Source: Bordetella parapertussis | Lineage (GTDB): Bacteria; Pseudomonadota; Gammaproteobacteria; Burkholderiales; SG8-41 | Direction of reading: 5' to 3' | Length of the DNA: 64,000 nt | Assembly: GCA_945861275.1 (NCBI GenBank) | Contig: CAMATZ010000020.1 | Location: 1 to 64,000, forward strand | In this document: positions 1 to 64,000 of the stretch, one piece after another | How the letters are laid out: the number at the start of each line of letters is the position of its first letter | Numbering within the stretch: position 1 is the first letter of the stretch | Made by a program: the position numbers and the translations under genes | The notes under the pieces: generated by a model | Told to the model about the DNA's origin: nothing | The model's input: only the letters and a program-made list of their open reading frames with translations | Database searches by the model: none

Positions 1-1
1 A

Positions 2-115
2 GTTGATGAGTGCGGCGAATGTGGCCACCTCATGCCGACCCCAGCAGGACAGGACAAATTGCAGCGTTGTCTCCACGTCTTCACCGGAATGCTCGACATC
101 GCCCGAAAATCGTAG
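2..115 (+). CDS. Possible 3' end of an upstream gene (partial)
   Basis: An open frame enters the window at base 2 and runs 37 codons to a TAG at 113-115. Its third codon positions lean towards G/C, and it contains a CGECG motif near its start. No family is recognisable from so short a tail. It could be the C-terminus of the preceding polysaccharide-locus gene, or chance. The other two forward frames look less gene-like. Confidence 0.3.
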   Translation, partial: VDECGECGHLMPTPAGQDKLQRCLHVFTGMLDIARKS

Positions 116-154
116 CGCTATCGTTTCAATCCGCTAAAGTCACACGAAAATTGT

Positions 155-1693
155 ATGATATTCAAGATCTACGATTCAGAGGCGGTCGCGCGAGTGTTTT
201 TCAAGGGTTATTTCTTTGGGAGCTTGTTTTTAGGTTTGATAGCGTTATACGGACTGGCTTCCGGGGCTGGAATATTATCTACGCTATCTGGTTTTGCTTA
301 TATTGTTATTGCTTCGCTGTTAAGTCTGAATAAAAGGTTTCGCAGAAGCCCCTTTTCTATTCTGTTCTGTTTTTTTACGTTTCTATTTCTAAACATTCCT
401 GCAGCTTTTATTTTGGTTGAGGGTAGTGATTATATTTATGGCGAGGGACTGACATCCATTTCATTCGCACAAAGCGATTACCAGCAATCTCTTCCCTTGG
501 GTTTTTTGTATCTATCAGTTTTCTGGTTTGCAATGTGGCTTGCGATTATTTCGGCACGCGCAAGAAGACGAAACATCAACCAAGAGAGTTTTTCGTCAAT
601 CAGCCCAATGCATATTCTGTTGCTGGGCATCATTGTTCTAGTTGTTACATGGATTGATAATCAAAGTATCACTGATGTTCGTCTGGGAGGGGCGGAACAT
701 ATAAATTCGTTACTGGCTTTTATTTTTTTTGATCATGCATATCTGGTCATGGCGGGCTTGATATTGTTTTACAAGTTGAACGAACCCGCGCACGTCGTAA
801 ATTCAAAAAGAATTGCTATGCTAGTATCTGCACTACTTATTGGGTTTACATTCATACAATTTATTGCCGGGAGTAAAGCTGCCATTCTTACAACTTTCAT
901 ATTGCTTGTTTTTTTCCCCTTTTCCATTTTTAGAGAATATCCTCACGCACAAGTCCCATTCCCATCCCCTAAATTCCTTGTGGTAATTGTGTTTTTGACG
1001 CTGCCGCTGTTTTATATTGCATTAATCCAGCGTATTAGTTTAGGCAGTGCTATTGCCCCTGATTTTGGTACCCTGTTGGCGGGTATCTCTGAAATTGATG
1101 CGAGTGTGGTTTATGACATTGCCAATCAAATATTTTATCGCTTTTCTCAGGGCGGGATTGACAGGTTTTTGTTGATATTTCAATCTTTTGTTATCAATTC
1201 CTTTGATCCGGCCACTTCAAGAGAATATGTCATTTATTTGGCGAAAAACACGTTAAATTTACTTCTGCCCGGCACCCCTTTTCCTGAATCGTATGTACCG
1301 TCTTCTCAGCTATTCGCGCAGGTCCTTGAAAAGAATCTTGTGGGTTGGGATCTTGATTCAAGCGCACTTCTTATACAATTGAACTCACAACCATATACAA
1401 TATTTGGAGTTTTTATAATAATCTTTAATTTTACTGCCCCTGCTGTTTTATATTTATTTACTTTTGTTTTTATATTTGTTTTTAACAGAATGAGTCACAT
1501 TTTTTCAAAAATAACGATGCTGTATTTTTTTGCCGGAGCATTATCCTCATATGGCATTGAAATTGCGATTGGTAACAGTGCTCATTTGTTTGTGAGTATC
1601 CTGATCATGTACTTTTTGTTAAAACTCTTCTCACGATTTCATACAAAGTTAGCGGTCAAGTCCAACCGCATACACTCCCCGGCCCCGACCTAA
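155..1693 (+). CDS. O-antigen/EPS repeat-unit polymerase (Wzy-like), polytopic membrane protein
   Basis: This 512-residue protein is almost entirely hydrophobic, with about 10-12 predicted membrane segments and larger polar loops around residues 285-400. That is the layout of Wzy-type polymerases, which join lipid-linked repeat units in the periplasm. No sharp sequence motif exists for the family, so the call rests on topology, length and context: glycosyltransferases and a methyltransferase follow directly. The gene is clearly AT-richer than its downstream neighbours, with many TTT/ATT/TTA codons, as is common for horizontally acquired wzy genes. The ATG at 155 has no clear Shine-Dalgarno sequence, so the start could be slightly later. 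It could instead be another polytopic polysaccharide protein such as a flippase, but the long loop argues for a polymerase. Confidence 0.65.
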   Translation: MIFKIYDSEAVARVFFKGYFFGSLFLGLIALYGLASGAGILSTLSGFAYIVIASLLSLNKRFRRSPFSILFCFFTFLFLNIPAAFILVEGSDYIYGEGLTSISFAQSDYQQSLPLGFLYLSVFWFAMWLAIISARARRRNINQESFSSISPMHILLLGIIVLVVTWIDNQSITDVRLGGAEHINSLLAFIFFDHAYLVMAGLILFYKLNEPAHVVNSKRIAMLVSALLIGFTFIQFIAGSKAAILTTFILLVFFPFSIFREYPHAQVPFPSPKFLVVIVFLTLPLFYIALIQRISLGSAIAPDFGTLLAGISEIDASVVYDIANQIFYRFSQGGIDRFLLIFQSFVINSFDPATSREYVIYLAKNTLNLLLPGTPFPESYVPSSQLFAQVLEKNLVGWDLDSSALLIQLNSQPYTIFGVFIIIFNFTAPAVLYLFTFVFIFVFNRMSHIFSKITMLYFFAGALSSYGIEIAIGNSAHLFVSILIMYFLLKLFSRFHTKLAVKSNRIHSPAPT

Positions 1694-1703
1694 ATGGGCG
1701 GCC

Positions 1704-2603
1704 ATGCTTACTGCCGTAATTCCTACCCGTAATCGTCCGGGCGATCTGGCGAAGGCTGTGGCTTCGATTCGTGCGCAGACCCGACCTCCGGACGAATTCA
1801 TCATCGTCGACCAGAGCCCCGGCGACGAATCCCGCATTTTGGTCGAGTCCCTTATGTCAGGGGACGGGCGCATCCAGCTCGTCTATATTCACGACCCGCG
1901 CATTTCCGGCCTAGTGGAGGCAAAGCGCGTCGCGGCCGAGCGAGCTGGCGGAGACATCGTCTGTTTTCTTGAGGATGACGTGATCCTGGAGCCCGACTAC
2001 ATCGAGCGGATTGAACAGGGCTTTTCCGATCGCCCCGAAATGGTGGGCTGCTGCGGCATCGTGACCAACCCGCCACGCCAGCTACCCGGGTACGAGTTTA
2101 TCTACCACCTGTTCCACCGTGGGATCTTCAGGGATGTCCGCGTTGGTCTTTATGAACGTTTCAACGGGCGGGGCCATCCCCTGATTGCCAGCGACGTGCT
2201 GTCTGGAGGAATGTCGGCCTGGCGGCACGAGGTTTTCTCCGTCGTGCCGTTCGATGTCGCCAACGGCTTCTTCATGATGGAAGACATAGATTTCTCTACC
2301 CGGGTCGCCAGGCATTTCGGCCCACGGCTATACATCAATCCGAATGCCCGCCTCGAACATCACTGGTCGCCGGTCAACCGCGAAGTCCTCGCACCAAGGC
2401 AGCGGCGCAAACTCACCGAGTATATCGTCTATTACAAGAAGCGACGCGACTGGCCAGGGACGACCTTTGCCTTGCCTTGGCTGCTGTTGGGGTTGCTTCT
2501 CGAAGCCGCGATCCGGTCCCTCTCGGCCCGCTCTTTCGGCCCGCTCCAGGGGTATTTCGCTGGCATGCGCGACGGCTTCGCAAAGCCCCTGGTGTCAGAA
2601 TAG
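1704..2603 (+). CDS. Family 2 glycosyltransferase
   Basis: This 299-residue GT-A fold transferase carries the N-terminal nucleotide-binding strand (TAVIPTRNRP, residues 3-12) and an acidic metal-binding cluster EDD at 90-92 inside FLEDDVILEPDYIE. A second acidic stretch, MMEDIDFSTRVARHFG, lies near residue 195 and fits the catalytic-base region. The C-terminus has a short hydrophobic segment (LPWLLLGLLLEAAIRS) that may tether it to the membrane. It should add a sugar from an NDP donor to the undecaprenyl-linked repeat unit on the cytoplasmic face. It starts 10 bp after the polymerase stop and is much GC-richer. Donor and acceptor cannot be told from sequence. Confidence 0.85.
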   Translation: MLTAVIPTRNRPGDLAKAVASIRAQTRPPDEFIIVDQSPGDESRILVESLMSGDGRIQLVYIHDPRISGLVEAKRVAAERAGGDIVCFLEDDVILEPDYIERIEQGFSDRPEMVGCCGIVTNPPRQLPGYEFIYHLFHRGIFRDVRVGLYERFNGRGHPLIASDVLSGGMSAWRHEVFSVVPFDVANGFFMMEDIDFSTRVARHFGPRLYINPNARLEHHWSPVNREVLAPRQRRKLTEYIVYYKKRRDWPGTTFALPWLLLGLLLEAAIRSLSARSFGPLQGYFAGMRDGFAKPLVSE

Positions 2604-2673
2604 TTGTCGCGTCACCTGAAATAAAACCATATCAGGGGCGGGCAAAGAGTCGGAGTGAAACCCTTTACAGGCT

Positions 2674-3591
2674 ATGAACTATCAACTGATGCCACTAAGT
2701 TTTGGCAGAAACGCATCAAGTCAAGAAATCTCTCTTATTCAAATGAACTCTGAAACAAATATTGATCGCAAAACAGTTGCCGGATTCGGCGACGAATGGA
2801 GTCGCTTTGATCAAACCGGTATGCCTGACGCCGAGGCAAAAGAACTGTTTGAGGGATACTTCTCCATCTTTCCTTGGGCATCGTTGCCGAGTAACGCCAC
2901 AGGCTTTGACCTGGGGTGCGGCAGCGGGCGATGGGCACGCTGGGTTGCGCCAAGGGTAGCCACGCTGCACTGCATCGATCCGAGCGACGCGATAGAAGTG
3001 GCGCGTAGGAACCTTGAATCGCAGCCAAATTGTGTATTGCATAAATCCGGTGTCGATGATATGCCGCTTCCCGACCAGTCGATGGATTTTGGCTACAGCT
3101 TAGGCGTGCTGCATCACATACCCGATACGCAAGCCGCTTTATCTGCATGCGTTAGCAAGCTTAAGCCTGGAGCGCCATTCTTGTTGTATGTGTATTACGC
3201 CTTTGACAATAAGCCTGCTTGGTATCGCTTCGTATGGCGACTTAGTGATTTTCTACGTCGAGTGGTGTCTCGCATGCCAAATGCTTTGCGCTATGCTGTA
3301 AGTCAAGGAATTGCTGGATTGATTTATTGGCCAATTGCGCGAGCATGCAAGCTCGCTGAGATGATCGGAGTGAACGTGTCTAACTTGCCGCTATCCTCCT
3401 ATCGAAACAGAAGCTTTTATGTGATGCGTACCGATTCCTTGGATCGTTTTGGTACCAGGTTGGAACAACGTTATAGTGCAGCTCAGATTCGAGAGATGAT
3501 GGGGGTCGCTGGGCTGAAAAACATTCGCTTCAGTGATGCAAGCCCATATTGGTGTGCAGTAGGCTTTGCTAAGAACATCGCCACTAAATAG
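2674..3591 (+). CDS. Class I SAM-dependent methyltransferase
   Basis: The Rossmann methyltransferase signature is visible: motif I GFDLGCGSGRWARW (about residue 73), an acidic residue after the second strand (HCIDPSD), and the motif IV/V region DFGYSLGVLHHIPDTQAALSA around 130-147. The protein is 305 residues long. In this context it most likely O- or N-methylates a sugar of the repeat unit, sometimes a chain-terminating step, but the substrate is inferred. An internal ATG at 2743 would remove 23 residues that are not part of the fold and could be the true start; neither site has a strong Shine-Dalgarno sequence. Confidence 0.8.
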   Translation: MNYQLMPLSFGRNASSQEISLIQMNSETNIDRKTVAGFGDEWSRFDQTGMPDAEAKELFEGYFSIFPWASLPSNATGFDLGCGSGRWARWVAPRVATLHCIDPSDAIEVARRNLESQPNCVLHKSGVDDMPLPDQSMDFGYSLGVLHHIPDTQAALSACVSKLKPGAPFLLYVYYAFDNKPAWYRFVWRLSDFLRRVVSRMPNALRYAVSQGIAGLIYWPIARACKLAEMIGVNVSNLPLSSYRNRSFYVMRTDSLDRFGTRLEQRYSAAQIREMMGVAGLKNIRFSDASPYWCAVGFAKNIATK

Positions 3592-3602
3592 GTAGGCAAC
3601 GT

Positions 3603-5567
3603 ATGTGTGGTTTTACTGGTTTCTTGAGCAGAATGGAACTTGATGAATTTGAGTGCAAAAACGCGCTTTTAACGATGACAGACACCCTTCTTCACCGGGG
3701 GCCGGACAGCGGTGGTCAATGGGTCGATATGAGGGCTCATATCGCAATGGGCCACCGGCGATTGGCGATTGTCGATTTATCTCCAGCGGGGCACCAGCCC
3801 ATGGCATCGGTTACGGGGCGTTACGTGATCGCCTTCAATGGGGAGATATACAATCACTTGGCTCTTCGTGAGCAGTTGGGGAGAGGCTCCTGGCGTGGGC
3901 ACTCCGATACCGAGACCCTTTTGGCCGGCTTTGAGGTTTGGGACGTTCAGGGAACAGTTGAACGTTGTATCGGTATGTTTGCTATGGCGGTGTGGGATAG
4001 AGTCACGCGTACGCTGACTTTAGTGCGAGACCGCTTTGGGGAAAAACCACTCTATTACGGCTGGCACGGCCAAGGCAACAGGGCTGTATTTTTGTTTGGA
4101 TCGGAGCTGAAAGCACTCAAGGCACACCCCTCTTTCGTGGCGGATATTGATCGCGACGCATTGTGCTTGCTGATGCGCCACAACTGTATACCGGCCCCTT
4201 ACTCTATATATCGGGGTATCTGCAAATTGGCCCCTGGTAGCTTGTTAAGCGTAACAAGGGAGCAGCGAGAGATCGAGGTTGTGCGCTATTGGTCGGTCGG
4301 TGAGACTGCCATGGCTGCGTGTGCAACACCTTATGCTGGAAACGCGGAGCAGGCAGTTGATGAATTGGAAGTGTTGCTTAAGTCTGCAGTGCGCCAGCAG
4401 ATGATGGCTGACGTGCCTCTTGGTGCGTTTTTGTCTGGCGGGATTGATTCTTCTACTGTAGTGGCCCTGATGCAGGCGCAATCGAACCGCCCGGTCAAAA
4501 CGTTTACCATCGGTTTTAATGAGAGCGGCTATAACGAAGCAGTTCATGCGAAGGCAGTGGCTGCTCATTTGGGTACTGACCATACGGAATTGTATGTGAC
4601 GCCACAGCAGGCAATGAACGTTATTCCGCGCCTGCCATCGCTTTATTGCGAGCCGTTTTCTGATTCCTCGCAGATACCCACTTTTTTGGTGTCGCAGTTG
4701 GCGCGCCAACATGTCACGGTGTCGCTCTCGGGCGATGCGGGCGACGAATTGTTTTGCGGGTATAACCGTTATCTGCTAGCCAATCGATTGTGGAAGAAGT
4801 TGTCGCGTTTGCCGACGGGTAGTCGAAGGTTGGCTTCTTATGGTCTGACGGCGCTGTCACCGTCAGGATGGAATGCCTTGCTTGGACCCGTTCAAAGGTG
4901 TCTGCCGGCATCGCTGCGGCATGCGAATTTAGGCGACAAACTGCATAAAGCAGCCGAGGTCTTGGCTTCTAGCAGTATGGATGCGTTGTACTTGGGCTTG
5001 GTGTCGCATTGGGACGATCCGGCGAGCTTGGTTATTGGTGCAAACGAACCACCAACTATGCTGACAGGTACCGCGCCGCAACTTACTGGGCTGGATGAAA
5101 GCCAACGAATGATGGCACTAGATACGCTGACTTATCTGCCAGACGATATTTTGGTGAAGGTGGATCGTGCTGCGATGGGGGTATCTCTGGAGAGCCGAGT
5201 GCCGTTTCTGGATCATCGCGTGTTTGAGTTTGCCTGGCGTTTACCACAGTCGATGAAATTGCGGGATGGCGTGGGCAAATGGGCGTTGCGCCAGGTGTTG
5301 TACCGCCATGTCCCACGTGAATTGATTGAGCGCCCCAAAATGGGGTTTGGTGTGCCCATTGATAGTTGGCTGCGTGGTCCTTTGCGTGAGTGGGTTGAGA
5401 GCTTGCTGGACGAGTCACGATTGCGCCGTGAGGGCTATTTTAACCCGGCGCCTATTCGTCAAAAGTGGGCGGAACATTTGAGTGGACGACGAAATTGGCA
5501 GTACCATTTGTGGGATGTGCTAATGTTTCAAGCGTGGTTAGAAAATACTAGTACATCGTTCCATTAA
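3603..5567 (+). CDS. asnB: Asparagine synthase, glutamine-hydrolysing (AsnB type)
   Basis: The protein starts MCGFTG, so Cys2 becomes the Ntn glutaminase nucleophile after Met removal. Further glutaminase residues are present: HRGPDSGG (31-38), FNGEIYN (78-84) and the SDTE loop near 101. The synthetase half carries the ATP-pyrophosphatase P-loop LSGGIDSS (277-284) and a second SLSGDAGDELFCGYNRY motif. At 654 residues it matches the AsnB/WbpS-like long family found in polysaccharide clusters, where members amidate uronic acids using glutamine nitrogen. Because a uronic-acid epimerase and a UDP-sugar dehydrogenase follow, sugar amidation is at least as likely as asparagine synthesis. The gene begins 11 bp after the methyltransferase, suggesting one transcript. 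Confidence 0.88.
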   Translation: MCGFTGFLSRMELDEFECKNALLTMTDTLLHRGPDSGGQWVDMRAHIAMGHRRLAIVDLSPAGHQPMASVTGRYVIAFNGEIYNHLALREQLGRGSWRGHSDTETLLAGFEVWDVQGTVERCIGMFAMAVWDRVTRTLTLVRDRFGEKPLYYGWHGQGNRAVFLFGSELKALKAHPSFVADIDRDALCLLMRHNCIPAPYSIYRGICKLAPGSLLSVTREQREIEVVRYWSVGETAMAACATPYAGNAEQAVDELEVLLKSAVRQQMMADVPLGAFLSGGIDSSTVVALMQAQSNRPVKTFTIGFNESGYNEAVHAKAVAAHLGTDHTELYVTPQQAMNVIPRLPSLYCEPFSDSSQIPTFLVSQLARQHVTVSLSGDAGDELFCGYNRYLLANRLWKKLSRLPTGSRRLASYGLTALSPSGWNALLGPVQRCLPASLRHANLGDKLHKAAEVLASSSMDALYLGLVSHWDDPASLVIGANEPPTMLTGTAPQLTGLDESQRMMALDTLTYLPDDILVKVDRAAMGVSLESRVPFLDHRVFEFAWRLPQSMKLRDGVGKWALRQVLYRHVPRELIERPKMGFGVPIDSWLRGPLREWVESLLDESRLRREGYFNPAPIRQKWAEHLSGRRNWQYHLWDVLMFQAWLENTSTSFH

Positions 5568-5825
5568 AGAAGTGGCCTCGCAAATCTGAACAAAGCTATA
5601 AGTGGAAACTCTGTGGATAACTTGGGCTAAAGTTGCCCCACCTTAAAGGAGTTTCTGAAGACGAAGACCAAAGCAAGCGGGCGGCGCACGCCGGGATGCG
5701 GCGGGTGCGCCGCCCTGATGCCTTCTTCTTCATCAGAAACTCCTTATGGCCAGACCGATTTCGATCCGGAATTATGCTCGGAGTTTCCACTTATAGCGCT
5801 GTTCAGATTTGCGGGGCCACTTCTC
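5568..5825. repeat. 258-bp palindromic MITE-like element
   Basis: Two outer arms of about 46 bp (5568-5613 and 5780-5825) are near-perfect inverted copies; each contains GCAAATCTGAAC and CTATAAGTGGAAACT or its complement. Inside them lies a second inverted pair, AAGGAGTTTCTGA at 5646-5658 and its complement at 5732-5745, and in the centre an 11-bp hairpin (5679-5689 with 5705-5715). On the minus strand the right arm reads AAGGAGTTTCTG-ATGAAGAAG, which resembles the ribosome-binding site and start of IS3-family orfA genes. The element begins right after the asnB stop. It encodes no convincing protein and looks like a non-autonomous derivative of two inverted IS ends. Confidence 0.7.
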
Positions 5826-5955
5826 CGTTTGGTGGCTTGCTTGGCGAAGCCAAGAGAAGCACGCTAAAAACTCACGGTATTTTCACAACCGGCGCTTTCC
5901 AATTGAAAATTGTGCTTGGCCAATATATAACAACAGTGGATGGGGCTGACGCCAA

Positions 5956-6963
5956 ATGAAGATTCTCATTACCGGCGTTGCCGGATTCATTGGTTCCACG
6001 CTTGCATTGCGTTTGCTTGCGCGCGGAGATGAAGTGCTCGGCATCGATAACATGAACGACTATTACGACGTGAGCCTCAAGGAGGCGCGGCTCGCGCGCT
6101 TGAATGCACTTCCTGGCTTTCGCTTCGAGCGGCTAGACATCGTCGATCGAGAAAATATGCGGCACCTTTTCGAGAGAGTACGCCCGGAGGCGGTGATGCA
6201 CCTTGCGGCGCAGGCGGGCGTGCGTTACTCCATCGAAAACCCGCAGGCCTACATTGATGCGAACCTGGTTGGCTTCGGCAACGTGCTGGAGGGCGCGCGG
6301 CGAACGAAGGCGGGCCACTTCGTATTTGCTTCGTCGAGTTCAGTATACGGTGCGAACGCGAAACTGCCGTTCGCCGAATCGGACAATGTTGATCATCCGG
6401 TTTCGCTCTACGCGGCCACCAAGAAGGCGAACGAGCTGATGGCCCACAGCTATGCCCACCTTTATAACCTGCCATGCACGGGCTTGAGGTTTTTCACGGT
6501 ATATGGCCCTTGGGGCCGGCCCGATATGGCGCTCTTCAAGTTTACCCGCAGCATCCTTGCGGGCGATCCGATCCCGGTGTTCAACCGCGGCGCGATGGTG
6601 CGCGATTTCACTTACGTCGATGACATCGTCACGGGCGTAATCCGGACGATCGACCAGCCGGCGGTGCCCAATCCCGCGTGGCAGGCTGCCAAGCCAGACC
6701 CGGCAACGAGCAATGCCGCGTATCGTATCTTCAACATCGGCAACAGCTCACCGGTGAAGCTCATGCACTACATAGAGGTGTTAGAACAATGTCTGGGAAA
6801 AAAAGCCAAGCTCAATCTGCTGCCGATGCAGCCGGGCGACGTGCCAGCGACCGTGGCCGATGTCTCCCGGCTCGCGGCGGCGGTCGGCTTCCGTCCGAAT
6901 ACACCAGTCGAAATCGGCGTGGAACGTTTCGTCGAATGGTATCAGTCGTATTACAAAGTATGA
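5956..6963 (+). CDS. NAD-dependent sugar epimerase, UDP-glucuronate 4-epimerase-like
   Basis: This extended SDR of 335 residues has the NAD-binding motif TGVAGFIGS (6-14), the acceptor-recognition DNMNDYYD (31-38), and the catalytic set SSSSVYG (126-132) with Y152-xxx-K156. The NDYYD stretch after the second strand and the overall length match UDP-glucuronate epimerases (Cap1J/LspL type), which interconvert UDP-GlcA and UDP-GalA, better than GalE. The substrate call is by family resemblance. It is followed 22 bp later by a UDP-sugar dehydrogenase, so the pair could make UDP-GlcA or UDP-HexNAcA and epimerise it. Confidence 0.82.
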   Translation: MKILITGVAGFIGSTLALRLLARGDEVLGIDNMNDYYDVSLKEARLARLNALPGFRFERLDIVDRENMRHLFERVRPEAVMHLAAQAGVRYSIENPQAYIDANLVGFGNVLEGARRTKAGHFVFASSSSVYGANAKLPFAESDNVDHPVSLYAATKKANELMAHSYAHLYNLPCTGLRFFTVYGPWGRPDMALFKFTRSILAGDPIPVFNRGAMVRDFTYVDDIVTGVIRTIDQPAVPNPAWQAAKPDPATSNAAYRIFNIGNSSPVKLMHYIEVLEQCLGKKAKLNLLPMQPGDVPATVADVSRLAAAVGFRPNTPVEIGVERFVEWYQSYYKV

Positions 6964-6985
6964 AATTCGGAAGCGGGAAAGAAAC

Positions 6986-8266
6986 GTGACAACAATTGCA
7001 GTCGTGGGGCTTGGCTATGTGGGTTTACCGCTTGCGATTGAGTTTGGCAAGCGTTACGACACTATCGGATATGACCTCTCCGAGGAAAAGATTCAGGCGT
7101 ATCGGGCATATCGCGATCCCACCGGAGAGGTTTCCGAGGCTGAGCTGCGTGCTGCCGTCCAGTTGCAACCGACAAGCGATGCTGCGGCGCTCGCAATGGC
7201 CGATTTCATCGTCGTCGCGGTGCCGACCCCTGTGGATAAAGCACACCAGCCCGATTTCAATCCACTCGTCAAAGCGAGTCGTGCCATTGGCCGGTATCTG
7301 CGCCGCGGCGCAATCGTGGTTTATGAATCAACCGTCTATCCCGGTGCTACTGAAGAGATATGTGTTCCTGTTCTTGAGGCCGAATCGGGCCTCAAGTGGA
7401 AAATCGATTTCAATGTCGGTTATTCCCCTGAGCGCATCAATCCCGGCGACAAACAGCACACGCTGACGCGCATCGTGAAAATCGTCTCTGGTGATACGCC
7501 AGAGACGCTTGCGCGCGTTGCAGAAATCTACGGTTCGGTTGTGTTGGCCGGAGTGCATCGCGCGTCATCGATCCGAGTAGCCGAGGCCGCCAAGGTGATC
7601 GAGAACACCCAGCGGGATCTGAATATCGCGCTGGTCAACGAACTCGCGATCATTTTCAATCGACTTGGTCTGGATACGCAGGAAGTACTCGATGCTGCGG
7701 GAACGAAGTGGAATTTCCTGCCGTTTCGACCAGGACTTGTGGGGGGGCATTGCATAGGTGTAGATCCCTATTACCTCACCCACAAAGCTGAAATGGTTGG
7801 TTATCAACCGCAGGTGATTCTCGCGGGGCGGCGCATAAACGACGGCATGGGTAAATACATTGCCGAGCAGACCGTCAAACAAATGATTCACAACGGCAAC
7901 TCAATCAAAGGTGCTGTGGTCAATGTGCTCGGGCTCACCTTCAAGGAGGATTGTCCTGACCTGCGTAATTCCCGAGTGGTAGACGTGATCCGCGAACTCG
8001 AGTCTTTTGGCATACGGGTTTTCGTCCATGACCCGGTGGCAAACGCCGATGAGGCTAAGCGCGAATACGGGATTGGCTTGTCCAGTTGGGGAAATTTGCC
8101 GACTGCTGCTGCCACTATTCTAGCTGTAGCGCATCGGGAACTTATTGCCCATCCCGTCGCGGACTTTGCGACAATAACGATTTCAAATGGATGCCTTGTG
8201 GATGTCAAATCAAAGCTTGATGCTGAAGCAGCTCGGCATTGTGGCCTGAAGGTTTGGCGTCTTTAG
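6986..8266 (+). CDS. Nucleotide-sugar 6-dehydrogenase (UDP-HexNAc/UDP-glucose dehydrogenase family)
   Basis: The GTG at 6986 is chosen because the NAD-binding motif begins at once (VVGLGYVGLPLA, residues 6-17), as in all members; an upstream in-frame extension overlaps the epimerase. The catalytic cysteine is C256 in GGHCIGVDPYY, with supporting K203 and N207 in EAAKVIENTQRD. At 426 residues, with the FTPEDCPDLRNS-type C-terminal domain (here LTFKEDCPDLRNSR), it is closest to the WbpO/TviB/VipA type that oxidises UDP-GalNAc or UDP-GlcNAc to the uronic acid in two NAD-dependent steps. UDP-glucose is the alternative substrate. It is coupled to the epimerase upstream. Confidence 0.85.
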   Translation: MTTIAVVGLGYVGLPLAIEFGKRYDTIGYDLSEEKIQAYRAYRDPTGEVSEAELRAAVQLQPTSDAAALAMADFIVVAVPTPVDKAHQPDFNPLVKASRAIGRYLRRGAIVVYESTVYPGATEEICVPVLEAESGLKWKIDFNVGYSPERINPGDKQHTLTRIVKIVSGDTPETLARVAEIYGSVVLAGVHRASSIRVAEAAKVIENTQRDLNIALVNELAIIFNRLGLDTQEVLDAAGTKWNFLPFRPGLVGGHCIGVDPYYLTHKAEMVGYQPQVILAGRRINDGMGKYIAEQTVKQMIHNGNSIKGAVVNVLGLTFKEDCPDLRNSRVVDVIRELESFGIRVFVHDPVANADEAKREYGIGLSSWGNLPTAAATILAVAHRELIAHPVADFATITISNGCLVDVKSKLDAEAARHCGLKVWRL

Positions 8267-8306
8267 ATTGCGATCCAGTCAATGCGAAAACTTCCGGACG
8301 GAAGCG

Positions 8307-9434
8307 ATGAGGAAAAGCAAAATAATAGCGATAACCAATAATACGAGTCATTACATAATTGTATTTAGGCTGAATTTGATACGTGCACTGCAGGAAAATG
8401 GTTGTCGTGTGATCGCAATCGCCCCGACAGACAAGTATTCCCTTGAATTGGAAAAACACGGGGTTGAATACATACCTGTAGATATTGACAACAAAGGGAC
8501 AAATCCAGCGAAGGACGCAAAACTACTTGTTTCTCTTTATAAAATTTATAAAGCAACACGGCCTGATGCGATACTTCATTTCACCATAAAACCGAATATT
8601 TACGGAAGCATCGCCGCTGGCATGTTGAAGATCCCGGTTATTAATAATGTGACCGGGCTAGGAACGGCTTTCTTGAGCGGGGGGCCATTGCAGTATATTT
8701 CAGAAAGAATGTACCGGTTTGCTTTTAAAAAAGCCAATAAAGTTTTTTTTCAAAATGATATAGACCATAAGTTTTTCCTCGGAAAAAACCTGGTTAACAT
8801 ATTGCGTAGTGAAGTTATTCCCGGATCGGGGGTTGACACAACCAGATTCTCGCCGAGAATACATACACGCCAGAAAAATAAATTCGTCTTTCTTCTGATC
8901 GCCCGCGTGATAAAAGACAAAGGCATATTGGAGTACATTGAGGCGGCCGAAATACTAAAATCAAGGGGAATTAATTTTGAATCGAGATTGCTAGGTCAGA
9001 TTGGATCTGAAAACCGCGGCGCCCTCAGTCAGAACGATGTCAATTCCTGGGTTGCTAAAGGGCTTATCAATTACCTCGGTGAACACGAAGACGTTCGGGA
9101 CGCGATAGCGGATGCGGATTGTATTGTCCTGCCATCTTACAGAGAAGGAACATCTAAGTCGCTGCTGGAATCTGCGGCAATGGGGAAACCAATAATTGCC
9201 TCAGACGTTCCTGGGTGCAATAACGTAGTAGAGGATGGCTTCACTGGGTACTTGTGCAAGCCACGTAATGCTTTGGATTTGGCGAACAAAATGGAGGCTA
9301 TGATTAATCTGCCAGCGACCATCCGAAATAAATTCGGAGAGGCGGGACGAAAAAAAATGACGATGCATTTTGACGAGAAAATTGTTATCAAGAGATATCT
9401 CGAAGCGCTATCACTTGTAGACGCTTCAACCTGA
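8307..9434 (+). CDS. Family 4 (GT-B) glycosyltransferase, PglA-like
   Basis: The ATG at 8307, preceded by GGACGGAAG, is preferred over a TTG 13 codons upstream. The protein (375 residues) has a GT-B fold: N-terminal acceptor domain with FRLNLIRALQENGCRVIAIAP, the HFTIKPNIYGSIAA segment, and the C-terminal donor-binding motif CIVLPSYREGTSKSLLESAAMGKPIIASD with the conserved E-x7-E arrangement. Overall pattern and the VTGLGTAF region recall the N,N'-diacetylbacillosaminyl-diphospho-undecaprenol GalNAc transferase PglA. The gene is AT-richer than its upstream neighbours. It ends 38 bp before the IS21 target duplication, so the insertion lies in intergenic DNA. Confidence 0.82.
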   Translation: MRKSKIIAITNNTSHYIIVFRLNLIRALQENGCRVIAIAPTDKYSLELEKHGVEYIPVDIDNKGTNPAKDAKLLVSLYKIYKATRPDAILHFTIKPNIYGSIAAGMLKIPVINNVTGLGTAFLSGGPLQYISERMYRFAFKKANKVFFQNDIDHKFFLGKNLVNILRSEVIPGSGVDTTRFSPRIHTRQKNKFVFLLIARVIKDKGILEYIEAAEILKSRGINFESRLLGQIGSENRGALSQNDVNSWVAKGLINYLGEHEDVRDAIADADCIVLPSYREGTSKSLLESAAMGKPIIASDVPGCNNVVEDGFTGYLCKPRNALDLANKMEAMINLPATIRNKFGEAGRKKMTMHFDEKIVIKRYLEALSLVDAST

Positions 9435-9465
9435 TCTGTCGGAGGAAGCGGATTAATCGGAATTG

Positions 9466-9472
9466 TGCTAAT
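9466..9472. repeat. Left target-site duplication of the IS21 element
   Basis: TGCTAAT lies directly outside the left end of the element and recurs directly outside its right end at 12198-12204. Confidence 0.75.
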
Positions 9473-9551
9473 CCCCGGCGGCCACTTCAAATTCCCCCAT
9501 CTGTGGCCGGGTCAAAATCCCCCAGGGCGAACGACAGGAATGGACGGATTG

Positions 9552-10322
9552 TTACGCGGAATGGTTAGCCTTTGCAAGGCGATTGGCGGCTTCTTTGAGG
9601 CGATAACTTTTGCCGCGGAATTCCACCAGCACACTGCGGTGCAATAGGCGGTCCAGGATGGCGGTGGTGAGCGCGGCATCGCCGAGGAATTTGTGCCAGT
9701 CATCCATGACCCGATTTGAGGTGATCAGCGAGGAGCGCCGAAGTTTGTAGCGCTGGTGCAGGATGGATTGCAGGGTATCGGCACATTCTGGAGGTAGCTG
9801 GCGGGCGAGAAACAGATCGTCGAAGACCAACAGGTCGGCGTCTATGAGCGGTTTGATCAGTTTGCGTTTTTCGCTTGGCGCGGCGAACGCAAGGCGGCCG
9901 AGGACCTCATCAGCCTCGGCGTAGAGCACGCGCAAGCTGGCGCGCACGGCGGCATAGGCAACGGCCTTCGCCACATGACTCTTGCCGGTGCCGGGCGGGC
10001 CGATCAGGATGGCACTATCGCCCTCGGCGATGAACTTCAGGGTGTGCAACTCGAAGCAGATGCGCCTGGGGATTTTAGGGTTGTAGCCCCAGTCGAACTC
10101 CACCAAAGAGGCGCGCTCATCGAGGCCGGAGAACTGGTAGCGCCGTTCGAGCAGGCGCGATTGACGGCGATCGAGCTCATCCTGAAGGATGGCAGAGAAG
10201 GTTTCGAGGAACGTGAGATTGGAGGCCTGCGATTCGAGCAGGCGCGTCTGCAGCGTGGCGCGCACGCCCGACAGGCGCAGTTGCTTCAGGGTTGCTTCGA
10301 TTTCCATCATGCTCATGGTCAT
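9552..10322 (-). CDS. istB: IS21 helper ATPase IstB
   Basis: A AAA+ ATPase that assists the IstA transposase in target choice. The 256-residue product shows Walker A GPPGTGKSH and Walker B LLVFDDL, with the sensor-type LITSNR motif and the C-terminal RGKSYRLKEA stretch typical of IstB. The start at 10322 is chosen for its GGAGA Shine-Dalgarno sequence and because family members begin near MEIEATLKQL; 29 upstream in-frame codons are low-complexity. It lies 89 bp downstream of istA, where many IS21 elements have overlapping genes. Confidence 0.93.
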   Translation of the reverse strand: MTMSMMEIEATLKQLRLSGVRATLQTRLLESQASNLTFLETFSAILQDELDRRQSRLLERRYQFSGLDERASLVEFDWGYNPKIPRRICFELHTLKFIAEGDSAILIGPPGTGKSHVAKAVAYAAVRASLRVLYAEADEVLGRLAFAAPSEKRKLIKPLIDADLLVFDDLFLARQLPPECADTLQSILHQRYKLRRSSLITSNRVMDDWHKFLGDAALTTAILDRLLHRSVLVEFRGKSYRLKEAANRLAKANHSA

Positions 10323-10411
10323 GGTGTTCTCCGGTGAAGGTGGGTGGGGGGGGAGTGATAAAGACAAGTACTTCAAAGAATTTGTTTTTGCCCTTGATTT
10401 GAAAGGCATAT

Positions 10412-12056
10412 TTATGCCGGTTTTACAGTTTGTGGCTCGTCTTCAGCAGCGCCGGCACAGCGCTTGAAGAACGCGGCGTATTCGGTGAGGTCGCGAATCA
10501 GTTCGTGCTCCTGGGTCAGCAAAGGCGTAGGGGAGTCCAGCGACAGTTCACCCTGACGTGCGTCAAGGCGAGTGGCCACCTGCGCCAGCAGTTGCTCGGC
10601 AATGCCGCGCACGGATTTGTAGGAGGTGATTTGCCGGGTGAGCGCCGTGGCACACGCCTGCTCGATGATCCAGGCCGGATAGCGGGGGCTCAGACCCACG
10701 ATGCCCCACATGCTCTTTTGCCCTTCGCGTCCGCGACGATCAAAGAGCTGGCGGCAAAGTTCCTGCGTCCTGGCGCCGATGGCCTCGGCGCGCGCGAGAA
10801 TCTGCAGGGTTTGGCGGGAGGGGTTGAACACCCGCTCGGTATCGGGCAGCTTCACCTCGCCGCGACGGGTAGCGCGGCAATGGCGACGGATCAGCGCCAG
10901 GGTCTTGAAGTCACGGATTTCTATTTCGTGTGCGTAGAGGCGAACCAGCACTATAGAACCGATCGCGGCTGGGCGCGCCGCATACCAAGCGCCATCGACT
11001 TGGACGGTGGTGTCGTCCTGCACGGTGCGGCTGCCTTCGGTGAAGTAGCGAAAGCCCTCGATGGGCAAGGCTTTGAGTTGCGGGCGCTCCTCCTGGAACA
11101 TTTCTTCGACTTGGCGCTTGGCACGGCCGTGAATGCGCTTGGCCGCCCAGTTCTGTTCCCAGTGGGTGAGATAATTGTTCTGTGCTTCTATCGCTTCGAA
11201 GCGCCGCCCCTTGAGCGCCGTGGCCTGGGTATGCTGGATTGCACTTTCGACAGTGCCCTTACGATTCGGATCCCGCACCCGCGCCGGGTCGGCCACCACG
11301 CCGTAATACTCTAACATCGCGGCATAGACGCGGTTAAGCTCGGGCTCGTAGATGTCCGGCTTGATCACGCCCTCTTTCAGGTTGTCCAGAACCACGTATT
11401 GCGGGCAGCCGCCAAAGTAGCGAAACGCTTCCTCGTGCAGACGCGCCCAGACCTCGCTGCTCGATTTCCATACCACGCGCCGGAACGAACGACGCGAGTA
11501 GCGCAGGGTCATCACGAACAAGCGGGGCTTGCGATAACGGCTGCTCCCGGGGTACAGCGTGAGGGCGCCCTCGCCGTAATCGACCTGGGCCTCTTCTGCG
11601 GGCAGGAACTCCAGGCGATCGAACTGCTCGGGCTCGACTTTGCGCACGCTGCGGCAGAAACGCTTGACGCTGTTGTAGCGGCTCTGGAAGCCATGGCAAT
11701 CCACCAGTTCCTGGTAGATCGCCGTGGCGTTACGCCCCAGGCGAACCTGGGCTTCGATCCACGCTCGGTGCGACTCACACGCCGAGCGCGCGTGCGCCGG
11801 CAGTGCCGGCGGCTCTGCCTCTGCCGCAGCCGGTGGCCGGTGGCCGGGGTGGGGGAATTTGATCGGCCAGCCCCAGCGAGCCGGTGGCCGGGGTGGAGGA
11901 ATTTGACGCCCCCGCCAACGCAGCGCATATCTCCTGCGCGAGCTTGCGGATCGTCTTGCGATCAATCCCCGTCTTGCGCTTGATCTGGTGCTGCGAAACC
12001 TTGTTTTGCAGTAGCGTGACTACGGTGTTGCGTTGCTGTGGTGTCAAGACATTCAC
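10412..12056 (-). pseudogene. istA: IS21 transposase IstA, broken by a frameshift
   Basis: The N-terminal helix-turn-helix part (LTPQQRNTVVTLLQ, then SQHQIKRKTGIDRKTIRKLA) lies in one frame from a GTG at 12056 (Shine-Dalgarno GAGGGG; a TTG at 12062 is an alternative). The DDE catalytic part (QVDYGEGA, VVLDNLKEGV, RKGTVESA) lies in another frame and continues to 10412. The two frames meet at a 7-bp tandem duplication (11832-11845); removing one copy joins them into a normal-length IstA of about 540 residues through a proline-rich linker. A sequencing artefact or translational frameshift cannot be excluded, but a precise 7-bp duplication favours a real mutation. Confidence 0.85.
11832..11845. 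repeat. 7-bp tandem duplication causing the istA frameshift
   Basis: GGTGGCC occurs twice in direct tandem. Deleting seven bases restores one continuous istA reading frame across the linker. Confidence 0.85.
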
Positions 12057-12197
12057 TCCCAATCCCCTCGTTAAATAAAGGGGCGATGATGTCCTGCCGT
12101 CGCTACCGCGGCTTACGCCAATCTCTTACATCGGCTTACCCGCTACTGGGGGATTTTGAAGTGGCCATCACTGGGGGAGTTTGGGTGGCCGCTGGGG

Positions 12198-12204
12198 TGC
12201 TAAT
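12198..12204. repeat. Right target-site duplication of the IS21 element
   Basis: TGCTAAT, identical to the heptamer at 9466-9472, follows the right terminal inverted repeat. Confidence 0.75.
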
Positions 12205-12310
12205 GAATCAGTAAGCGCAATAACGCTACTTTCCACATCAACAATGCATTGAGCGCTGATTAAAGTGGTAATTTTTATGCGGGCCGGTTGCGGGCAATCG
12301 GATTCGTATT

Positions 12311-13060
12311 TCAATAACCAATATACTCCAGCGCCCGTTTGGTAAAAAAGCGCAACATGCTTGAGACGTGCCAAACTAAAAATTGCAAGTCTTGATGACT
12401 TGTCCGACGCGCCGCATGAGTAACTTGGACACTGGGCAGCAGCGCTACGTCGTAGCCATGGCGCCTTAGCCGCCAGCAAATATCTACATCCTCGTAGTAT
12501 AAAAAATAGCCCTCGTCAAACCCACCAATCATCTGGTATAGCTCTGCCCTGAAGATCATGAACATCCCCGCGACCCAATCTGGAAACACCGCTACGTCTC
12601 CAATTGGATAATCCAGTAATGGGCGCCTCATTAATAGCTTGTGGAATATGCTCAACGGTGTCGGGAACTTGCGTGCGCTGCCTTCAACTTCTCCCGCAAA
12701 ATTTAAGATGAGCGGCGCCGCTACTCCAATCGTTGGATTGGATAACATGGCATTGAGGTACGGAAATGGGTCCTGCTCAAGGCGAACGTCTGGGTTCAAT
12801 ACGCAGAACAAATCTGACCGCGCAAAGCGAAAAGCCGCGTTGTGGTTTGCGGCAAAACCTTTTATGTGGTCATTTCTGATTAGGTGAACTGGAAATTTGA
12901 ACTCTGATACATCAAAAGCGAGAGGCTCTGGAACATTTAGCGTCAAAATTACTTCCAGCGGCGTATCACAATACGCCTGCAAGTCGTGGAGAATATCGTT
13001 AAGCAGCCCTGCTTGCAGGTGGCTGACTATGGATATACTGATTTTGGAGCTCTGCGGCAT
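12311..13060 (-). CDS. Family 2 glycosyltransferase, rhamnosyltransferase (WbbL)-like
   Basis: The start at 13060 gives a 249-residue GT-A protein beginning with the usual SISIVSHLQAG strand. It contains the GFAANHNAAF motif near 69-78, the metal-binding NPDV at 89-92, and a late YYEDVDICWRLRRHGYD motif. These are the marks of the WbbL/RfbF-like family that often transfers dTDP-rhamnose; the donor is inferred only. It is convergent with the upstream locus and divergent from the SDR gene at 13169, from which it is separated by about 108 bp, so the two probably share a promoter region. No strong Shine-Dalgarno sequence precedes the ATG. Confidence 0.83.
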   Translation of the reverse strand: MPQSSKISISIVSHLQAGLLNDILHDLQAYCDTPLEVILTLNVPEPLAFDVSEFKFPVHLIRNDHIKGFAANHNAAFRFARSDLFCVLNPDVRLEQDPFPYLNAMLSNPTIGVAAPLILNFAGEVEGSARKFPTPLSIFHKLLMRRPLLDYPIGDVAVFPDWVAGMFMIFRAELYQMIGGFDEGYFLYYEDVDICWRLRRHGYDVALLPSVQVTHAARRTSHQDLQFLVWHVSSMLRFFTKRALEYIGY

Positions 13061-13168
13061 AAACGGTAAATTCGTTTTAAGATATGGCAATTGGCCAAGT
13101 GTAACGCGACAAAGGCGAATTATTATTTGGGCTTGCAGTCCGCATCGGATATTCGATTCATTGAACGC

Positions 13169-14125
13169 ATGACCAATCCTCGGCACGTACTTGTTTCAGG
13201 CGCCGATGGCTTCGTGGGACAAGCTTTGTGTTTGGCGCTATCTTCGGAGTCTTGGAATGTGCGCCGCGCCGTGCGTAGAGACCCTATGACAAGTGACGTA
13301 TTAATTTCCAACATGGGTCCGGAATCAGATTGGAATCGTCACGTTGAAGGAATCGAATGCATCATCCACCTAGCAGCAGGCACCCACATTCTGTATGATA
13401 AGTTGGATGACCCGTTGCGCGCATACAGGGACACTAATGTAGCTGGCACAGTCAATTTAGCCAAGACCGCAGCTGAACACGGCGTAAGGCGTTTCATTTT
13501 TCTGAGTTCGGTTAAGGTCAACGGCGAGCTTACGCGGAAACACCCGTTCACCGAGAAGGACCCCTCCCAACCTCGGGACGCTTACAGTATTTCAAAACAT
13601 GAGGCAGAGCAGGCGTTAATACAGATTGCCAAAGAAACCGGACTAGCAGTCACCATACTGCGACCCCCTCTGGTCTATGGCCCCGGAGTCAAGGCCAATT
13701 TTCTACGTTTGATGCACCTCGTCGCCCGAAGAAGGCCATTGCCACTAGCCTCTATTGAAAATCGTCGAAGTCTGATTTATTTAGGCAATCTGGTAGATGC
13801 GATTATTACTTGTATGGAACACCCAGCAGCGAGTGGTAAAACATATTTGGTTAGCGACAACGAGGCGGTATCTACCCCGGAATTGATCCGGCAAATTGGG
13901 GGCGCTCTTGATCGGAAGCCATGGCTGCTGCCCGTCCCCACGCCGCTCCTTAAGCTTGGGGCCACACTCCTTGGGCGCAAAGCGGAATGGGAGCGCTTAT
14001 CGAGCTCCCTTCAAATAGATAGTTCACGAATTCGCAGTGAGCTAAACTGGCAACCGCCTTTTACAATGGCGCAGGGATTAACCGAAACGGCGCAGTGGTA
14101 TCATTCGCGCTTTCCTGATAGATGA
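13169..14125 (+). CDS. NAD-dependent epimerase/dehydratase (WbpV-like SDR)
   Basis: Starting at ATG 13169 the 318-residue protein opens with the Rossmann motif VLVSGADGFVGQAL (7-20). The catalytic set is FLSSVKVNG and Y-SISK, followed by the substrate-binding LRPPLVYGPGVKANF. This sequence type sits next to WecA/WbpL-like transferases in many O-antigen loci, where it is called UDP-glucose or UDP-N-acetylglucosamine 4-epimerase (WbpV/Gne type). In that role it would supply the first sugar for the initiating transferase downstream. The exact sugar is not known. An upstream in-frame ATG at 13091 would add 26 non-family residues and is less likely. Confidence 0.78.
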   Translation: MTNPRHVLVSGADGFVGQALCLALSSESWNVRRAVRRDPMTSDVLISNMGPESDWNRHVEGIECIIHLAAGTHILYDKLDDPLRAYRDTNVAGTVNLAKTAAEHGVRRFIFLSSVKVNGELTRKHPFTEKDPSQPRDAYSISKHEAEQALIQIAKETGLAVTILRPPLVYGPGVKANFLRLMHLVARRRPLPLASIENRRSLIYLGNLVDAIITCMEHPAASGKTYLVSDNEAVSTPELIRQIGGALDRKPWLLPVPTPLLKLGATLLGRKAEWERLSSSLQIDSSRIRSELNWQPPFTMAQGLTETAQWYHSRFPDR

Positions 14126-14244
14126 AAGGCATAAGGGAGTGGGCATATTCAAAGATACCTATTAAAAATTGCGTCTCAAAAATCAAAAAATCAACCTACC
14201 CCATCCCCCTCCTAGATGCCCCCTCGCTCGCTACGCAAGCTCTC

Positions 14245-14284
14245 CCCCTGAAGGGGAGGGACTCTCTTCCCTCCCCTTCAGGGG
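14245..14284. repeat. 17-bp perfect hairpin in the 14126-14500 gap
   Basis: CCCCTGAAGGGGAGGGA (14245-14261) pairs exactly with its reverse complement at 14268-14284 across a six-base loop. The surrounding gap of 375 bases has no gene. A looser outer pair, about 14222-14246 with 14316-14332, embraces the hairpin, so the whole block looks like a REP/MITE-type extragenic palindrome rather than a terminator; no T-run follows it. Confidence 0.8.
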
Positions 14285-14313
14285 CAAGGGAACACTTGCG
14301 GCGGAGCAGAAGG
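14277..14313 (+). repeat. Dispersed repeat, copy 1 (inverted copy at 17370-17408)
   Basis: About 37 bases containing GGGCAAGGGAACACTTG and GCGGAGCAGAAGG recur in inverted orientation after the capD gene, with a few mismatches. The pair brackets the initiating transferase and the 606-residue dehydratase. Confidence 0.75.
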
Positions 14314-14500
14314 GTTGGGGAGAGCGCAGCGAGGATGGCCGAAGGCGGGAAGTGCCATGTTCACTGTCGCAATTCGCGACGCGCGCGCCGTGGCGTCTCT
14401 CCCTGCAAGCTTGGCTAGGGCCCCGGTTAGGAGGGTGGTGGGGCGAATGTTGGAGACATGATTAATGGTATTTTAAGAATTTCCAACTCCCTATTCCATC

Positions 14501-15493
14501 GTGACCTATGCTGCGTGGGCGCCGTTAATTGCTTTTGCCGTTACGCTGGTTGTCGTGGAAAGCTGTACTCGCGGTCGGCTTGCTCAAATTGCACTCGACC
14601 GCCCAAATGAACGGTCGTTGCATGCAACGCCGACTCCAAGAACAGGCGGATTAGGTCTTCACGCAGGCTTTTTAGTGGCCTTGCCCGTCGCTGGATTTCC
14701 TGTTCCGGCCATCGTTATTTTTTCGTTGTTGGGATTGATCGCGGTATCCGCTTGGGACGACGCGCGCGGCCTATCGGTCTTTGCCAGATTTACCGCGCAA
14801 TTGCTTGCCGCTGGTGCCGTGTCAGGATTTTTTCTGCTAACGGATTTTGGGCCTGCCGTAGTGATTGCCTGCGCGATTGGTATTGTCTGGATGACCAACC
14901 TTTATAATTTCATGGATGGTTCGGACGGCCTGGCGGGTGGTATGGCCCTGTTTGGTTTCGCTTTTTATGGCGTCGCGGCATATGTCGCAGGCAACACGGC
15001 GTTTGCTTTACTCAATTTCAGCATCGCGTCCGCCGCCGCTGCGTTTTTGGTATTCAATTTCCCTCCGGCAAGAATATTCATGGGGGATGCGGGCTCTGCC
15101 CCACTGGGATTTCTGGCTGCCTGTCTCGGTTTGTTCGGATGGTTGCAGAACTATTGGGCTTGGTGGTTCCCGCTATTGGTATTTTCACCGTTCATAGTCG
15201 ACGCCAGCGTAACGCTATTGCGACGTTGTTACCGTCGCGAGAAGATATGGCAAGCGCACCGTGATCACTACTACCAGCGCCTCGTGCGCCTGGGCTGGGG
15301 CCATCGCCGAACAGCGCTTGTCGAATACGCGTTGATGTTTGCGTGCGGTATGGCTGCGCTAGCAGGGTTAAAATGGGCATATTCCGGGCAGGTAGCGCTA
15401 CTTCTAACGACGGTAGTCATCTATTCCCTACTCATCTTCTCTGCAGAATTCGCGTGGCGAAAATTCCGGGCAGCACAGGATCATGAAGCATAA
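14501..15493 (+). CDS. Initiating glycosyl-1-phosphate transferase, WecA/WbpL/MraY family
   Basis: A polytopic membrane enzyme that moves a sugar-1-phosphate (usually HexNAc-1-P) from UDP to undecaprenyl phosphate, the first step of repeat-unit assembly. Family motifs are all present: the aspartate pair WDDARGLS (85-92), NFMDGSDGLAGG (136-147), FMGDAGSAPLGF near 195, and the cytoplasmic HRDHYYQRL loop near 255. About ten membrane segments and 330 residues fit WbpL. The start is a GTG at 14501 without a visible Shine-Dalgarno sequence. The stop overlaps the next gene by 11 bp, implying translational coupling with the dehydratase that likely makes its substrate. Confidence 0.9.
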   Translation: MTYAAWAPLIAFAVTLVVVESCTRGRLAQIALDRPNERSLHATPTPRTGGLGLHAGFLVALPVAGFPVPAIVIFSLLGLIAVSAWDDARGLSVFARFTAQLLAAGAVSGFFLLTDFGPAVVIACAIGIVWMTNLYNFMDGSDGLAGGMALFGFAFYGVAAYVAGNTAFALLNFSIASAAAAFLVFNFPPARIFMGDAGSAPLGFLAACLGLFGWLQNYWAWWFPLLVFSPFIVDASVTLLRRCYRREKIWQAHRDHYYQRLVRLGWGHRRTALVEYALMFACGMAALAGLKWAYSGQVALLLTTVVIYSLLIFSAEFAWRKFRAAQDHEA

Positions 15494-17303
15494 CTGGCGT
15501 ACCGCACTCGCATTGGTGCATGATGTCACCGCCTGCGCGGTGGTTTGGCTCGTCGCCTACTGGCTAAAGTTTAATTTCGAAGTCCCGCTATTTTTTCAGG
15601 AAACCGCGTTTCAATCCATGCTGTGGGTGGCTGCCATACACACGCCCATTTTTATCGCATTCAATTTGTATCACGGCATCTGGCGGTTCGCGAGCCTGCA
15701 CGATCTACGGCGCATCATCGGCGCGGTGTTGGTCGCGGCACTGGTGACCCCGGCAGTGATGCTGATGCTTAAGTTGGCGCCCCCGCCCCCGCGTGCTGTT
15801 TTTATCATAGCGCCCGTTTTTCTGATCATGGTGATGGGCGGCAGTCGCTTTGCGTACCGTGCATGGAAGGAACGCAGTCTCAATGGGTTCCCGCACAAGG
15901 AACAGAAGCCGGTATTAATAGTCGGCGCCGAAGACACCGCGGTTAGTCTGATCAAGGAACTCGTGCGCAGCGCACAATGGCGTGTGGTCGGTGTGCTCGG
16001 GCAGGATCGCTCCAGGTATGGGCGTGAACTTCACGGTATAAAAATTCTTGGCGCCTTCGCCGAAATCGGAGCGCAAGCACAAGCCTGTGGAGCAAAGCAC
16101 GCAATAATTGCGATGCCCGAAGCACCTCACAACATGCGCCGCGAAGCGATTGAATTGGCCCGTGCAGCAGGGCTGCAGGTGCTGACCGTGCCATCGTTCG
16201 ACGATCTTATGAGCGGCAGGGTTACCGTGTCGCAAATTCGCAGCGTCGAATTGGATGATCTGCTGGGACGCGATCCTGTGGTGCTCGACACGGCGGGGTT
16301 AAGAAATTGGATCAGTAACAACGTGGTTCTGGTCAGTGGTGCGGGTGGGTCCATCGGCTCGGAATTGTGCCGGCAAATTGCGCGTTACCAGCCTCGCGAA
16401 TTAATATTGTTCGAACTGACCGAATTTGCACTGTACCGAGTCGAACAGGAATTTTCCGCGCAATACCCTGATTTGAAAATCACCTGCGCCATCGGTGATG
16501 TGAAAAATTCCGCACGCGTGCGTGAACTGCTCGAAGCTCATCGTCCGGCGGTGGTGTTTCATGCGGCGGCATACAAGCACGTGCCGCTTATGGAAACGGG
16601 AAACGCCTGGGAAGCTGTGGTCAACAATGTGTCAGGCACGCTGGTTTTGGCGAAAGCCGCCATTGCCTGCGGCGTGGGCAAATTTGTGTTTATCTCGACT
16701 GACAAAGCGGTTAATCCAACCAACGTCATGGGGGCCAGCAAACGGCTGGCGGAGATGGTGTGCCAATCGCTGCAGCAACCCACCGGCACACGTTTCGTGA
16801 TGGTGCGATTCGGCAACGTATTGGGGTCTGCCGGTAGCGTGATCCCAAAGTTCCGCGAGCAAATTGCGGACGGCGGCCCGATTACCGTCACGCACCCCGA
16901 CATTACGCGCTATTTCATGTCCATCCCGGAAGCTGTGCAGCTGGTACTGCAAGCCGGGCTCATGGGGCAAGGCGGTGAAATATATGTCCTCGATATGGGC
17001 CAGCCCGTGCGTATCATCGATCTTGCGCGCGACCTGATCCGCTTGTCAGGCTACACCGAAAACGAGATCCGCATCGTATACACTGGTCTGCGGCCCGGCG
17101 AAAAGCTCTATGAAGAACCTCTCGCTGCGGGCGAAAATATTTTGCCTACGCCGCACCCGAAGCTGCATGTGGCACAGGCGCGGCGCGAAACGCCCGAGTG
17201 GCTTGCAGAGCTGGCGATCTGGCTGGAGTCAAACACCGAAACAAACTATGTGGCGGTAAAAGCCGAACTCGCCCGGCGCGTGCCGGAGTACATCCCGCAA
17301 TGA
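15483..17303 (+). CDS. UDP-GlcNAc 4,6-dehydratase of the WbpM/CapD membrane type (606 aa)
   Basis: The N-terminal 120 residues form about four membrane helices. A CoA-binding-like Rossmann segment follows (VLIVGAEDTAVSLIKEL), then the SDR domain with VSGAGGSIGSELCRQI. The active site reads ISTDKAVNPTNVMGASKR, i.e. Met where short SDRs have Tyr, the S-M-K arrangement known from WbpM. Such enzymes convert UDP-GlcNAc to the 4-keto-6-deoxy sugar used for QuiNAc, FucNAc or bacillosamine. It overlaps the WbpL-like gene, so the first sugar of the glycan is probably a 6-deoxy-HexNAc. Length is normal for the long family. Confidence 0.9.
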   Translation: MKHNWRTALALVHDVTACAVVWLVAYWLKFNFEVPLFFQETAFQSMLWVAAIHTPIFIAFNLYHGIWRFASLHDLRRIIGAVLVAALVTPAVMLMLKLAPPPPRAVFIIAPVFLIMVMGGSRFAYRAWKERSLNGFPHKEQKPVLIVGAEDTAVSLIKELVRSAQWRVVGVLGQDRSRYGRELHGIKILGAFAEIGAQAQACGAKHAIIAMPEAPHNMRREAIELARAAGLQVLTVPSFDDLMSGRVTVSQIRSVELDDLLGRDPVVLDTAGLRNWISNNVVLVSGAGGSIGSELCRQIARYQPRELILFELTEFALYRVEQEFSAQYPDLKITCAIGDVKNSARVRELLEAHRPAVVFHAAAYKHVPLMETGNAWEAVVNNVSGTLVLAKAAIACGVGKFVFISTDKAVNPTNVMGASKRLAEMVCQSLQQPTGTRFVMVRFGNVLGSAGSVIPKFREQIADGGPITVTHPDITRYFMSIPEAVQLVLQAGLMGQGGEIYVLDMGQPVRIIDLARDLIRLSGYTENEIRIVYTGLRPGEKLYEEPLAAGENILPTPHPKLHVAQARRETPEWLAELAIWLESNTETNYVAVKAELARRVPEYIPQ

Positions 17304-17369
17304 CAGAATGACGTTGGTGTGATTCAAACTGATGTCTAAGAACGGGAGTTTATATAGATCAAAGAAACT

Positions 17370-17408
17370 CCTTCTGCTCCGCTTCAAGTGTTCCCTTGCC
17401 CTTCAGGG
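17370..17408 (-). repeat. Dispersed repeat, copy 2 (inverted copy of 14277-14313)
   Basis: Read on the minus strand it gives GGGCAAGGGAACACTTG followed by GCGGAGCAGAAGG, matching the copy upstream of the initiating transferase. Confidence 0.75.
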
Positions 17409-17440
17409 CTAATCCATGCACACAACCTTGAGTGTGAGAG

Positions 17441-17502
17441 CATGTAGCCCGGAAGAAGGCCATGGCTTTTCATGGCCGTATTCCGGGGAAGTGTGGGTGG
17501 AT
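17441..17502 (+). repeat. REP-like direct repeat A flanking vapBC
   Basis: The first 41 bases (starting CATGTAGCCCGGAAGAAGG) are identical to those at 18340. The repeat contains the hairpin GGCCATG-gctttt-CATGGCC and an outer CCGGAA/TTCCGG pair. Its tail GTGTGGGTGGAT matches GTGCGGGTGGAT in the other copy. Confidence 0.85.
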
Positions 17503-17540
17503 TTAAGTAAGTGCCATTCCACACTGACCCTATTTACGTG

Positions 17541-17975
17541 TTAAGGCTGCTTCGTTCCGTCTAAGGCCAGCGCGGCTTGATCGTAGGTGTAGGTACCGCC
17601 GTAGTGTTCACCCCGCCACTGTGCCGTGATCTTTGCTTTGTTCACTACCAACGCATCGGCCAGATCTGCAGTCCGTGCTCCGTCAGAAGTCCTCACCGGC
17701 GGAGCTTCAATGTAGTCGTTCACCGCCGACCAGACCGCTCGACGACTCTCGAACACAATATTGGGTTCTTCCAACAGTCCCATGACCATCGCCACTAAGT
17801 CGTCCTTGCTCGCCTTATACCGCTTTCCTTTGAGCGTCCAAATGGCTTCGGCCAGCACGACATCAGGAATCAGGACGTTTTCCTTCCGGTCAAATAACCG
17901 GCGCGCCCTTTCCGCCTGGTCGACGTCATCGTCGAGCAGCCGTCGTAGCAGGACGTTCGTATCGACCGCAATCAC
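17541..17975 (-). CDS. vapC: PIN-domain toxin, VapC family
   Basis: A 144-residue PIN ribonuclease. The metal-binding acids are visible: D5 in MIAVDTNVLLR, E43 in VLAEAIWTL, and the late aspartates in TADLADALVV. The protein should cleave RNA, in VapC families often tRNA, when freed from its antitoxin. It overlaps the antitoxin gene by four bases (ATGA-type), the normal toxin-second order. The module lies between two REP-like repeats inside the polysaccharide locus and is likely an acquired cassette. Confidence 0.88.
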   Translation of the reverse strand: MIAVDTNVLLRRLLDDDVDQAERARRLFDRKENVLIPDVVLAEAIWTLKGKRYKASKDDLVAMVMGLLEEPNIVFESRRAVWSAVNDYIEAPPVRTSDGARTADLADALVVNKAKITAQWRGEHYGGTYTYDQAALALDGTKQP

Positions 17976-18226
17976 GCCGCACGTCGCTTTGTCTCAACCT
18001 TGCTGAGTTTGCTCACAAGTACGTCGTGCAGCGAATCCTCATCCGAAAACCGCCGGTCCACTTTCAGATGCTTGAGCACGCCGGCACTGCTGCCCTTCAT
18101 CTTCTTCAGAATGGTGATCCGGCCTTTGTGCTCCAATATCTCCAGCACATCGCCTGGCGAGACCTGAAGACGGTCGCAAAGCGCTTTGGGCAAGGTTATT
18201 TGCCGTTTTGGGCTGAGAGTGGGCAT
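17972..18226 (-). CDS. vapB: AbrB/MazE-type antitoxin (VapB)
   Basis: The 84-residue protein begins with a swapped-hairpin AbrB DNA-binding domain (MPTLSPKRQITLPKALCDRLQVSPGDVLEI type pattern). Its C-terminal half is charged and would wrap the VapC active site. It probably represses its own promoter; upstream, 18227-18260 is AT-rich and holds TTTACA-like boxes reading leftwards, but no clear operator was resolved. Translationally coupled to the toxin. Confidence 0.86.
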   Translation of the reverse strand: MPTLSPKRQITLPKALCDRLQVSPGDVLEILEHKGRITILKKMKGSSAGVLKHLKVDRRFSDEDSLHDVLVSKLSKVETKRRAA

Positions 18227-18339
18227 AGGCAGTCTTTACAATGTAAGTAAATGTAAAGATAGAACAAGCTTGACTTATAGTCAAGAAGCAAAGCGCATTT
18301 GTTCACTCGTGGGTTAAATTGACCTGCAAGACATCGTGG

Positions 18340-18409
18340 CATGTAGCCCGGAAGAAGGCCATGGCTTTTCATGGCCGTATCCCCTTGGGGGGGGGAAGTG
18401 CGGGTGGAT
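18340..18409 (+). repeat. REP-like direct repeat B flanking vapBC
   Basis: Same 41-base core as 17441-17481 and the same GGGTGGAT tail. It differs by a G/C-rich insert (CCCCTTGGGGGGGGG) in the middle. With copy A it brackets the toxin-antitoxin pair as direct repeats about 900 bp apart. Confidence 0.85.
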
Positions 18410-18510
18410 GTACTCGCGTGCTGTCGATGCGCCGTGCCCGGAATACGTCCTGCGGACTCCTTCCGACCTTGGGAGATGTGTGCATAGGTTAGCCTTGAAG
18501 GGGAGGAAAA

Positions 18511-20955
18511 TTATCCACGGCCAATCCCGTTAAGAGCAATCGGCACCACTGTGCGCAACATAGATAGCGCCTCCGTTTCGTTGGATTTGCTGCACGCCTC
18601 TTTCAAAGACTCCAGCAACGGCGACAGCTTCGCCCAATCCATGGATTCCTCCATGGCTCTCATGATCAAGGGATGCACGGTACCGGTCGCGTTGTCACCT
18701 ATCAGCAGTTCCTCATAAAGTTTCTCGCCCGGGCGCAGCCCAGTAAATTTGATTTCGATATGCCCGTTTGGGTGCTCATCGTCCCGAACGGTGAGTCCGC
18801 TCAGGTGAATCATCCGCCGCGCAAGGTCCACAATTCTTACCGGGCTGCCCATGTCGAGTACAAATACATCGCCGCCTGCCGCCATCGATCCGGCCTGCAA
18901 TACGAGTTGCGCGGCCTCTGGGATGGTCATGAAATAACGGGTGATTTCGGGGTGGGTCACCGTAATTGGGCCGCCTTCCAGGATCTGTTTTCGAAACAGC
19001 GGCACGACAGAACCTGACGACTCCAGCACGTTGCCGAATCGCACGATGCAAAATTTCGTCGCACCCCCTCGAATACCCTGCATGACAAGTTCGGCCATTC
19101 TCTTGCTGGCGCCCATCACGCTGGTCGGACGCACAGCCTTGTCCGTGGAGATCATCACGAAGGTATCGACATGTTCAGCGATTGCCGCCTGCGCGGTGCG
19201 CAACGAACCTATCACGTTGTTGTGAATGGCCTCGCCGGGGTTTGATTCCACCAGCGGAACGTGTTTGTAGGCGGCGGCGTGATAAATGGTGTTTACGCGA
19301 TGTATTGCCAGCGTGCGGCGTAATAGAAGTTCACTGGTAACCGACGCCAGCACCGGCACAATTTCCACGGAATAACCTGACAACTGCGCCTTCCCGATCA
19401 ATTCCTCATGAATTGAGTACAAGGCAAACTCAGACTGCTCAAGCAATATAAGCTTCGTCGGGCCAAGAGATTCAATCTGCCGGCAGAGCTCCGACCCGAT
19501 CGATCCCCCCGCGCCGGTGACGAGCACCACTTTCCCTTTAATACACTGAGCCAGCAGGCCCGGCAGCGGAGGCACCGGGTCACGGCCGAGCAGTGCTTCG
19601 ATGTGGACATCCTCAATGTCGCCGATCTTGGCGCGACCTTCGATGAGCGCGGAAAAACGCGGAATGGTGCGAATTCTTACCCCAAGATGTTCAATACTAT
19701 CGAAGATCTCTTTCAGGCGTTGCTTTGAAACCAAAGGAATGGCGAGAAGAATTTGACTTGCCGTCAGCTCCTTTACCAGCTTCGGCAGCTGGTTAGCCGA
19801 ATAAACCTTGATCCCGTACAGCACGCTGCCGGTTAGATCCCGGTTGTCGTCTACAAACGCAACCGGCTTTAAACCCGATTTACCTTTTAAGGAGATCGCG
19901 AGTTGCGCACCCGCGTCACCGGCGCCGTAAATGATGACGCGCTCCAGCGCTTCGCCGGAGAACATTCTTTCGCGCAGAAACTCGCCTGCGAGCATGCGAC
20001 TTCCTGCGATAAACAACAGAGCGAAGAGCCAATGCAGAATAAGATCATCGGTGGATAAGGCGTGAATTTCAAGAACACTGGTCAAGCCAAAGAGCAGCAT
20101 CAAAGTCAACGTCACGCTGCTCGCGATAATAAGCAGCACCCCGGCGCTCATGTAGCGCACGACATTTCTGTAGAGGCCGACCGCCATAAACACAGGAAGT
20201 GCGATTAACAGTTCCAGCGCAAATAGCCGGCCCACGCCTGTGTCGGCCAACCAGGCAATATCGTGTCGCACCCACAAGGTCGCCAGCAATGCCGCCGCCA
20301 GCAACGTCATATCAAAACCCATGATGATGATGCGCTTGGCGCGTCGTGGCAGTGAACTCAATCGTTCGTGAAATCTACTGTTATCGCAAAATAGGTAAAC
20401 CGCATAGCTGAGCGCTAACCCGCCCAAGGCAAGCAGCAATAGCCCGAAACTCCTTCGGTACGTATCTACCGGACCCATTTGCTGAGCGCCTATGGGTCGT
20501 GCTGTCGTTGGCGCGTAGCAAATAGTCGGCACGCTTCCAGTTTGTGATGAATACTGGCGCTGACCTTCTTGACACGCGGCATGTGCGACATCCAAATTGG
20601 ACGACTGATAAGTAATTACGCCACCATCAGGCAACCGCAAAGAAGGTATGTCGAGCGCGTCGGCGGACAGCGACTTTTGCTGCTCGGCGTTGAGTGAGAC
20701 GAGGCATTTCTTGTCTTCAATCTGACATTTCGGGCAAACAGCCAGGATGCTGTTCGTCACGTTTGCGATCAACGCCTCGCAGTTAGCTTTTTGTGCGCGG
20801 CCACTCAGGAGAAATTGAATATTCAGGTTGCCGGGTACGTTTTTTACCTGTGCGTAAGGATGGTAGCGCGCGCTATTCAATACGATACCGGCGCCTAGAA
20901 ACGCCATTACGGCGAGCAGCAGAAAAAGAGCGGCTTTCTTGAAGATGCTTAGCAA
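18511..20955 (-). CDS. WbpM/CapD-type nucleotide-sugar 4,6-dehydratase with extra N-terminal periplasmic domain (814 aa)
   Basis: From about residue 190 onward this is a standard long dehydratase: four membrane helices (195-320), a nucleotide-binding middle domain (RVIIYGAGDAGAQLAI), then the SDR domain with LVTGAGGSIGSELCRQI and the S-M-K site ISTDKAVRPTSVMGASKR. The first 190 residues are extra. A signal anchor (residues 5-25) is followed by about 140 residues predicted outside the cytoplasm with six or more cysteines (CEAL, CPKCQIEDKKC, CQEG, ICYAP), then a further helix at about 168-188. Typical WbpM proteins are 600-670 residues. The TTG start at 20955 has only a weak Shine-Dalgarno sequence; the next Met (20907) would damage the signal anchor. 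Confidence 0.85.
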   Translation of the reverse strand: MLSIFKKAALFLLLAVMAFLGAGIVLNSARYHPYAQVKNVPGNLNIQFLLSGRAQKANCEALIANVTNSILAVCPKCQIEDKKCLVSLNAEQQKSLSADALDIPSLRLPDGGVITYQSSNLDVAHAACQEGQRQYSSQTGSVPTICYAPTTARPIGAQQMGPVDTYRRSFGLLLLALGGLALSYAVYLFCDNSRFHERLSSLPRRAKRIIIMGFDMTLLAAALLATLWVRHDIAWLADTGVGRLFALELLIALPVFMAVGLYRNVVRYMSAGVLLIIASSVTLTLMLLFGLTSVLEIHALSTDDLILHWLFALLFIAGSRMLAGEFLRERMFSGEALERVIIYGAGDAGAQLAISLKGKSGLKPVAFVDDNRDLTGSVLYGIKVYSANQLPKLVKELTASQILLAIPLVSKQRLKEIFDSIEHLGVRIRTIPRFSALIEGRAKIGDIEDVHIEALLGRDPVPPLPGLLAQCIKGKVVLVTGAGGSIGSELCRQIESLGPTKLILLEQSEFALYSIHEELIGKAQLSGYSVEIVPVLASVTSELLLRRTLAIHRVNTIYHAAAYKHVPLVESNPGEAIHNNVIGSLRTAQAAIAEHVDTFVMISTDKAVRPTSVMGASKRMAELVMQGIRGGATKFCIVRFGNVLESSGSVVPLFRKQILEGGPITVTHPEITRYFMTIPEAAQLVLQAGSMAAGGDVFVLDMGSPVRIVDLARRMIHLSGLTVRDDEHPNGHIEIKFTGLRPGEKLYEELLIGDNATGTVHPLIMRAMEESMDWAKLSPLLESLKEACSKSNETEALSMLRTVVPIALNGIGRG

Positions 20956-21112
20956 AACTTGCTCGTTCGGTATGGTCTTACCGAGGGCCGCTGATAATAA
21001 TGTTGCAGGATATGCCGTTTCGAAAACATCGCCAGCGCGTCACGATTGTTGTGAGTGGCTCGTGGGCACGCTGCGCTTTGCCCACCCTTGCTGGAAATGA
21101 GTCACGCAGCCG

Positions 21113-21511
21113 TTACACCCAATTGTCCAGCACCAAGCCCGGAACGCGCTCAAACTCGTGCACGTTGTTGCTGACAAGTGTCAATCCCTCGCTGCGCGCG
21201 TGGGCGGCAATATGCAGATCATTGACACCGATGCTCATCCCAATATTTTCCAACCCGGATCGTATGCTTCCGTAGTGCCATGCCGCCTTGTCGCCGTAGG
21301 GAAGCACGACGAGTCGGCTGATAAAATCTTCAACTACGGCAAGGCTCCGGGGCGGATTGTTGCTCTTTTCCGCGCCGTGAATCAACTCTGCCAAAGTAAT
21401 CGAAGACACCGCCATATGCCCATGCTCCCTGTTGAACCTGCCGAGAGCAACCATCGGGCGCTGCTTGATTACATAGATAACGATATTAGTATCCAGCAGG
21501 TACTTGAGCAT
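21113..21511 (-). CDS. vapC: PIN-domain toxin, VapC family (second module)
   Basis: The 132-residue protein begins MLKYLLDTNIVIYVIK, placing the first catalytic aspartate at D7. Further acids are E42 (TLAELIHGAE) and the GVNDLHIAAHA aspartate near 98. This is the VapC/MvpT type related to initiator-tRNA-cleaving toxins; that target is family knowledge, not shown here. It starts 9 bp after its antitoxin gene. Its sequence is unlike the VapC at 17541, so the two modules were acquired independently. Confidence 0.9.
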   Translation of the reverse strand: MLKYLLDTNIVIYVIKQRPMVALGRFNREHGHMAVSSITLAELIHGAEKSNNPPRSLAVVEDFISRLVVLPYGDKAAWHYGSIRSGLENIGMSIGVNDLHIAAHARSEGLTLVSNNVHEFERVPGLVLDNWV

Positions 21512-21520
21512 TGACGCCGC

Positions 21521-21754
21521 CTACAGGCCCTCGCGTTCGGGCTGGCCTTGGCTGGCACGCTCGATCATGAAATCGTCACTCGCAATTGCCACGCCAAGAA
21601 AAAAGCTGTCCCATGCCGATTCTGCCGGGGCAATGATGCGCTCTTGCCCAACTACGCGCACCTCGACCTTCTTGACCGACTCCGGAAATCGCATGTCGGC
21701 TGGCAAGCGCACGGCTTGGGTACGGTTGTTGGTAAACACGGTGCTGATGGCCAT
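21521..21754 (-). CDS. vapB: VapB/VagC-type antitoxin
   Basis: A 77-residue AbrB-fold antitoxin with the typical start MAISTVFTNNRTQAVRLP, followed by a KKVEVRVVGQERII strand pair and an acidic, Trp-containing tail (SAWDSFFLG) that should bind the toxin. The Shine-Dalgarno AAGGAA lies 7 bases before the ATG. A short palindrome 25 bp upstream is a plausible autoregulatory operator. Confidence 0.88.
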   Translation of the reverse strand: MAISTVFTNNRTQAVRLPADMRFPESVKKVEVRVVGQERIIAPAESAWDSFFLGVAIASDDFMIERASQGQPEREGL

Positions 21755-21778
21755 TGAAAATTCCTTTGCTTAGTGCGC

Positions 21779-21793
21779 TATACACGGAGTATA
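21779..21793. promoter_or_regulatory. Putative operator of the vapBC module at 21.1-21.75 kb
   Basis: TATAC-ACGGA-GTATA is a 5-bp inverted repeat 25 bases upstream of the antitoxin start, where a VapB-VapC repressor site would lie. The half-site resembles that of the higBA operator 180 bp away. Inferred from position and symmetry. Confidence 0.45.
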
Positions 21794-21947
21794 TGGCAAT
21801 GCAGCGCAGTGAACAAGGTGCTGGTAGAACCGCGTCAATCTAAGGAACAAGAGGAGTTTTTCAATGCGCCAATAAAGCTGCGCCAATTGGTTAGAACGCC
21901 GAGCGTCCCAACCACCGTCAAGCCGAAGCATTGGACAAGGCTCTATA

Positions 21948-21973
21948 TTGACAATATACCGTAATGGTATAAA
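21948..21973 (+). promoter_or_regulatory. Putative promoter and operator of higBA
   Basis: A perfect -35 hexamer TTGACA (21948-21953) runs into the palindrome TATACC-GTAAT-GGTATA (21955-21971). The TATAAA within the right arm (21968-21973) could serve as the -10 box, though the 14-base spacing is short. The palindrome ends 11 bases before the toxin start, so bound HigA could block initiation. Confidence 0.55.
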
Positions 21974-21981
21974 CTTCGTGC

Positions 21982-22278
21982 ATGCACATCATTGCCAAGC
22001 CTGCACTTGTTGAGTTCTGGGCAAAACACGCGGACGCCGAAAGCCCGTTGCAGGCGTGGTATCGCACGATGGCAAGCGAGGTCTTTGCCGACTTCAACGA
22101 CCTGCGAGCGACGTTCGGTAGCGCCGACTACCTGGACGGACTGACGGTGTTCAACATCGGAGGCAACAAGTACCGATTGATCGCAGCGATTCACTACAAC
22201 CGGCACAAGGTATTCATCCGTGCGGTGCTGACGCACGCCGAATACGACCGGGGCGACTGGAAACGGAGGAAAGGATGA
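21982..22278 (+). CDS. higB: HigB-type mRNA interferase toxin
   Basis: The 98-residue RelE/HigB-fold protein carries the family pattern NIGGNKYRLIAAIHYNRHKVFIRAVLTHAEYD, including the conserved K-Y-R-L strand and the terminal H-x-E-Y-D motif. HigB cleaves translated mRNA on the ribosome. The toxin precedes the antitoxin, the reversed order typical of higBA, and overlaps it by four bases. Confidence 0.92.
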   Translation: MHIIAKPALVEFWAKHADAESPLQAWYRTMASEVFADFNDLRATFGSADYLDGLTVFNIGGNKYRLIAAIHYNRHKVFIRAVLTHAEYDRGDWKRRKG

Positions 22279-22700
22279 GATACGTACTCAAAGCGGTGCC
22301 CGAACCGCAAGCCATTCTTCGGGTATGGATGTCGTTCAAACAGATCCTGGGCGTTACCTCTGTTCGCACCGAAGAGGACTATGCGCAGGCCCGCGCAACG
22401 ATTGATGCGCTGCTTGATGAAGTAGGCGACAACGAAAGTCACCCGTTGGCCGATGTGCTTGATTACCTCGCCGATCAGGTGAAAACCTACGAGGATGAGC
22501 ACGTCCAGATCCCGGAGGCGAAGCCAAGCGAAGTGCTGCGCTTCCTGATGGAGCAACACGCCCTCAAGCAAGAGGACTTGGGAGACTGCGCGCCGCAAAG
22601 CCGCATCTCGGACATCCTGAGCGGCAAACGTTCGATCAGTAAGGAAATTGCCAAGCGGCTTGCTCACCGTTTCCATGTCCATGCTGACGTGTTCCTGTGA
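22275..22700 (+). CDS. higA: HigA-type helix-turn-helix antitoxin
   Basis: This 141-residue antitoxin has an acidic N-terminal dimerisation/toxin-binding part (TEEDYAQARATIDALLDEVGDNE) and a C-terminal XRE-like helix-turn-helix (LRFLMEQHALKQEDLG...RISDILSGKRSISKEIAKRLAHRF). It neutralises HigB and should repress the operon through the palindrome at 21955-21971. The last residues FHVHADVFL match the usual end of the family. Confidence 0.92.
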   Translation: MRYVLKAVPEPQAILRVWMSFKQILGVTSVRTEEDYAQARATIDALLDEVGDNESHPLADVLDYLADQVKTYEDEHVQIPEAKPSEVLRFLMEQHALKQEDLGDCAPQSRISDILSGKRSISKEIAKRLAHRFHVHADVFL

Positions 22701-22827
22701 TGTCTGAACAATTGGCGACAGGCCCTGCGGTTCTTGCAAAATATTTCCCTCATCCTGACTTACTCGTGATCATCAATCCATAGGCTTGATTAGATGGCGC
22801 TCACGAGACTAATGCCGCAATACGCGA

Positions 22828-24078
22828 ATGACGCTTGACATTGTGGAGAGTAATGCAAAGCGCGTCTCAAGCTGGAGCGCAATAGCACTCGGAGCATCGA
22901 TCCCGGTGTCCACCGCACTTGACAATGTGCTGATCGGGGTTACGCTGTTGGCGTGGGTGATATCCGGACAAGCGCGCGAGGTTGTAAATTTTGCGTTTAA
23001 AAATAATACGGTACTCTGCGCCTTGCTGTTGTTCGCACTATTGGCCGTAGGCACGCTCTACGGCGAGAGTGCGCATCGCACCGCACTCGCCACTCTAGGC
23101 AAATATTTGGACCTGCTATGCATTCCCGTGTTCGCCATGGTCTTGCGGGAACGCGAAACGCGCATCAAAGCTCTGCACGCATTGGCGATTTCATTGGCTG
23201 TCACAACGCTGCTGTCGTACATGACGCTTTATGGGTTGCGTCCCGCGCTGCCCTTTCTCACCGGCGATGCGACAGACCCTACGGTGTTCAAGCTACGCAC
23301 TGCGCATAACTTTCTGCTTGCGTTTGGTGTTTTTCTTTTTGCGTGGCTGGGTATCTCCACGGCCAGCCAAAGGCTGCGAGCATTTTGGTTCTTGCTTGCC
23401 CTGCTGGCGGCTATTAACGTGCTGTTCATGGTCCAGGGTGCAACGGGATACCTGGTGCTGGGTGCCTTAGGTCTGCTGTTGATCGGCGGGCGTTTCGGCT
23501 GGCGGGGCTTGGCAGTCGCATCAATGGCGCTGACAGTTTCGGTGATGGTGCTGGTGAACGTGCCGAGCAAATTCCAATCCCGCGTAACCGCGATCCAGCA
23601 AGAAATAAAGCAGTGGCGATTCGAAGACGCCGCAACCACATCTTCCGGGCAACGCCTTGAGTTCTACCGCAATACGCTGGATATTATTGCCGAGCATCCG
23701 CTCACCGGCGTTGGCACGGGTGGTTTTGCGCAGGCCTACGCGAGGCAGGTCACGGGCACCGGAAAAATCCAAACGCACAATCCACACAACGAATTTCTGC
23801 ACATCGCGGCACAGATTGGCGTCCTTGGCATGCTGGTATTGATAGCGCTGTTTTGGACGCAATGGCGTGCCGCCCAATATCTGTCTACCCCGATGGAACG
23901 CTCGCTTGCGCGAGGACTGGTGCTGACCATGGTCATCGGCTGCCTGGTGAATTCATTGCTGCTCGATCATACCGAAGGCTTGTTCTATGCCTGGCTTACG
24001 GGATTGGTCTATGGCGGCTTAAAACACGGCCAGTCTGGTATGAAAACAAAGAGGGCCCACGAACGTGAGCCCTCTTAA
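22828..24078 (+). CDS. O-antigen ligase/polymerase family membrane protein (Wzy_C type)
   Basis: A 416-residue polytopic protein with about 11-12 membrane helices. The large periplasmic loop carries GQRLEFYRNTLDIIAEHP and the conserved HNPHNEFLHIAAQIG motif near 310, characteristic of WaaL ligases and Wzy_C polymerases. It would attach undecaprenyl-linked O-antigen to lipid A-core, or polymerise repeat units. Since a separate Wzy-like gene exists at 155, ligation is the simpler guess. A hairpin overlapping the stop codon likely ends the transcript. Confidence 0.85.
   Translation: MTLDIVESNAKRVSSWSAIALGASIPVSTALDNVLIGVTLLAWVISGQAREVVNFAFKNNTVLCALLLFALLAVGTLYGESAHRTALATLGKYLDLLCIPVFAMVLRERETRIKALHALAISLAVTTLLSYMTLYGLRPALPFLTGDATDPTVFKLRTAHNFLLAFGVFLFAWLGISTASQRLRAFWFLLALLAAINVLFMVQGATGYLVLGALGLLLIGGRFGWRGLAVASMALTVSVMVLVNVPSKFQSRVTAIQQEIKQWRFEDAATTSSGQRLEFYRNTLDIIAEHPLTGVGTGGFAQAYARQVTGTGKIQTHNPHNEFLHIAAQIGVLGMLVLIALFWTQWRAAQYLSTPMERSLARGLVLTMVIGCLVNSLLLDHTEGLFYAWLTGLVYGGLKHGQSGMKTKRAHEREPS
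24049..24076. terminator. Hairpin at the end of the O-antigen ligase gene
   Basis: AAGAGGGC (24049-24056) pairs with GCCCTCTT (24069-24076), extended inward by C-A-C/G-T-G. It sits over the last codons and stop of the ligase gene and just before a convergent tRNA gene, so it could act in both directions. The U-tract is short. Confidence 0.55.
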
Positions 24079-24080
24079 AG

Positions 24081-24156
<76 letters not shown>

Positions 24157-24275
24157 GAATTGGAACAAATGGATAAGGGCGCGGAGTATAACAAAGTACC
24201 GCCGCGCCTGCTACCCAAACGCAGACTTGTGCAATGTATTCATGGTCTTGCGCTCACACGATGCGACGCTGCCGT

Positions 24276-25091
24276 TCACACCGGTAATTTCCAGCCGATC
24301 CAGTCGCACAGCGCGCGGCCCATCACCAGTTCGAGATCGCGGCCTTTGAGAAACGGCATCTCCTCGGTGAACATCGTGATGCATTGGCGCCACGTGCATG
24401 GCATGCGGGTGATGTCGGTGCCCCAGAACATGCGCTGCGGGCCGAACGCATCGAATATCTGTTCGGTGTATTTGTGGATGTTGCGATAGGGGTAGGTGTG
24501 GCTCGAATTGCCGGGCGCGCCGGTTGCCTTGACCGCGACGTTCGGGTATTTGGCGAGCGCGAGCAGCGCCGGCTGATTGCCGTGCGCCGCGTCGTCGGTG
24601 CCGCCGCGCACCCGCGCATAGTGGTCGAGTAACAGCCGCAGGCCGGGGTGCCGCTCGGCGATCTGCGCGACCAGCGGCAGATAACTCGAGGCCATCAGCG
24701 CGATCGGAATTTGTGCTTTCTCGCAGGCCGGCCACAGCCAGTCCATGGTGCCGTCGGTCATCCAGTTCTGCTGATGCGGCTGGGTGAAGGCGTAGCGCAG
24801 CCCGAGCATGCCGGGCCGCGATTTCCAGTTGTCGATCAGCGAACGGTTTTCCGGCTTGTCGAGCGGGAAGTGACCGAGAATGGCGAAGCGGTTCGGATGG
24901 TTGCGCGCCGCCGCGACGGCAACCTCGACGCCGTCTGCATCCCAGCCCGGCGGATGCAGCAGCGCCGCGTCGACCCCGGCTGCATCCATATCCCGCAGGC
25001 ACTCGTCGGCTGGATAAGACGTCGTCTGGCGGTGCTGCCCCGAAGGCATACCGCTCGACCAGATATGGACCTGCGCATCGACGATCTTCAT
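24276..25091 (-). CDS. Amidohydrolase 2-family metal-dependent hydrolase
   Basis: A TIM-barrel hydrolase of 271 residues. It starts MKIVDAQVHIW, where the usual first metal motif H-x-H is Q-x-H, as in several lactonase-like members. It also has LLLDHYARVRGG and the terminal GTDITRMPC strand carrying the catalytic aspartate. Relatives include 2-pyrone-4,6-dicarboxylate lactonase and gamma-resorcylate decarboxylase-like enzymes; the substrate here is unknown. It is followed 23 bp later on the same strand order by a CMD-family gene and then a Bug receptor, suggesting a small uptake-and-breakdown operon transcribed leftwards. Confidence 0.82.
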   Translation of the reverse strand: MKIVDAQVHIWSSGMPSGQHRQTTSYPADECLRDMDAAGVDAALLHPPGWDADGVEVAVAAARNHPNRFAILGHFPLDKPENRSLIDNWKSRPGMLGLRYAFTQPHQQNWMTDGTMDWLWPACEKAQIPIALMASSYLPLVAQIAERHPGLRLLLDHYARVRGGTDDAAHGNQPALLALAKYPNVAVKATGAPGNSSHTYPYRNIHKYTEQIFDAFGPQRMFWGTDITRMPCTWRQCITMFTEEMPFLKGRDLELVMGRALCDWIGWKLPV

Positions 25092-25114
25092 GGCTTCATT
25101 TCCTGTGGCAAAGG

Positions 25115-25672
25115 TTAACGCTCCATGCCGGTCGCGCCGGCCGGCACGTCGTAGAAGGCGAGCGTCATCGAGACGCTGGTGTAAAAGCCCATCAGGGTGA
25201 TCACGTCGGTGATGCCGACATGGCCGAGAGCTTCGACTGCGCGATCATAAAGACCTTTCGCCACCCAGCGCGAATTGGCAAGGCAGATCGCGATTTCGTA
25301 GATCACCTGCTCGCGTTTGTCGGAGAACGAGGTTGGCAGGCCCGACAGTAGCGCCTCGACCTTGTCGCTCGGCAGCCCGGCCGCCTTGGCCGCACGTTCA
25401 TGCGCATTGGTCGGGTAGGCCGAATGCCATTTGCTGTTGGTGATGCAGACGGCAATCTCGCGCTCGCGCTCGCTGAGCGAGTAGCCCTTGCGAAAATGTG
25501 CCCCGAATGGCCCTATCACCTTCGCCAGCTTGGGGTTGTGCACGAAGATCTTGTTCGGACCGGGCAGCCGGCCGCGCGACTCGATCATAGAGCGATAGCC
25601 TTCCTGCTGCTCCGGCGTCATCTGATCATAGGGAATCTCGGCATAACGTCCGAAAGTGGGTGTCTCGGCCAT
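25115..25672 (-). CDS. Carboxymuconolactone decarboxylase (CMD/AhpD-fold) family protein
   Basis: The 185-residue all-helical protein has the CMD core LSEREREIAVCITNSKWHSAYPTNAHERAAKAAG and a second REQVIYEIAICLANSRW helix pair. The peroxidase-type CxxC motif of AhpD is absent (the core reads CITN), so a lyase or structural role is more likely than peroxidase activity. It stands between the amidohydrolase and the Bug receptor and presumably works on the same compound. ATG 25672 follows AGACAGCCT without a strong Shine-Dalgarno sequence. Confidence 0.8.
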   Translation of the reverse strand: MAETPTFGRYAEIPYDQMTPEQQEGYRSMIESRGRLPGPNKIFVHNPKLAKVIGPFGAHFRKGYSLSEREREIAVCITNSKWHSAYPTNAHERAAKAAGLPSDKVEALLSGLPTSFSDKREQVIYEIAICLANSRWVAKGLYDRAVEALGHVGITDVITLMGFYTSVSMTLAFYDVPAGATGMER

Positions 25673-25767
25673 AGGCTGTCTCCAGAGGTTAAATTAGTGA
25701 TTGAAGCAAGCATACCCGTACGCGCGCCGGCGCGCGAACCAAGAATTGACTTGGGGTGCGGCAGCAC

Positions 25768-26745
25768 TTACGGCACCTCATTAATTCCCATTTCCTTCAA
25801 CACCTTGGTCCAGCGCGCCAACTCTCCCCGTACATAATCCGCAAATGCCACCGGCGTAGACTGCATCAACTCGACGCCTTGCGCATTGAATTGTTCACGA
25901 AATTCCGTGGCGCCCAGCGCGCGTACCAGCGTGTCGTTGCTTTTGCGCAAAATCAGCGGCGGCAATCCCGCAGGCGCGAACACGCCGTACCATTGCACCA
26001 CTTCAAAGCCGGGCAGCCCTTGTTCGGCAAAGGTCGGCACCTCCGCAATTGCTGACAGGCGCTTTACGGTGGTGACCCCCAGCGCGCGCAAGCGCCCGCC
26101 GCGCACATGTGGTAACGCAGTCGATACCGCGCCGAACGAGGCTTGCACGTGACCGCCCATGATGGCGATGATCGACTCGCCGCCACCCTTGAACGGCACG
26201 TGCGTCATCGGCATACCGGCAGCACGTTTAAGCAACTCGCCCGCAATGTGCGGTGCGCCGCCGTAGCCGGTGGAGCCGTAGCTCATGACTTCGCCTTTTT
26301 TAGCCAACTGAATCAAGTCGGGCAGCGAACGTGCGACAGAAGCCGCCTGCACCGTCAGTATCACAGGCGTAATCGCCGCATTGGTAATCGGCGAGTAATC
26401 CCGAATCGGGTGGTACGGCAGGTTGGGACGCAGCGCGGGGTTGATCGAAAACTGCGTCGATGATCCCATCAGCAGCGTGTAACCGTCGGGCGCCGCCTTG
26501 GCAACGATCTGCATGCTGATCACACCGCCGCCGCCGGCGCGGTTATCGACAATGACTTGTTGGCCCCACGCATCGGTGAGTTTTTGTGCCAGCGCGCGCG
26601 TCAGCAAATCAGAAATGCCCCCCGGCACGAAGCCGACAATGAAGCGCACCGGGCGCGCGGGGTAGTCCTGTGCGCGAACGGAAAGCGGGATGGCAGTGGC
26701 GGCGGTGAGTAGCATTACGCCGCGAAGCAGACGCTGTGTGCGCAC
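25768..26745 (-). CDS. Bug/TctC-type periplasmic solute receptor (1 of 11)
   Basis: A GTG at 26745 gives a full signal peptide (MRTQRLLRGV... cut near SVRAQ) followed by YPARPVRFIVGFVPGGISDLLTR. Other family marks are [26 protein letters not shown] and HVPFKGGGESIIAIMGGHV. An ATG at 26715 is the alternative start. At 325 residues it is a normal receptor that closes over a carboxylated ligand in the periplasm. It is the most upstream gene of the leftward unit that includes the CMD protein and the amidohydrolase, so its ligand may be their substrate. Confidence 0.9.
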   Translation of the reverse strand: MRTQRLLRGVMLLTAATAIPLSVRAQDYPARPVRFIVGFVPGGISDLLTRALAQKLTDAWGQQVIVDNRAGGGGVISMQIVAKAAPDGYTLLMGSSTQFSINPALRPNLPYHPIRDYSPITNAAITPVILTVQAASVARSLPDLIQLAKKGEVMSYGSTGYGGAPHIAGELLKRAAGMPMTHVPFKGGGESIIAIMGGHVQASFGAVSTALPHVRGGRLRALGVTTVKRLSAIAEVPTFAEQGLPGFEVVQWYGVFAPAGLPPLILRKSNDTLVRALGATEFREQFNAQGVELMQSTPVAFADYVRGELARWTKVLKEMGINEVP

Positions 26746-27046
26746 AATGGAAAGTCTTTATTGGTTGCTGTGCGAAGTAATTTATTGTTTAAAAACAAGT
26801 AGTTGCATATATACGTAGCATCCGAAATTCACGCTGTGCTCTGGCGCAGGGTCGCGCTGCGCGTAGCGTTGATGCCGGTCCGCTCGAACCGCGGCGCTCG
26901 CTGCATCCTGCGCCATCGCGTCACAAACTTCAACCTTGGCGGAACCGCCCGCCGCAGGCGAAACCTTGCGCCTTGCATGCCGGATATTGTACCCAAAGCG
27001 GCGCCGTTTTCGCAGATTGCGTGTCGCAATTCCGCCACCGCAAAAC

Positions 27047-27076
27047 TTGACGCAAGGCCCCATTCGCGGCTATAAC
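27047..27076 (+). promoter_or_regulatory. Sigma-70-like promoter before the PA2779-like gene
   Basis: TTGACG (27047-27052) and TATAAC (27071-27076) are separated by 18 bases, 77 bases before the start at 27153. The remainder of the 407-base gap 26746-27152 shows no gene or repeat. Confidence 0.5.
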
Positions 27077-27152
27077 AACGCTCATTAAATGTAGCCGTGC
27101 AATCCTCGATCTACCCGCATAAGACGCATTCAAAAACATCAAGGAAACCGTC

Positions 27153-27530
27153 ATGGAAAAATTATTTCACCGGCTGGTCAGTTACTTGCTCGTTTTCAGC
27201 CTTGCGGGATTGCCGTTCACGGCGCACGCCGGGCTGATCGGCACCGACGAGGCCGTCGCGCACAGCGAGGTGCAATCCGAGCGCGCCAGAGTACGTGATT
27301 TCCTGTCGCGCGCCGACGTGCAGCAACAATTGCAACAGCACGGTGTGATGGCGCAAGCCGCCAAGGATCGCGTCGATGCGCTGACGGATTTTGAAGTCGC
27401 ACAAATTAGCGGCAAAATCGATGCGCTGCCCGCGGGTGCCACCACCGGGGGCGCCGCCGTCTTTGGCGTGACACTGCTGCTGGTGCTGATCACCTATGTG
27501 ATCGTGCGGATGTTCTATCCCCAGAAGTAA
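27153..27530 (+). CDS. PA2779-family small membrane protein
   Basis: This 125-residue protein matches the PA2779 family. It has an N-terminal signal/anchor (residues 8-26, cut near AHA), a polar helical middle with SERARVRDFLSRADVQQQL and KDRVDALTDFEVAQISGKIDALPAG, and a C-terminal membrane helix (103-120). Function is unknown in the family. It nearly always precedes a PA2778-type C39-like peptidase, as it does here 8 bp downstream, so it may be that protein's partner or substrate. A good Shine-Dalgarno AAGGAA precedes the ATG. Confidence 0.85.
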   Translation: MEKLFHRLVSYLLVFSLAGLPFTAHAGLIGTDEAVAHSEVQSERARVRDFLSRADVQQQLQQHGVMAQAAKDRVDALTDFEVAQISGKIDALPAGATTGGAAVFGVTLLLVLITYVIVRMFYPQK

Positions 27531-27538
27531 CACGCGCC

Positions 27539-28516
27539 ATGCACTGCGTGAAGGCCCGCTGCCCGGCGGGCTTTTTGTTTTTATGGCTGGGCGCGCTGCT
27601 CGGCGGTTGCAGCGCGCTCGCGCCGCAATCCACAGCACTGCGGGGCGCCATGCCGCCCGGCCTGCCGCTCAGCGCCGAGATTCGCGATGCGCCCTATTTT
27701 GCGCAGACCGAGCATCACTGCGGGCCGGCGGCGCTGGCGATGGCGCTGAACAGCGCCGGGGCCAAAACCAGTCCCGAACAACTTGTCGCTCAAGTCTATC
27801 TACCCGGCAGAAAAGGCAGTTTGCAGGTCGAAATGCTGGCGGCGGCGCGGCGCAATGGCATGGTCGCTTACCGGCTTGAGCCGCGTATCGGCGACGTGTT
27901 GCAGGAAGTCGCTGCCGGCACGCCCGTGATCACGCTCGAAAACTACGGCGTGCCGTATTACCCCATCTGGCACTATTCCGTGAGCATCGGCTTTGATCTG
28001 GATCGCGCGGAAATTATTCGTCACTCGGGTGCGCTCGAGCGCAAAGCCACCCCGCTGTCGGTGTTTGAATATTTCTGGCGGCAGGAAGGCCGCTGGGCGA
28101 TGGTTGCCACGCCGCCCGAGCACGTGCCGGTAACCGCGACCGAACAGCGCTACGCCGACGCGGTAATCGCACTCGAAAAAGCCGGGCAAACGCGGCCTGC
28201 TGCGCGCGCCTACGAGGCCATGCTCAAGCGCTGGCCGGACAATCTCGCCGCGTTGCTGGGACGCGGCAACACCGCGCACGCGCTGGGCGATCTGGCATTG
28301 GCGGAAGCGTCGTTCCGGCAAGCGAGCATGGCGCACGCCGGTTCTGCCGCCGCGTTTAACAATCTGGCGCAAACGCTGCTTGACCGCGGCAAGCTGGACC
28401 AGGCGCGCGCAAACGCCGAACATGCGGTCAAGCTGGGCGGGCCGTTACGGGCACGCGCTCAGGCAACGCTCGACGACATTCAGAAAAAACAACGCCTTAC
28501 GGAAAAAACAAAATGA
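27539..28516 (+). CDS. PA2778-family lipoprotein: C39-like cysteine peptidase with TPR repeats
   Basis: Residues 1-24 form a lipoprotein signal with lipobox ALLGGC (Cys24). The papain-like C39 core follows: Q56, C61 in TEHHCGPAALAMAL, and H145 in YPIWHYSVSIGFD with a nearby aspartate, so the catalytic set appears intact. Residues 195-320 contain about three TPR-type helical repeats (ALLGRGNTAHALGDLALAE, AFNNLAQTLLDRGKLDQAR). It is likely an outer-membrane-bound peptidase that acts on or with the PA2779-like protein. A terminator-like hairpin overlaps codons 6-13, so a downstream TTG (27575) could be an alternative start. It overlaps the next gene by four bases. Confidence 0.85.
   Translation: MHCVKARCPAGFLFLWLGALLGGCSALAPQSTALRGAMPPGLPLSAEIRDAPYFAQTEHHCGPAALAMALNSAGAKTSPEQLVAQVYLPGRKGSLQVEMLAAARRNGMVAYRLEPRIGDVLQEVAAGTPVITLENYGVPYYPIWHYSVSIGFDLDRAEIIRHSGALERKATPLSVFEYFWRQEGRWAMVATPPEHVPVTATEQRYADAVIALEKAGQTRPAARAYEAMLKRWPDNLAALLGRGNTAHALGDLALAEASFRQASMAHAGSAAAFNNLAQTLLDRGKLDQARANAEHAVKLGGPLRARAQATLDDIQKKQRLTEKTK
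27554..27581 (+). terminator. Terminator-like hairpin inside the start of the PA2778-like gene
   Basis: GCCCGC (27554-27559) pairs with GCGGGC (27566-27571) and is followed by TTTTTGTTTTT, a standard intrinsic-terminator layout. It lies 23 bases after the PA2779-like stop but within the first codons of the next gene, so it may attenuate downstream expression. Confidence 0.6.
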
Positions 28517-29487
28517 AGCGCCGGCTACTTCCGTTCCTCGCTGCAACCCTGCTCGCAATGGCAACAATGGCAACCGATGCCCTGAGCTACCCGGAGCGGC
28601 CGGTGCGCTGGGTGCTCGGTTTCGCGCCCGGCGGCTCGCCGGATTCGGTGGCGCGCATAGTAACGCCGCAGTTGACCGCGCAGCTCGGGCACTCGATGGT
28701 GCTCGACAATCGTCCTGGCGCGAACGGCATACTGGGCGCGGATATCGTCGCCAAATCCAATCCCGACGGTTACACGCTGCTGATTACGCCAGCGGCTTTC
28801 GCCATCAACCCCAGCATCGCGCGCAAGCTGCCGTTTGATGCGATCAAAAGCTTTGAGCCGGTAACCAACATTGCAATATCCGAAGCCTTGTTGCTGGCGA
28901 TAAACCCGGCGCTGCCGGCGCAAACCGTACAGGAATTGATCCAGCTCGCCAAACGGCCCGGCGCGAATTTTGCCTATGGAACATCGGGTGTGGGCAATGT
29001 CACGCATCTCGCGGCCGCGCTGTTCGCGGCACGCACCGGCATACCACTGACCCATGTGCCCTACAAGGGCGGCGGGCCGATGAGCATCGCGCTAATCAGT
29101 GGCGAAGTGCAAATTGCGATCTCCAATCCGGGCACGCTGATCGGCCAAATACGCGCTGGCCGCGTGCGCGCGTTGGCCTACAACGCCCCGGCACGATCAA
29201 AGCTGCTGCCCAACGTGCCCACCATGATCGAAGCCGGCGTCACCGGCACGGAAATCGATTCCAGTTGGTACGGCGTATTCGCGCCGGCGAAAACGCCCGC
29301 GGTGGTGGTGTCGAAGTTGCACGCAGAGATTAGCAAGGCGCTGGCTACCGCTGCGGTACGAGAAGGCCTGGCTGCGATAGGCATGGAACCGGTGGGCAAC
29401 ACGCCTGACGAATTCAGCAGGTACGTTGCGGCATCGATCAAACGTTACGCCGTGTTGGTCAAGCTCGCCGGATTGCAGCCGGAGTAA
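28513..29487 (+). CDS. Bug/TctC-type periplasmic solute receptor (2 of 11)
   Basis: The start overlaps the peptidase stop by four bases (ATGA), giving a 324-residue product with signal peptide cut near TDALS and the mature start YPERPVRWVLGFAPGGSPDSVARI. Typical internal motifs are LDNRPGANGILGADIVAKSNPDGYTLL and HVPYKGGGPMSIALISGEV. Coupling to a C39-type peptidase gene is unusual for the family and hints that both are made together, but no functional link is known. Confidence 0.9.
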   Translation: MKRRLLPFLAATLLAMATMATDALSYPERPVRWVLGFAPGGSPDSVARIVTPQLTAQLGHSMVLDNRPGANGILGADIVAKSNPDGYTLLITPAAFAINPSIARKLPFDAIKSFEPVTNIAISEALLLAINPALPAQTVQELIQLAKRPGANFAYGTSGVGNVTHLAAALFAARTGIPLTHVPYKGGGPMSIALISGEVQIAISNPGTLIGQIRAGRVRALAYNAPARSKLLPNVPTMIEAGVTGTEIDSSWYGVFAPAKTPAVVVSKLHAEISKALATAAVREGLAAIGMEPVGNTPDEFSRYVAASIKRYAVLVKLAGLQPE

Positions 29488-29593
29488 CACGGGAAAATCA
29501 TATTTTTAACAATACGTGTTTGTACAAATAGTTACGTTATTTCAGCAAAACGCCGCATTGCGTCTGCCCCACCCCATCTGCTAAACAGTCGCA

Positions 29594-30808
29594 ATGCAAA
29601 CCTCGTTGTTCCGGCACGCCGCCTTCACGCGTTTCTGGGTGGGCGACATCGCGTCAACGATTGCCAATCAGATGCTGGTGCTCGCCGTCGGTTGGCAGAT
29701 CTACGACATAACCAACAGCGCACTGAGCCTGGGGCTGGTGGGGCTTGCGCATTTCGGTGCGCAGTTATTATTCACCTTTCCTGCCGGCCACGTCGCCGAC
29801 CGCTACCACCGGCGGCGGGTCGCTGCCTTTTGCCAGGGCATTCAATGCGCAGCGGCGTTGACGCTGGCTGCGGGCCACGCCGGCGGCTGGATCGGTGCCG
29901 AAGTCATTTACGCCTGTGTGGCGCTGAGCGGCATGGCGCAAACGTTTCAGAACCCGGCACTGCGTTCGCTGTTGCCGTCGCTGGTGGGGGTTGAGCTGCT
30001 GCAGCGCTGCATCGCGTTTCACGCGGCGGCGAAAAAAACCGCGATCATCGTTGGCCCGGCGCTGGGCGGTGCGGTTTATTTGTGGGGAGCCAGCGCGGTG
30101 TACATCGGCGCCGCAGCGTGCTTTGCGCTGGCGGGCGTGATCATCCTCTGCATCCACGCGGGCTTGGAACGGCGCGCGCGTGAACCGGCGACCCTGCAAT
30201 ACGCGTTCGGCGGACTCCATTACATACTGGGCAAGCCCATCATCCTCGGCGCGATCTCGCTCGACTTGTTTGCGACCTTGCTCGGCGGCGCGGTGGCGTT
30301 ACTGCCGATTTACTCCCGCGACATTTTGCAAACCGGGCCGCTGGGGCTGGGCCTGTTGCGCTCGGCGCCCGCGGTGGGCGGCGTGCTGGCTTCGTTATAC
30401 CTCGTGCACTCACCGCTCACGCACAGTGTCGGAAAAATTCTGTTCCTCTCGGTGGCGACATTCGGCGTCACCACGGTAGTGTTCGGATTATCCACGTGGC
30501 TGCCCTTGTCGCTGCTCGCGCTCGCCATTATGGGTGCAGCCGATATGGTGAGCGCGGTCATCCGCCTGACACTGGTGCAACTGGAAACGCCCGCCGAGAT
30601 GCGCGGACGCGTCAGCGCCGTGCATTCGCTGTTTACCGGAACCTCCAACCATCTCGGCCAGTTTGAATCGGGCATTACCGCCGCATGGTGGGGCACGGTG
30701 CCCGCGGTCGTCGTCGGCGGCGTCGGCACACTGGTGGTGGTCGGGTTGTGGATGAGCTGGTTTCCGGACCTGGTCAAACGAGAGACGATTGTGCAACAGC
30801 GTAAGTGA
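29594..30808 (+). CDS. MFS transporter, EntS-like exporter
   Basis: A 404-residue major facilitator with twelve predicted helices. The first-half signature loop reads GHVADRYHRRRVAAF between helices 2 and 3, and the later half has EMRGRVSAVHSLFTGTSNHLGQFESG, as in the EntS/MFS_3 subfamily of drug and siderophore exporters. No siderophore genes are nearby, so the substrate is unknown. It stands alone between two Bug receptor units, the next one convergent. Confidence 0.85.
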   Translation: MQTSLFRHAAFTRFWVGDIASTIANQMLVLAVGWQIYDITNSALSLGLVGLAHFGAQLLFTFPAGHVADRYHRRRVAAFCQGIQCAAALTLAAGHAGGWIGAEVIYACVALSGMAQTFQNPALRSLLPSLVGVELLQRCIAFHAAAKKTAIIVGPALGGAVYLWGASAVYIGAAACFALAGVIILCIHAGLERRAREPATLQYAFGGLHYILGKPIILGAISLDLFATLLGGAVALLPIYSRDILQTGPLGLGLLRSAPAVGGVLASLYLVHSPLTHSVGKILFLSVATFGVTTVVFGLSTWLPLSLLALAIMGAADMVSAVIRLTLVQLETPAEMRGRVSAVHSLFTGTSNHLGQFESGITAAWWGTVPAVVVGGVGTLVVVGLWMSWFPDLVKRETIVQQRK

Positions 30809-30921
30809 GGCGGGACTAAAGACACTCGTTTCTGCATCGGGACGCGCCTGCCGTGGAAGCACGTCAGCGGATCACACAAATCATTTCACGTTTTGGCGCA
30901 ATATAGCTGCGCAGCAGCCGC

Positions 30922-31890
30922 TTACTCAGCGCGTATATTGGCCGCGCGCACGACCTTGGCCCAGCGGGTGAGATCCTCGCGTATCTCCGCGGTGAACTGC
31001 TCGGGCGTGCTGCCCACCGGCTCGATGCCGCTCGACAGGTAGCGTTCGCGCAGATCGGGTAAGGCTAGCGCCTTCACCACTTCGGCGTGCAGCTTGACGA
31101 TGATCTCGCGCGGGGTGCCGGCCGGCGCCAGCAGCGCGTACCAGGAGGCCAGGGTCATTGCAGGACCGCCCGCTTCCATCATGGTCGGAATTTCCACGGC
31201 GATGGGCGAGCGCTTTTGCGCCGCGATTCCCATCGCCTTTAGCTTTCCCGCCCGCACGTGCGGCAGCGTTGCCTGTAACGAATCGAACGCCAGCATCACG
31301 TGCCCGCCCATGATGTCGATCAACATCGGGAAGCTGCCTTTGAACGGTACGTGCGTGAGCCGGATACCGGTCAACTGCGAGAAATACTCGCCCCCCACAT
31401 GGTTGATGCCGCCATAACCCGGCGAACCCAGGGTCAACTCGCCGGGACTGCGCTTCGCCAGCGCCACCAGCTCGCGGGCGTTGCGCGCCGCCAGCGACGG
31501 ATGCGTCACCAGCACGAAAGACGCGCTGCCGATATTGGTGATGGGCGTCAGATCGCGTAGAGGATCGAACGGTAGTTTGGCGTAGGTGCTCGGGTTGATG
31601 GTGATGGTGCCGGTGGTGGCGCTGATCAGCGTGTAGCCGTCGGGCGGGGATTTCGCGCCCAGATCGGTGCCGATGACGCCCGCCGCGCCGGGCCGGTTAT
31701 CGACGAAGAAACTTTGCTTCAGGCTTTCGCTCATCTTGGCGAGCATGGGGCGCAGTACGATATCGAGCCCGCCGCCGGGCGCAAACGGATTGATGACCCG
31801 TACCGGCTTGGCGGGATAGTTCTGGGCCACTACTGGAGCGAATGCGGCGCAGCCGCTTAGGGTGAGCAATGCGAGTAGGGACTTGCGCAT
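30922..31890 (-). CDS. Bug/TctC-type periplasmic solute receptor (3 of 11)
   Basis: ATG 31890 is chosen because of the Shine-Dalgarno GGAGACACC and because it opens a normal signal peptide (MRKSLLALLTLSGCAAFAPVVAQ); 18 upstream in-frame codons lack one. The mature protein begins YPAKPVRVINPFAPGGGLDIVLR and includes VDNRPGAAGVIG and HVPFKGSFPMLIDIMGGHV. It lies 72 bp downstream of, and is probably co-transcribed with, the semialdehyde dehydrogenase gene, so its ligand may feed that enzyme's pathway. Confidence 0.9.
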   Translation of the reverse strand: MRKSLLALLTLSGCAAFAPVVAQNYPAKPVRVINPFAPGGGLDIVLRPMLAKMSESLKQSFFVDNRPGAAGVIGTDLGAKSPPDGYTLISATTGTITINPSTYAKLPFDPLRDLTPITNIGSASFVLVTHPSLAARNARELVALAKRSPGELTLGSPGYGGINHVGGEYFSQLTGIRLTHVPFKGSFPMLIDIMGGHVMLAFDSLQATLPHVRAGKLKAMGIAAQKRSPIAVEIPTMMEAGGPAMTLASWYALLAPAGTPREIIVKLHAEVVKALALPDLRERYLSSGIEPVGSTPEQFTAEIREDLTRWAKVVRAANIRAE

Positions 31891-31962
31891 GGTGTCTCCA
31901 GAGATGAGTGGAATTGCATGGCGGCCGCTTTTGCAAGCATTCACTATTGCAGCCGCGGTACG

Positions 31963-33402
31963 CTACAAGCCCGCCTGCGTAACAAATTTCCCAACCAGGT
32001 ACGGCTCCAGCGCTTCGGTGCCGCCTTCCGAGCCGTAGCCTGAATCTTTCACTCCGCCAAACGGTACTTCGGGCAACGCGAGGCCCAGATGGTTGATGGT
32101 GATCATGCCGGTCTCCACTTGCGCCGCAATGGCATTGGCGGTTTTCGCCGAGCGCGTCCACGCGTAAGCGGCGAGGCCGTACGGCAAACGGTTGGCTTCG
32201 CTCACTGCATCGTCGAAGGTCTTGAACGGGTTGATGATGGCGAGCGGGCCGAACGGCTCGGTATTCATCGCTGCTGCGCTGGTCTCAAGTTCGGTAAAAA
32301 CGGTGGGCTCGAAGAAGTTGCCTTTTTCACCGATGGGAAAGCCGCCGGTTTGCAGTTTACCGCCGTGCTTTTTCGCATCTTCAACGTTGGCAATCATTGC
32401 GGTCTGGCGGCGCGGATTGGCCATGGTGGCCATCCGGGTATCTTTGTCGAAGCCGTCGCCGACTTTGACGGCTTTCGAACCTTCGACAAATTTCTCGACG
32501 AACTGTTTGTAGACGCCTTCCTGCACCAGAAAGCGCGTGGGCGACACACACACCTGCCCCGCATTGCGATACTTCATGAACGACATGGTCTTGGCCGCGA
32601 TGTCGATATCGGCGTCGTCAAAAATGATCACCGGCGCGTGGCCGCCGAGTTCCATGGTGGCGCGCTTCATGTGTTGCCCTGCCATGCCCGCCAGCAGTTT
32701 GCCCACCGGCGTGGACCCGGTAAAGGTGATCTTGCGTATCACCGGATGCGGAATCAGATAGCTCGAAATTTCCGACGGGCTGCCGTAGACCAGATTAATC
32801 ACGCCCGCCGGTACGCCGGCATCGGCGAATGCGCGCACCAGTTCCGAGGGCGACGCCGGCGTTTCTTCGGGCGCTTTCAAAATGATGGAGCAGCCCGTGG
32901 ACAGTGCTGCGGACAACTTGCGCACCGCCTGATTGATCGGGAAGTTCCACGGCGTAAAGGCGGCTACGGGGCCGACGGGCTCTTTCACCACCAGTTGATA
33001 AACACCTTCGGCACGCGCCGGGATCACACGCCCATACGCGCGGCGGCCTTCTTCAGCGAACCAGTCGATGACGTCCGCACCAGCGAGGCATTCCATCTTG
33101 GCTTCGCCTACAGGCTTGCCTTGCTCCAGCGTCATCAGCGGCGCGATTTTGTCGGCGCGCTCGCGCAAAATATCCGCCGCCTTGCGCATGATTTTGCAAC
33201 GCTCGAACGCGGATATTTTGCGCCACACCTTAAAGCCCTTGTCGGCAGCTTCAAGTGCGCGGTCGAGATCAGGCTTTTCGGCGTAGGCGACGGTGCCGAT
33301 TTGCGCGTGCGTGGCGGGGTTGACCACTGGCAGCGTGCGACCCGATGCGGCGGGGCCCCACACGCCGTTGATGAAAAGCTGAGTGTCTTGGTATGCGGGC
33401 AT
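31963..33402 (-). CDS. NAD(P)-dependent aldehyde dehydrogenase, succinate-semialdehyde dehydrogenase-like
   Basis: From ATG 33402 the protein has 479 residues with all ALDH landmarks: PWNFP (151-155, Asn153), Lys176, FTGSTPVG (227-234), general base Glu251 in MELGGHAP, and nucleophile Cys285 in NAGQVCVSP. The pattern is close to GabD-type succinate-semialdehyde dehydrogenases, but related enzymes oxidise other semialdehydes. Upstream in-frame codons to 33486 are not family-like. It is sandwiched between Bug receptors on the same strand. Confidence 0.9.
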
Positions 33403-33513
33403 GGTGATTCGCTCTATGGTGTGGTGAAAAGGGAGTGCGCAGGATAACCGAGAACGGCGAAACGTGCGCGGGTAGGGGTGCTGCACGAAAGCATTTGGCC
33501 GTGCAAAAAACCG

Positions 33514-34491
33514 CTACTGCACGCCCTCAGCGGTAATTCCCGCAGCCTTGATCACTTTGCGCCAGCGCGCGGTCTCGGCGTCAATCAACTGACGGAAAGC
33601 CGCTGGCGTTCCCGGCGTGGCTTCGACACCCTGATCGAGCAGGCGCTGAATTACGCCGGGGTCGGCGAGCACGCGATTCAACGCGGTGTTGATTTTTCCG
33701 CTAATCGCCGGGGGCGTGCCGCTGGGCGCGAGCAGGCCAAACCAGGTGTTGCAGTCGAATCCAGGATAGGTTTCCGCGATCGTCGGCACATCGGGTGCGA
33801 CGCGCGTGGGTTTGGGCGTGGCGGCGGCGATGATGCGCAGGCGCCCTGCTTTAATGAACGACAACACTTGCGGCGTGCCTGTAAAAAAAGCCTGCACCTG
33901 CCCGGCGACCAGATCGGTCACTGCCGGCGCGCCGCCCTTGTACGGCACATGCACGAACTTCACGCCCGCGAGCACGTTGAGCATTTCGATACCGAGATGA
34001 TTCGAGGTGCCGTAGCCCGGTGAAGCGAAATTGAGTTTGCCGGGCTGCGCCTTGGCGAGATCGATGAGTTCCTTGAGGTTGCGCACCGGCAGCGCCGCGG
34101 TCACCACCAGCAGATAGGGCACATACGCCATCAGGCCGATGGGCACAAAATCGCGTTGCGGATCGAAGGGCATCCTGGTGCCGAGCGCCGGATTGACCGC
34201 GAGTCCCGCCGACGTGCCGAAGGTGATGGTGTAGCCGTCGGGTGTGGCGCGCGCGCCTTGCGTGAGCCCGATCAGCGAACCCGCGCCCGGCCGGTTGTCG
34301 ATGACCACCTGATGGCCGAATGCGTCGCCGAGTTTGGCACCGATCTCGCGCGCGACAAAATCGGTGGTGCCGGCGGGCGGATAGGGCACGATCAGGCGCA
34401 CCGGTTTCATTGGATACAACTGCGCCTGTGCGGCGGCGGTGAACAGCAGCGCCGGCAGCATAATCGACAGGCGAGCGATCTGTATTCTCAT
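33514..34491 (-). CDS. Bug/TctC-type periplasmic solute receptor (4 of 11)
   Basis: The 325-residue product has a signal peptide (MRIQIARLSIMLPALLFTAAAQAQ), then YPMKPVRLIVPYPPAGTTDFVAREIG, VIDNRPGAGSLIGLTQ and HVPYKGGAPAVTDLVAGQV. A TTG six codons upstream (34509), with a GGGAG Shine-Dalgarno sequence, is an equally possible start. It precedes the semialdehyde dehydrogenase by 111 bp on the same strand. Confidence 0.9.
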   Translation of the reverse strand: MRIQIARLSIMLPALLFTAAAQAQLYPMKPVRLIVPYPPAGTTDFVAREIGAKLGDAFGHQVVIDNRPGAGSLIGLTQGARATPDGYTITFGTSAGLAVNPALGTRMPFDPQRDFVPIGLMAYVPYLLVVTAALPVRNLKELIDLAKAQPGKLNFASPGYGTSNHLGIEMLNVLAGVKFVHVPYKGGAPAVTDLVAGQVQAFFTGTPQVLSFIKAGRLRIIAAATPKPTRVAPDVPTIAETYPGFDCNTWFGLLAPSGTPPAISGKINTALNRVLADPGVIQRLLDQGVEATPGTPAAFRQLIDAETARWRKVIKAAGITAEGVQ

Positions 34492-34585
34492 GGCGGGCTT
34501 TCGGTGCAATGCGTCACTCCCTTCGACCCAATCAGAACAATTTAATCACAGGCCACGTGCGGTTTTGCGGAGGTTTGGCCCCAAT

Positions 34586-35572
34586 TCATTTGGCACGAAG
34601 GCCGACGTGCCTGACCACCCGTGACAAGGTTTCGATTTGCTCACGCAGAATATTATCGTATTCCGCCGGCGTGCTCGGTGCAAGATGATAACTCATGGCC
34701 TGCAGCCGTTCCTTGACGTCGGGGAGATCGAGCACGCGTGCCACGTCTGTACTGATTTGATTGAGGATGACGCGCGGCGTCTTCGCGGGCGCCAGCAATC
34801 CGTTGGTTGCTTCAGGCCGCTTGAATTCGGGGTGTGTCTCTGCCAATGCCGGCACCTCAGGCAATGCGGGTGAGCGCTGCGGTGTAAATACCGCCAACGC
34901 CAGCAGCTTGCCCTCTTTTGTGAACGGCAGTACCGAGACCACAGGCACGATGGTGTAGTGCGTGCGTCCGGCCACGGTCTCGAGCGTTGCTTCCGGCCCG
35001 CCTTTGAACGCCACATGTATAACCTTGATGTCGGCGGCGAGATTGAATCTTGCCCCGCTCAGGTGAGAACCGCCTCCGGTCGCCGGGGAGCCGAAGATGA
35101 TCTTGCCGGGTTGCGCCTTGGCGAGCGCGACGAGGTCCTTGATTGATTTGACGCCCAAGGCGGGCGCCACAACCACTGATTGTGTGCCAAACCCGATCTG
35201 GGTGACGCCGGCGAAGTCCTTGAGCGGGTCGTAAGGCAGGCTCGGTTGCAGCGCCGCGCTGATTGCAAAATTGACCCCGGCATAAAGGAGCGTGTGGCCG
35301 TCCGCCGCGGCCTTGGCAAGCGCGCCCGCGGCCAGCATGCCTCCGGCGCCCGGCCGATTGTCCACCACCACAGGCTGCCCCCAACGCTCGCTCAGCTTCG
35401 CGCCTATCATGCGTGCCACAGTGTCGGCCTGACTGCCGGCCGGTTGTCCCACCAGCAGGCGCACCGGCTTTGCTGGAAATTTCGGCGGCGCCTGCGCAAA
35501 ACCCGGCGCGGCGACAAGCGCAAGGCCGGCAGCGATGACGAAGGCAAGCGTAACGCTGTGCAAAGCCCGCAT
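34586..35572 (-). CDS. Bug/TctC-type periplasmic solute receptor (5 of 11)
   Basis: At 328 residues, with signal peptide cut near PGFAQ, the mature part begins PKFPAKPVRLLVGQPAGSQADTVARM. The ligand loop is less canonical than in its neighbours: the usual P-Y/F-xxGG is GQPAGSQAD. Other motifs are VVDNRPGAGGMLAAGALAK and HVAFKGGPEATLETVAGRT. It lies tandem to receptor 4 and divergent from the SDR gene at 35732. Confidence 0.88.
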   Translation of the reverse strand: MRALHSVTLAFVIAAGLALVAAPGFAQAPPKFPAKPVRLLVGQPAGSQADTVARMIGAKLSERWGQPVVVDNRPGAGGMLAAGALAKAAADGHTLLYAGVNFAISAALQPSLPYDPLKDFAGVTQIGFGTQSVVVAPALGVKSIKDLVALAKAQPGKIIFGSPATGGGSHLSGARFNLAADIKVIHVAFKGGPEATLETVAGRTHYTIVPVVSVLPFTKEGKLLALAVFTPQRSPALPEVPALAETHPEFKRPEATNGLLAPAKTPRVILNQISTDVARVLDLPDVKERLQAMSYHLAPSTPAEYDNILREQIETLSRVVRHVGLRAK

Positions 35573-35731
35573 GGCGCCCTTTTTGCGTTTCCGCGTTCAA
35601 GCGCGGGTGATGCGGATAGTCTCTACTCTTTGCTGCGCGTTCGCAATATCCGGCGTCCCGGTATACTCATGGTTTGCGTCGTGACGTTATTTCAGGTAAC
35701 CAGCTAACAGCTAACCCAAGGGAGAATCAAA

Positions 35732-36700
35732 ATGCATCTGCAAGGTAAAGCAGCGGTAGTGACAGGCGCCGGTCGCGGCATCGGGCGCGCGATTGCGTTG
35801 TTGATGGCCAAAGAAGGCGCCAGCGTGATTGTGGTTGACCCCGGCGTGGGCCGCGGCGGTGAAAAAACCGAGGAGCGTCCTGCCGATGATGTGGTTGCCG
35901 AAATCGTCGCAGCCGGCGGCAAGGCGCAGGCCAATTATGATTCGGTGTCCGATTACCTTAAAGCCGGGCTGATGATCAAGCAGTGTGTTGATGCTTACGG
36001 CAAGATCGATATTCTGGTCAACGTTGCCGGCAATCTGCGTGAACGCATGATCTGGAACATGTCCGAAGACGATTTTGATGCTGTGATCTCGGTGCATCTG
36101 AAAGGCAACTGGAACACCTGCCACCACGCGGTGAAATACATGCGGCAGGCCGGGCACGGGCGCATCATCAATTTCTCCTCTGACGCTTTCAAAGGCTCTG
36201 TCGGGCAGTGTAACTACAGCGCGGCCAAGGCCGGGATCATTGGCCTGACACGCTCGATTGCCAAGGAAACCTACAAGAATGGCATTACCGCCAATGCCAT
36301 CTGTCCGTCAGCCGATACGCGCATGACACTGACGCCCGAGGTGAAAGAAAATCGCCGCCGCAAATTCGAAGCAGGCTTGATGACCAAGGAGCAATACGAT
36401 CTCACGCTGGTCAATCGCGGCCCGGAGTACGTCGCGCCGATGGTGGCGTATCTCGCGACGGACCATGCAGATTACATCAATGGTCAGGTTATCCACGTCG
36501 AGCGCGGACGCATTAACACCGAAATCTTTGGCGACGACTTCAAATTCCTGCACAAGGGCGACGACGGAATGTTCACGATTGACGAGTTGATGGAGACGGT
36601 ATCGGGCTCGCTGATGAGCGGCATTGTGCCGGTGGTGCCGCCGGTAAAAATGGCGGATGCAGTCAGCGCTAGTGCGGCGAAGAGGGAAAAGGTGGCTTGA
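35732..36700 (+). CDS. Short-chain dehydrogenase (3-hydroxyacyl-CoA dehydrogenase/MFE-like SDR)
   Basis: A 322-residue SDR with cofactor motif TGAGRGIG (11-18), NVAG (97-100), Ser150, and the catalytic pair Tyr162 and Lys166 in YSAAK. The sequence around CHHAVKYMRQAGHGRIINFSS resembles the dehydrogenase part of bacterial and peroxisomal multifunctional enzymes (17-beta-HSD4-like). It extends some 60 residues beyond a minimal SDR (HKGDDGMFTIDELMETVSGSL), a region of unknown role. A strong Shine-Dalgarno (AAGGGAGAA) precedes the ATG. The Ldh-family dehydrogenase follows after 180 bp. Confidence 0.87.
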   Translation: MHLQGKAAVVTGAGRGIGRAIALLMAKEGASVIVVDPGVGRGGEKTEERPADDVVAEIVAAGGKAQANYDSVSDYLKAGLMIKQCVDAYGKIDILVNVAGNLRERMIWNMSEDDFDAVISVHLKGNWNTCHHAVKYMRQAGHGRIINFSSDAFKGSVGQCNYSAAKAGIIGLTRSIAKETYKNGITANAICPSADTRMTLTPEVKENRRRKFEAGLMTKEQYDLTLVNRGPEYVAPMVAYLATDHADYINGQVIHVERGRINTEIFGDDFKFLHKGDDGMFTIDELMETVSGSLMSGIVPVVPPVKMADAVSASAAKREKVA

Positions 36701-36730
36701 TTTTTTGATGGGCGGTTGATCCACCCACTC

Positions 36731-36760
36731 GTCATTCCGGCGGAGGCCGGAATCTAGTAC
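36731..36760 (+). repeat. Dispersed GTCATTCCGG-type hairpin repeat, copy 1
   Basis: GTCATTCCGG followed by CGGAGGCCGGAATC forms a small hairpin (ATTCCGG/CCGGAAT). Similar units recur at 52753-52782 and, as an inverted pair, at 57097-57203. This is a widespread type of short extragenic repeat. Confidence 0.7.
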
Positions 36761-36880
36761 GTGCAATCATGCGAAGCGATTTGAACCATGATCCTTCAGA
36801 TCGGGTTACGCACTGGTTTCTGGCTTGCGCCGGAAAGACGAGTATTGCTTTGTTCGCTTCCAGATTGAACGAGAGTCCCG

Positions 36881-37888
36881 ATGGAAAACATTTCCAACGA
36901 CAGAGTCAGGCTCAGCGCCAGCGAAGCGCAAACACTGGCTGAAGAAGTGCTCGGACGTATCGGTTACGACGCCGAAGAAGCACACATCATCGCCGACCAC
37001 GTGCTTGACGCGGCGCTGTGCGGCTACGAGTATTCGGGGCTGCCGAAAATACTCAATGTCGCCGAGCATCGTCAACTACGCGAGCCACGCCGGCCCATGC
37101 GTGCGCTGCGCGAGACGCCCAACTCGGTGCTCTTTGACGGCGGCAACAACAACGGCATGGTGACGATGTACCGTGCCACGCAAACCGCCATCGCCAAGGC
37201 GCGCGAGCAGGGCATGGCGGTGGTGGGTGTCAACAACTCCTGGGTCAGCGGCCGCAGCGCGCACTACGTCGAAATGGTCGCGCGCGCCGGCATGGTGGGC
37301 ATCCACAGCGTCAGCAGCAGGGCGCACGTGGCCGCACCGGGTTCCAGCGGCCCTGCCACCGGCACTAATCCCATTGCCTTCGGGTTTCCTACGTTGCAGG
37401 AACCGTTCGTCATCGACATGGGCGCCGCGGCGTTCATGGGCACCGATCTTATTTTTCAGGAGCGCCGCGGCGCGGTGTTGCCCGAAGGTGTCGCGCTCGA
37501 CGCGCAGGGCCAGCCCACACGCGACCCGGCGCAAGTGGCCACGATATTGCCGTTCGGCGGTTACAAGGGTTTTGCACTGGCGATGGCAATGCAGGCGCTC
37601 GGCGTGCTGGCAGGCGCGGGCCTTGGCGACGACAAAACCTACGGCTATTTGATCATGGCGATCAATCCCAAACGCATGCTGCCGGGCGATGACTTTCGCC
37701 GCCACATGAGCGAGATGCTGGCAAAAGTCAAAGCCGTGCCGCGCCAGCCCGGCGTCGACGAAATACGTTTGCCGGGGGAGCGCTCCGCGCGTGAACGCGC
37801 CCGCCATTTACGGGAGGGCATTGAGATCGACCGCAAGATTTACGAGGCGCTGCTGACGCTACCGCAGGGGAAGTTGCCGGAACTTTGA
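36881..37888 (+). CDS. Ldh-family (malate/lactate/ureidoglycolate) NAD(P)-dependent dehydrogenase
   Basis: The 335-residue protein shows the family fold: N-terminal helices, the NGMVTMYRATQTAIAKAREQGMAVVGVNNSW segment, GTNPIAFGFPT and FGGYKGFALAMAMQ. Where most members carry the RG-H-x-SHG active-site motif, this one reads CGYEYSGLPK, so the usual catalytic histidine is missing from that place. The HYVEMVARAGM histidine remains. It may act on an unusual substrate or have lost activity. A close SDR gene upstream suggests a shared oxidation pathway. Confidence 0.82.
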   Translation: MENISNDRVRLSASEAQTLAEEVLGRIGYDAEEAHIIADHVLDAALCGYEYSGLPKILNVAEHRQLREPRRPMRALRETPNSVLFDGGNNNGMVTMYRATQTAIAKAREQGMAVVGVNNSWVSGRSAHYVEMVARAGMVGIHSVSSRAHVAAPGSSGPATGTNPIAFGFPTLQEPFVIDMGAAAFMGTDLIFQERRGAVLPEGVALDAQGQPTRDPAQVATILPFGGYKGFALAMAMQALGVLAGAGLGDDKTYGYLIMAINPKRMLPGDDFRRHMSEMLAKVKAVPRQPGVDEIRLPGERSARERARHLREGIEIDRKIYEALLTLPQGKLPEL

Positions 37889-37960
37889 CGCATCCGCGTT
37901 TCAACTCACCGACGCTGTGTGCTCACTAATCGTCCATAGCGCGTTCGCCGTTTAGTTCAC

Positions 37961-38067
37961 GTAGGGCGGGAGGACCCCGGACTTGATCCGGGGGTATCCC
38001 GCCTTGCGAGCTATTGCGCGAATTGGCGTCACTCCCGGCGGGATACGCTGCGCTCCTCCCGCCCTAC
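37961..38067. repeat. Nested palindromic repeat (107 bp) interrupting a PIN toxin gene
   Basis: The ends GTAGGGCGGGAGGA (37961-37974) and TCCTCCCGCCCTAC (38054-38067) are perfect inverted repeats. Inside lies a second pair, GTATCCCGCC (37994-38003) and GGCGGGATAC (38037-38046). The element encodes nothing and looks like a miniature inverted-repeat element. Its right end falls inside the reading frame of the toxin gene coupled to the antitoxin at 38118. Confidence 0.8.
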
Positions 38068-38121
38068 GCCCTTTCCTTCGATCAGGTAGATCAAGGCACT
38101 GGCATCAAAGAAGACGATCAC
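38029..38121 (-). pseudogene. Truncated PIN-domain toxin gene (VapC-like remnant)
   Basis: A GTG at 38121 overlaps the antitoxin stop by four bases and starts a PIN sequence: VIVFFDASALIYLIEGK, with Asp6 in the first metal-binding place. After 18 codons the frame enters the palindromic element at 38067 and stops at 38029-38031. No continuation of the PIN domain is visible on the other side of the element. The antitoxin is therefore probably an orphan. Confidence 0.75.
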
Positions 38122-38384
38122 CAGTCGCGCTCGGCCTTGAGATGAGCGTCGATCTTCGCCTTGCTACGCTTGCCTGCAGCAGGCTTTGACAGCAACCACT
38201 GAATGGCCGTCAAGCCACTGGGCACCGCCACTTTGCCGTGCGCGAGCCGTTGATAGTCGTCCTCGGACAGCACCACGGCCGCGGAACGGTTACGCTTTAC
38301 GATGTGTACCGGGCCACGGCGCAGTCCATCCTCTATCGCAGCCATGCCACGGCGCTTGAGTTCGGCTACGGTAAGTATGTTCAT
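38118..38384 (-). CDS. Phd/YefM-type antitoxin, now without an intact toxin
   Basis: The 88-residue protein starts MNILTVAELKRRGMAAIEDGL and includes VHIVKRNRSAAVVLSEDDYQRL, the usual Phd/YefM N-terminal DNA-binding fold. The C-terminal lysine-rich tail (KPAAGKRSKAKIDAHLKAERDW) would bind the toxin. Its partner gene is cut after 18 codons. It may still act as a repressor or protect against related toxins. Confidence 0.82.
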   Translation of the reverse strand: MNILTVAELKRRGMAAIEDGLRRGPVHIVKRNRSAAVVLSEDDYQRLAHGKVAVPSGLTAIQWLLSKPAAGKRSKAKIDAHLKAERDW

Positions 38385-38569
38385 GGCAAGTTCCTAAAAG
38401 TACTTGTTACGGTACTAATTATAGTGTTTTTGTACTTTACCGCCAGGATGCGCATTGCGCACCACCTGCATTTGCGCCGCGTATGCGCTACGTCCTGCGT
38501 TCGCATGAAAACTCACGCGATTGACCACTCACCAGTTGCGGGATACATTGCCAACTCAAGGAGGACTCC

Positions 38570-39541
38570 ATGAAGCACTTATCTCATTTGTTGCTGATAC
38601 CTGTTTTGTCGTGCGCCGCAGCGGGTGTTGCCGCAGCGGATGCCGCGACGGATTATCCCCGCCGGCCGGTGCGCTTCGTCGCGCCGTTTGTGGCCGGCGG
38701 CCCGAGCGATATGCTGTCGCGGCTGCTCGGGCAGAAGATGTCCGAAAAGTGGGGGCAATCGGTCATCGTCGACAATCGCGGCAGCGCAGGCGGCCTCGTC
38801 GGCTTCGAGATCGGCGCGAAGGCGGCGCCGGATGGATACACCTTGCTGCTCGCCAACGGTGCCGGGCTCACCATCAATCCGAGCGTGTATCTCAAGCTGC
38901 CGTATGATCCCCAGCGCGACTTTCAGCCCATCACGCAGGTCACCTCCGGGGCGTACTTCATGGTGACTCCGCCGTCGGTCCCGGCAAAATCAGTGCCGGA
39001 ATTCATCGCGCTCGCCAAAGCCAAACCGGGTCAGCTCAATTTTGCGGCGACCGGAACCAATAACCTGCTTGCGGCAGAGCAGTTCAACTATATGGCCGGC
39101 ATCAAGACGGTGGCCGTGAACTACAAAGGAACCGGTCAGGCGGTCACCGCAGTCATGAGCGGGGAAGTGCAGATGTTTATCATCAGCCCGCTGATCGCCA
39201 TAGCGCAGGTCAACGCGGGAAAGTTGCGGGCGATTGGGGTGACGGGATTAAAGCGCAGCCCCGCGCTGCCGGACGTGCCGCCCATCGCGGACACTCTGCC
39301 CGGCTACGAGAACATCACCTGGCACAGTGTGATAGTGCCGGCCAAAACACCGAAGGCTATCGTCGCCAAGCTCTCACGGGAACTGATGGCGATCATCCGG
39401 CAGCCAGACGTGCAGGAGCGCTTTTCCACACAGGGCCTTGACGCCGTGGGCTCCACACCGGAAGTGCTCGCTGCGCTGATCAAGACCGAAACGGTGATGT
39501 ACGCCAAGCTGGTCAAGCAGATTGGTCTCAAACCTCAATAA
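38570..39541 (+). CDS. Bug/TctC-type periplasmic solute receptor (6 of 11)
   Basis: The ATG has an excellent Shine-Dalgarno (AAGGAGGACTCC). The 323-residue product carries a signal peptide ending near VAAAD, then YPRRPVRFVAPFVAGGPSDMLSRLLG, VDNRGSAGGLVGFEIGAKAAPDGYTLL and a modified ligand loop (VNYKGTGQAVTAVMSGEV, where most members have PYKGG). No enzyme gene is directly linked; the HD-domain gene downstream is convergent. Confidence 0.9.
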   Translation: MKHLSHLLLIPVLSCAAAGVAAADAATDYPRRPVRFVAPFVAGGPSDMLSRLLGQKMSEKWGQSVIVDNRGSAGGLVGFEIGAKAAPDGYTLLLANGAGLTINPSVYLKLPYDPQRDFQPITQVTSGAYFMVTPPSVPAKSVPEFIALAKAKPGQLNFAATGTNNLLAAEQFNYMAGIKTVAVNYKGTGQAVTAVMSGEVQMFIISPLIAIAQVNAGKLRAIGVTGLKRSPALPDVPPIADTLPGYENITWHSVIVPAKTPKAIVAKLSRELMAIIRQPDVQERFSTQGLDAVGSTPEVLAALIKTETVMYAKLVKQIGLKPQ

Positions 39542-39632
39542 GCAAGCGGGTTACGCGACGGCGTAACCCACGGTCCCGTGTGCGTTGGTGTGCTGCGGCG
39601 GAGTCTGGCGCACAGGGCGCGCCTAACGCATC

Positions 39633-40373
39633 CTACAAATACCGCGTCGGCCAGTTAATCGTGCGCCACATGTGCGCGGACGGGCTTTGATCAAAGCCCA
39701 GGCCTTCTGCCGGCTGGCGGAAGTGGCGGCCCACGATATCGGTGAACTCTTCCAGCTCCACATGCACATTCGGGTCGAATGAGTAGAGGTCGTTAACCGT
39801 CAGCAAGCGCGCCGTCATGTACCACTTGTGGTTGCGCGCATATTGATATGCAGTTTCGAGATAAGGCTCCGGTTTGTAGTTCGCGCCAAACAGGCGGATA
39901 TACGATTCGGGATATTTATAGCCCACTGATTCATCGGCGTAGAAGCGCAGCACCTGATGGTAGCGAATGGCGAAAGCCACTTCCTCATCGACATACGGCT
40001 CGAGCAGTTGAGCGGCCCAATACCCGTGATCAGCTCGGATGAAAGCGCTGGCGGCCATGTCGTGCACCAGACAGGCGAGCACAATTTTTTCACTGGCGCC
40101 GTTTTTTTGCGCCAGCCGTGCGCTTTGCAGCATGTGCGTGGCGGGCCCAAAGCGGTACTTGAAAAAATCGAATAGCGTAGGTTTGTCGGGCATGCGCGCC
40201 AGACGCGGATCATGATGCATCAGGTACAGCCTGCCGTTGGCATCCTGCCGTGGCAAGGGATCGCGCGGGTCGACTTCGCCCGACGTGTAGATCGCGGATT
40301 TCACGATCACCAAACGATCCATCTCGTCGGCGAGTGCGTGGTCGGCAGCTTCGGCTTTTTGGAGGGTTAGCAT
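39633..40373 (-). CDS. HD-domain putative phosphohydrolase
   Basis: Starting at ATG 40373 the 246-residue protein shows an HD-type metal site: His80 in GPATHMLQSA, His104-Asp105 in ACLVHDMAAS, and a likely distal aspartate in LLTVNDLYSFD. The spacing fits the HD superfamily, whose members hydrolyse phosphate esters or, in MIOX-like relatives, oxidise inositol. The sequence DPRLARMPDKPTLFDFFKYRFGP is typical of a small uncharacterised subgroup. No cofactor or substrate can be named. An upstream in-frame extension to 40418 lacks family features. Confidence 0.75.
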   Translation of the reverse strand: MLTLQKAEAADHALADEMDRLVIVKSAIYTSGEVDPRDPLPRQDANGRLYLMHHDPRLARMPDKPTLFDFFKYRFGPATHMLQSARLAQKNGASEKIVLACLVHDMAASAFIRADHGYWAAQLLEPYVDEEVAFAIRYHQVLRFYADESVGYKYPESYIRLFGANYKPEPYLETAYQYARNHKWYMTARLLTVNDLYSFDPNVHVELEEFTDIVGRHFRQPAEGLGFDQSPSAHMWRTINWPTRYL

Positions 40374-40562
40374 GGCGAAGATAATCCTCTCGCGCGTGCG
40401 CACTGTCAAGCGGGCCACAGTGAGTGCTCGCGGAAGTGCCTGCCGGCACGCGCACAGCCCTCAGGGCGGATGATCTAACCGTCTGATTCAATGAATATAT
40501 TTCGGGCCGGATGCAGGAACAGCGGTCATCGTCCGTAGCCTCGGGTTGCCGTTGCGAGCACG

Positions 40563-40742
40563 ATGCTAATCTCGCTGCCGTTGCATCAGATCGCGCTGGT
40601 GGTGAACGGCATCCACTTGCTCGAAAACCTGAAGCTCGATGAGCTTTCCAGCAAGCGCGTTTATGAATTCGCGTTCATCATGCAGCCGCTCAAGATGCAG
40701 GGTGGCACGGGTTCGACGGTGGCGCCGGTAGCGGTGCGTTAA
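40563..40742 (+). pseudogene. C-terminal fragment of a cyclase-family (kynurenine-formamidase-like) protein
   Basis: Fifty-nine codons encode a tail with HQIALVVNGIHLLENLKLDEL and VYEFAFIMQPLKMQGGTGST, the conserved end of the cyclase/formamidase family. The metal-binding HxGTHxDxxxH region is absent, and an in-frame stop lies just upstream (40536-40538). Only the 3' end of a former gene is left. The rest of the gap 40374-40905 shows no other feature. Confidence 0.7.
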
Positions 40743-40905
40743 GCACCGTTTGGAGGGCAAAGCGGGGGTTTCGTTGTGTCCCGCAAGGGTGTCTGAACCA
40801 GCGCCCGCAAATGCTTGTTTTTCGACGGGCGAAGGCCAATAATGTACGGTCATAATTTCGCTATGTATTTTATCGGTTTAATTCAAGTTCCAACCAGGAG
40901 GCATC

Positions 40906-41355
40906 ATGGCAAGGCTTAATATCAATGGCAGGACACACGACGTCGACGTCGAACCCAGCATGCCGCTGTTGTGGGCGATCCGCGAACACGTCGGTCTCAC
41001 CGGCACCAAGTATGGCTGCGGCGTGGCGGTGTGCGGCTCTTGTACCGTGCATATCGACGGCGCGCCGGTGCGTTCGTGCGTGATGCCGGTGAGTGCGGCG
41101 GAAGGCAAAAAAATCACCACCATCGAGGGCCTTGCAGTTAAAGGCGTGCTGACCAAAGTGCAAAAAGCCTGGCTGGATCACGAAGTGCCGCAATGCGGTT
41201 ACTGCCAGTCGGGCATGATCATGGCGGTGACGGCACTGTTGAACAGCAAGCCCAAGCCGACCGATGCCGACATCGACAGCGCGATCACCAACATCTGCCG
41301 CTGCGGCACCTTCCAACAAGTGCGCGAAGCGATACACGCCGCCGCCAAAGCCTGA
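40906..41355 (+). CDS. [2Fe-2S] subunit of a molybdenum hydroxylase (IorA-like)
   Basis: This 149-residue protein has the N-terminal plant-type cluster (C38, C43, C46, C58; YGCGVAVCGSCTVHIDG) and the C-terminal four-helix cluster motif CGYCQSG plus CRCG. Both [2Fe-2S] centres of xanthine-oxidase-type small subunits are therefore present. It passes electrons from the molybdopterin subunit encoded 10 bp downstream. AGGAGG precedes the start. Closest in type to isoquinoline 1-oxidoreductase alpha subunits. Confidence 0.9.
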   Translation: MARLNINGRTHDVDVEPSMPLLWAIREHVGLTGTKYGCGVAVCGSCTVHIDGAPVRSCVMPVSAAEGKKITTIEGLAVKGVLTKVQKAWLDHEVPQCGYCQSGMIMAVTALLNSKPKPTDADIDSAITNICRCGTFQQVREAIHAAAKA

Positions 41356-41365
41356 GGAGAACGCC

Positions 41366-43555
41366 ATGAATATTATCGAAATGCCTAAAGTCAGCCGCCG
41401 TTCGTTTGTGGTGGGTGCAGCCGCAGCCGGCACAGGTCTCGCGTTGGGGCTGAAGCTGCCGCCGTTTGGCCCTGGTGTCGTGCGCGCGCAGGATGGTTCG
41501 CCCGAAGTGACGCACTGGGTGGTGATTCGCCCCGACGACACGGTGGTGATCCGCATCGCGCGTTCGGAAATGGGGCAGGGCACGCTCACCGGTCTCGCGC
41601 AGATGGTGGCCGAAGAACTCGAATGCGATTGGTCGAAAATCACCACCGAGTATCCGACGCCGGGTCAGAGCGTTGCGCGCAAACGCGCATGGGGTGATTT
41701 CTCCACCGGCGGCAGCCGCGGTATCCGCGAATCGCATCAGTATGTGCGCCAGGGCGGCGCCACCGCGCGCGTGATGTTGGTTCAAGCAGCCGCCGACGCG
41801 TGGAAAGTGCCCGCCGCCGAATGCAGCGTAGCCAACAGCGTAATCACGCACAATCCTTCGGGCCGCAAGGTGACGTACGGCAAAGTCGCCGAAGCCGCTG
41901 CGCGCATCACACCGCCGAAAGACGTGCCGTTGAAGGATCCGAAAGACTGGAAAATCATCGGCAGGAACGTGAAGCGCCTCGACACCATGGACAAGCTCAC
42001 CGGCAAACAAGTCTACGGTTTCGACTTGAAGCTGCCGGGTATGCTCAATGCCGCGATCATCGAGTGCCCGGTGTTCGGTGGCAAAGTCAGGAGCTTTGAC
42101 GCAGCCAAGGTTGCAAGCCGCAAGGGCGTGAAAAAAGTAGTGCAGGTCGGCGACACCGCGGTTGCCGTGATCGCCGATACCTGGTGGCAGGCCAAGACCG
42201 CGCTCGACGCGCTGCCTATCGTGTGGGACGAAGGCGCAAATGCCAATGTGTCGAGCGCCTCCATCGCAGAGATTCTGAAAGCCGGCCTTGATGCCGATCA
42301 GGCATTCGTTGGCAACGATGCGGGCAACGCCAAAGAAGCGCTTGCCGGTGCGGCCAAAAAAATCGAGGCCGTGTACGCCTATCCATTCCAGAACCATGCG
42401 TGCATGGAGCCGATGAACGCCACTGCGCGTTACACCGCGGACAAGTGCGAGGTATGGGTGCCCACGCAAAACGGCGAAGCCGCGTTCGCGGCCACGCTGG
42501 CGGCGTCGGGTCTGCCCGCCGACAAGTGCGAAGTTTACAAACTGCATCTTGGCGGCGGCTTCGGGCGGCGCGGCGCGTTTCATGATTACGTGACGCAGGC
42601 TGTACGTATCGCGAAGGAAATGCCCGGCGTGCCGGTGAAGTTGCTGTGGTCGCGCGAAGAAGACATGCGCCAAGGCCGGTTCCATCCGGTAACACAGTGC
42701 AAGCTGGTGGGCGGGTTTGATGCCAACAACAATCTCACCGGCCTGCACATGCGCATTTCGGGGCAATCGATACTTTCTGCGGTGCGCCCGGAAGCGTTGC
42801 AAAAGGGCATGGACCCCGCAACCTTTCAAGGCGTGGCGCGGGGCGGTGAATTCGAGTTCGGCTATAAGGGCATACCCAATCTGCTGATCGATCACGCCAT
42901 ACGCAATCCGCATGTGCCGCCGGGATTCTGGCGTGGTGTGAACATCAACCAGAACGCGATTTACATCGAGTGTTTCATGGATGAACTCGCGCATTCCGTG
43001 GGTCAGGATCCGCTCGAATTCCGGCGCAAGTTCATGGAGAAAAATCCCAAACATCTCGCGGTGCTCAACGCCGTGGCTGAACGCGCGGGGTGGGGCAAAC
43101 CCGCGGCGAAAGGTGTGTTCCGCGGCCTCGCGCAGATGAAAGCGTTCAACAGCTTCGTCGCGGCCTGCGCCGAGGTGTCCGTGAGCGGCGGCAACCAGGT
43201 GAAAATTCATCGCATCATTTGCGCAACCGATCCCGGCTACGCAGTCAATCCTGCGCAGATCGAGCGGCAGATCGCCGGCTCGTTTGTGTATGGATTGTCC
43301 GCGCTGTTCAATCAGGAATGCACGGTGAAGAACGGCCGCATCGTGGAGGAGAATTTCAACACCTACAACTGTATGAAAATCGCGCAGATGCCCAAGATCG
43401 AATCCATCGTCATGCCCTCCGGCGGATTCTGGGGCGGTGTGGGTGAGCCGACGATATGCGTGGCCGCGCCCGCTGTGCTGAATGCGATTTTCGCGGCGAC
43501 CGGCAAGCGCCTGCGCACGGTGCCGTTGAAGAATCACGGCATGACGATGGTGTAG
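41366..43555 (+). CDS. Molybdopterin-binding subunit of an IorB-like aldehyde/N-heterocycle oxidoreductase, Tat-exported
   Basis: The start at 41366 (Shine-Dalgarno GAGGAGA) gives 729 residues beginning with a twin-arginine signal SRRSFVVGAAAAGTGLALG. Family features include MGQGTLTGLAQMVAEELECDW, the molybdopterin motif LGGGFGRRGAFHDYV, and the C-terminal GVGEPTICVAAPAVLNAIF, whose Glu is the catalytic base. It hydroxylates a carbon next to nitrogen or an aldehyde carbon, in the periplasm if exported with IorA by hitch-hiking. No cytochrome or FAD subunit lies nearby, so the electron acceptor is unknown; the SoxYZ-like pair downstream is a candidate partner. Confidence 0.9.
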   Translation: MNIIEMPKVSRRSFVVGAAAAGTGLALGLKLPPFGPGVVRAQDGSPEVTHWVVIRPDDTVVIRIARSEMGQGTLTGLAQMVAEELECDWSKITTEYPTPGQSVARKRAWGDFSTGGSRGIRESHQYVRQGGATARVMLVQAAADAWKVPAAECSVANSVITHNPSGRKVTYGKVAEAAARITPPKDVPLKDPKDWKIIGRNVKRLDTMDKLTGKQVYGFDLKLPGMLNAAIIECPVFGGKVRSFDAAKVASRKGVKKVVQVGDTAVAVIADTWWQAKTALDALPIVWDEGANANVSSASIAEILKAGLDADQAFVGNDAGNAKEALAGAAKKIEAVYAYPFQNHACMEPMNATARYTADKCEVWVPTQNGEAAFAATLAASGLPADKCEVYKLHLGGGFGRRGAFHDYVTQAVRIAKEMPGVPVKLLWSREEDMRQGRFHPVTQCKLVGGFDANNNLTGLHMRISGQSILSAVRPEALQKGMDPATFQGVARGGEFEFGYKGIPNLLIDHAIRNPHVPPGFWRGVNINQNAIYIECFMDELAHSVGQDPLEFRRKFMEKNPKHLAVLNAVAERAGWGKPAAKGVFRGLAQMKAFNSFVAACAEVSVSGGNQVKIHRIICATDPGYAVNPAQIERQIAGSFVYGLSALFNQECTVKNGRIVEENFNTYNCMKIAQMPKIESIVMPSGGFWGGVGEPTICVAAPAVLNAIFAATGKRLRTVPLKNHGMTMV

Positions 43556-43626
43556 CAGATGTCAGCGGGACTTACCGCTGCGCCGAGGCGCATTGCGTTA
43601 AGTATTTGTTTTACAAAGAGAATTTT

Positions 43627-44103
43627 ATGAGACGTAGATCGCGCCGCCAGTTTCTGGCGGTGGCGGGTGGATGGGTCACGGCTGCGCTGTTGCCCCCGGC
43701 AGTGCGCGCGCAAATGACGCGCACGCCGCTCAACAACATGCCGGAAGTCATCCGCAAATTGGTGGGCACGAAAGCCATCAATCAAGGCCGCGTCAAACTC
43801 GGACTGCCGCCATTGGTGGAGAATGGTCACCTGGTGCCGCTGACCGTTAGCGTCGATAGCCCGATGACCGAAGCCGATCACGTCAAGGCCATCCACGTGT
43901 TTACCGAGCGCAATCCGCTGCCGCAGATGGCGAGCTTTCATCTGGGAGCGCGTGCCGGACGCGCGTACGTGGCGATACGCGTAAGGCTCGCAGACACGCA
44001 AAACGTCGTTGCCATCGCCGAAATGAGCGACGGCTCATTCTGGTCCGATAGCGCGCACTTGATTGTGACGCTGGCCGCGTGTCTTGAAGAACTGCCAGCC
44101 TGA
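43627..44103 (+). CDS. SoxY-like carrier protein with variant C-terminal AACLE arm
   Basis: The 158-residue protein starts with a twin-arginine signal (RRRSRRQFLAVAGGWVTAALL), followed by the SoxY immunoglobulin-like fold: GRVKLGLPPLVENGHLVPLTVSVDSPMTE type strands and HVKAIHVFTERNPLPQMASFHLG. Classical SoxY ends in a swinging GGCGG whose Cys carries sulfur intermediates. Here the end reads LAACLEELPA (Cys152), with six further residues. This matches the SoxY-related AACIE-arm group, recognised in annotations but without a known function. It sits between a molybdenum hydroxylase and SoxZ. Confidence 0.85.
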   Translation: MRRRSRRQFLAVAGGWVTAALLPPAVRAQMTRTPLNNMPEVIRKLVGTKAINQGRVKLGLPPLVENGHLVPLTVSVDSPMTEADHVKAIHVFTERNPLPQMASFHLGARAGRAYVAIRVRLADTQNVVAIAEMSDGSFWSDSAHLIVTLAACLEELPA

Positions 44104-44108
44104 TCGAT

Positions 44109-44429
44109 ATGGCCAACGTCCGCATCGATGTGCCGAAGACCGCCAAACGCGGCCAGATTATCGATATCAAAACGCTGGCCGCGCACCCGATGGAGACCGG
44201 CTTTCGCCGCACGCACCTGGGCGCGCCGATTCCACGCGACATCATCACCACGTTTGTGTGCTCGTATAACGGCGTTGAAGTGTTTCGCGCCGAGTTGCAT
44301 CCGTCGATTTCGGCAAATCCGTTCATACAGTTTTCCACGGTGGCCACCGAGAGCGGCACGCTGGAATTCAAATGGCGCGGCGATAACGGTTTCGTGGCGA
44401 CCGAAACGGCGCGCATCATTGTTAACTGA
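44109..44429 (+). CDS. SoxZ-like partner protein
   Basis: The 106-residue SoxZ fold is clear: VPKTAKRGQIIDIKTLAAHPMETG, the FVCSYNGVEVFRAELHPSISANPF strand pair, and FKWRGDNGF. SoxZ forms a heterodimer with SoxY; the gene follows SoxY by 5 bp, so the pair is co-expressed. No SoxA, B, C, D or X gene is in the window, so a thiosulfate-oxidising Sox system is not encoded here. SoxZ has no signal of its own and would be exported with the Tat-bearing SoxY-like protein. Confidence 0.9.
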   Translation: MANVRIDVPKTAKRGQIIDIKTLAAHPMETGFRRTHLGAPIPRDIITTFVCSYNGVEVFRAELHPSISANPFIQFSTVATESGTLEFKWRGDNGFVATETARIIVN

Positions 44430-44478
44430 AGTTTCACTTCAGCGATGACTTATAAAAGATCGTCACAAGGAATAGCAG

Positions 44479-45486
44479 ATGAAAATAGTTCTACCGGTAA
44501 TAACCCTCGTGTTGGCGTGTGCGGCGAGCATGCCGTGCATCACAATCGCCCAAACCGCTTCGACAGGCTCAGGACAGGGCTGGACGCCAACCAAAAACAT
44601 CGAACTGGTGGTGCCCAACCCGCCGGGCGGCAGCAACGACAAAACCGCGCGCACCATTGAGCGCATTCTGCTGGCGAGCAAGGCGTTGCCCGTATCGCTG
44701 ACGGTGGTCAACAAATCCGGCGGCGGCGGCAATATCGCCTACACCTATGTGCATCAACACCCGAACGATCCGCACATGCTGGTGGTTTCCGGCCCACCGA
44801 TCCTCACTAATCACATTACCGGGTCGGGCAAGCTGCATCACTCCGAATTCACGCCGATTGCCTCGCTGTTTGACGACTACACGGTATACGCGGTGAATCC
44901 GGGCGGACCGTTCGCTACGGGAAAAGATTTGGTTGTGCGCTTGCGCAAGGACCCCAAATCGGTGGCCACCGGATTCTCGCCGCTGCTCGGCAGCCACAAT
45001 CACATCGCCGCCGGCTTGTTGATGAAAGCCATCGGCGGCAGTCCGCGTGAATTGAAGGTGATTGCATTCAAAGGTTCCGCCGAAGCGATACCGAACCTGA
45101 TGGGCGGGCATATCGATCTGGTTACCACGGCGGCAGGCAATGTGGCGGGGCATGTCGCCTCCGGAAAATTGCGCGTGGTAGCAACCAGCGCGAAACAGCG
45201 CTTGACCGGAGTGCTGGCGAGCGTACCGACGTGGAAGGAACAAGGCGTCGATGTGGTGTTTGGCGCGTGGCGCGCCGTGCTCGCGCCCAAGGGGCTCACG
45301 CCCGCGCAAATTGCCTATTGGGAAAATCTGTTGCGCAAAGCCACCGAAGCGCCAGAGTGGAAAGACGATATGGAAAAAAACGTGTGGTCAAATGTTTTTC
45401 TTGGCAGCGCGGCATTTGCCAAAGAACTCGACAAGGACTACGCGGACATGAAGAGCGTGCTGGTGGATATCGGGCTGGCGAAGTAA
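44479..45486 (+). CDS. Bug/TctC-type periplasmic solute receptor, divergent subgroup (7 of 11)
   Basis: The 335-residue product has a signal peptide and a short low-complexity linker (TASTGSGQG) encoded by a dispersed repeat. The mature part reads IELVVPNPPGGSNDKTARTIER, VVNKSGGGGNIAYTYVHQHP and VIAFKGSAEAIPNLMGGHI. It lacks the usual NRPGAGG and DGYTL wording and resembles the receptor at 62072 more than the other nine. It follows SoxZ by 49 bp and is likely the last gene of the molybdoenzyme operon. Confidence 0.88.
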   Translation: MKIVLPVITLVLACAASMPCITIAQTASTGSGQGWTPTKNIELVVPNPPGGSNDKTARTIERILLASKALPVSLTVVNKSGGGGNIAYTYVHQHPNDPHMLVVSGPPILTNHITGSGKLHHSEFTPIASLFDDYTVYAVNPGGPFATGKDLVVRLRKDPKSVATGFSPLLGSHNHIAAGLLMKAIGGSPRELKVIAFKGSAEAIPNLMGGHIDLVTTAAGNVAGHVASGKLRVVATSAKQRLTGVLASVPTWKEQGVDVVFGAWRAVLAPKGLTPAQIAYWENLLRKATEAPEWKDDMEKNVWSNVFLGSAAFAKELDKDYADMKSVLVDIGLAK

Positions 45487-45642
45487 CGTAAACGGTATAC
45501 GCTCAAACGCCATTAGCCGTATAAACGCTGTTCGCCTATGCGTCAGCCGATTTGGCGCTCTGGCGACAGTGCGCGTATGATATTGCCATCACCCGGCAGC
45601 ACGTAATCCGCATTCTGGAATACTTTTCCAAGGAGATATGCC

Positions 45643-46521
45643 ATGAGCGCCGTAATGCAAGCACCCGCCCACACCATGAAAATCACTAAAGTCAAGCAAC
45701 ACATCGGCGCCATCGTCACCGGCATCGATTTGAGTGAGCCCGTCGACGCCGCGACGCAGAAAAAGCTGTATGACGCCGCAGTCGAAAACGTGGTGCTGGT
45801 GATCCGTGGACAAGCGCATCTCACGCCCGCGCAGTTACAGGCCGCCGCCGAAATGTTCGGCGAATTGATGGAAGACCAGAACCGGCGCTATCTGGTGGAC
45901 GGTTTTCCGCTGATCAGCGTGCTCGACAACTTCCACAAGGACAGCCAGGGCAATGCGGCCAAAGTCGGCACCAACTCCACCTGGCATACCGATCACACCA
46001 ATCAGGAACTGCCGCCGAAATTCACCATGCTGTACGCGGTGGCGGTGCCGGATAAAGGCGGCGCCACGTCGGTGTGCAACTCGCGCGCGGCCTACGAATC
46101 GCTGCCCGAGGACATGAAGCAAAAAATCACCGGCATGAAAACCGAGAACACGCTGATCAGCAGCGCGCGCTTCAAGATCGCCAATCCCGATGTTCTGCGC
46201 GCACAACTGGAATCCAAAAAGCCGCCGACGGTGCAGCCGCTGGTGCGCACGCATCCTGAAACCGGTAGCAAGGCGGTGTGGTTCCACAAAAGCAAGACCG
46301 AAAAGATCATCGGCATGACGCCCGAGGACACCCAGGAATTCCTGCAGGAAATTACCGACAAGATCACCCAACCGCAATTTTGCTATGCGCATGAGTATCA
46401 AAAAGGCGACCTGCTGATCATCGACGACCGTGCGTCGCTGCACAAGGCCGGGTTTGATTACGATCATAGCCAGCAACGCAGGCTGTATCGCATGCTGGTG
46501 CGCGGAGACCGGCCGTATTAA
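45643..46521 (+). CDS. TauD/TfdA-family Fe(II)/2-oxoglutarate dioxygenase
   Basis: The 292-residue enzyme has the iron triad: His115 and Asp117 in STWHTDHTNQ, and His267 in DDRASLHKAG. The 2-oxoglutarate-binding arginine lies in the following SQQRRLYRMLVRGD segment. The N-terminus GAIVTGIDLSEPVD is typical of the taurine/2,4-D dioxygenase group. Such enzymes hydroxylate a substrate carbon, often releasing sulfite or opening an ether. The substrate is unknown. A Shine-Dalgarno AAGGAGATAT precedes the ATG. It lies 6 bp before a serine-hydrolase gene. Confidence 0.9.
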   Translation: MSAVMQAPAHTMKITKVKQHIGAIVTGIDLSEPVDAATQKKLYDAAVENVVLVIRGQAHLTPAQLQAAAEMFGELMEDQNRRYLVDGFPLISVLDNFHKDSQGNAAKVGTNSTWHTDHTNQELPPKFTMLYAVAVPDKGGATSVCNSRAAYESLPEDMKQKITGMKTENTLISSARFKIANPDVLRAQLESKKPPTVQPLVRTHPETGSKAVWFHKSKTEKIIGMTPEDTQEFLQEITDKITQPQFCYAHEYQKGDLLIIDDRASLHKAGFDYDHSQQRRLYRMLVRGDRPY

Positions 46522-46527
46522 TAAAAG

Positions 46528-47766
46528 ATGAACCGTCGCCGCTTCCTGCAGGTCATGGCCGTTGCAGGCGAAGCGGCCTTGGATTCCATCGGCGCCGCAC
46601 ATAGCGCGACGCCGCCGCAGCTCGCAGCACTCGACGCATTTGTGGACGCTTTTGTCAGGGATCAGCAAGTCCCGGGCGCCGCATTGGCGGTGACGTACCA
46701 AAGCCGGCTGGTATATGCGCGCGGCTTTGGTTACGCCGATGCCGCGCGTAAACAGCCCGTGCGCGCTACGGATTTATTTCGCATCGCCAGTATTTCCAAG
46801 GCGATTACGGCGACGGCCATCATGCAGTTGATCGAGCGTCGATTGCTGACTATTGACGCCAAGGTGTGGGAAGTACTCCAGCTCGCCGAACCCACGGATA
46901 CCCGCTGGAAATCAGTGACGATGGCGCAACTGATGAATCACACGGCTGGATGGGACCACGAGAAATTCGATATTATGTTTAACGATCAGCACATCGCCAA
47001 GGCGTTAAAAATCCTACTGCCCATCGGCACCCAGCACATCATCCAATACATGCTCACGCAAAGATTGCATTTTGATCCTGGCAGTCAATGGGGCTACTCG
47101 AACTTTGGCTATTGCCTGCTGGGCCGCGTGATTGAGCGCATTGCGCAAATGCCCTATGAACGTTATGTGCAGCAACAGGTGTTCGCCCCCTTGGGCATAC
47201 GACGCATGCGCCTGGGCAAGACGCTGGCGTCGGAGAAGGCGGCCACCGAAGTAACGTACTTCGATGATGAACCGCTTAAGGTGGCAGCAGTCGTTGGGAA
47301 CATTGGTCAGCCAGTTGATCTGCCGTATGGTTCGTGGTCGCACGAAAATATGGACGCTAATGGTGGATGGGTGGGTTCCGCCATTGATCTCGTCAGGTTT
47401 GCTGCCGCTTTTGATAACCCCAAGGCCTACCCCATCCTAAATGAACGCAGCATACAGGCGATGTTTGAAGACCCGGGCGGTGCTGCGGGAGAGGTTGTAG
47501 ATGGCAGCTACGTGGGACTTGGCTGGTTTGTATGGCCCAGCGATAGCTATGCACACCACGCTATGACATCTTCAAACGGATTGAGAGCAGGGATAGCGAC
47601 TTACCTGATGCGCCGGCGTGACGGCGTAAACTGGGCTGTATTGTTCAACAAACGCAGCGACCCGGATGGCAAGCCGCTCTCTTACAAGTTTCGCGATGCC
47701 AGCGCTGAGGCGTTTAATGCAGTCAAGCGCTGGCCTGGCGGTGATCTATTTCCGGGATTGCTGTAG
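46528..47766 (+). CDS. Beta-lactamase-fold serine hydrolase (class C/esterase type)
   Basis: The 412-residue protein has the S-x-x-K nucleophile motif as Ser88-Ile-Ser-Lys91 (RIASISKAIT) and the Y-x-N motif in WGYSNFGYCLLGR near 190. The N-terminal MNRRRFLQVMAVAGE resembles a twin-arginine signal with a weak hydrophobic core. Family members hydrolyse esters, amides or D-peptides rather than acting only as beta-lactamases. It is six bases after the dioxygenase stop, so the two are probably one operon. The C-terminal SYKFRDASAEAFNAVKRWP resembles other esterase-type members. Confidence 0.85.
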   Translation: MNRRRFLQVMAVAGEAALDSIGAAHSATPPQLAALDAFVDAFVRDQQVPGAALAVTYQSRLVYARGFGYADAARKQPVRATDLFRIASISKAITATAIMQLIERRLLTIDAKVWEVLQLAEPTDTRWKSVTMAQLMNHTAGWDHEKFDIMFNDQHIAKALKILLPIGTQHIIQYMLTQRLHFDPGSQWGYSNFGYCLLGRVIERIAQMPYERYVQQQVFAPLGIRRMRLGKTLASEKAATEVTYFDDEPLKVAAVVGNIGQPVDLPYGSWSHENMDANGGWVGSAIDLVRFAAAFDNPKAYPILNERSIQAMFEDPGGAAGEVVDGSYVGLGWFVWPSDSYAHHAMTSSNGLRAGIATYLMRRRDGVNWAVLFNKRSDPDGKPLSYKFRDASAEAFNAVKRWPGGDLFPGLL

Positions 47767-47783
47767 CTGCCGCCGGTAGTCGT

Positions 47784-48371
47784 CTACGCCGACAGCGCCT
47801 CATCCAGAAAATCCAGCCGGTCCTGGCCCCAGTACAGTATGTCTTTGTAGATCCACGTCGGCGTGCCGAACACACCGCGCGCCTGGGCTTCCTGCTCGCC
47901 GGCTTTCCACGCCGCCATGATCTCCGGCGTGTCCTGCATCGCCAGAAGTTTCGCGCCGTCCATGCCCAGCGCGTTGGCGGTGGCGACACGCACGCCGGCG
48001 TCCTTCACGTCCTTTTCCTCGCTCCACAGCGCGTGCAGCAGGGCGTGGCTCAATGCCAGCGCGTTCCAGCCGAGCCGGTCGGCGGCGATCACCATGCGCG
48101 CACAAAATTCATTTTGCGTGGGGTAATGTTTGGGGCGCAGTATCAGCGGCATGTTCAGCCGCCTGCGCCAGCGCTCGAGTTCGACTTCGTGATAGCGCCG
48201 CCGCGCGTCGGGCCGGCTGAGCAGCGGTATGCCGCCGTTGGGCGGCACAATGCGTGTCGGGCGCACGATGACATCAAGATCGTGTTTAGCGATCAGCGCC
48301 TGAAACTTTGGCCAGCCGAGATACGCCCACGGTGAGGACAGTGAATGGAAATAATAGACGGTTTTTTTCAT
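47784..48371 (-). CDS. 2-hydroxychromene-2-carboxylate isomerase / DsbA-like GST-kappa family protein
   Basis: A 195-residue thioredoxin-fold protein with HSLSSPWAYLGW in place of a CxxC motif, and the late GVFGTPTWIYKDILYWGQDRLDFLDE segment of the HCCA-isomerase family. Serines near the N-terminal motif would bind the glutathione thiol. Such enzymes isomerise ring-opened aromatic intermediates in naphthalene-type degradation; the true substrate here is unknown. It is divergent from the Bug receptor at 48431 with only 59 bp between them. Confidence 0.87.
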   Translation of the reverse strand: MKKTVYYFHSLSSPWAYLGWPKFQALIAKHDLDVIVRPTRIVPPNGGIPLLSRPDARRRYHEVELERWRRRLNMPLILRPKHYPTQNEFCARMVIAADRLGWNALALSHALLHALWSEEKDVKDAGVRVATANALGMDGAKLLAMQDTPEIMAAWKAGEQEAQARGVFGTPTWIYKDILYWGQDRLDFLDEALSA

Positions 48372-48430
48372 GGGCCGATGCTATTTCGATTCGCGCGTGC
48401 GGTCAATCAACGGAGGCTATAATCAAAACC

Positions 48431-49420
48431 ATGCCTATTCACATGGGTTGTTCACGCAACGTTTTTGCACTGGCCGCAGCCGCATTCGTTACGCCTGCTG
48501 TACAGGCGCAAACGGGCGCGGCAGCCTACCCTGAAAAACCGATTCGCCTGGTGGTGCCGTTCGCCGCCGGCGGCGCGCTGGATGTGGTGGGCCGCATCCT
48601 CGGTCAAAAACTGACTGAGCGCTGGGGCCGGCAGATACTCATCGACAACCGGCTCGGCGCGGCGGGGAATATCGGTGCGGAATTTGTGGCCAAGGCAGCG
48701 CCTGATGGTTACACGCTGTTGATGTCGTCGGTAACCACGCAGGCGATCAGCATGAGCCTGCTGGCGCGTCCGCCGTATGATTTTGTGCGCGATTATGCGC
48801 CGGTAACGATGGTGGCATCAGCGCCGCTGGCGTTGATGATACATGCATCGCTGCCGGCGAAATCGACAAAGGATTTTATTGCGCTGGCGAAAGCGCGACC
48901 CGGTGAACTGAATTATTTTTCATCCGGCACCGGCAGTGGTACGCATCTCGCTGCGGAAATTTTCGATCAAATGGCGGGCATCAGAACGCTGCACGTGCCG
49001 TACAAGGGCGGCGCGCAGGGCGTATCTGATTTGCTGTCGGGGCAACTGCAGTTTGCGTTTTCCACCATCGGGCTGGCACTGCCACACGTCGAAAGCGGAC
49101 GGCTGCGCATGCTGGGTGTGGGTTCGACCCGGCGCTACGCGCGTTTGCCGAATTTGCCGACAATTGCCGAGAGTGTAAAAGGCTACGCAGCCGAACAATG
49201 GTACGGCGTGGTCGCGCCCGCGACCACACCAGCGTCGATCGTCAATAAACTTGCGAATGAAATCAAAACCGTCGTTGCGATGCCCGATGTGCGCGAGCGT
49301 TTTTACAGTCAGGGCATAGAGCCTGCAAACGCCACACCCGCTGAATTTGCGCTGGTTATCAAAGCGAACGTGGAAAAATATTCCAGAATTATCAGGCAGT
49401 TGGGATTGCGGCAGGATTAA
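48431..49420 (+). CDS. Bug/TctC-type periplasmic solute receptor (8 of 11)
   Basis: Starting at ATG 48431 the 329-residue product has signal peptide SRNVFALAAAAFVTPAVQAQ, then YPEKPIRLVVPFAAGGALDVVGR, IDNRLGAAGNIGAEFVAKAAPDGYTLL and HVPYKGGAQGVSDLLSGQL. An ATG four codons later is an alternative. The next gene begins 22 bp on, so they are probably co-transcribed. Confidence 0.9.
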   Translation: MPIHMGCSRNVFALAAAAFVTPAVQAQTGAAAYPEKPIRLVVPFAAGGALDVVGRILGQKLTERWGRQILIDNRLGAAGNIGAEFVAKAAPDGYTLLMSSVTTQAISMSLLARPPYDFVRDYAPVTMVASAPLALMIHASLPAKSTKDFIALAKARPGELNYFSSGTGSGTHLAAEIFDQMAGIRTLHVPYKGGAQGVSDLLSGQLQFAFSTIGLALPHVESGRLRMLGVGSTRRYARLPNLPTIAESVKGYAAEQWYGVVAPATTPASIVNKLANEIKTVVAMPDVRERFYSQGIEPANATPAEFALVIKANVEKYSRIIRQLGLRQD

Positions 49421-49442
49421 TCGAAACGCGGAGAGATTTGCC

Positions 49443-50618
49443 ATGAAACGCATCATCACAGCCGGTGTAGTAGTCGCAGTCTTAACCGCGGGCGTGGCCC
49501 TGCTCATGCACGGCGGCTCGATCAACCCGGCGGCGGCGCAATCGCGCCCGGCGACACGCGAGATTCCGCGCTTCGAGCCCGATCCCTCGTGGCCCAGGTT
49601 GCCGGCGAAGTGGGTATTCGGTCAAGTGTCGAGCGTGTCGATAGATGAACGCGGGCACGCCTGGATTTTGCAGCGCCCCACCACCATCCGCAGCGACCAG
49701 AAGGCCCGCGCCATGGCCGCGCCGCCGGTGCTGGAATTCGATGAGAGCGGCAATTTCGTGCAGGGCTGGGGCGGGCCGGGAGAAGGATTCGATTGGGTCG
49801 AATCGGAACACGGCATTTATGTCGATCCCAAAGGTTTTGTGTGGATCGGTGGCAATGGCAAGACGGATCATCATCTGCTCAAGTTCACGAAGGAGGGCAA
49901 GTTCGTGATGCAGATCGGCCGCAGGGGCGCGAGTACCGGCAACAATGATACGCAGAATGTGAAGCAGGCGGCAGACACCTTCGTGTATGCGAAAACCAAC
50001 GAACTGTTCGTGGCCGACGGCTACGGTAACCGGCGCATTATCGTGTTCGATGCCGACACCGGCGCCTTCAAGCGCATGTGGGGCGCGTTCGGCAAGCCGG
50101 CGCAGGACAATGTGCCGGGCAAGGCAAAAATCGCCGAGGCGGATCGCATTCCCGCCAAGGAAGCCAGCGGTCCAGGCCCCGATGATTTTGTGATGCCGGT
50201 GCATGCGGCGCGCGTGTCGAATGACGGGCTGGTGTATGTGTCCGATCGCGGCGGCAAGCGCGTGCAGGTGTTCACGCTCGAAGGCAAGTTCGTGGCGCAG
50301 ACCTTCATCGACCGCTGGTGCGAAGCGCCGCATTGCGGCAATGGACAAACCGTCGCCAGCACCGCTTTCTCGCACGACGCGGAACAACGCTTTTTGTATG
50401 TCGCCAGCCGCAGCCCCGCGCGCATCTGGATACTCGATCGAAAATCGCTGGCGCCGCTGGATTCATTCGGCCGTCCCGGCGTCGCCCCCGGCGAGTTTTA
50501 CGTGCTGCACCACATGAACGTCGATGCCAAGGGCAATCTTTACACCACCGAAGTGCAGGACGGCAAGCGCGCGCAGAAATTCGTGTTTAAGGGGCTGGTG
50601 AGCGTGCCGGTTAAATAG
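49443..50618 (+). CDS. Exported NHL/beta-propeller protein (peptidyl-amidating-lyase-like)
   Basis: The start at 49443 follows GGAGAGATTTGCC and opens a signal peptide (residues 3-30). The 391-residue protein then shows repeated blade units: VSSVSIDERGHAWILQRP, GIYVDPKGFVWIGGNGKTDHHLLKFTKEGKFVMQIG, NELFVADGYGNRRIIVFDADTGAFKRMWGAFG, GLVYVSDRGGKRVQVFTLEGKFV and MNVDAKGNLYTTEVQ. That makes a six-blade NHL propeller, as in the lyase domain of peptidylglycine amidation enzymes, but bacterial members are mostly uncharacterised. It directly follows a Bug receptor and may act on the same ligand. Confidence 0.83.
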   Translation: MKRIITAGVVVAVLTAGVALLMHGGSINPAAAQSRPATREIPRFEPDPSWPRLPAKWVFGQVSSVSIDERGHAWILQRPTTIRSDQKARAMAAPPVLEFDESGNFVQGWGGPGEGFDWVESEHGIYVDPKGFVWIGGNGKTDHHLLKFTKEGKFVMQIGRRGASTGNNDTQNVKQAADTFVYAKTNELFVADGYGNRRIIVFDADTGAFKRMWGAFGKPAQDNVPGKAKIAEADRIPAKEASGPGPDDFVMPVHAARVSNDGLVYVSDRGGKRVQVFTLEGKFVAQTFIDRWCEAPHCGNGQTVASTAFSHDAEQRFLYVASRSPARIWILDRKSLAPLDSFGRPGVAPGEFYVLHHMNVDAKGNLYTTEVQDGKRAQKFVFKGLVSVPVK

Positions 50619-50747
50619 CGGCACGCCCGGCAGGCACACCGCCTATTGCTTACCAGTTCATTGAATTGCCGCGTTTCCATTGGCACAATGGCGGCGCCCA
50701 CCGGTATCGCTGGCGCTTAGCGCCGCACAGGGTTAATCTGCCTGACT

Positions 50748-51362
50748 ATGCATAACGCCGACGTCTACCTCCTGCCCGAAGGCATCGCACCCGCCATCTC
50801 GCGCGAGGACATGGCGGCGTTGCCGGTGCGCCGCTACGAGGGGCGGGTGTGTGTGGTGGCCACGCGCACCGAGCTCACCGACGCGCTGGAGGACATCCGG
50901 CAGGAACAGGTGGTGGGTTTCGATACTGAAACGCGCCCCGCGTTCACCAAGGGCGAGCGTTACATGCCGGCGCTGGTGCAGGTGGCCACGGCGCGCGCGG
51001 TGTATTTGTTCCAGTTGCGGCGTGTCGATGTGATTCCCGGCATCGCGGCGCTGCTATCCGAACCGCGACTCGTCAAAGCCGGCGTGGCGGTGGCGCGCGA
51101 CCTGCTGGAATTGAAAGAAGTGTTTGCATTTGCGGAAAAAAACGTGGTCGATCTGGGTGTGGTCGGACGCCGCCGCGGTCTCGAGCAGACGGGTGTGCGC
51201 AATCTCGCGGGAATATTTTTGGGCTGCCGCGTGCCCAAAGGTGCGCGCACTTCCAACTGGGCAGTGGCTACGCTCAGCGAAGCGCAGATCGCCTATGCGG
51301 CTACCGATGCGTGGATTTGCCGCGAACTTTATTTGCGCCTGGAGCGCCTGAAGATGTTGTGA
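50748..51362 (+). CDS. RNase D-like 3'-5' exonuclease
   Basis: The 204-residue DnaQ-fold nuclease has D59 and E61 in VVGFDTETRPAF (Exo I), the aspartate in AVARDLLELK (Exo II), and IAYAATDAWICRELY (Exo III). It lacks the C-terminal HRDC domain of full RNase D, as in the short RNase-D-like family. It should trim RNA or DNA 3' ends in the cytoplasm. It stands apart from the catabolic genes, and its operon context is unclear. Confidence 0.87.
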   Translation: MHNADVYLLPEGIAPAISREDMAALPVRRYEGRVCVVATRTELTDALEDIRQEQVVGFDTETRPAFTKGERYMPALVQVATARAVYLFQLRRVDVIPGIAALLSEPRLVKAGVAVARDLLELKEVFAFAEKNVVDLGVVGRRRGLEQTGVRNLAGIFLGCRVPKGARTSNWAVATLSEAQIAYAATDAWICRELYLRLERLKML

Positions 51363-51417
51363 AGCAAGGGTGTGCTGTGGTAAAAAATATCACACAAACA
51401 ATCGGAGAATACACAAA

Positions 51418-51888
51418 ATGGCATTTCGAAGAGTGGTAACCGGATTCAACAACGCGGGCAAAAGCTGCATCAAATGGGACAGCGCCATCGATCCGGTCAA
51501 CCTGCGGCCGGGTTTTGACAACATACCGCTGTGGGCCACCAAAAAACTTCCCGCCGAAACCGCGACCGACGATCCGAACAACTGGGAACTCGGCACCAGC
51601 CTCGCTGGCGGTTCTGTTTTTCGCTTTGCGCGTTACGCGCCGGGCAACATCGCGCGCTGGCACAGCACCGATTCCGTTGACTACGCGATCTGTCTGTCTG
51701 GTGAAATGTGGATGGAGATGGAGGACGGCGCAGTTCACCTCAAAGCGGGCGACGTGGTGATCCAGCTGGGCACCAACCACAACTGGAACAACCGCGGCAC
51801 GGAGCCGTGCGTGATGGCGTTTGTGCTGATTGCCACCGAAGGTGCGAAGACTACCGGGTGGGCGGAGCAAAAGGATAAGCCGCACTGA
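51418..51888 (+). CDS. Cupin-domain protein
   Basis: From ATG 51418 the 156-residue protein contains the cupin-1 motif in ARWHSTDSVDYAICLSGEMWMEME (His-x6-Glu-type pattern with weak first histidines) and cupin-2 in GDVVIQLGTNHNWNNRG, where His would bind metal. This places it in the ethanolamine/quercetinase-like cupins. Function unknown. An enoyl-CoA hydratase gene follows after 22 bp. Confidence 0.83.
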   Translation: MAFRRVVTGFNNAGKSCIKWDSAIDPVNLRPGFDNIPLWATKKLPAETATDDPNNWELGTSLAGGSVFRFARYAPGNIARWHSTDSVDYAICLSGEMWMEMEDGAVHLKAGDVVIQLGTNHNWNNRGTEPCVMAFVLIATEGAKTTGWAEQKDKPH

Positions 51889-51910
51889 TTTCACCGCCCG
51901 CGGAGTCGTC

Positions 51911-52696
51911 ATGACCGCTGCCGCAGCACCCGTGGTCCTGGCCGAGCGCCCGGCTGAAGGCGTGGGCCTGGTTCGCATTAATCGTCCCGATGCGCGCAAT
52001 GCACTGAATCTTGAGGTGCGCAGGCTGCTCGCCCATCATCTCACCGCGATGGGGGGCGATGCGGCCATACGCTGCATCGTCATCACCGGCAGTGAAACCG
52101 CATTCGCCGCCGGCGCTGACATCAAGGAGATGGCGGGCGCGGGTGCGATCGAGATGCTGCTGCGCGGCACGCACCAGCTGTGGCGCGCGATTGCAGCGTG
52201 CCCGAAGCCGGTGATCGCCGCGGTCAATGGATACGCGCTGGGCGGCGGCTGCGAGCTGGCGATGACCTGCGACATCATCATCGCCGGCGAAAGCGCACGC
52301 TTCGGCCAGCCCGAAGTGAAGATCGGCATTGTTCCCGGCGGCGGCGGCACGCAGCGACTACCGCGCGCGGTGGGCAAATACCAGGCCATGCGTTATTTGT
52401 TGACCGGTGATTTTATCAGCGCAAAAGCAGCGTTCGAGATGGGGCTGGTGAGCGAAATCGTCGCCGACGCCGAGGTGGAAAAACGCGCGCTAGCCATGGC
52501 GCAACAAATCGCCGAACTGTCGCCGCTCGCCGTCGAGCAGATCAAGGAATGCGTGTTGCGCGGCATGGATGCCGCACTCGACACCGGCATAGCGCTGGAG
52601 ACCAAGGCGAATCAGATGCTGTTCGCCTCGCAGGACCAGAAAGAAGGCATGGCGGCGTTTATCGAAAAGCGCAAAGCGAAGTTTCAGGGGCGGTGA
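51911..52696 (+). CDS. Enoyl-CoA hydratase/isomerase family protein
   Basis: The ATG 51911 is preferred over an in-frame ATG 27 codons earlier that overlaps the cupin gene. The 261-residue crotonase-fold enzyme has the oxyanion loop FAAGADIKEM (65-74) and both hydratase glutamates, Glu115 in GGGCELAM and Glu135 in FGQPEVKIG. The C-terminus KEGMAAFIEKRKAKFQG is the standard ECH ending. It likely hydrates a 2-enoyl-CoA in a fatty-acid or aromatic-acid degradation route. Confidence 0.92.
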   Translation: MTAAAAPVVLAERPAEGVGLVRINRPDARNALNLEVRRLLAHHLTAMGGDAAIRCIVITGSETAFAAGADIKEMAGAGAIEMLLRGTHQLWRAIAACPKPVIAAVNGYALGGGCELAMTCDIIIAGESARFGQPEVKIGIVPGGGGTQRLPRAVGKYQAMRYLLTGDFISAKAAFEMGLVSEIVADAEVEKRALAMAQQIAELSPLAVEQIKECVLRGMDAALDTGIALETKANQMLFASQDQKEGMAAFIEKRKAKFQGR

Positions 52697-52752
52697 CAAA
52701 AGCAACCCGGAATCGCAACCGCACAGATAGTAAGCAGCAGCTTCATCACCCC

Positions 52753-52782
52753 GTCATACTGGCGAAAGCCAGTATCCAGTAC
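52753..52782 (+). repeat. Dispersed GTCATTCCGG-type hairpin repeat, copy 2
   Basis: GTCATACTGG-CGAAAG-CCAGTATCC is the same repeat type as 36731-36760 with compensating changes that keep the hairpin (ATACTGG/CCAGTAT). Confidence 0.7.
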
Positions 52783-52799
52783 GTTCTAAAGCGAACCGA

Positions 52800-53681
52800 A
52801 TGACCGCGTCCACCTCCCGCGCCCGCACGCTCGCCATCATCGCCCTGCTTGCCGGTGCGACTTGCATCGGCACTTCGGCGCTGTTCGTCAAAGTCAGCGA
52901 AACGGGGCCGGTGTCCACCGCGTTCTGGCGCGTGTTTCTGGCGCTGCCTTTTTTGTGGGCGTGGGCGTGGATGGATAAACGCCACGGCACGCCCGCGCAA
53001 CGCAGCCCGCGCGGCTTGCTGTTCGCCGCGGGTTTTTTCTTTGCCGGCGATCTCGCGGTGTGGCACTGGTCAATAGTGCTGACCTCGGTTGCCAATGCGG
53101 TTTTGCTCGCAAATCTCGCGCCCATTTTCGTCACCCTCGCCGCCTGGTTGTGGTGGCGCAAGAAACCCGCGGCGATGTTTCTCGCCGGGCTCGCCGCCGC
53201 CCTCATCGGTGTCATGCTGATGATCGGTGGTGATATTCCGCATAGCAGCGGCCGCGCGTTGCTGGGTGACGCATTGGGCGTGGTGACGGCGATGTTCTAC
53301 GCCGGCTATCTACTCACGGTAACGCGGTTGCGCGGCAGCGTCAGCACCGCGCGCATCATGGCGGTATGCAGTGTCGTCACCACGGTGATTCTGCTGCCAC
53401 TGGCATTGCTGTCCGGTGAAATATTTTTTCCGGCGACGGCGGCGGGTTGGGCAAAAGTGTTGGGGCTGGCGCTGATATCGCAAGTGGCCGGACAAAGTTT
53501 GATCGCCTATGCCATGGCGCACTTGCCCACCACCTTATCGTCGGTGGGTCTGTTGTTGCAACCGGTGATGGCGGGCCTGTTTGCGTGGATACTATTGGGC
53601 GAGACGCTGGGCGCGGTGGCGTTTGCGGGTGCGGTGTTGGTGCTGATAGGCATCCGCATCGCCACGCAGGCCGAGCGGTAA
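52800..53681 (+). CDS. EamA/DMT-family transporter
   Basis: The 293-residue protein has ten predicted helices in two EamA repeats. The first starts ARTLAIIALLAGATCIGTSALFVK and has AVWHWSIVLTSVANAVLLANLAPIFVTL; the second has GDALGVVTAMFYAGYLLTVTRL and VLGLALISQVAGQSLIAYAMAHLPTTLSSVGLLLQPVMAGL. It is a drug/metabolite transporter of unknown substrate, probably an exporter. It stands alone between the hydratase and the enolase-superfamily gene. Confidence 0.88.
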   Translation: MTASTSRARTLAIIALLAGATCIGTSALFVKVSETGPVSTAFWRVFLALPFLWAWAWMDKRHGTPAQRSPRGLLFAAGFFFAGDLAVWHWSIVLTSVANAVLLANLAPIFVTLAAWLWWRKKPAAMFLAGLAAALIGVMLMIGGDIPHSSGRALLGDALGVVTAMFYAGYLLTVTRLRGSVSTARIMAVCSVVTTVILLPLALLSGEIFFPATAAGWAKVLGLALISQVAGQSLIAYAMAHLPTTLSSVGLLLQPVMAGLFAWILLGETLGAVAFAGAVLVLIGIRIATQAER

Positions 53682-53829
53682 ATTCAATTATTCCTCAATG
53701 AAAACAGATACTTATACTTGCTACAGATTTGCACAAGCGAACACAGACAACCACCAGGAGAAATCTGTGTGAATCTGTGTTCATCTGTGGCAAAAATGCT
53801 TTTTTATTTTTGATGCGCAAGGAACCGCA

Positions 53830-54999
53830 ATGAAAATCACCCGAGTACGCGCCATCCCCATGTCCGATCCGGTGCCGCCGGAGCGCCGCCATCGCACCGA
53901 CCTCGGCACCAAGATGAAAAGCGATGCCACGTTGATCTTGGTGGAAACCGACAGCGGACTCACCGGCATGGGCACGGCGCTGGGTACGCCGCCGGTGGTA
54001 GCCGCCATCGTCGAGCACGAGCTCGCTGCCGAGTTGATCGGCGAAGACCCGATGTTTTCCGAGCGCATTTTCGAGAAAATGTACAACGGCTCGCGCGCCA
54101 AGCCCGCGCTGGAACGCGGCGTGGCGCAGGCAGAAACCAGCCGCCGCAACGGCATGGTGATGGAAGCGATTTCCGGCGTCGATATCGCGGTGTGGGATGT
54201 CAAGGCCAAGGCGCTGGGCATACCGATCTATCAGGCGCTGGGGGCTGTGCGCAGTTCGGTGCGCGCATACGGCAGCGGCGGTTGGGCGCCGGGTAATGAA
54301 GCCGAAGCGGAGCTCGGCGGTTATGCGGCCAAAGGTTACAGTGCGGTGAAAATGCGCGTGGTGGGCCGCGACGGATTTTCAATCGAGAACTGCGTGCGGC
54401 GCGTGGAAGCCGCGCGGCGCGGCATCGGGCCCGACGTCGAACTGATGGTCGATGCGCACGCCTCGCTCGAAACGCCGGTGGCAATACGGCTGGCCAAAGC
54501 GCTGGAGCCGTACAACATTGCATGGTTCGAGGAGCCGGTGTCGCCCGACAATCATGCCGGCATGGCCGAAGTGCGCGCCTCGACGCGCATCCCGATTGCT
54601 TCGGGCGAGCGCGAGTTTTCGCGCTACGGCTTCAGGAGCATGCTGGAGCACAAGGCCATCGACATCGCGCAGCCCGATGTCGCGCGTGCGGGCGGCCTCA
54701 CCGAAATCCGCCGCACCGCCGCACTCACCGCCGCCTACGATATTCGTCTCGCGCCGCACGCGTGGGGCGCCGGCGTGTTGTTCGCCGCCAGCATTCATGT
54801 GGCTATGTCCGCAGCCAACTGCCACATTCTCGAAGTAAGCCAGGGTTACATGCCGATGATGAACGAGCTATTCAACGAGCCGTTCGACATCCGCGGCGGC
54901 TATGTGCATGCGCCGGATCGCCCGGGCCTCGGATTCACCCTGCGGCCGGATGCGCTGGAACGGTTCAAGTATGTAGATGGGCCGGAGTTTGCGTTTTAA
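53830..54999 (+). CDS. Mandelate racemase/muconate lactonizing enzyme (enolase) superfamily protein
   Basis: A 389-residue TIM-barrel enzyme. The metal ligands are Asp208 (LMVDAH), Glu234 (WFEEPV) and Glu260 (IASGERE). The general bases are Lys174 in AVKMRVVG, where the more common K-x-K is K-M-R, and His310 (APHAWGAG) with Asp282 (QPDVARAGG). The His-Asp pair points to the mandelate-racemase/sugar-acid dehydratase branch rather than muconate cycloisomerase. It likely dehydrates or epimerises a hydroxy acid. Confidence 0.88.
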   Translation: MKITRVRAIPMSDPVPPERRHRTDLGTKMKSDATLILVETDSGLTGMGTALGTPPVVAAIVEHELAAELIGEDPMFSERIFEKMYNGSRAKPALERGVAQAETSRRNGMVMEAISGVDIAVWDVKAKALGIPIYQALGAVRSSVRAYGSGGWAPGNEAEAELGGYAAKGYSAVKMRVVGRDGFSIENCVRRVEAARRGIGPDVELMVDAHASLETPVAIRLAKALEPYNIAWFEEPVSPDNHAGMAEVRASTRIPIASGEREFSRYGFRSMLEHKAIDIAQPDVARAGGLTEIRRTAALTAAYDIRLAPHAWGAGVLFAASIHVAMSAANCHILEVSQGYMPMMNELFNEPFDIRGGYVHAPDRPGLGFTLRPDALERFKYVDGPEFAF

Positions 55000-55135
55000 T
55001 ACCTGGCCACCCTGCAATCATCACAGCGCATCACCTGTGCTTGATCGCGAGGCGCATTTGCGCGCAAAATCAGCACTGGACGAAATTCGCAACTCGCGCA
55101 CCGCACTTAAATCACACTGACAACAGGAGACTCCC

Positions 55136-55858
55136 ATGATTGAACTGCACTCATCCCCCACCCCCAACGGCCAGAAAGTCATGATCATGCTGGAGGAGGC
55201 GGGCCTCGAATGGAAACACTTTGACGTCAACATCCGGCTCGGCGAGCAATTCACGCCGGCGTTTCTGAAACTGAGTCCCAACAACCGCATTCCAGCCATC
55301 ATCGATACCGACGGCCCCGGCGGCGGGCGTTACACCATGATGGAATCGGGTGCGATCCTGTTTTATCTTGCCGAGAAAACCGGCAAGTTCCTGCCCAAGG
55401 ATGCGCGCAAGCGCTACGACGTGATGCAGTGGCTGATATTCCAGATGGCGCATGTGGGCCCGATGTTCGGCCAGGCCAACCACTTCAACACCTACGCCAA
55501 GGGCAAGAGCGAGTATGCCACCGACCGCTACAACAACGAATCGATACGGCTGTACCGTGTGCTCGACAACCGGCTGCGCGACAGTGCCTGGCTTGGCTGC
55601 GACGAATACACCATCGCCGACATGGCGATATACCCGTGGACCAAGGGGCACAAGGATCGCGGCGTCGACAAGGCCGGCTATCCGAATTTTATGCGCTGGT
55701 TCGAGGCCATGGAAGCGCGGCCCGCCGTGCAACGCAACAACAAGATGGCCGCCGAAATTCGCGAGCGCATGACCAAGGCCACCGAGGGCAAAGAGATGAT
55801 CAGCCTCTACGACACCAAAGACAACGCGGCACGGCTGGCGGGCGCCACTAAAAGCTGA
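55136..55858 (+). CDS. Glutathione S-transferase family protein (YfcG/YghU-like)
   Basis: The 240-residue protein begins MIELHSSPTPNGQKV, where S/T/N residues of SSPTPN bind and activate the glutathione sulfur. The ESGAILFYLAEKTG stretch carries the gamma-glutamyl contact ESGAI. The C-terminal domain matches bacterial nu-class enzymes (YTIADMAIYPWTKGH). Typical roles are disulfide reduction or dehalogenation; neither is shown here. A Shine-Dalgarno CAGGAG precedes the ATG. The glutathione theme continues with the GFA-family gene downstream. Confidence 0.9.
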   Translation: MIELHSSPTPNGQKVMIMLEEAGLEWKHFDVNIRLGEQFTPAFLKLSPNNRIPAIIDTDGPGGGRYTMMESGAILFYLAEKTGKFLPKDARKRYDVMQWLIFQMAHVGPMFGQANHFNTYAKGKSEYATDRYNNESIRLYRVLDNRLRDSAWLGCDEYTIADMAIYPWTKGHKDRGVDKAGYPNFMRWFEAMEARPAVQRNNKMAAEIRERMTKATEGKEMISLYDTKDNAARLAGATKS

Positions 55859-55953
55859 TATCCGACTGTCGCTGCACGCCTGGCTGGCGCCGCGCTTGAT
55901 AACGCGGCGCCGGGCTAGCCAAACCAGCCCGAATAGTTTCGAGTTAACAGGAG

Positions 55954-56373
55954 ATGACCATGCATATCGATGGTGGATGTCATTGCGGCAACATCACTTA
56001 CGAAGCAGAGATCGACCCCGAAGCAGTCGGCATTTGCCACTGCACCGATTGCCAGCAGCTCACGGGCACCGCGTATCGTGTCAACGTTCGTGTGCGCAAG
56101 GAGGATTTAAAAATGCGCGGCGGCAAACCCAAGATCTACGTCAAGACGGCTGAAAGCGGCAATACGCGGGCGCACGCATTTTGCCCCGAATGCGGCACGC
56201 CGCTGTACTCGACATCGACTGACGCCGATCCGCAAACGTTCGGGCTGCGCGTCGGCACCGCGCGCCAAAGAGCACAACTACCGCCGAAAAGACAAGGCTG
56301 GTACCGCTCTGCCATGTCCTGGACGATGAATATCGATGGGCTGCCGAAAATTCCCACCCAGGTAGCGCGATGA
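55954..56373 (+). CDS. GFA (glutathione-dependent formaldehyde-activating, CENP-V fold) family protein
   Basis: The 139-residue zinc protein has the family cysteines: CHCGNITYEAE (8 and 10), CHCTDCQQLTG (29-34) and FCPECGTPLYS. The fold binds two zinc ions and in one member speeds the reaction of formaldehyde with glutathione; most members are uncharacterised. It overlaps the following SDR gene by four bases (ATGA), so they are co-translated. Confidence 0.9.
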   Translation: MTMHIDGGCHCGNITYEAEIDPEAVGICHCTDCQQLTGTAYRVNVRVRKEDLKMRGGKPKIYVKTAESGNTRAHAFCPECGTPLYSTSTDADPQTFGLRVGTARQRAQLPPKRQGWYRSAMSWTMNIDGLPKIPTQVAR

Positions 56374-57062
56374 GCGGTGACATCGCGTTGATCGTCGGCG
56401 CGGGCAGCGGCTTGAGTGCCGCCGTCGCCCGCGCCTTTGCGGGTGAAGGTTTGAAATGTGTTCTGGCCGCGCGCCGCATCGACAAACTGAAATCGCTGTG
56501 CGATGAAATCGGCGCGGTAAGTATTGCCTGCGACAGCGCGCAACCCGACCAGGTCAACGCGCTGTTCGCGCAACTGGATACGCTGTGCGATGCGCCGAAG
56601 GTTGTCGTCTACAATGCCAGCGGGCGGTTGCGCGGGCCGCTGGTCGAACTCGAGCCCAAACTGGTTGCTGACGCAGTAGCCGTCAGCGCGTACGGGGGGT
56701 TTCTCGTCGCGCAAGCTGCAACCAGGCGCATGCTGAAAAAAGGCGCGGGCACGATTATTTTTACCGGCGCCTCCGCCAGCGTGAAGGGTTATGCGTTGTC
56801 GGCAACGTTCGCGATGGGTAAATTCGCTCTGCGCGGGTTAGCACAAAGCATGGCGCGCGAACTGGCGCCGCAAAATATTCATGTCGCGCATGTGGTGATT
56901 GACGGCGGCATCAGTTCCGCGCAGCGGCCAGTGCCGGCGGACAAACCGGACAGCCTGCTCGATCCGGACGCCATTGCGCAGAGCTATGTGCACCTGCTGA
57001 AGCAGCAGCGCAGCGCATGGACTTGGGAGATTGAAGTCAGGCCGTGGGTGGAGAAGTTCTAG
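56370..57062 (+). CDS. Short-chain dehydrogenase (SDR)
   Basis: The 230-residue protein starts MSGDIALIVGAGSGLSAAVARAF (cofactor motif GAGSGLS). It contains VYNASG and TIIFTGASASVKG for the catalytic Ser. The usual catalytic Y-x-x-x-K is replaced by FAMGKFALRGLAQ, i.e. Phe for Tyr with the Lys kept. That exchange is known in a few SDRs of this atypical group and may alter or abolish the oxidoreductase reaction. Coupled to the GFA gene. Confidence 0.85.
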   Translation: MSGDIALIVGAGSGLSAAVARAFAGEGLKCVLAARRIDKLKSLCDEIGAVSIACDSAQPDQVNALFAQLDTLCDAPKVVVYNASGRLRGPLVELEPKLVADAVAVSAYGGFLVAQAATRRMLKKGAGTIIFTGASASVKGYALSATFAMGKFALRGLAQSMARELAPQNIHVAHVVIDGGISSAQRPVPADKPDSLLDPDAIAQSYVHLLKQQRSAWTWEIEVRPWVEKF

Positions 57063-57096
57063 CGCAGCAGGGTTCAAGTCTCGCACCCCCGCCACC

Positions 57097-57203
57097 GTCA
57101 TTCTGGCGAAAGCCGGAATCCAGTGCGTAATCCACGCCGCAGGCGCAAAATTCAGGCGCTTCGCGTTGTAAACGAACTGGATTCCAGCCTGCGCTGGAAT
57201 GAC
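57097..57203. repeat. Inverted pair of GTCATTCTGG-type repeats (copies 3 and 4)
   Basis: GTCATTCTGG-CGAAAG-CCGGAATCC (57097-57121) faces ATTCCAGCC-TGCG-CTGGAATGAC (57181-57203). The pair forms a 107-bp inverted-repeat unit resembling a miniature mobile element, in the 242-base gap between the SDR and hydrolase genes. The stretch between the two arms holds no gene. Confidence 0.72.
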
Positions 57204-57304
57204 GGTTATGGATGTGTACACACCTACCGAATTACGTTCAACACTACACCGGGCTAATCGAAGCCCGCGCGCGACGCTACGCTTCCCCACCAAAGAGAAA
57301 AACC

Positions 57305-58054
57305 ATGCCGTTCTACGAAAAAGGAAACGTCCGCATCCGCTACGAAGAAGCCGGCTCGGGCTTCCCTTTATTTATCATTTACGGCGGGGGACTGAACTCG
57401 AAAGTGTCCTACGCCAACGGTCCGTTCGACGCCGTGGCGGAATTCAAATCCGAGTATCGCTGTATCAGCATGGACCTGCGCAACGCCAATGGTGGCCAGT
57501 CCACCGGCCCGCTCGATTTCGACAACCCCTGGGACGCGCACACCAACGACCAGCTGGGGCTGCTGGATCACCTCGGCGTCGACAAATTTTTGGTGATGGG
57601 CTTTTGCATCGGCAATCCGTTGATCTGGAACCTGCAGAAACGCGCGCCCGGACGCATCGTGGCGTCGGTGCATGCGCAGCCCAGTGGCGTTGATCCCAAT
57701 TACCCGGATTTCTTTATAAAGAACAACCTGAAAATCTGGGCGCCGGGCCTCGTAGCCAGCCAGCCGGACATCAACCTGGAAAAGGTCAATCGCTACCTCG
57801 GCAGGATGTACGGCGGCGTCGACTTTGTGCTCACGGTGACGCGCGACTTCGTGCGCGCCTGCCAGACACCACTGCTCGTGCTGCCGGACAACGTGCCCTC
57901 GCACCCGTACGCCACGGCGATGGAAATGGTGCACCTGGCGCCGAATGCACAAGTGAGCCTCTTTCCGTGGAAGGATACCCCGGAGAACGTGAAGCTGGCG
58001 GTGCGGCACATACGCACATTTCTCAGGGCGAATCGGCCAGCGGTGGTTGGATGA
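57305..58054 (+). CDS. Alpha/beta-hydrolase with a cysteine nucleophile
   Basis: From ATG 57305 the 249-residue protein shows the hydrolase fold: oxyanion strand FPLFIIYGGGLNS (20-32), CISMDLRNANGGQS, and the nucleophile elbow FLVMGFCIGNPLIWN, in which Cys101 stands where most members have Ser (G-x-C-x-G). The late acid and base (LPDNVPSHPYA, and the terminal KLAVRHIRTFL region) complete the set. Cys nucleophiles are known from dienelactone hydrolase. The substrate is unknown. A Bug receptor follows on the same strand. Confidence 0.85.
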   Translation: MPFYEKGNVRIRYEEAGSGFPLFIIYGGGLNSKVSYANGPFDAVAEFKSEYRCISMDLRNANGGQSTGPLDFDNPWDAHTNDQLGLLDHLGVDKFLVMGFCIGNPLIWNLQKRAPGRIVASVHAQPSGVDPNYPDFFIKNNLKIWAPGLVASQPDINLEKVNRYLGRMYGGVDFVLTVTRDFVRACQTPLLVLPDNVPSHPYATAMEMVHLAPNAQVSLFPWKDTPENVKLAVRHIRTFLRANRPAVVG

Positions 58055-58118
58055 GCGCGTGTCCCCAATCCTGTCATCTCGGCGTAACCCGGTGCGCCAT
58101 TTCAGAAAGGCGGCGGAT

Positions 58119-59102
58119 ATGAGCACTGCAGTCAAAACCAACCTCGCATTTCTCATGGTAACGGGCTGCATTGTTGTTACCGGGTCGAGCACAGCGCAGA
58201 GCTATCCGACCAAACCGATCCGTTTAATCGTGCCGTTTGCCGCTGGCGGCACCACCGATACCATTGCGCGTCTGGTTGCCCGCGAAGTTACGAAACCCCT
58301 TGGTGAGTTGGTCGTAGTCGAGAATCGCCCGGGGGCCGGCGGTCTCATCGGAGCGGAAGCCGTGCTCAAGCTCCCGGCTGATGGCTACACGCTCGCCTTC
58401 GCGACGATCAGCACGCTTGCTGTGCAACCGATCGTGCAGACGAGGCCGAGCTATGACCCGCTGAAAGACTTCGCTCCGGTAACGCAGATCGCAACGCTGC
58501 CTTATGTCCTTGCGGCGCATCCATCGCTGCCTGCGCACTCCGTGCCGCAGCTGGTGAAGCTCGCGCGCGCGAAACCCGCATCGATCAGCTATGCGTCGCC
58601 GGGGTATGGAACCGGGGCCCACCTCAGCGCCGAATATCTGAGCAGCGTGACGGGCATGAAGCTCGTGCATATCCCTTATAAAGGTGATGCGCCGGGTACC
58701 ATCGATCTGGTCGCGGGACAGATTGCGATTGCCTTGTTTCCGCCGATCAGCCTCCTGCCGCACGTAAAGTCGGGGCGGCTGCGTGCGCTCGCGGTGACTT
58801 CGCTCGAGCGTTCCAGTGTGCTGCCGGACACCAGAACGGTCGCGGAATCAGGCTATCCGGGATTCGAATCGGCCTCCTGGAACGGCATCGCCGTGCGCGC
58901 GGGCACGCCCGAAACCATAGTGCGGCGACTGCATAAGGAGATCGCAACTGTCTTGACGGAAAACCAGCAGGTGCGCGCCAGCATCGAGTCGAGCGGGAGC
59001 AAGGTGGTGGCGAATACGCCGGAGCAATTCGGCGATTACGTCCGGGGCGAGATCGTAAAGTGGCGGCGCGTCGTTACGACGGCCGCAATCAAGATCGACT
59101 GA
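58119..59102 (+). CDS. Bug/TctC-type periplasmic solute receptor (9 of 11)
   Basis: ATG 58119 opens the signal peptide (TNLAFLMVTGCIVVTGSSTAQ); earlier in-frame codons overlap the hydrolase end and are not signal-like. The mature part reads [53 protein letters not shown] and HIPYKGDAPGTIDLVAGQI. At 327 residues it is canonical. It lies 64 bp after the Cys-nucleophile hydrolase, so the two probably form one unit. Confidence 0.9.
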   Translation: MSTAVKTNLAFLMVTGCIVVTGSSTAQSYPTKPIRLIVPFAAGGTTDTIARLVAREVTKPLGELVVVENRPGAGGLIGAEAVLKLPADGYTLAFATISTLAVQPIVQTRPSYDPLKDFAPVTQIATLPYVLAAHPSLPAHSVPQLVKLARAKPASISYASPGYGTGAHLSAEYLSSVTGMKLVHIPYKGDAPGTIDLVAGQIAIALFPPISLLPHVKSGRLRALAVTSLERSSVLPDTRTVAESGYPGFESASWNGIAVRAGTPETIVRRLHKEIATVLTENQQVRASIESSGSKVVANTPEQFGDYVRGEIVKWRRVVTTAAIKID

Positions 59103-59129
59103 GACCTTTGAACAGTGATCGCAAACTCC

Positions 59130-59633
59130 TTATTTTCGACGTATTCCGATGATGCGGCCAACTTCCGATGGTCGCGGGCGCTGTAGATGTGCCAGGTACA
59201 AGGCGCGTAAGCGCGCCATCTGATCATCGGGCCAGGCCGTGCTGCGCCGGGTTGTCATGTCGATGCAGATTGAGATCGATTCGGATGTGGCCGCCAGCCA
59301 GCGCTCGCGCCTGTGCAGCATGGTCATGAAGTAGTGAATGCGTTTGGCGTCAAAGTCCAGCAAATGAAAAGTAAAATCGAGCGGGTCACCCTCGCGTAAC
59401 TCGCGCTGGTAAGTCACGTGGGTTTCCAGCGCAAACGAACTACGGCCACTTGCCTTGATGCCGGCATAACCCAAGCCCAGTATGTCCCATGGCAGATCGA
59501 GTGCTTTGTCGAACAGGACCGCGTAATAACCGACGTTCATGTGACCGTTAGGGTCGACGTACTCCGGTGCTACGGCAAAACCGCCGTAACTGAGGGTATC
59601 GATCGTATGCGCTAAGTCCGGGAGGGTCGGCAA
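59130..59633 (-). CDS. Acyl-CoA thioesterase, 4HBT hot-dog fold
   Basis: The 167-residue protein carries the 4-hydroxybenzoyl-CoA thioesterase motif YVDPNGHMNVGYYAVLFDKA (25-44) with catalytic-type Asp27 and His31, and the ETHVTYQRELREGDPLDF strand pair. It would hydrolyse an acyl- or aryl-CoA in the cytoplasm. It is convergent with the Bug receptor upstream (27 bp apart). Confidence 0.9.
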   Translation of the reverse strand: MPTLPDLAHTIDTLSYGGFAVAPEYVDPNGHMNVGYYAVLFDKALDLPWDILGLGYAGIKASGRSSFALETHVTYQRELREGDPLDFTFHLLDFDAKRIHYFMTMLHRRERWLAATSESISICIDMTTRRSTAWPDDQMARLRALYLAHLQRPRPSEVGRIIGIRRK

Positions 59634-59798
59634 GATTAGTTTCTATGGTGATTTCAGGTTGGGATTTTACCGATGTTCAAGTGTGCGCGCTCAACGGTGC
59701 CCGGCTGTTCACCATTCCCAATACTGGCCTTGCTGCAGGCCTATTTAGTTGAACCGAATAACGCAAGTCACCCGCAACTCCCACTAAGCCGCATCGAT

Positions 59799-60455
59799 TT
59801 ACGCCTGCGTGGTACTGCCCCGCCGTATATCGCCAACAGTCACGATTCGCACCTTCCCCGGCGGCGCTTCAACCGCATTGACCATCGCCGCAACCATTTC
59901 ATTCAGCGTCACCATGCCAAGCCGTAGCGCGGTCTCGCGCGTAGCAGGTATCCACTCCAGCAGTTTGTAGAAAGGCAGCGACACGTAAGGCCACCAGTGG
60001 CCCGGCCCCAGCACGTACCACGGCCGCAGAATCGTCGCTGGGATGCCGCTGGCCTGCACCAGCGCTTCGCCTTCGCGTCGTACCGCGATGTACGCCTGCA
60101 TCACCGGTGCGGGGTGCGCGACGCTGAGATAAATAAAGTGCCGCACGCCGGCCTCCTGCGCGGCAGCGACGCTCGCGTGTATCGAAGCGAGATCGACGCG
60201 GCGGAATTCCGCAGCCTTGGCCGGGTTGGGATGCGGCGTGCCGACCAGGTGCACCAGCGTCGCGGCGGCGGGAATTTTGGATGCAAAGCTGGCGGAATCG
60301 AGCGCGTCGCCGATCACCGGTAGCGCGCCGCGTGGCAAATGCTGCGCCGATTGCGCGCGCGCGAGCGCGTGCACGGCGCACCCTTTAGCCAGCAGCGCTT
60401 CGATCAGCGGCGCGCCGAGGTAGCCGGTGCCGCCGGTAATGAAGACCGGTTTCAT
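59799..60455 (-). CDS. NAD(P)-binding protein, NDUFA9-like atypical SDR
   Basis: Starting at ATG 60455 the 218-residue protein opens with FITGGTGYLGAPLIEALL (cofactor motif GGTGYLG) and continues HFIYLSVAHPAPVMQAYIAVRREGEALVQASGIPATILRPWYVLGPGH. That is the pattern of atypical SDRs with YxxxR in place of the usual YxxxK, as in the NDUFA9/complex I assembly group. No catalytic Tyr-Lys pair is evident, so it may bind rather than reduce substrates. Confidence 0.85.
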   Translation of the reverse strand: MKPVFITGGTGYLGAPLIEALLAKGCAVHALARAQSAQHLPRGALPVIGDALDSASFASKIPAAATLVHLVGTPHPNPAKAAEFRRVDLASIHASVAAAQEAGVRHFIYLSVAHPAPVMQAYIAVRREGEALVQASGIPATILRPWYVLGPGHWWPYVSLPFYKLLEWIPATRETALRLGMVTLNEMVAAMVNAVEAPPGKVRIVTVGDIRRGSTTQA

Positions 60456-60486
60456 GGCGATAGCGTCAGCCCGACAACGGGCCGTG

Positions 60487-61434
60487 TTAATCATTGAAGA
60501 TACTGACCGTCGGCACGCCGCCTGCTTTCATGTACCCGCGGTACATGCCCTCGGTGGAGAACGGCATGGCGAGATTGCCGTTCCTGTCGAGCGCAATCAA
60601 ACCGCCGCTACCGCCGAGCGCCTTCACCCGTTCGAAAATCACGTGCTGCGCCGCCTGCTCGACGTTCCAATCCTTGAATTCCATCAGCGCGGACAGGGTG
60701 TGGGCCGCCACGGCGCGGATAAAACACTCCCCTTCGCCGGTGGCGGACACCGCTGCGGTGGCGTTGTTGGCATAGGTGCCGGCGCCGATGAGCGGCGAAT
60801 CCCCAACGCGTCCTGCCATCTTGTTCGAGCGCCCGCCAGTTGAAGTGGCAGCCGCGAGATTGCCCGCGCAATCGAGCGCGACGGCGCCGACTGTTCCGTG
60901 CTTGTCGGTTTCCGCCAGCGCGCTTTGTTGCCCGGCATTGTTCGCCTGTTTGTTGCGTTGTAGCGCATCCCAGCGTCTTTGCGTAAAGAAATACGCGGGA
61001 TCGACAAGTTCGAGATCATGCGCCCGTGCCAACGCTTCGGCACCGGCGCCCGCGAGCATCACGTGCTCTGTGTGCTGCATGACCAGTTTCGCCAGCTTGA
61101 CCGGATTCCTGACGCGGGTGACCAGCGTGACAGCGCCAGCCCGCAACGTCGCGCCCTCCATCACCGCGGCATCGAGCTCGTTGCGTCCCTCGTCGCTAAA
61201 TACCGCGCCGCGCCCGGCATTGAACAGCGGCGAGTCCTCCATCACACTTACCGCGGCAACCACGGCGTCAATACTGGAGCCGCCCGCGGCCAATACGCGG
61301 TGTCCGGCCTCGAGCGCCTGTGTCAGCCCTTCGCGGTAGTCGAGTTCCAACTGCGGCGACATTTCGACGCGGTTGATGACGCCTGCGCCGCCGTGGATCG
61401 CCACTACTGCTCTCAACTTGTAATTTTGATTCAT
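60487..61434 (-). CDS. Isoaspartyl peptidase/L-asparaginase (plant-type, Ntn hydrolase)
   Basis: The 315-residue precursor should self-cleave before Thr181 in DKHGTVGAVALD, releasing the threonine nucleophile. Supporting motifs are AIHGGAGVI (12-20), GRGAVFSDEGRNELDA and TSTGGRSNKMAGRVGDSPLIGAGTYA. These enzymes hydrolyse beta-aspartyl peptides and asparagine. There is no signal peptide, so it acts in the cytoplasm. It is on the same strand as the NAD-binding protein downstream (gap 31 bp). Confidence 0.93.
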   Translation of the reverse strand: MNQNYKLRAVVAIHGGAGVINRVEMSPQLELDYREGLTQALEAGHRVLAAGGSSIDAVVAAVSVMEDSPLFNAGRGAVFSDEGRNELDAAVMEGATLRAGAVTLVTRVRNPVKLAKLVMQHTEHVMLAGAGAEALARAHDLELVDPAYFFTQRRWDALQRNKQANNAGQQSALAETDKHGTVGAVALDCAGNLAAATSTGGRSNKMAGRVGDSPLIGAGTYANNATAAVSATGEGECFIRAVAAHTLSALMEFKDWNVEQAAQHVIFERVKALGGSGGLIALDRNGNLAMPFSTEGMYRGYMKAGGVPTVSIFND

Positions 61435-61538
61435 TCGCTACCCGCGCGAGCGCGATTCCAGGATGTCGCTCTAGGCCGGCGGCGTGGAGGGAAGTGTGGC
61501 GGCGGGCAGGAGAAAAACTTACCAGCGCCCGTCACAGA

Positions 61539-62015
61539 TTACGCTTTAGGCGCTGGATGGATGTTATCCACCCAATGCACCGCTTCCGGTTTTTCAATCA
61601 CCGGAATATCGAGATTGACCACCACCGGTTCCTGGCCGCTGCGCACCAGCACGCAGGACAGCGGCTCGTCGTCACTGGCATTGATTTCCTGATGCGGCAC
61701 GTACGGCGGCACGTAGATGAAATCGCCGGGGCCGGCCTCCGCGATAAATTCAAGCTTGTCGCCCCAGCGCATGCGCGCCTTGCCGCTGACCACATAAATC
61801 ACGCTTTCCACCGGACCGTGATGATGCGCGCCGGTCTTGGCCTTGGGATGAATGATGACGGTTCCCGCCCACAGTTTTTCCGCGCCGGCACGCGCGTGGG
61901 TAATTGCCGCCGCGCGGTTCATGCCCGGTGTTTGCGCGGTATTGGTATCCAGTTCATTGCCATGCACCACGCGCACGCCGTGGAATTTCCATTTGGATTC
62001 GGCTGCGTTTTCCAT
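61539..62015 (-). CDS. Cupin-domain protein
   Basis: The 158-residue protein has the cupin metal motif in GAHHHGPVESVIYVVSGKARMRWG (three candidate histidines plus Glu) and GDFIYVPPYVPHQEINA with the last histidine. This subgroup is common next to aromatic-degradation genes and may act as a dioxygenase or isomerase, but function is open. GGAGACCGAC precedes the ATG. It follows the Bug receptor gene on the same strand with 56 bp between. Confidence 0.85.
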   Translation of the reverse strand: MENAAESKWKFHGVRVVHGNELDTNTAQTPGMNRAAAITHARAGAEKLWAGTVIIHPKAKTGAHHHGPVESVIYVVSGKARMRWGDKLEFIAEAGPGDFIYVPPYVPHQEINASDDEPLSCVLVRSGQEPVVVNLDIPVIEKPEAVHWVDNIHPAPKA

Positions 62016-62071
62016 GTCGGTCTCCTGCGTGTTTTTTGGTGTTGTGCGTAATAGGTAGCGACTGCGATCGG

Positions 62072-63070
62072 CTACGGCTTGACCAAGCCCAAAACAGTAT
62101 ACAACGCCTTCATTTGCGCATACTCCGTCTGCCAGTGTTTGAGCGTGGCGGCGCTGTTGCGGTAGCCGTCACCCGCCTGGCTGCGCTCGATTTCCTTTGC
62201 CCATTCGCGATCTTTGACGACACGCGCCGTCAAGCTGTCCCAGAACGCAATCTGCGCCGCGCTCATGCCTTTGGGGCCGGCGAGCCCGCGCCACACCTCG
62301 ACGGCGCTGTTCACGCCGAGTTCGCTCCAAGTCGGCACGTCCGCGAGTTCGCCGCTCAAGCGCCGTGGCGCGCCGAGCGCGATGATTCTGATCCTGCCGG
62401 CACGCAATTGCTCGATCACGGAAGACACCGGCGAGGAGATGCCATCGACGTGGCCGCCGAGCAGCGCCGTCATCGATTCACCGCCCGAGCCAAATGTCAC
62501 TTGGCGCAGGCGTTTTACCTCCACGCCCGCCGTCACCATGGCATGCGCGAATGAAGCCTGTGTCGCGCCGCCCACGCCGGTGCCCACAGCCACGGAAAAT
62601 GCGAGCGGGTCCTTTCTGAGACGGGCGATCCACTCCCGTGCACTGGTGACCGGCGAATCCGCGCGCACTGACAACGACACGGCTTCCACCACCAGAGTCG
62701 CAAGCGGCGTGAAATCGGTGTGACTGAGCGTGCTGCGCCCCATGATGTGATTGGTGAGCAGCGACTGTCCGATGATCATGGTGTAGTGCCCATCGCCCGC
62801 ATGTTGCGCAAGGTAGGCGAGTCCGACGGCGCTGCTGCCGCCGGGTTTGTTGAGAACCGCGGCGGGCTGGCCGGCGAGCTTCTGCTCCTGCATGACCCGC
62901 GCGAGCGTGCGCCCGGTGCGATCCAGCGCGCCGCCGGCGGTGGTGCCGATGATGATTTCAAGCGGGCGCTCGGGTTTCCACCCCTGTGCGTGGGTCGCGG
63001 CGGCAACCAGCATCAACACCGCCGCTAACGTATGCGCGCGGGCTACGGCTACGATGCGAGCGTTGCGCAT
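62072..63070 (-). CDS. Bug/TctC-type periplasmic solute receptor, divergent subgroup (10 of 11)
   Basis: The ATG at 63070 starts a signal peptide (ARAHTLAAVLMLVAAATHAQ) in a 332-residue protein. Its mature part (LEIIIGTTAGGALDRTGRTLARV, LNKPGGSSAVGLAYLAQHAGDG, LLTNHIMG) lines up with the receptor at 44479 over the LLTNHI/LTNHI, HTDFTPLA/HSEFTPIA and WIARLRKDPLA/VVRLRKDPKS blocks, setting this pair apart from the other nine. The gene starts 4 bp after the CMD protein stop, so the two are probably co-transcribed. Confidence 0.88.
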   Translation of the reverse strand: MRNARIVAVARAHTLAAVLMLVAAATHAQGWKPERPLEIIIGTTAGGALDRTGRTLARVMQEQKLAGQPAAVLNKPGGSSAVGLAYLAQHAGDGHYTMIIGQSLLTNHIMGRSTLSHTDFTPLATLVVEAVSLSVRADSPVTSAREWIARLRKDPLAFSVAVGTGVGGATQASFAHAMVTAGVEVKRLRQVTFGSGGESMTALLGGHVDGISSPVSSVIEQLRAGRIRIIALGAPRRLSGELADVPTWSELGVNSAVEVWRGLAGPKGMSAAQIAFWDSLTARVVKDREWAKEIERSQAGDGYRNSAATLKHWQTEYAQMKALYTVLGLVKP

Positions 63071-63074
63071 GAGC

Positions 63075-63467
63075 TTAGCGCCTGGCACGTTTGCCTTCTT
63101 CCGCGAACACCTCCTGTGCCACGCGCACCGCATCGCGCATTACCGGCACGCCGGCGTACACCGCGCACTGCAGCAAAACATCGCGAATCTCGGCTTTGGT
63201 GCAGCCGTTGTTGCGCGCCGCGCGGACGTGCGTTTTTAATTCTTCGCGGCATTTGAGCGCGGTGAGCAGCGCCACGTTGATGAGGCTGCGCGTCTTGCGC
63301 GGCAACCCTTTGCCCGACCAGAATTCGCCCCACACATAACGCGTGGTGAATATCCGTAGGGGCCGCGAAAAATCATCCTCTTCACGCACGATGGCGGCTT
63401 CGCGTCCTGCGCCCAGAACCTCGCGCCGCGTTTTCATGCCTTTTTTGTAAAGCGCGTCTTTTTTCAT
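63075..63467 (-). CDS. Carboxymuconolactone decarboxylase (PcaC-like) family protein
   Basis: The 130-residue helical protein matches the short PcaC family: RREVLGAGREAAIVREEDDFSRPL, EFWSGKGLPRKTRSLINVALLTAL and HVRAARNNGCTKAEIRDVLLQ. True PcaC decarboxylates gamma-carboxymuconolactone in the protocatechuate pathway; relatives have other roles, and no other pca gene is here. It is immediately upstream of the divergent Bug receptor and then the cupin, suggesting a three-gene unit. Confidence 0.87.
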   Translation of the reverse strand: MKKDALYKKGMKTRREVLGAGREAAIVREEDDFSRPLRIFTTRYVWGEFWSGKGLPRKTRSLINVALLTALKCREELKTHVRAARNNGCTKAEIRDVLLQCAVYAGVPVMRDAVRVAQEVFAEEGKRARR

Positions 63468-63578
63468 TGCCTTTCCTTTTCATGCCGATGCGTTTGCGCG
63501 GATGGAATAGCGGGAACAAATGCCTGCTAAGATCGACCGCACGCCTAGTGTATTGTCCCTCAAATAACTTTACAGCAC

Positions 63579-63650
63579 GTAGGGCGCAATCCCATTGCGC
63601 CGCATGGCTACTTTGCAATTAGCATTCGGCGCAATGGGATTGCGCCCTAC
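63579..63650. repeat. 24-bp perfect inverted repeat (GTAGGGCGCAATCCC type)
   Basis: GTAGGGCGCAATCCC plus nine more bases (63579-63602) is exactly reversed at 63627-63650 across a 24-base spacer. Its outer GTAGGGCG end is shared with the nested palindrome at 37961. It lies in the 245-base gap between the CMD gene and the last Bug receptor. Confidence 0.85.
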
Positions 63651-63712
63651 ACGGGCTCGAATGATTATGACACGCACTGCACGCCGCCGCGCCTGAAGGA
63701 GGGTGTTTTTAA

Positions 63713-64000
63713 ATGTCCCGTCTGCGCCAAAACCTTTCGCTTTTGACTACCGGCATTCTGCTGCTGCTGGCATCCGCATGCGCTGCCCAGCAGTATCCAA
63801 CCAAACCGATACGCCTGCTGGTAGGTTTCCCGCCCGGCGGCGGCACCGATATCGTTGCGCGCATCCTCGCACCTAAACTCACGGCCGCGTGGCATCAACA
63901 GATCGTCATCGATAATCGCACCGGCGCCACCGGCACCATCGCCGCCGGCGTGGTGGCGCGTGCCACGCCCGACGGCTACACGCTGCTGATGGGACATGCG
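63713..64000 (+). CDS. Bug/TctC-type periplasmic solute receptor, partial at window edge (11 of 11)
   Basis: ATG 63713, preceded by AAGGAGGG, starts a signal peptide ([19 protein letters not shown]) followed by [43 protein letters not shown] and [10 protein letters not shown]. The reading frame is open for 96 codons to the end of the window, so about 230 residues are missing. Confidence 0.9.

Follow-up and report, generated by a model that had tools for sequence, protein, structure and literature searches.

The operon at positions 40906–45486 of the window (the whole 64,000-bp stretch of DNA analyzed here) sets a molybdenum hydroxylase beside a Sox-type carrier. The preliminary description of this DNA called five genes of one operon here, a call that our analysis bears out. 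Specifically, iorA (40906–41355) encodes the [2Fe-2S] subunit of a xanthine oxidase (XO)-family enzyme (Pfam Fer2 and Fer2_2), iorB (41366–43555) the predicted molybdopterin-binding catalytic subunit (Pfam MoCoBD_1 and MoCoBD_2) with a twin-arginine motif, soxY (43627–44103) a carrier of the AACxE-arm family that also has a twin-arginine motif, and soxZ (44109–44429) the carrier's partner subunit (Pfam SoxZ); a gene for a Bug/TctC periplasmic receptor (44479–45486; Pfam TctC), a doubtful part of the module, follows. All five lie on the plus strand, with gaps of 10, 71, 5, and 49 bp. The iorB start at 41366 is the first in-frame ATG past iorA; a longer frame begins within iorA, at 41264, and our IorB residue numbers count residue 1 at 41363.

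IorAB has the two [2Fe-2S] motifs, the MoCo domains and the catalytic Glu of an XO-family molybdenum hydroxylase. Eight Cys of IorA are conserved in all 64 relatives above the score threshold, and in a 39-row alignment of IorB the twin arginines (R12–R13), the GQG loop, and the GE of GVGEP (its Glu being residue 695) are invariant. The closest solved chain to IorB, at 247 bits, is 8gy3_C, which comes from an aldehyde dehydrogenase and is its large subunit. No NCBIfam equivalog scores over its cut-off for IorA or IorB, whose identity as an isoquinoline 1-oxidoreductase is putative.

The carrier belongs to a family whose name, 'SoxY-related AACIE arm protein' (TIGR04487), gives no function. The window SoxY passes this NCBIfam model (187.5 bits, cut-off 172) and falls under the cut-offs for true SoxY (TIGR04488; 113.4 versus 125), its arm lacking GGCGG, and for TIGR04557 (66.5 versus 140), soxY and soxZ being separate genes; SoxZ passes TIGR04490 (86.7 bits, cut-off 76). 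The SoxY C-terminus reads LAACLEELPA, and A151, C152 (codon at 44080–44082), and E154 are invariant in an alignment of 34 selected rows, as are the twin arginines R6–R7. A profile of the window SoxY and six relatives matches solved SoxY chains, and the structure model has a mean pLDDT of 83, with the arm at low confidence. In the SoxY tree the AACxE-type proteins fall into one clade. Within it, arm classes, split by reading each arm sequence and by tree, reveal a second form whose arms are short, for example SGCGL or TACGG (18 of 152 proteins in the tree, plus L101), at whose loci neither soxXA nor fccB was seen. In 18 of 19 genomes with the short-arm form, the SoxA locus that was read has its own GGC-arm SoxY.

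The neighborhood survey proposed in the preliminary description was run, and the pairing of this SoxY with IorAB proved neither unique to this genome nor random, the two outcomes named there as speaking against a link. The first (order) set comprised 79 loci from the listed matches together with a comparator from the window's own genome (contig C27) and the window locus, 81 in all; weaker listed matches were passed over, and some were added later, among them two further linked clade members (L252 and L257). The second was the best 80 of 451 relatives, ranked by likeness to the window SoxY. The sets have contigs in common, so counts are given as distinct sequences; all are raw, related genomes included. 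iorAB adjoins 135 of 152 distinct clade SoxYs, and 9 of the 17 without it lie at contig ends. Counted by locus, IorB is near the clade SoxY (same strand, no more than 4.5 kb away, except for three up to 8 kb away on the opposite strand, all in the order set) at 67 of 76 order-set loci and 72 of 80 genome-collection loci. By either count, the figure for SoxY-type proteins outside the clade is 0 of 33, three of whose genes have less than 2.7 kb of contig upstream. We estimate chance adjacency at about 1–2%, because the window's own genome, of 5.5 Mb, carries roughly 7 genes of the IorB type.

The linked enzymes are themselves a distinct group. In the IorB tree 122 of 123 distinct linked sequences fall in one clade (support 1.0), and twelve positions conserved in at least 93% of 122 linked sequences are shared by no more than 15% of the 15 unlinked sequences (from five genomes). 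W690, five residues ahead of Glu695, is among the twelve. These positions suggest that the linked enzymes share a common, distinct substrate.

This clade of SoxYs is co-inherited with IorAB, in a fuller operon that also has FccAB and SoxXA and of which the window locus is a reduced form. Loci from Alphaproteobacteria and Rokubacteria mostly read iorA-iorB-fccA-fccB-soxX-soxY-soxZ-soxA, without soxB or soxC. Both soxX and soxA are present at 94 of 136 iorB-linked loci and FccB at 49 of 136; of the 63 collection loci whose contig extends over 2.7 kb upstream, 45 have fccB. The iorAB–SoxYZ pairing of the preliminary description stands, and what it missed are the flavocytochrome c sulfide dehydrogenase (FCSD) genes of the relatives. 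The Cys of the RRLRxC motif is kept in all 67 SoxA-like proteins, and five Cys columns of FccB in 48 or 49 of 49. SoxA scores over its cut-off in 66 of the 68 order genomes from which a clade SoxY was retrieved versus 129 of 331 others in the same sample, although, given L252 and L257, the 68 are not every carrier and the 331 hold at least two. Where a copy has no soxXA at its own locus, SoxA is found elsewhere, in all 26 such genomes searched; three of them have a contig that stops directly after soxZ.

The sole SoxB profile match in the linked loci, at L126, scores 76 bits, whereas full-read SoxB genes score 764 to 1131 against that profile. SoxC-like frames are absent from the 80 collection loci; the 81 order loci contain two, each at an unlinked paralogue locus. 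The module, its active-site motifs conserved, occurs in genomes without SoxB: among the 68 order genomes, 19 (one of them showing a partial match) have none over the cut-off, and the same holds for 6 of the 12 named ones, namely three of Reyranella, one of Telmatospirillum and two of Methylobacterium. Reyranella massiliensis carries the module with neither SoxB nor a second SoxY.

The reported lack of soxAXBCD holds for the five-gene locus and not for the genome, the lack of SoxAX being local only. Contig C27 carries a canonical soxYZAXB set, contig C5 a second clade set (soxX-Y-Z-A-Bug), and contig C34 a SoxC above cut-off; a search beside the window locus and the loci of C5 and C26 found no FccB.

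A similar gene set has been described in Starkeya novella, whose second sox cluster (soxX2Y2Z2A2F2 with Snov_1975/1976) was reported in 2013 (PMC3797975). Likened by description rather than by sequence, and as far as the available part of that account goes, that cluster and the module have in common SoxX, SoxY, SoxZ, SoxA, a SoxF-like flavocytochrome c and an XO-family molybdenum enzyme, without SoxB or SoxCD. Unlike the Starkeya cluster, the window locus has no local soxX, soxA or soxF; it has the molybdenum enzyme and SoxYZ, with SoxXA on another contig only. The same text reports that SoxAX and SoxYZ were not detected and that transcripts were very low, thiosulfate included, and suggests that the cluster either lacks functional significance or acts under other conditions (PMC3797975). 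It concerns one organism and, in that part, mentions neither the AACxE arm nor conservation elsewhere. The link between TIGR04487 and IorAB is found here and is absent from the NCBIfam search output.

With canonical Sox (SoxXA, SoxYZ, SoxB, SoxCD) the module shares the carrier family, SoxZ and, in fuller operons, SoxXA; it differs in having no SoxB or SoxC in linked loci, an AACxE rather than a GGCGG arm, and an XO-family enzyme beside the carrier. The quinoprotein dehydrogenase-associated carrier TIGR04557 is likewise a SoxYZ-type carrier beside an organic-compound dehydrogenase, according to the portion available on the ped cluster (PMC12997753), but it is a fused SoxYZ and its enzyme is PQQ-dependent; IorB is at none of nine loci of long, probably fused carriers. 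The 8gy3 aldehyde dehydrogenase and the deoxyribose dehydrogenase of P. simiae are periplasmic, IorAB-like enzymes with the same subunit types, and the latter oxidizes an aldose in cell lysates; it has a cytochrome c gene, and the available part of its description mentions no SoxYZ (PMC6365646). A link to mercaptosuccinate by way of Advenella SoxYZ was considered and set aside, as nothing in the accessible text (PMC5373536) connects that SoxYZ to the module. The available portions of PMC11582611 and PMC11237559 hold nothing on it.

From the linkage, gene content and conservation that we observe, we infer loading, substrate, chemistry and release as follows. The best reading of the sequences would be a periplasmic reaction on carrier-bound cargo. 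The window locus may encode the central part of a periplasmic sulfur pathway that runs alongside thiosulfate-oxidizing Sox, in which IorAB acts on a group held by the carrier, a proposal we regard as plausible, if at somewhat less than even chances. SoxXA, supplied in the window genome by the paralogous locus on contig C5, would couple a reduced sulfur compound, with an organic thiol as the likeliest candidate, oxidatively to Cys152 of SoxYZ; IorAB would then oxidize the carbon of the bound group, the product would leave without SoxB, and FccAB would take up the freed sulfide or sulfane sulfur. Release could follow, for example, from hydroxylation beside the sulfur, if the resulting adduct splits to leave a carbonyl compound and, on the carrier, a persulfide. 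A more specific version is organosulfur desulfuration, which we put forward tentatively and think rather unlikely as it stands: SoxXA would form a mixed disulfide, IorAB would hydroxylate the carbon beside the sulfur, the adduct would break down to a carbonyl product, and FccAB would remove the sulfide.

Several observations count against a tethered substrate. Clade SoxY loci at L057, L065, and L113 have no IorAB within 8 kb; the clade in the IorB tree leaves out the linked L105 and takes in three lone IorABs that have no SoxY; and the neighbor-cluster survey found no conserved organosulfur-specific gene next to the module. Loading by SoxXA need not apply to the short-arm form. XO-family enzymes hydroxylate mostly sp2 carbons and aldehydes, and hydroxylation beside sulfur would be unusual for the family. 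IorAB could also act on a free substrate, and FccB can be reconciled with simple inorganic sulfide oxidation.

These last points lead to other accounts of the operon. IorAB may oxidize a free organic compound and release reduced sulfur that SoxXA, SoxYZ, and FccAB merely trap or detoxify, with nothing acting on a carrier-bound group. IorB relatives named or, in the partial accounts available, shown as enzymes of free aldehydes or aldoses fit this, as does the annotation of FCSD as a sulfide dehydrogenase, but the short-arm form keeps only IorAB and SoxYZ adjacent, which indicates a direct partnership, and the Cys-bearing arm is retained in the clade, though altered; we consider this account possible but doubtful. 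It is unlikely that SoxXA or FccAB puts sulfide or thiosulfate on SoxYZ and that IorAB stands in for SoxCD as sulfane dehydrogenase. SoxCD is likewise a molybdenum enzyme and the operon includes SoxXA and FccAB, yet there is no SoxB for sulfate release, the IorB family oxidizes carbon, and SoxC over cut-off is present alongside in 40 of 72 genomes searched (four of them comparators). We lowered our estimate of a SoxCD replacement in thiosulfate oxidation because SoxB and SoxC are present or absent independently of the module and whole genomes lack SoxB.

Quite improbable is a role of SoxYZ in serving IorAB, as a periplasmic sulfur carrier that is loaded by FccAB and SoxXA and restores the Mo=S ligand required by XO-family enzymes. 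This would account for the way SoxYZ accompanies IorAB whichever form the module takes, and for the drift of the arm from GGCGG; however, sulfuration of such enzymes is known to take place in the cytoplasm, ahead of export, and the six other IorB-like genes of the genome sit on contigs without any SoxY. Two cases from other organisms also speak against inorganic sulfur loading: soxY2 of B. diazoefficiens, probably of this SoxY kind, is dispensable for thiosulfate oxidation, and the Starkeya proteins and transcripts were undetected and very low, respectively, also on thiosulfate, in the part of the report available (PMC3797975).

TIGR04487 can now be given a constant enzyme partner and an operon, which makes its function testable. 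Used alone as markers of thiosulfate oxidation, SoxY, SoxX or SoxA would also count this module, a caution that follows from the carrier genomes with no SoxB over cut-off. The widespread co-inheritance of carrier and molybdenum enzyme suggests an overlooked handling of sulfur compounds outside the inner membrane. If IorAB does act on a carrier-bound group, this would be tethered-substrate chemistry for molybdenum hydroxylases and a new step in the organic sulfur cycle; if it desulfurates, a Sox-like pathway without SoxB or SoxCD would extend across Proteobacteria and Rokubacteria.

The idea of a dedicated solute receptor was given up. A Bug gene lies within 1.5 kb on the same strand at just 8 of 136 linked loci, and the gene is weak evidence for the module because the genome gives at least 150 Bug-like matches. 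By phmmer the Bug of the C5 paralogue had at first resembled the window Bug more than it did another Bug of the window, but many Bugs of the genome are closer to the window Bug than that of C5 (36% identity). No neighbor specific to a substrate proved to be conserved; beyond the synteny of close relatives, the commonest neighbor clusters are Bug receptors and an ABC transporter ATPase.

The five genes of the locus lie in the window on the plus strand, as the preliminary description placed them. Family scans assign [2Fe-2S] domains of the xanthine-oxidase family to iorA (40906-41355), molybdopterin domains of the same family to iorB (41366-43555), the AACIE-arm family TIGR04487 to soxY (43627-44103) and TIGR04490 to soxZ (44109-44429); a gene for a TctC-type periplasmic (Bug) receptor follows at 44479-45486, and its place in the module, to which it had been described as dedicated, is doubtful. 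The window SoxY scores above the TIGR04487 cut-off and below that for true SoxY, a profile made from it and six relatives is matched by solved SoxY chains, and its predicted structure (mean pLDDT 83) is best at residues 41-140 and low at the arm. The solved chain closest to the window IorB is 8gy3_C, an aldehyde dehydrogenase large subunit.

Around these genes we note a TauD/TfdA-type dioxygenase gene after the Bug gene (45643-46521), with a close homologue (654 bits) behind the module at L051, a locus from a relative of the same genus; a minus-strand gene upstream of iorA (39633-40418) with weak likeness to phosphonate HD oxygenases (27.6 bits, where the cut-off is 214.6), of which L051 also has a homologue near the module; and a minus-strand gene for a DSBA-domain (thioredoxin-fold) protein (47784-48371). 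Homologues of the last lie downstream of the module, on the opposite strand, at five further close-relative loci, two of these being contigs that both sets described below contain.

Of 399 same-order genomes, 205 match TIGR04487 with an E-value of at most 0.001, a threshold that also lets in other kinds of SoxY. We fetched 80 loci from this order and read them with profiles made from the window genes, read in the same way the best 80 of 451 relatives from a collection scan of one genome per species, and separately fetched and read comparator SoxY-type loci. A tree of 185 distinct SoxY-type proteins gathers every SoxY with IorAB nearby into a single clade (support 0.89), where they make up 135 of the 152 distinct proteins, compared with none of the 33 proteins outside it (20 GGC-arm proteins, nine long carriers that are probably fused, and four CGM-arm proteins; three of the 33 have less than 2.7 kb of contig upstream). 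This neighbourhood survey, of the kind that the preliminary description proposed, shows the pairing of clade SoxYs with IorAB to be real and widespread. Among the 17 unlinked clade members, nine have no more than 2.3 kb of contig upstream, five come from the window's own genus, where they are paralogues, and three (L057, L065 and L113) have no such explanation. Taken locus by locus, IorAB accompanies 67 of the 76 clade SoxYs from the order set (64 on the same strand within 4.5 kb, three on the opposite strand), 72 of the 80 from the collection set and both late additions. Among the loci most closely related to that of the window are four (L116, L117, L118 and L130) from metagenome bins titled Bordetella parapertussis, a label that looks doubtful.

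The usual gene order is iorA-iorB-fccB-soxX-soxY-soxZ-soxA. fccB is present in 45 of the 63 collection loci having more than 2.7 kb upstream, the other 18 all being Betaproteobacteria by their record titles, and in 37 of 47 loci iorB and fccB are separated by a frame for a small CxxCH protein. At the Reyranella massiliensis locus, family scans find FCSD flavoprotein domains, SoxX, SoxY (TIGR04487), SoxZ and SoxA. Both soxX and soxA accompany 94 of 136 iorB-linked loci and neither accompanies 39; the short-arm form (clade members with arms such as SGCGL or TACGG), which has no soxXA locally, shows IorAB together with SoxYZ to be the smallest unit that stays constant. No SoxC-like frame was found in the 80 collection loci, and in the order set such frames occur at two loci only, L075 (4.7 kb from its SoxY) and L087 (6.1 kb), where the SoxYs are unlinked paralogues. 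Among other loci, four (L115, L253, L255 and L256) pair a CGM-arm SoxY with two fccB-like genes each, neither IorAB nor SoxB being present in the sequence read, and five (L225, L226, L227, L278 and L282) hold GGCAG-arm soxX-Y-Z-A sets with no soxB in the fetched stretch.

The IorBs are likewise related, 122 of 123 distinct linked proteins falling in one clade (support 1.0) together with eight that have no SoxY nearby: four tandem second copies inside such loci, three lone IorABs and one divergent sister. Tandem double iorAB upstream of fccB-soxXYZA was seen at L141, L166, L173 and L194. At twelve IorB positions, 93% or more of 122 linked proteins keep a residue that no more than 15% of 15 unlinked proteins, drawn from five genomes, have; this speaks for a single type of substrate common to the linked IorBs. 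Also kept are the GQG loop and the GVGEP Glu of IorB and, among collection-set sequences over the score threshold, eight cysteines of IorA (64/64), five Cys columns of FccB (48 or 49 of 49) and an invariant Cys of the SoxA-like proteins (67/67), in the motif expected to hold the SoxA haem-ligating Cys. From these cysteines, the IorB motifs and the 12 positions we infer a route, now testable, in which SoxXA would load the carrier, IorAB would oxidize the bound carbon group and FccAB would serve in clearance. No release step is known for an inorganic cycle that lacks SoxB; on chemical reasoning, the product of hydroxylation next to sulfur would leave unaided.

The module stands INDEPENDENCE from thiosulfate Sox. 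By raw counts that ignore kinship, of the 68 order genomes from which a clade SoxY was fetched, SoxB is over cut-off in 49 and not in 19 (one with a partial match). In Reyranella massiliensis and two Reyranella bins the AACLE SoxY is the sole SoxY match and SoxB has no match; in Telmatospirillum siberiense and two species of Methylobacterium the AACLE SoxY is accompanied by a single longer SoxY-type protein, and SoxB does not exceed its cut-off. SoxA is over cut-off in 66 of these 68 genomes compared with 129 of the 331 others in the sample (again raw counts, kinship ignored), the two misses being G210, whose contig ends just past soxZ, and G330, whose contig ends inside soxZ. Where soxA sits in the operon, this presence follows from the linkage itself; the independent part is that SoxA occurs elsewhere in all 26 searched genomes having a copy without local soxXA (the contig stops directly behind soxZ in three of these), in many cases next to a GGC-arm SoxYZ.

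Six Bradyrhizobium genomes carry an AACLE SoxY alongside a GGCGG SoxY and SoxB, from which we infer that soxY2 of B. diazoefficiens is of the AACxE type; soxY1 alone is reported to be essential for thiosulfate oxidation there (PMC5748708). The one paper we found describing such a cluster, in Starkeya novella, reports, in the text available, very low transcripts of this second cluster on glucose, methanol and thiosulfate, SoxAX and SoxYZ not detected, and one flavocytochrome subunit at a low level except on glucose (PMC3797975). The available portions of both papers make no mention of the arm type or of a wider survey.

The window's own genome has three SoxYs: that of the window, one in a canonical soxYZAXB set on contig C27, and one on contig C5 (159.9 against a cut-off of 172) in a soxX-Y-Z-A set followed by a Bug gene. 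One of the three lone IorABs, on contig C26, nests in the IorB tree among relatives of the C5 type, and C26 and C5 therefore appear to hold, split between them, a second copy of the module. On a further contig, C68, the minus-strand stretch 14355-18110 has a SoxC-like gene (388.9 bits, below the cut-off of 420) and an IorB-like gene some 340 bp apart.
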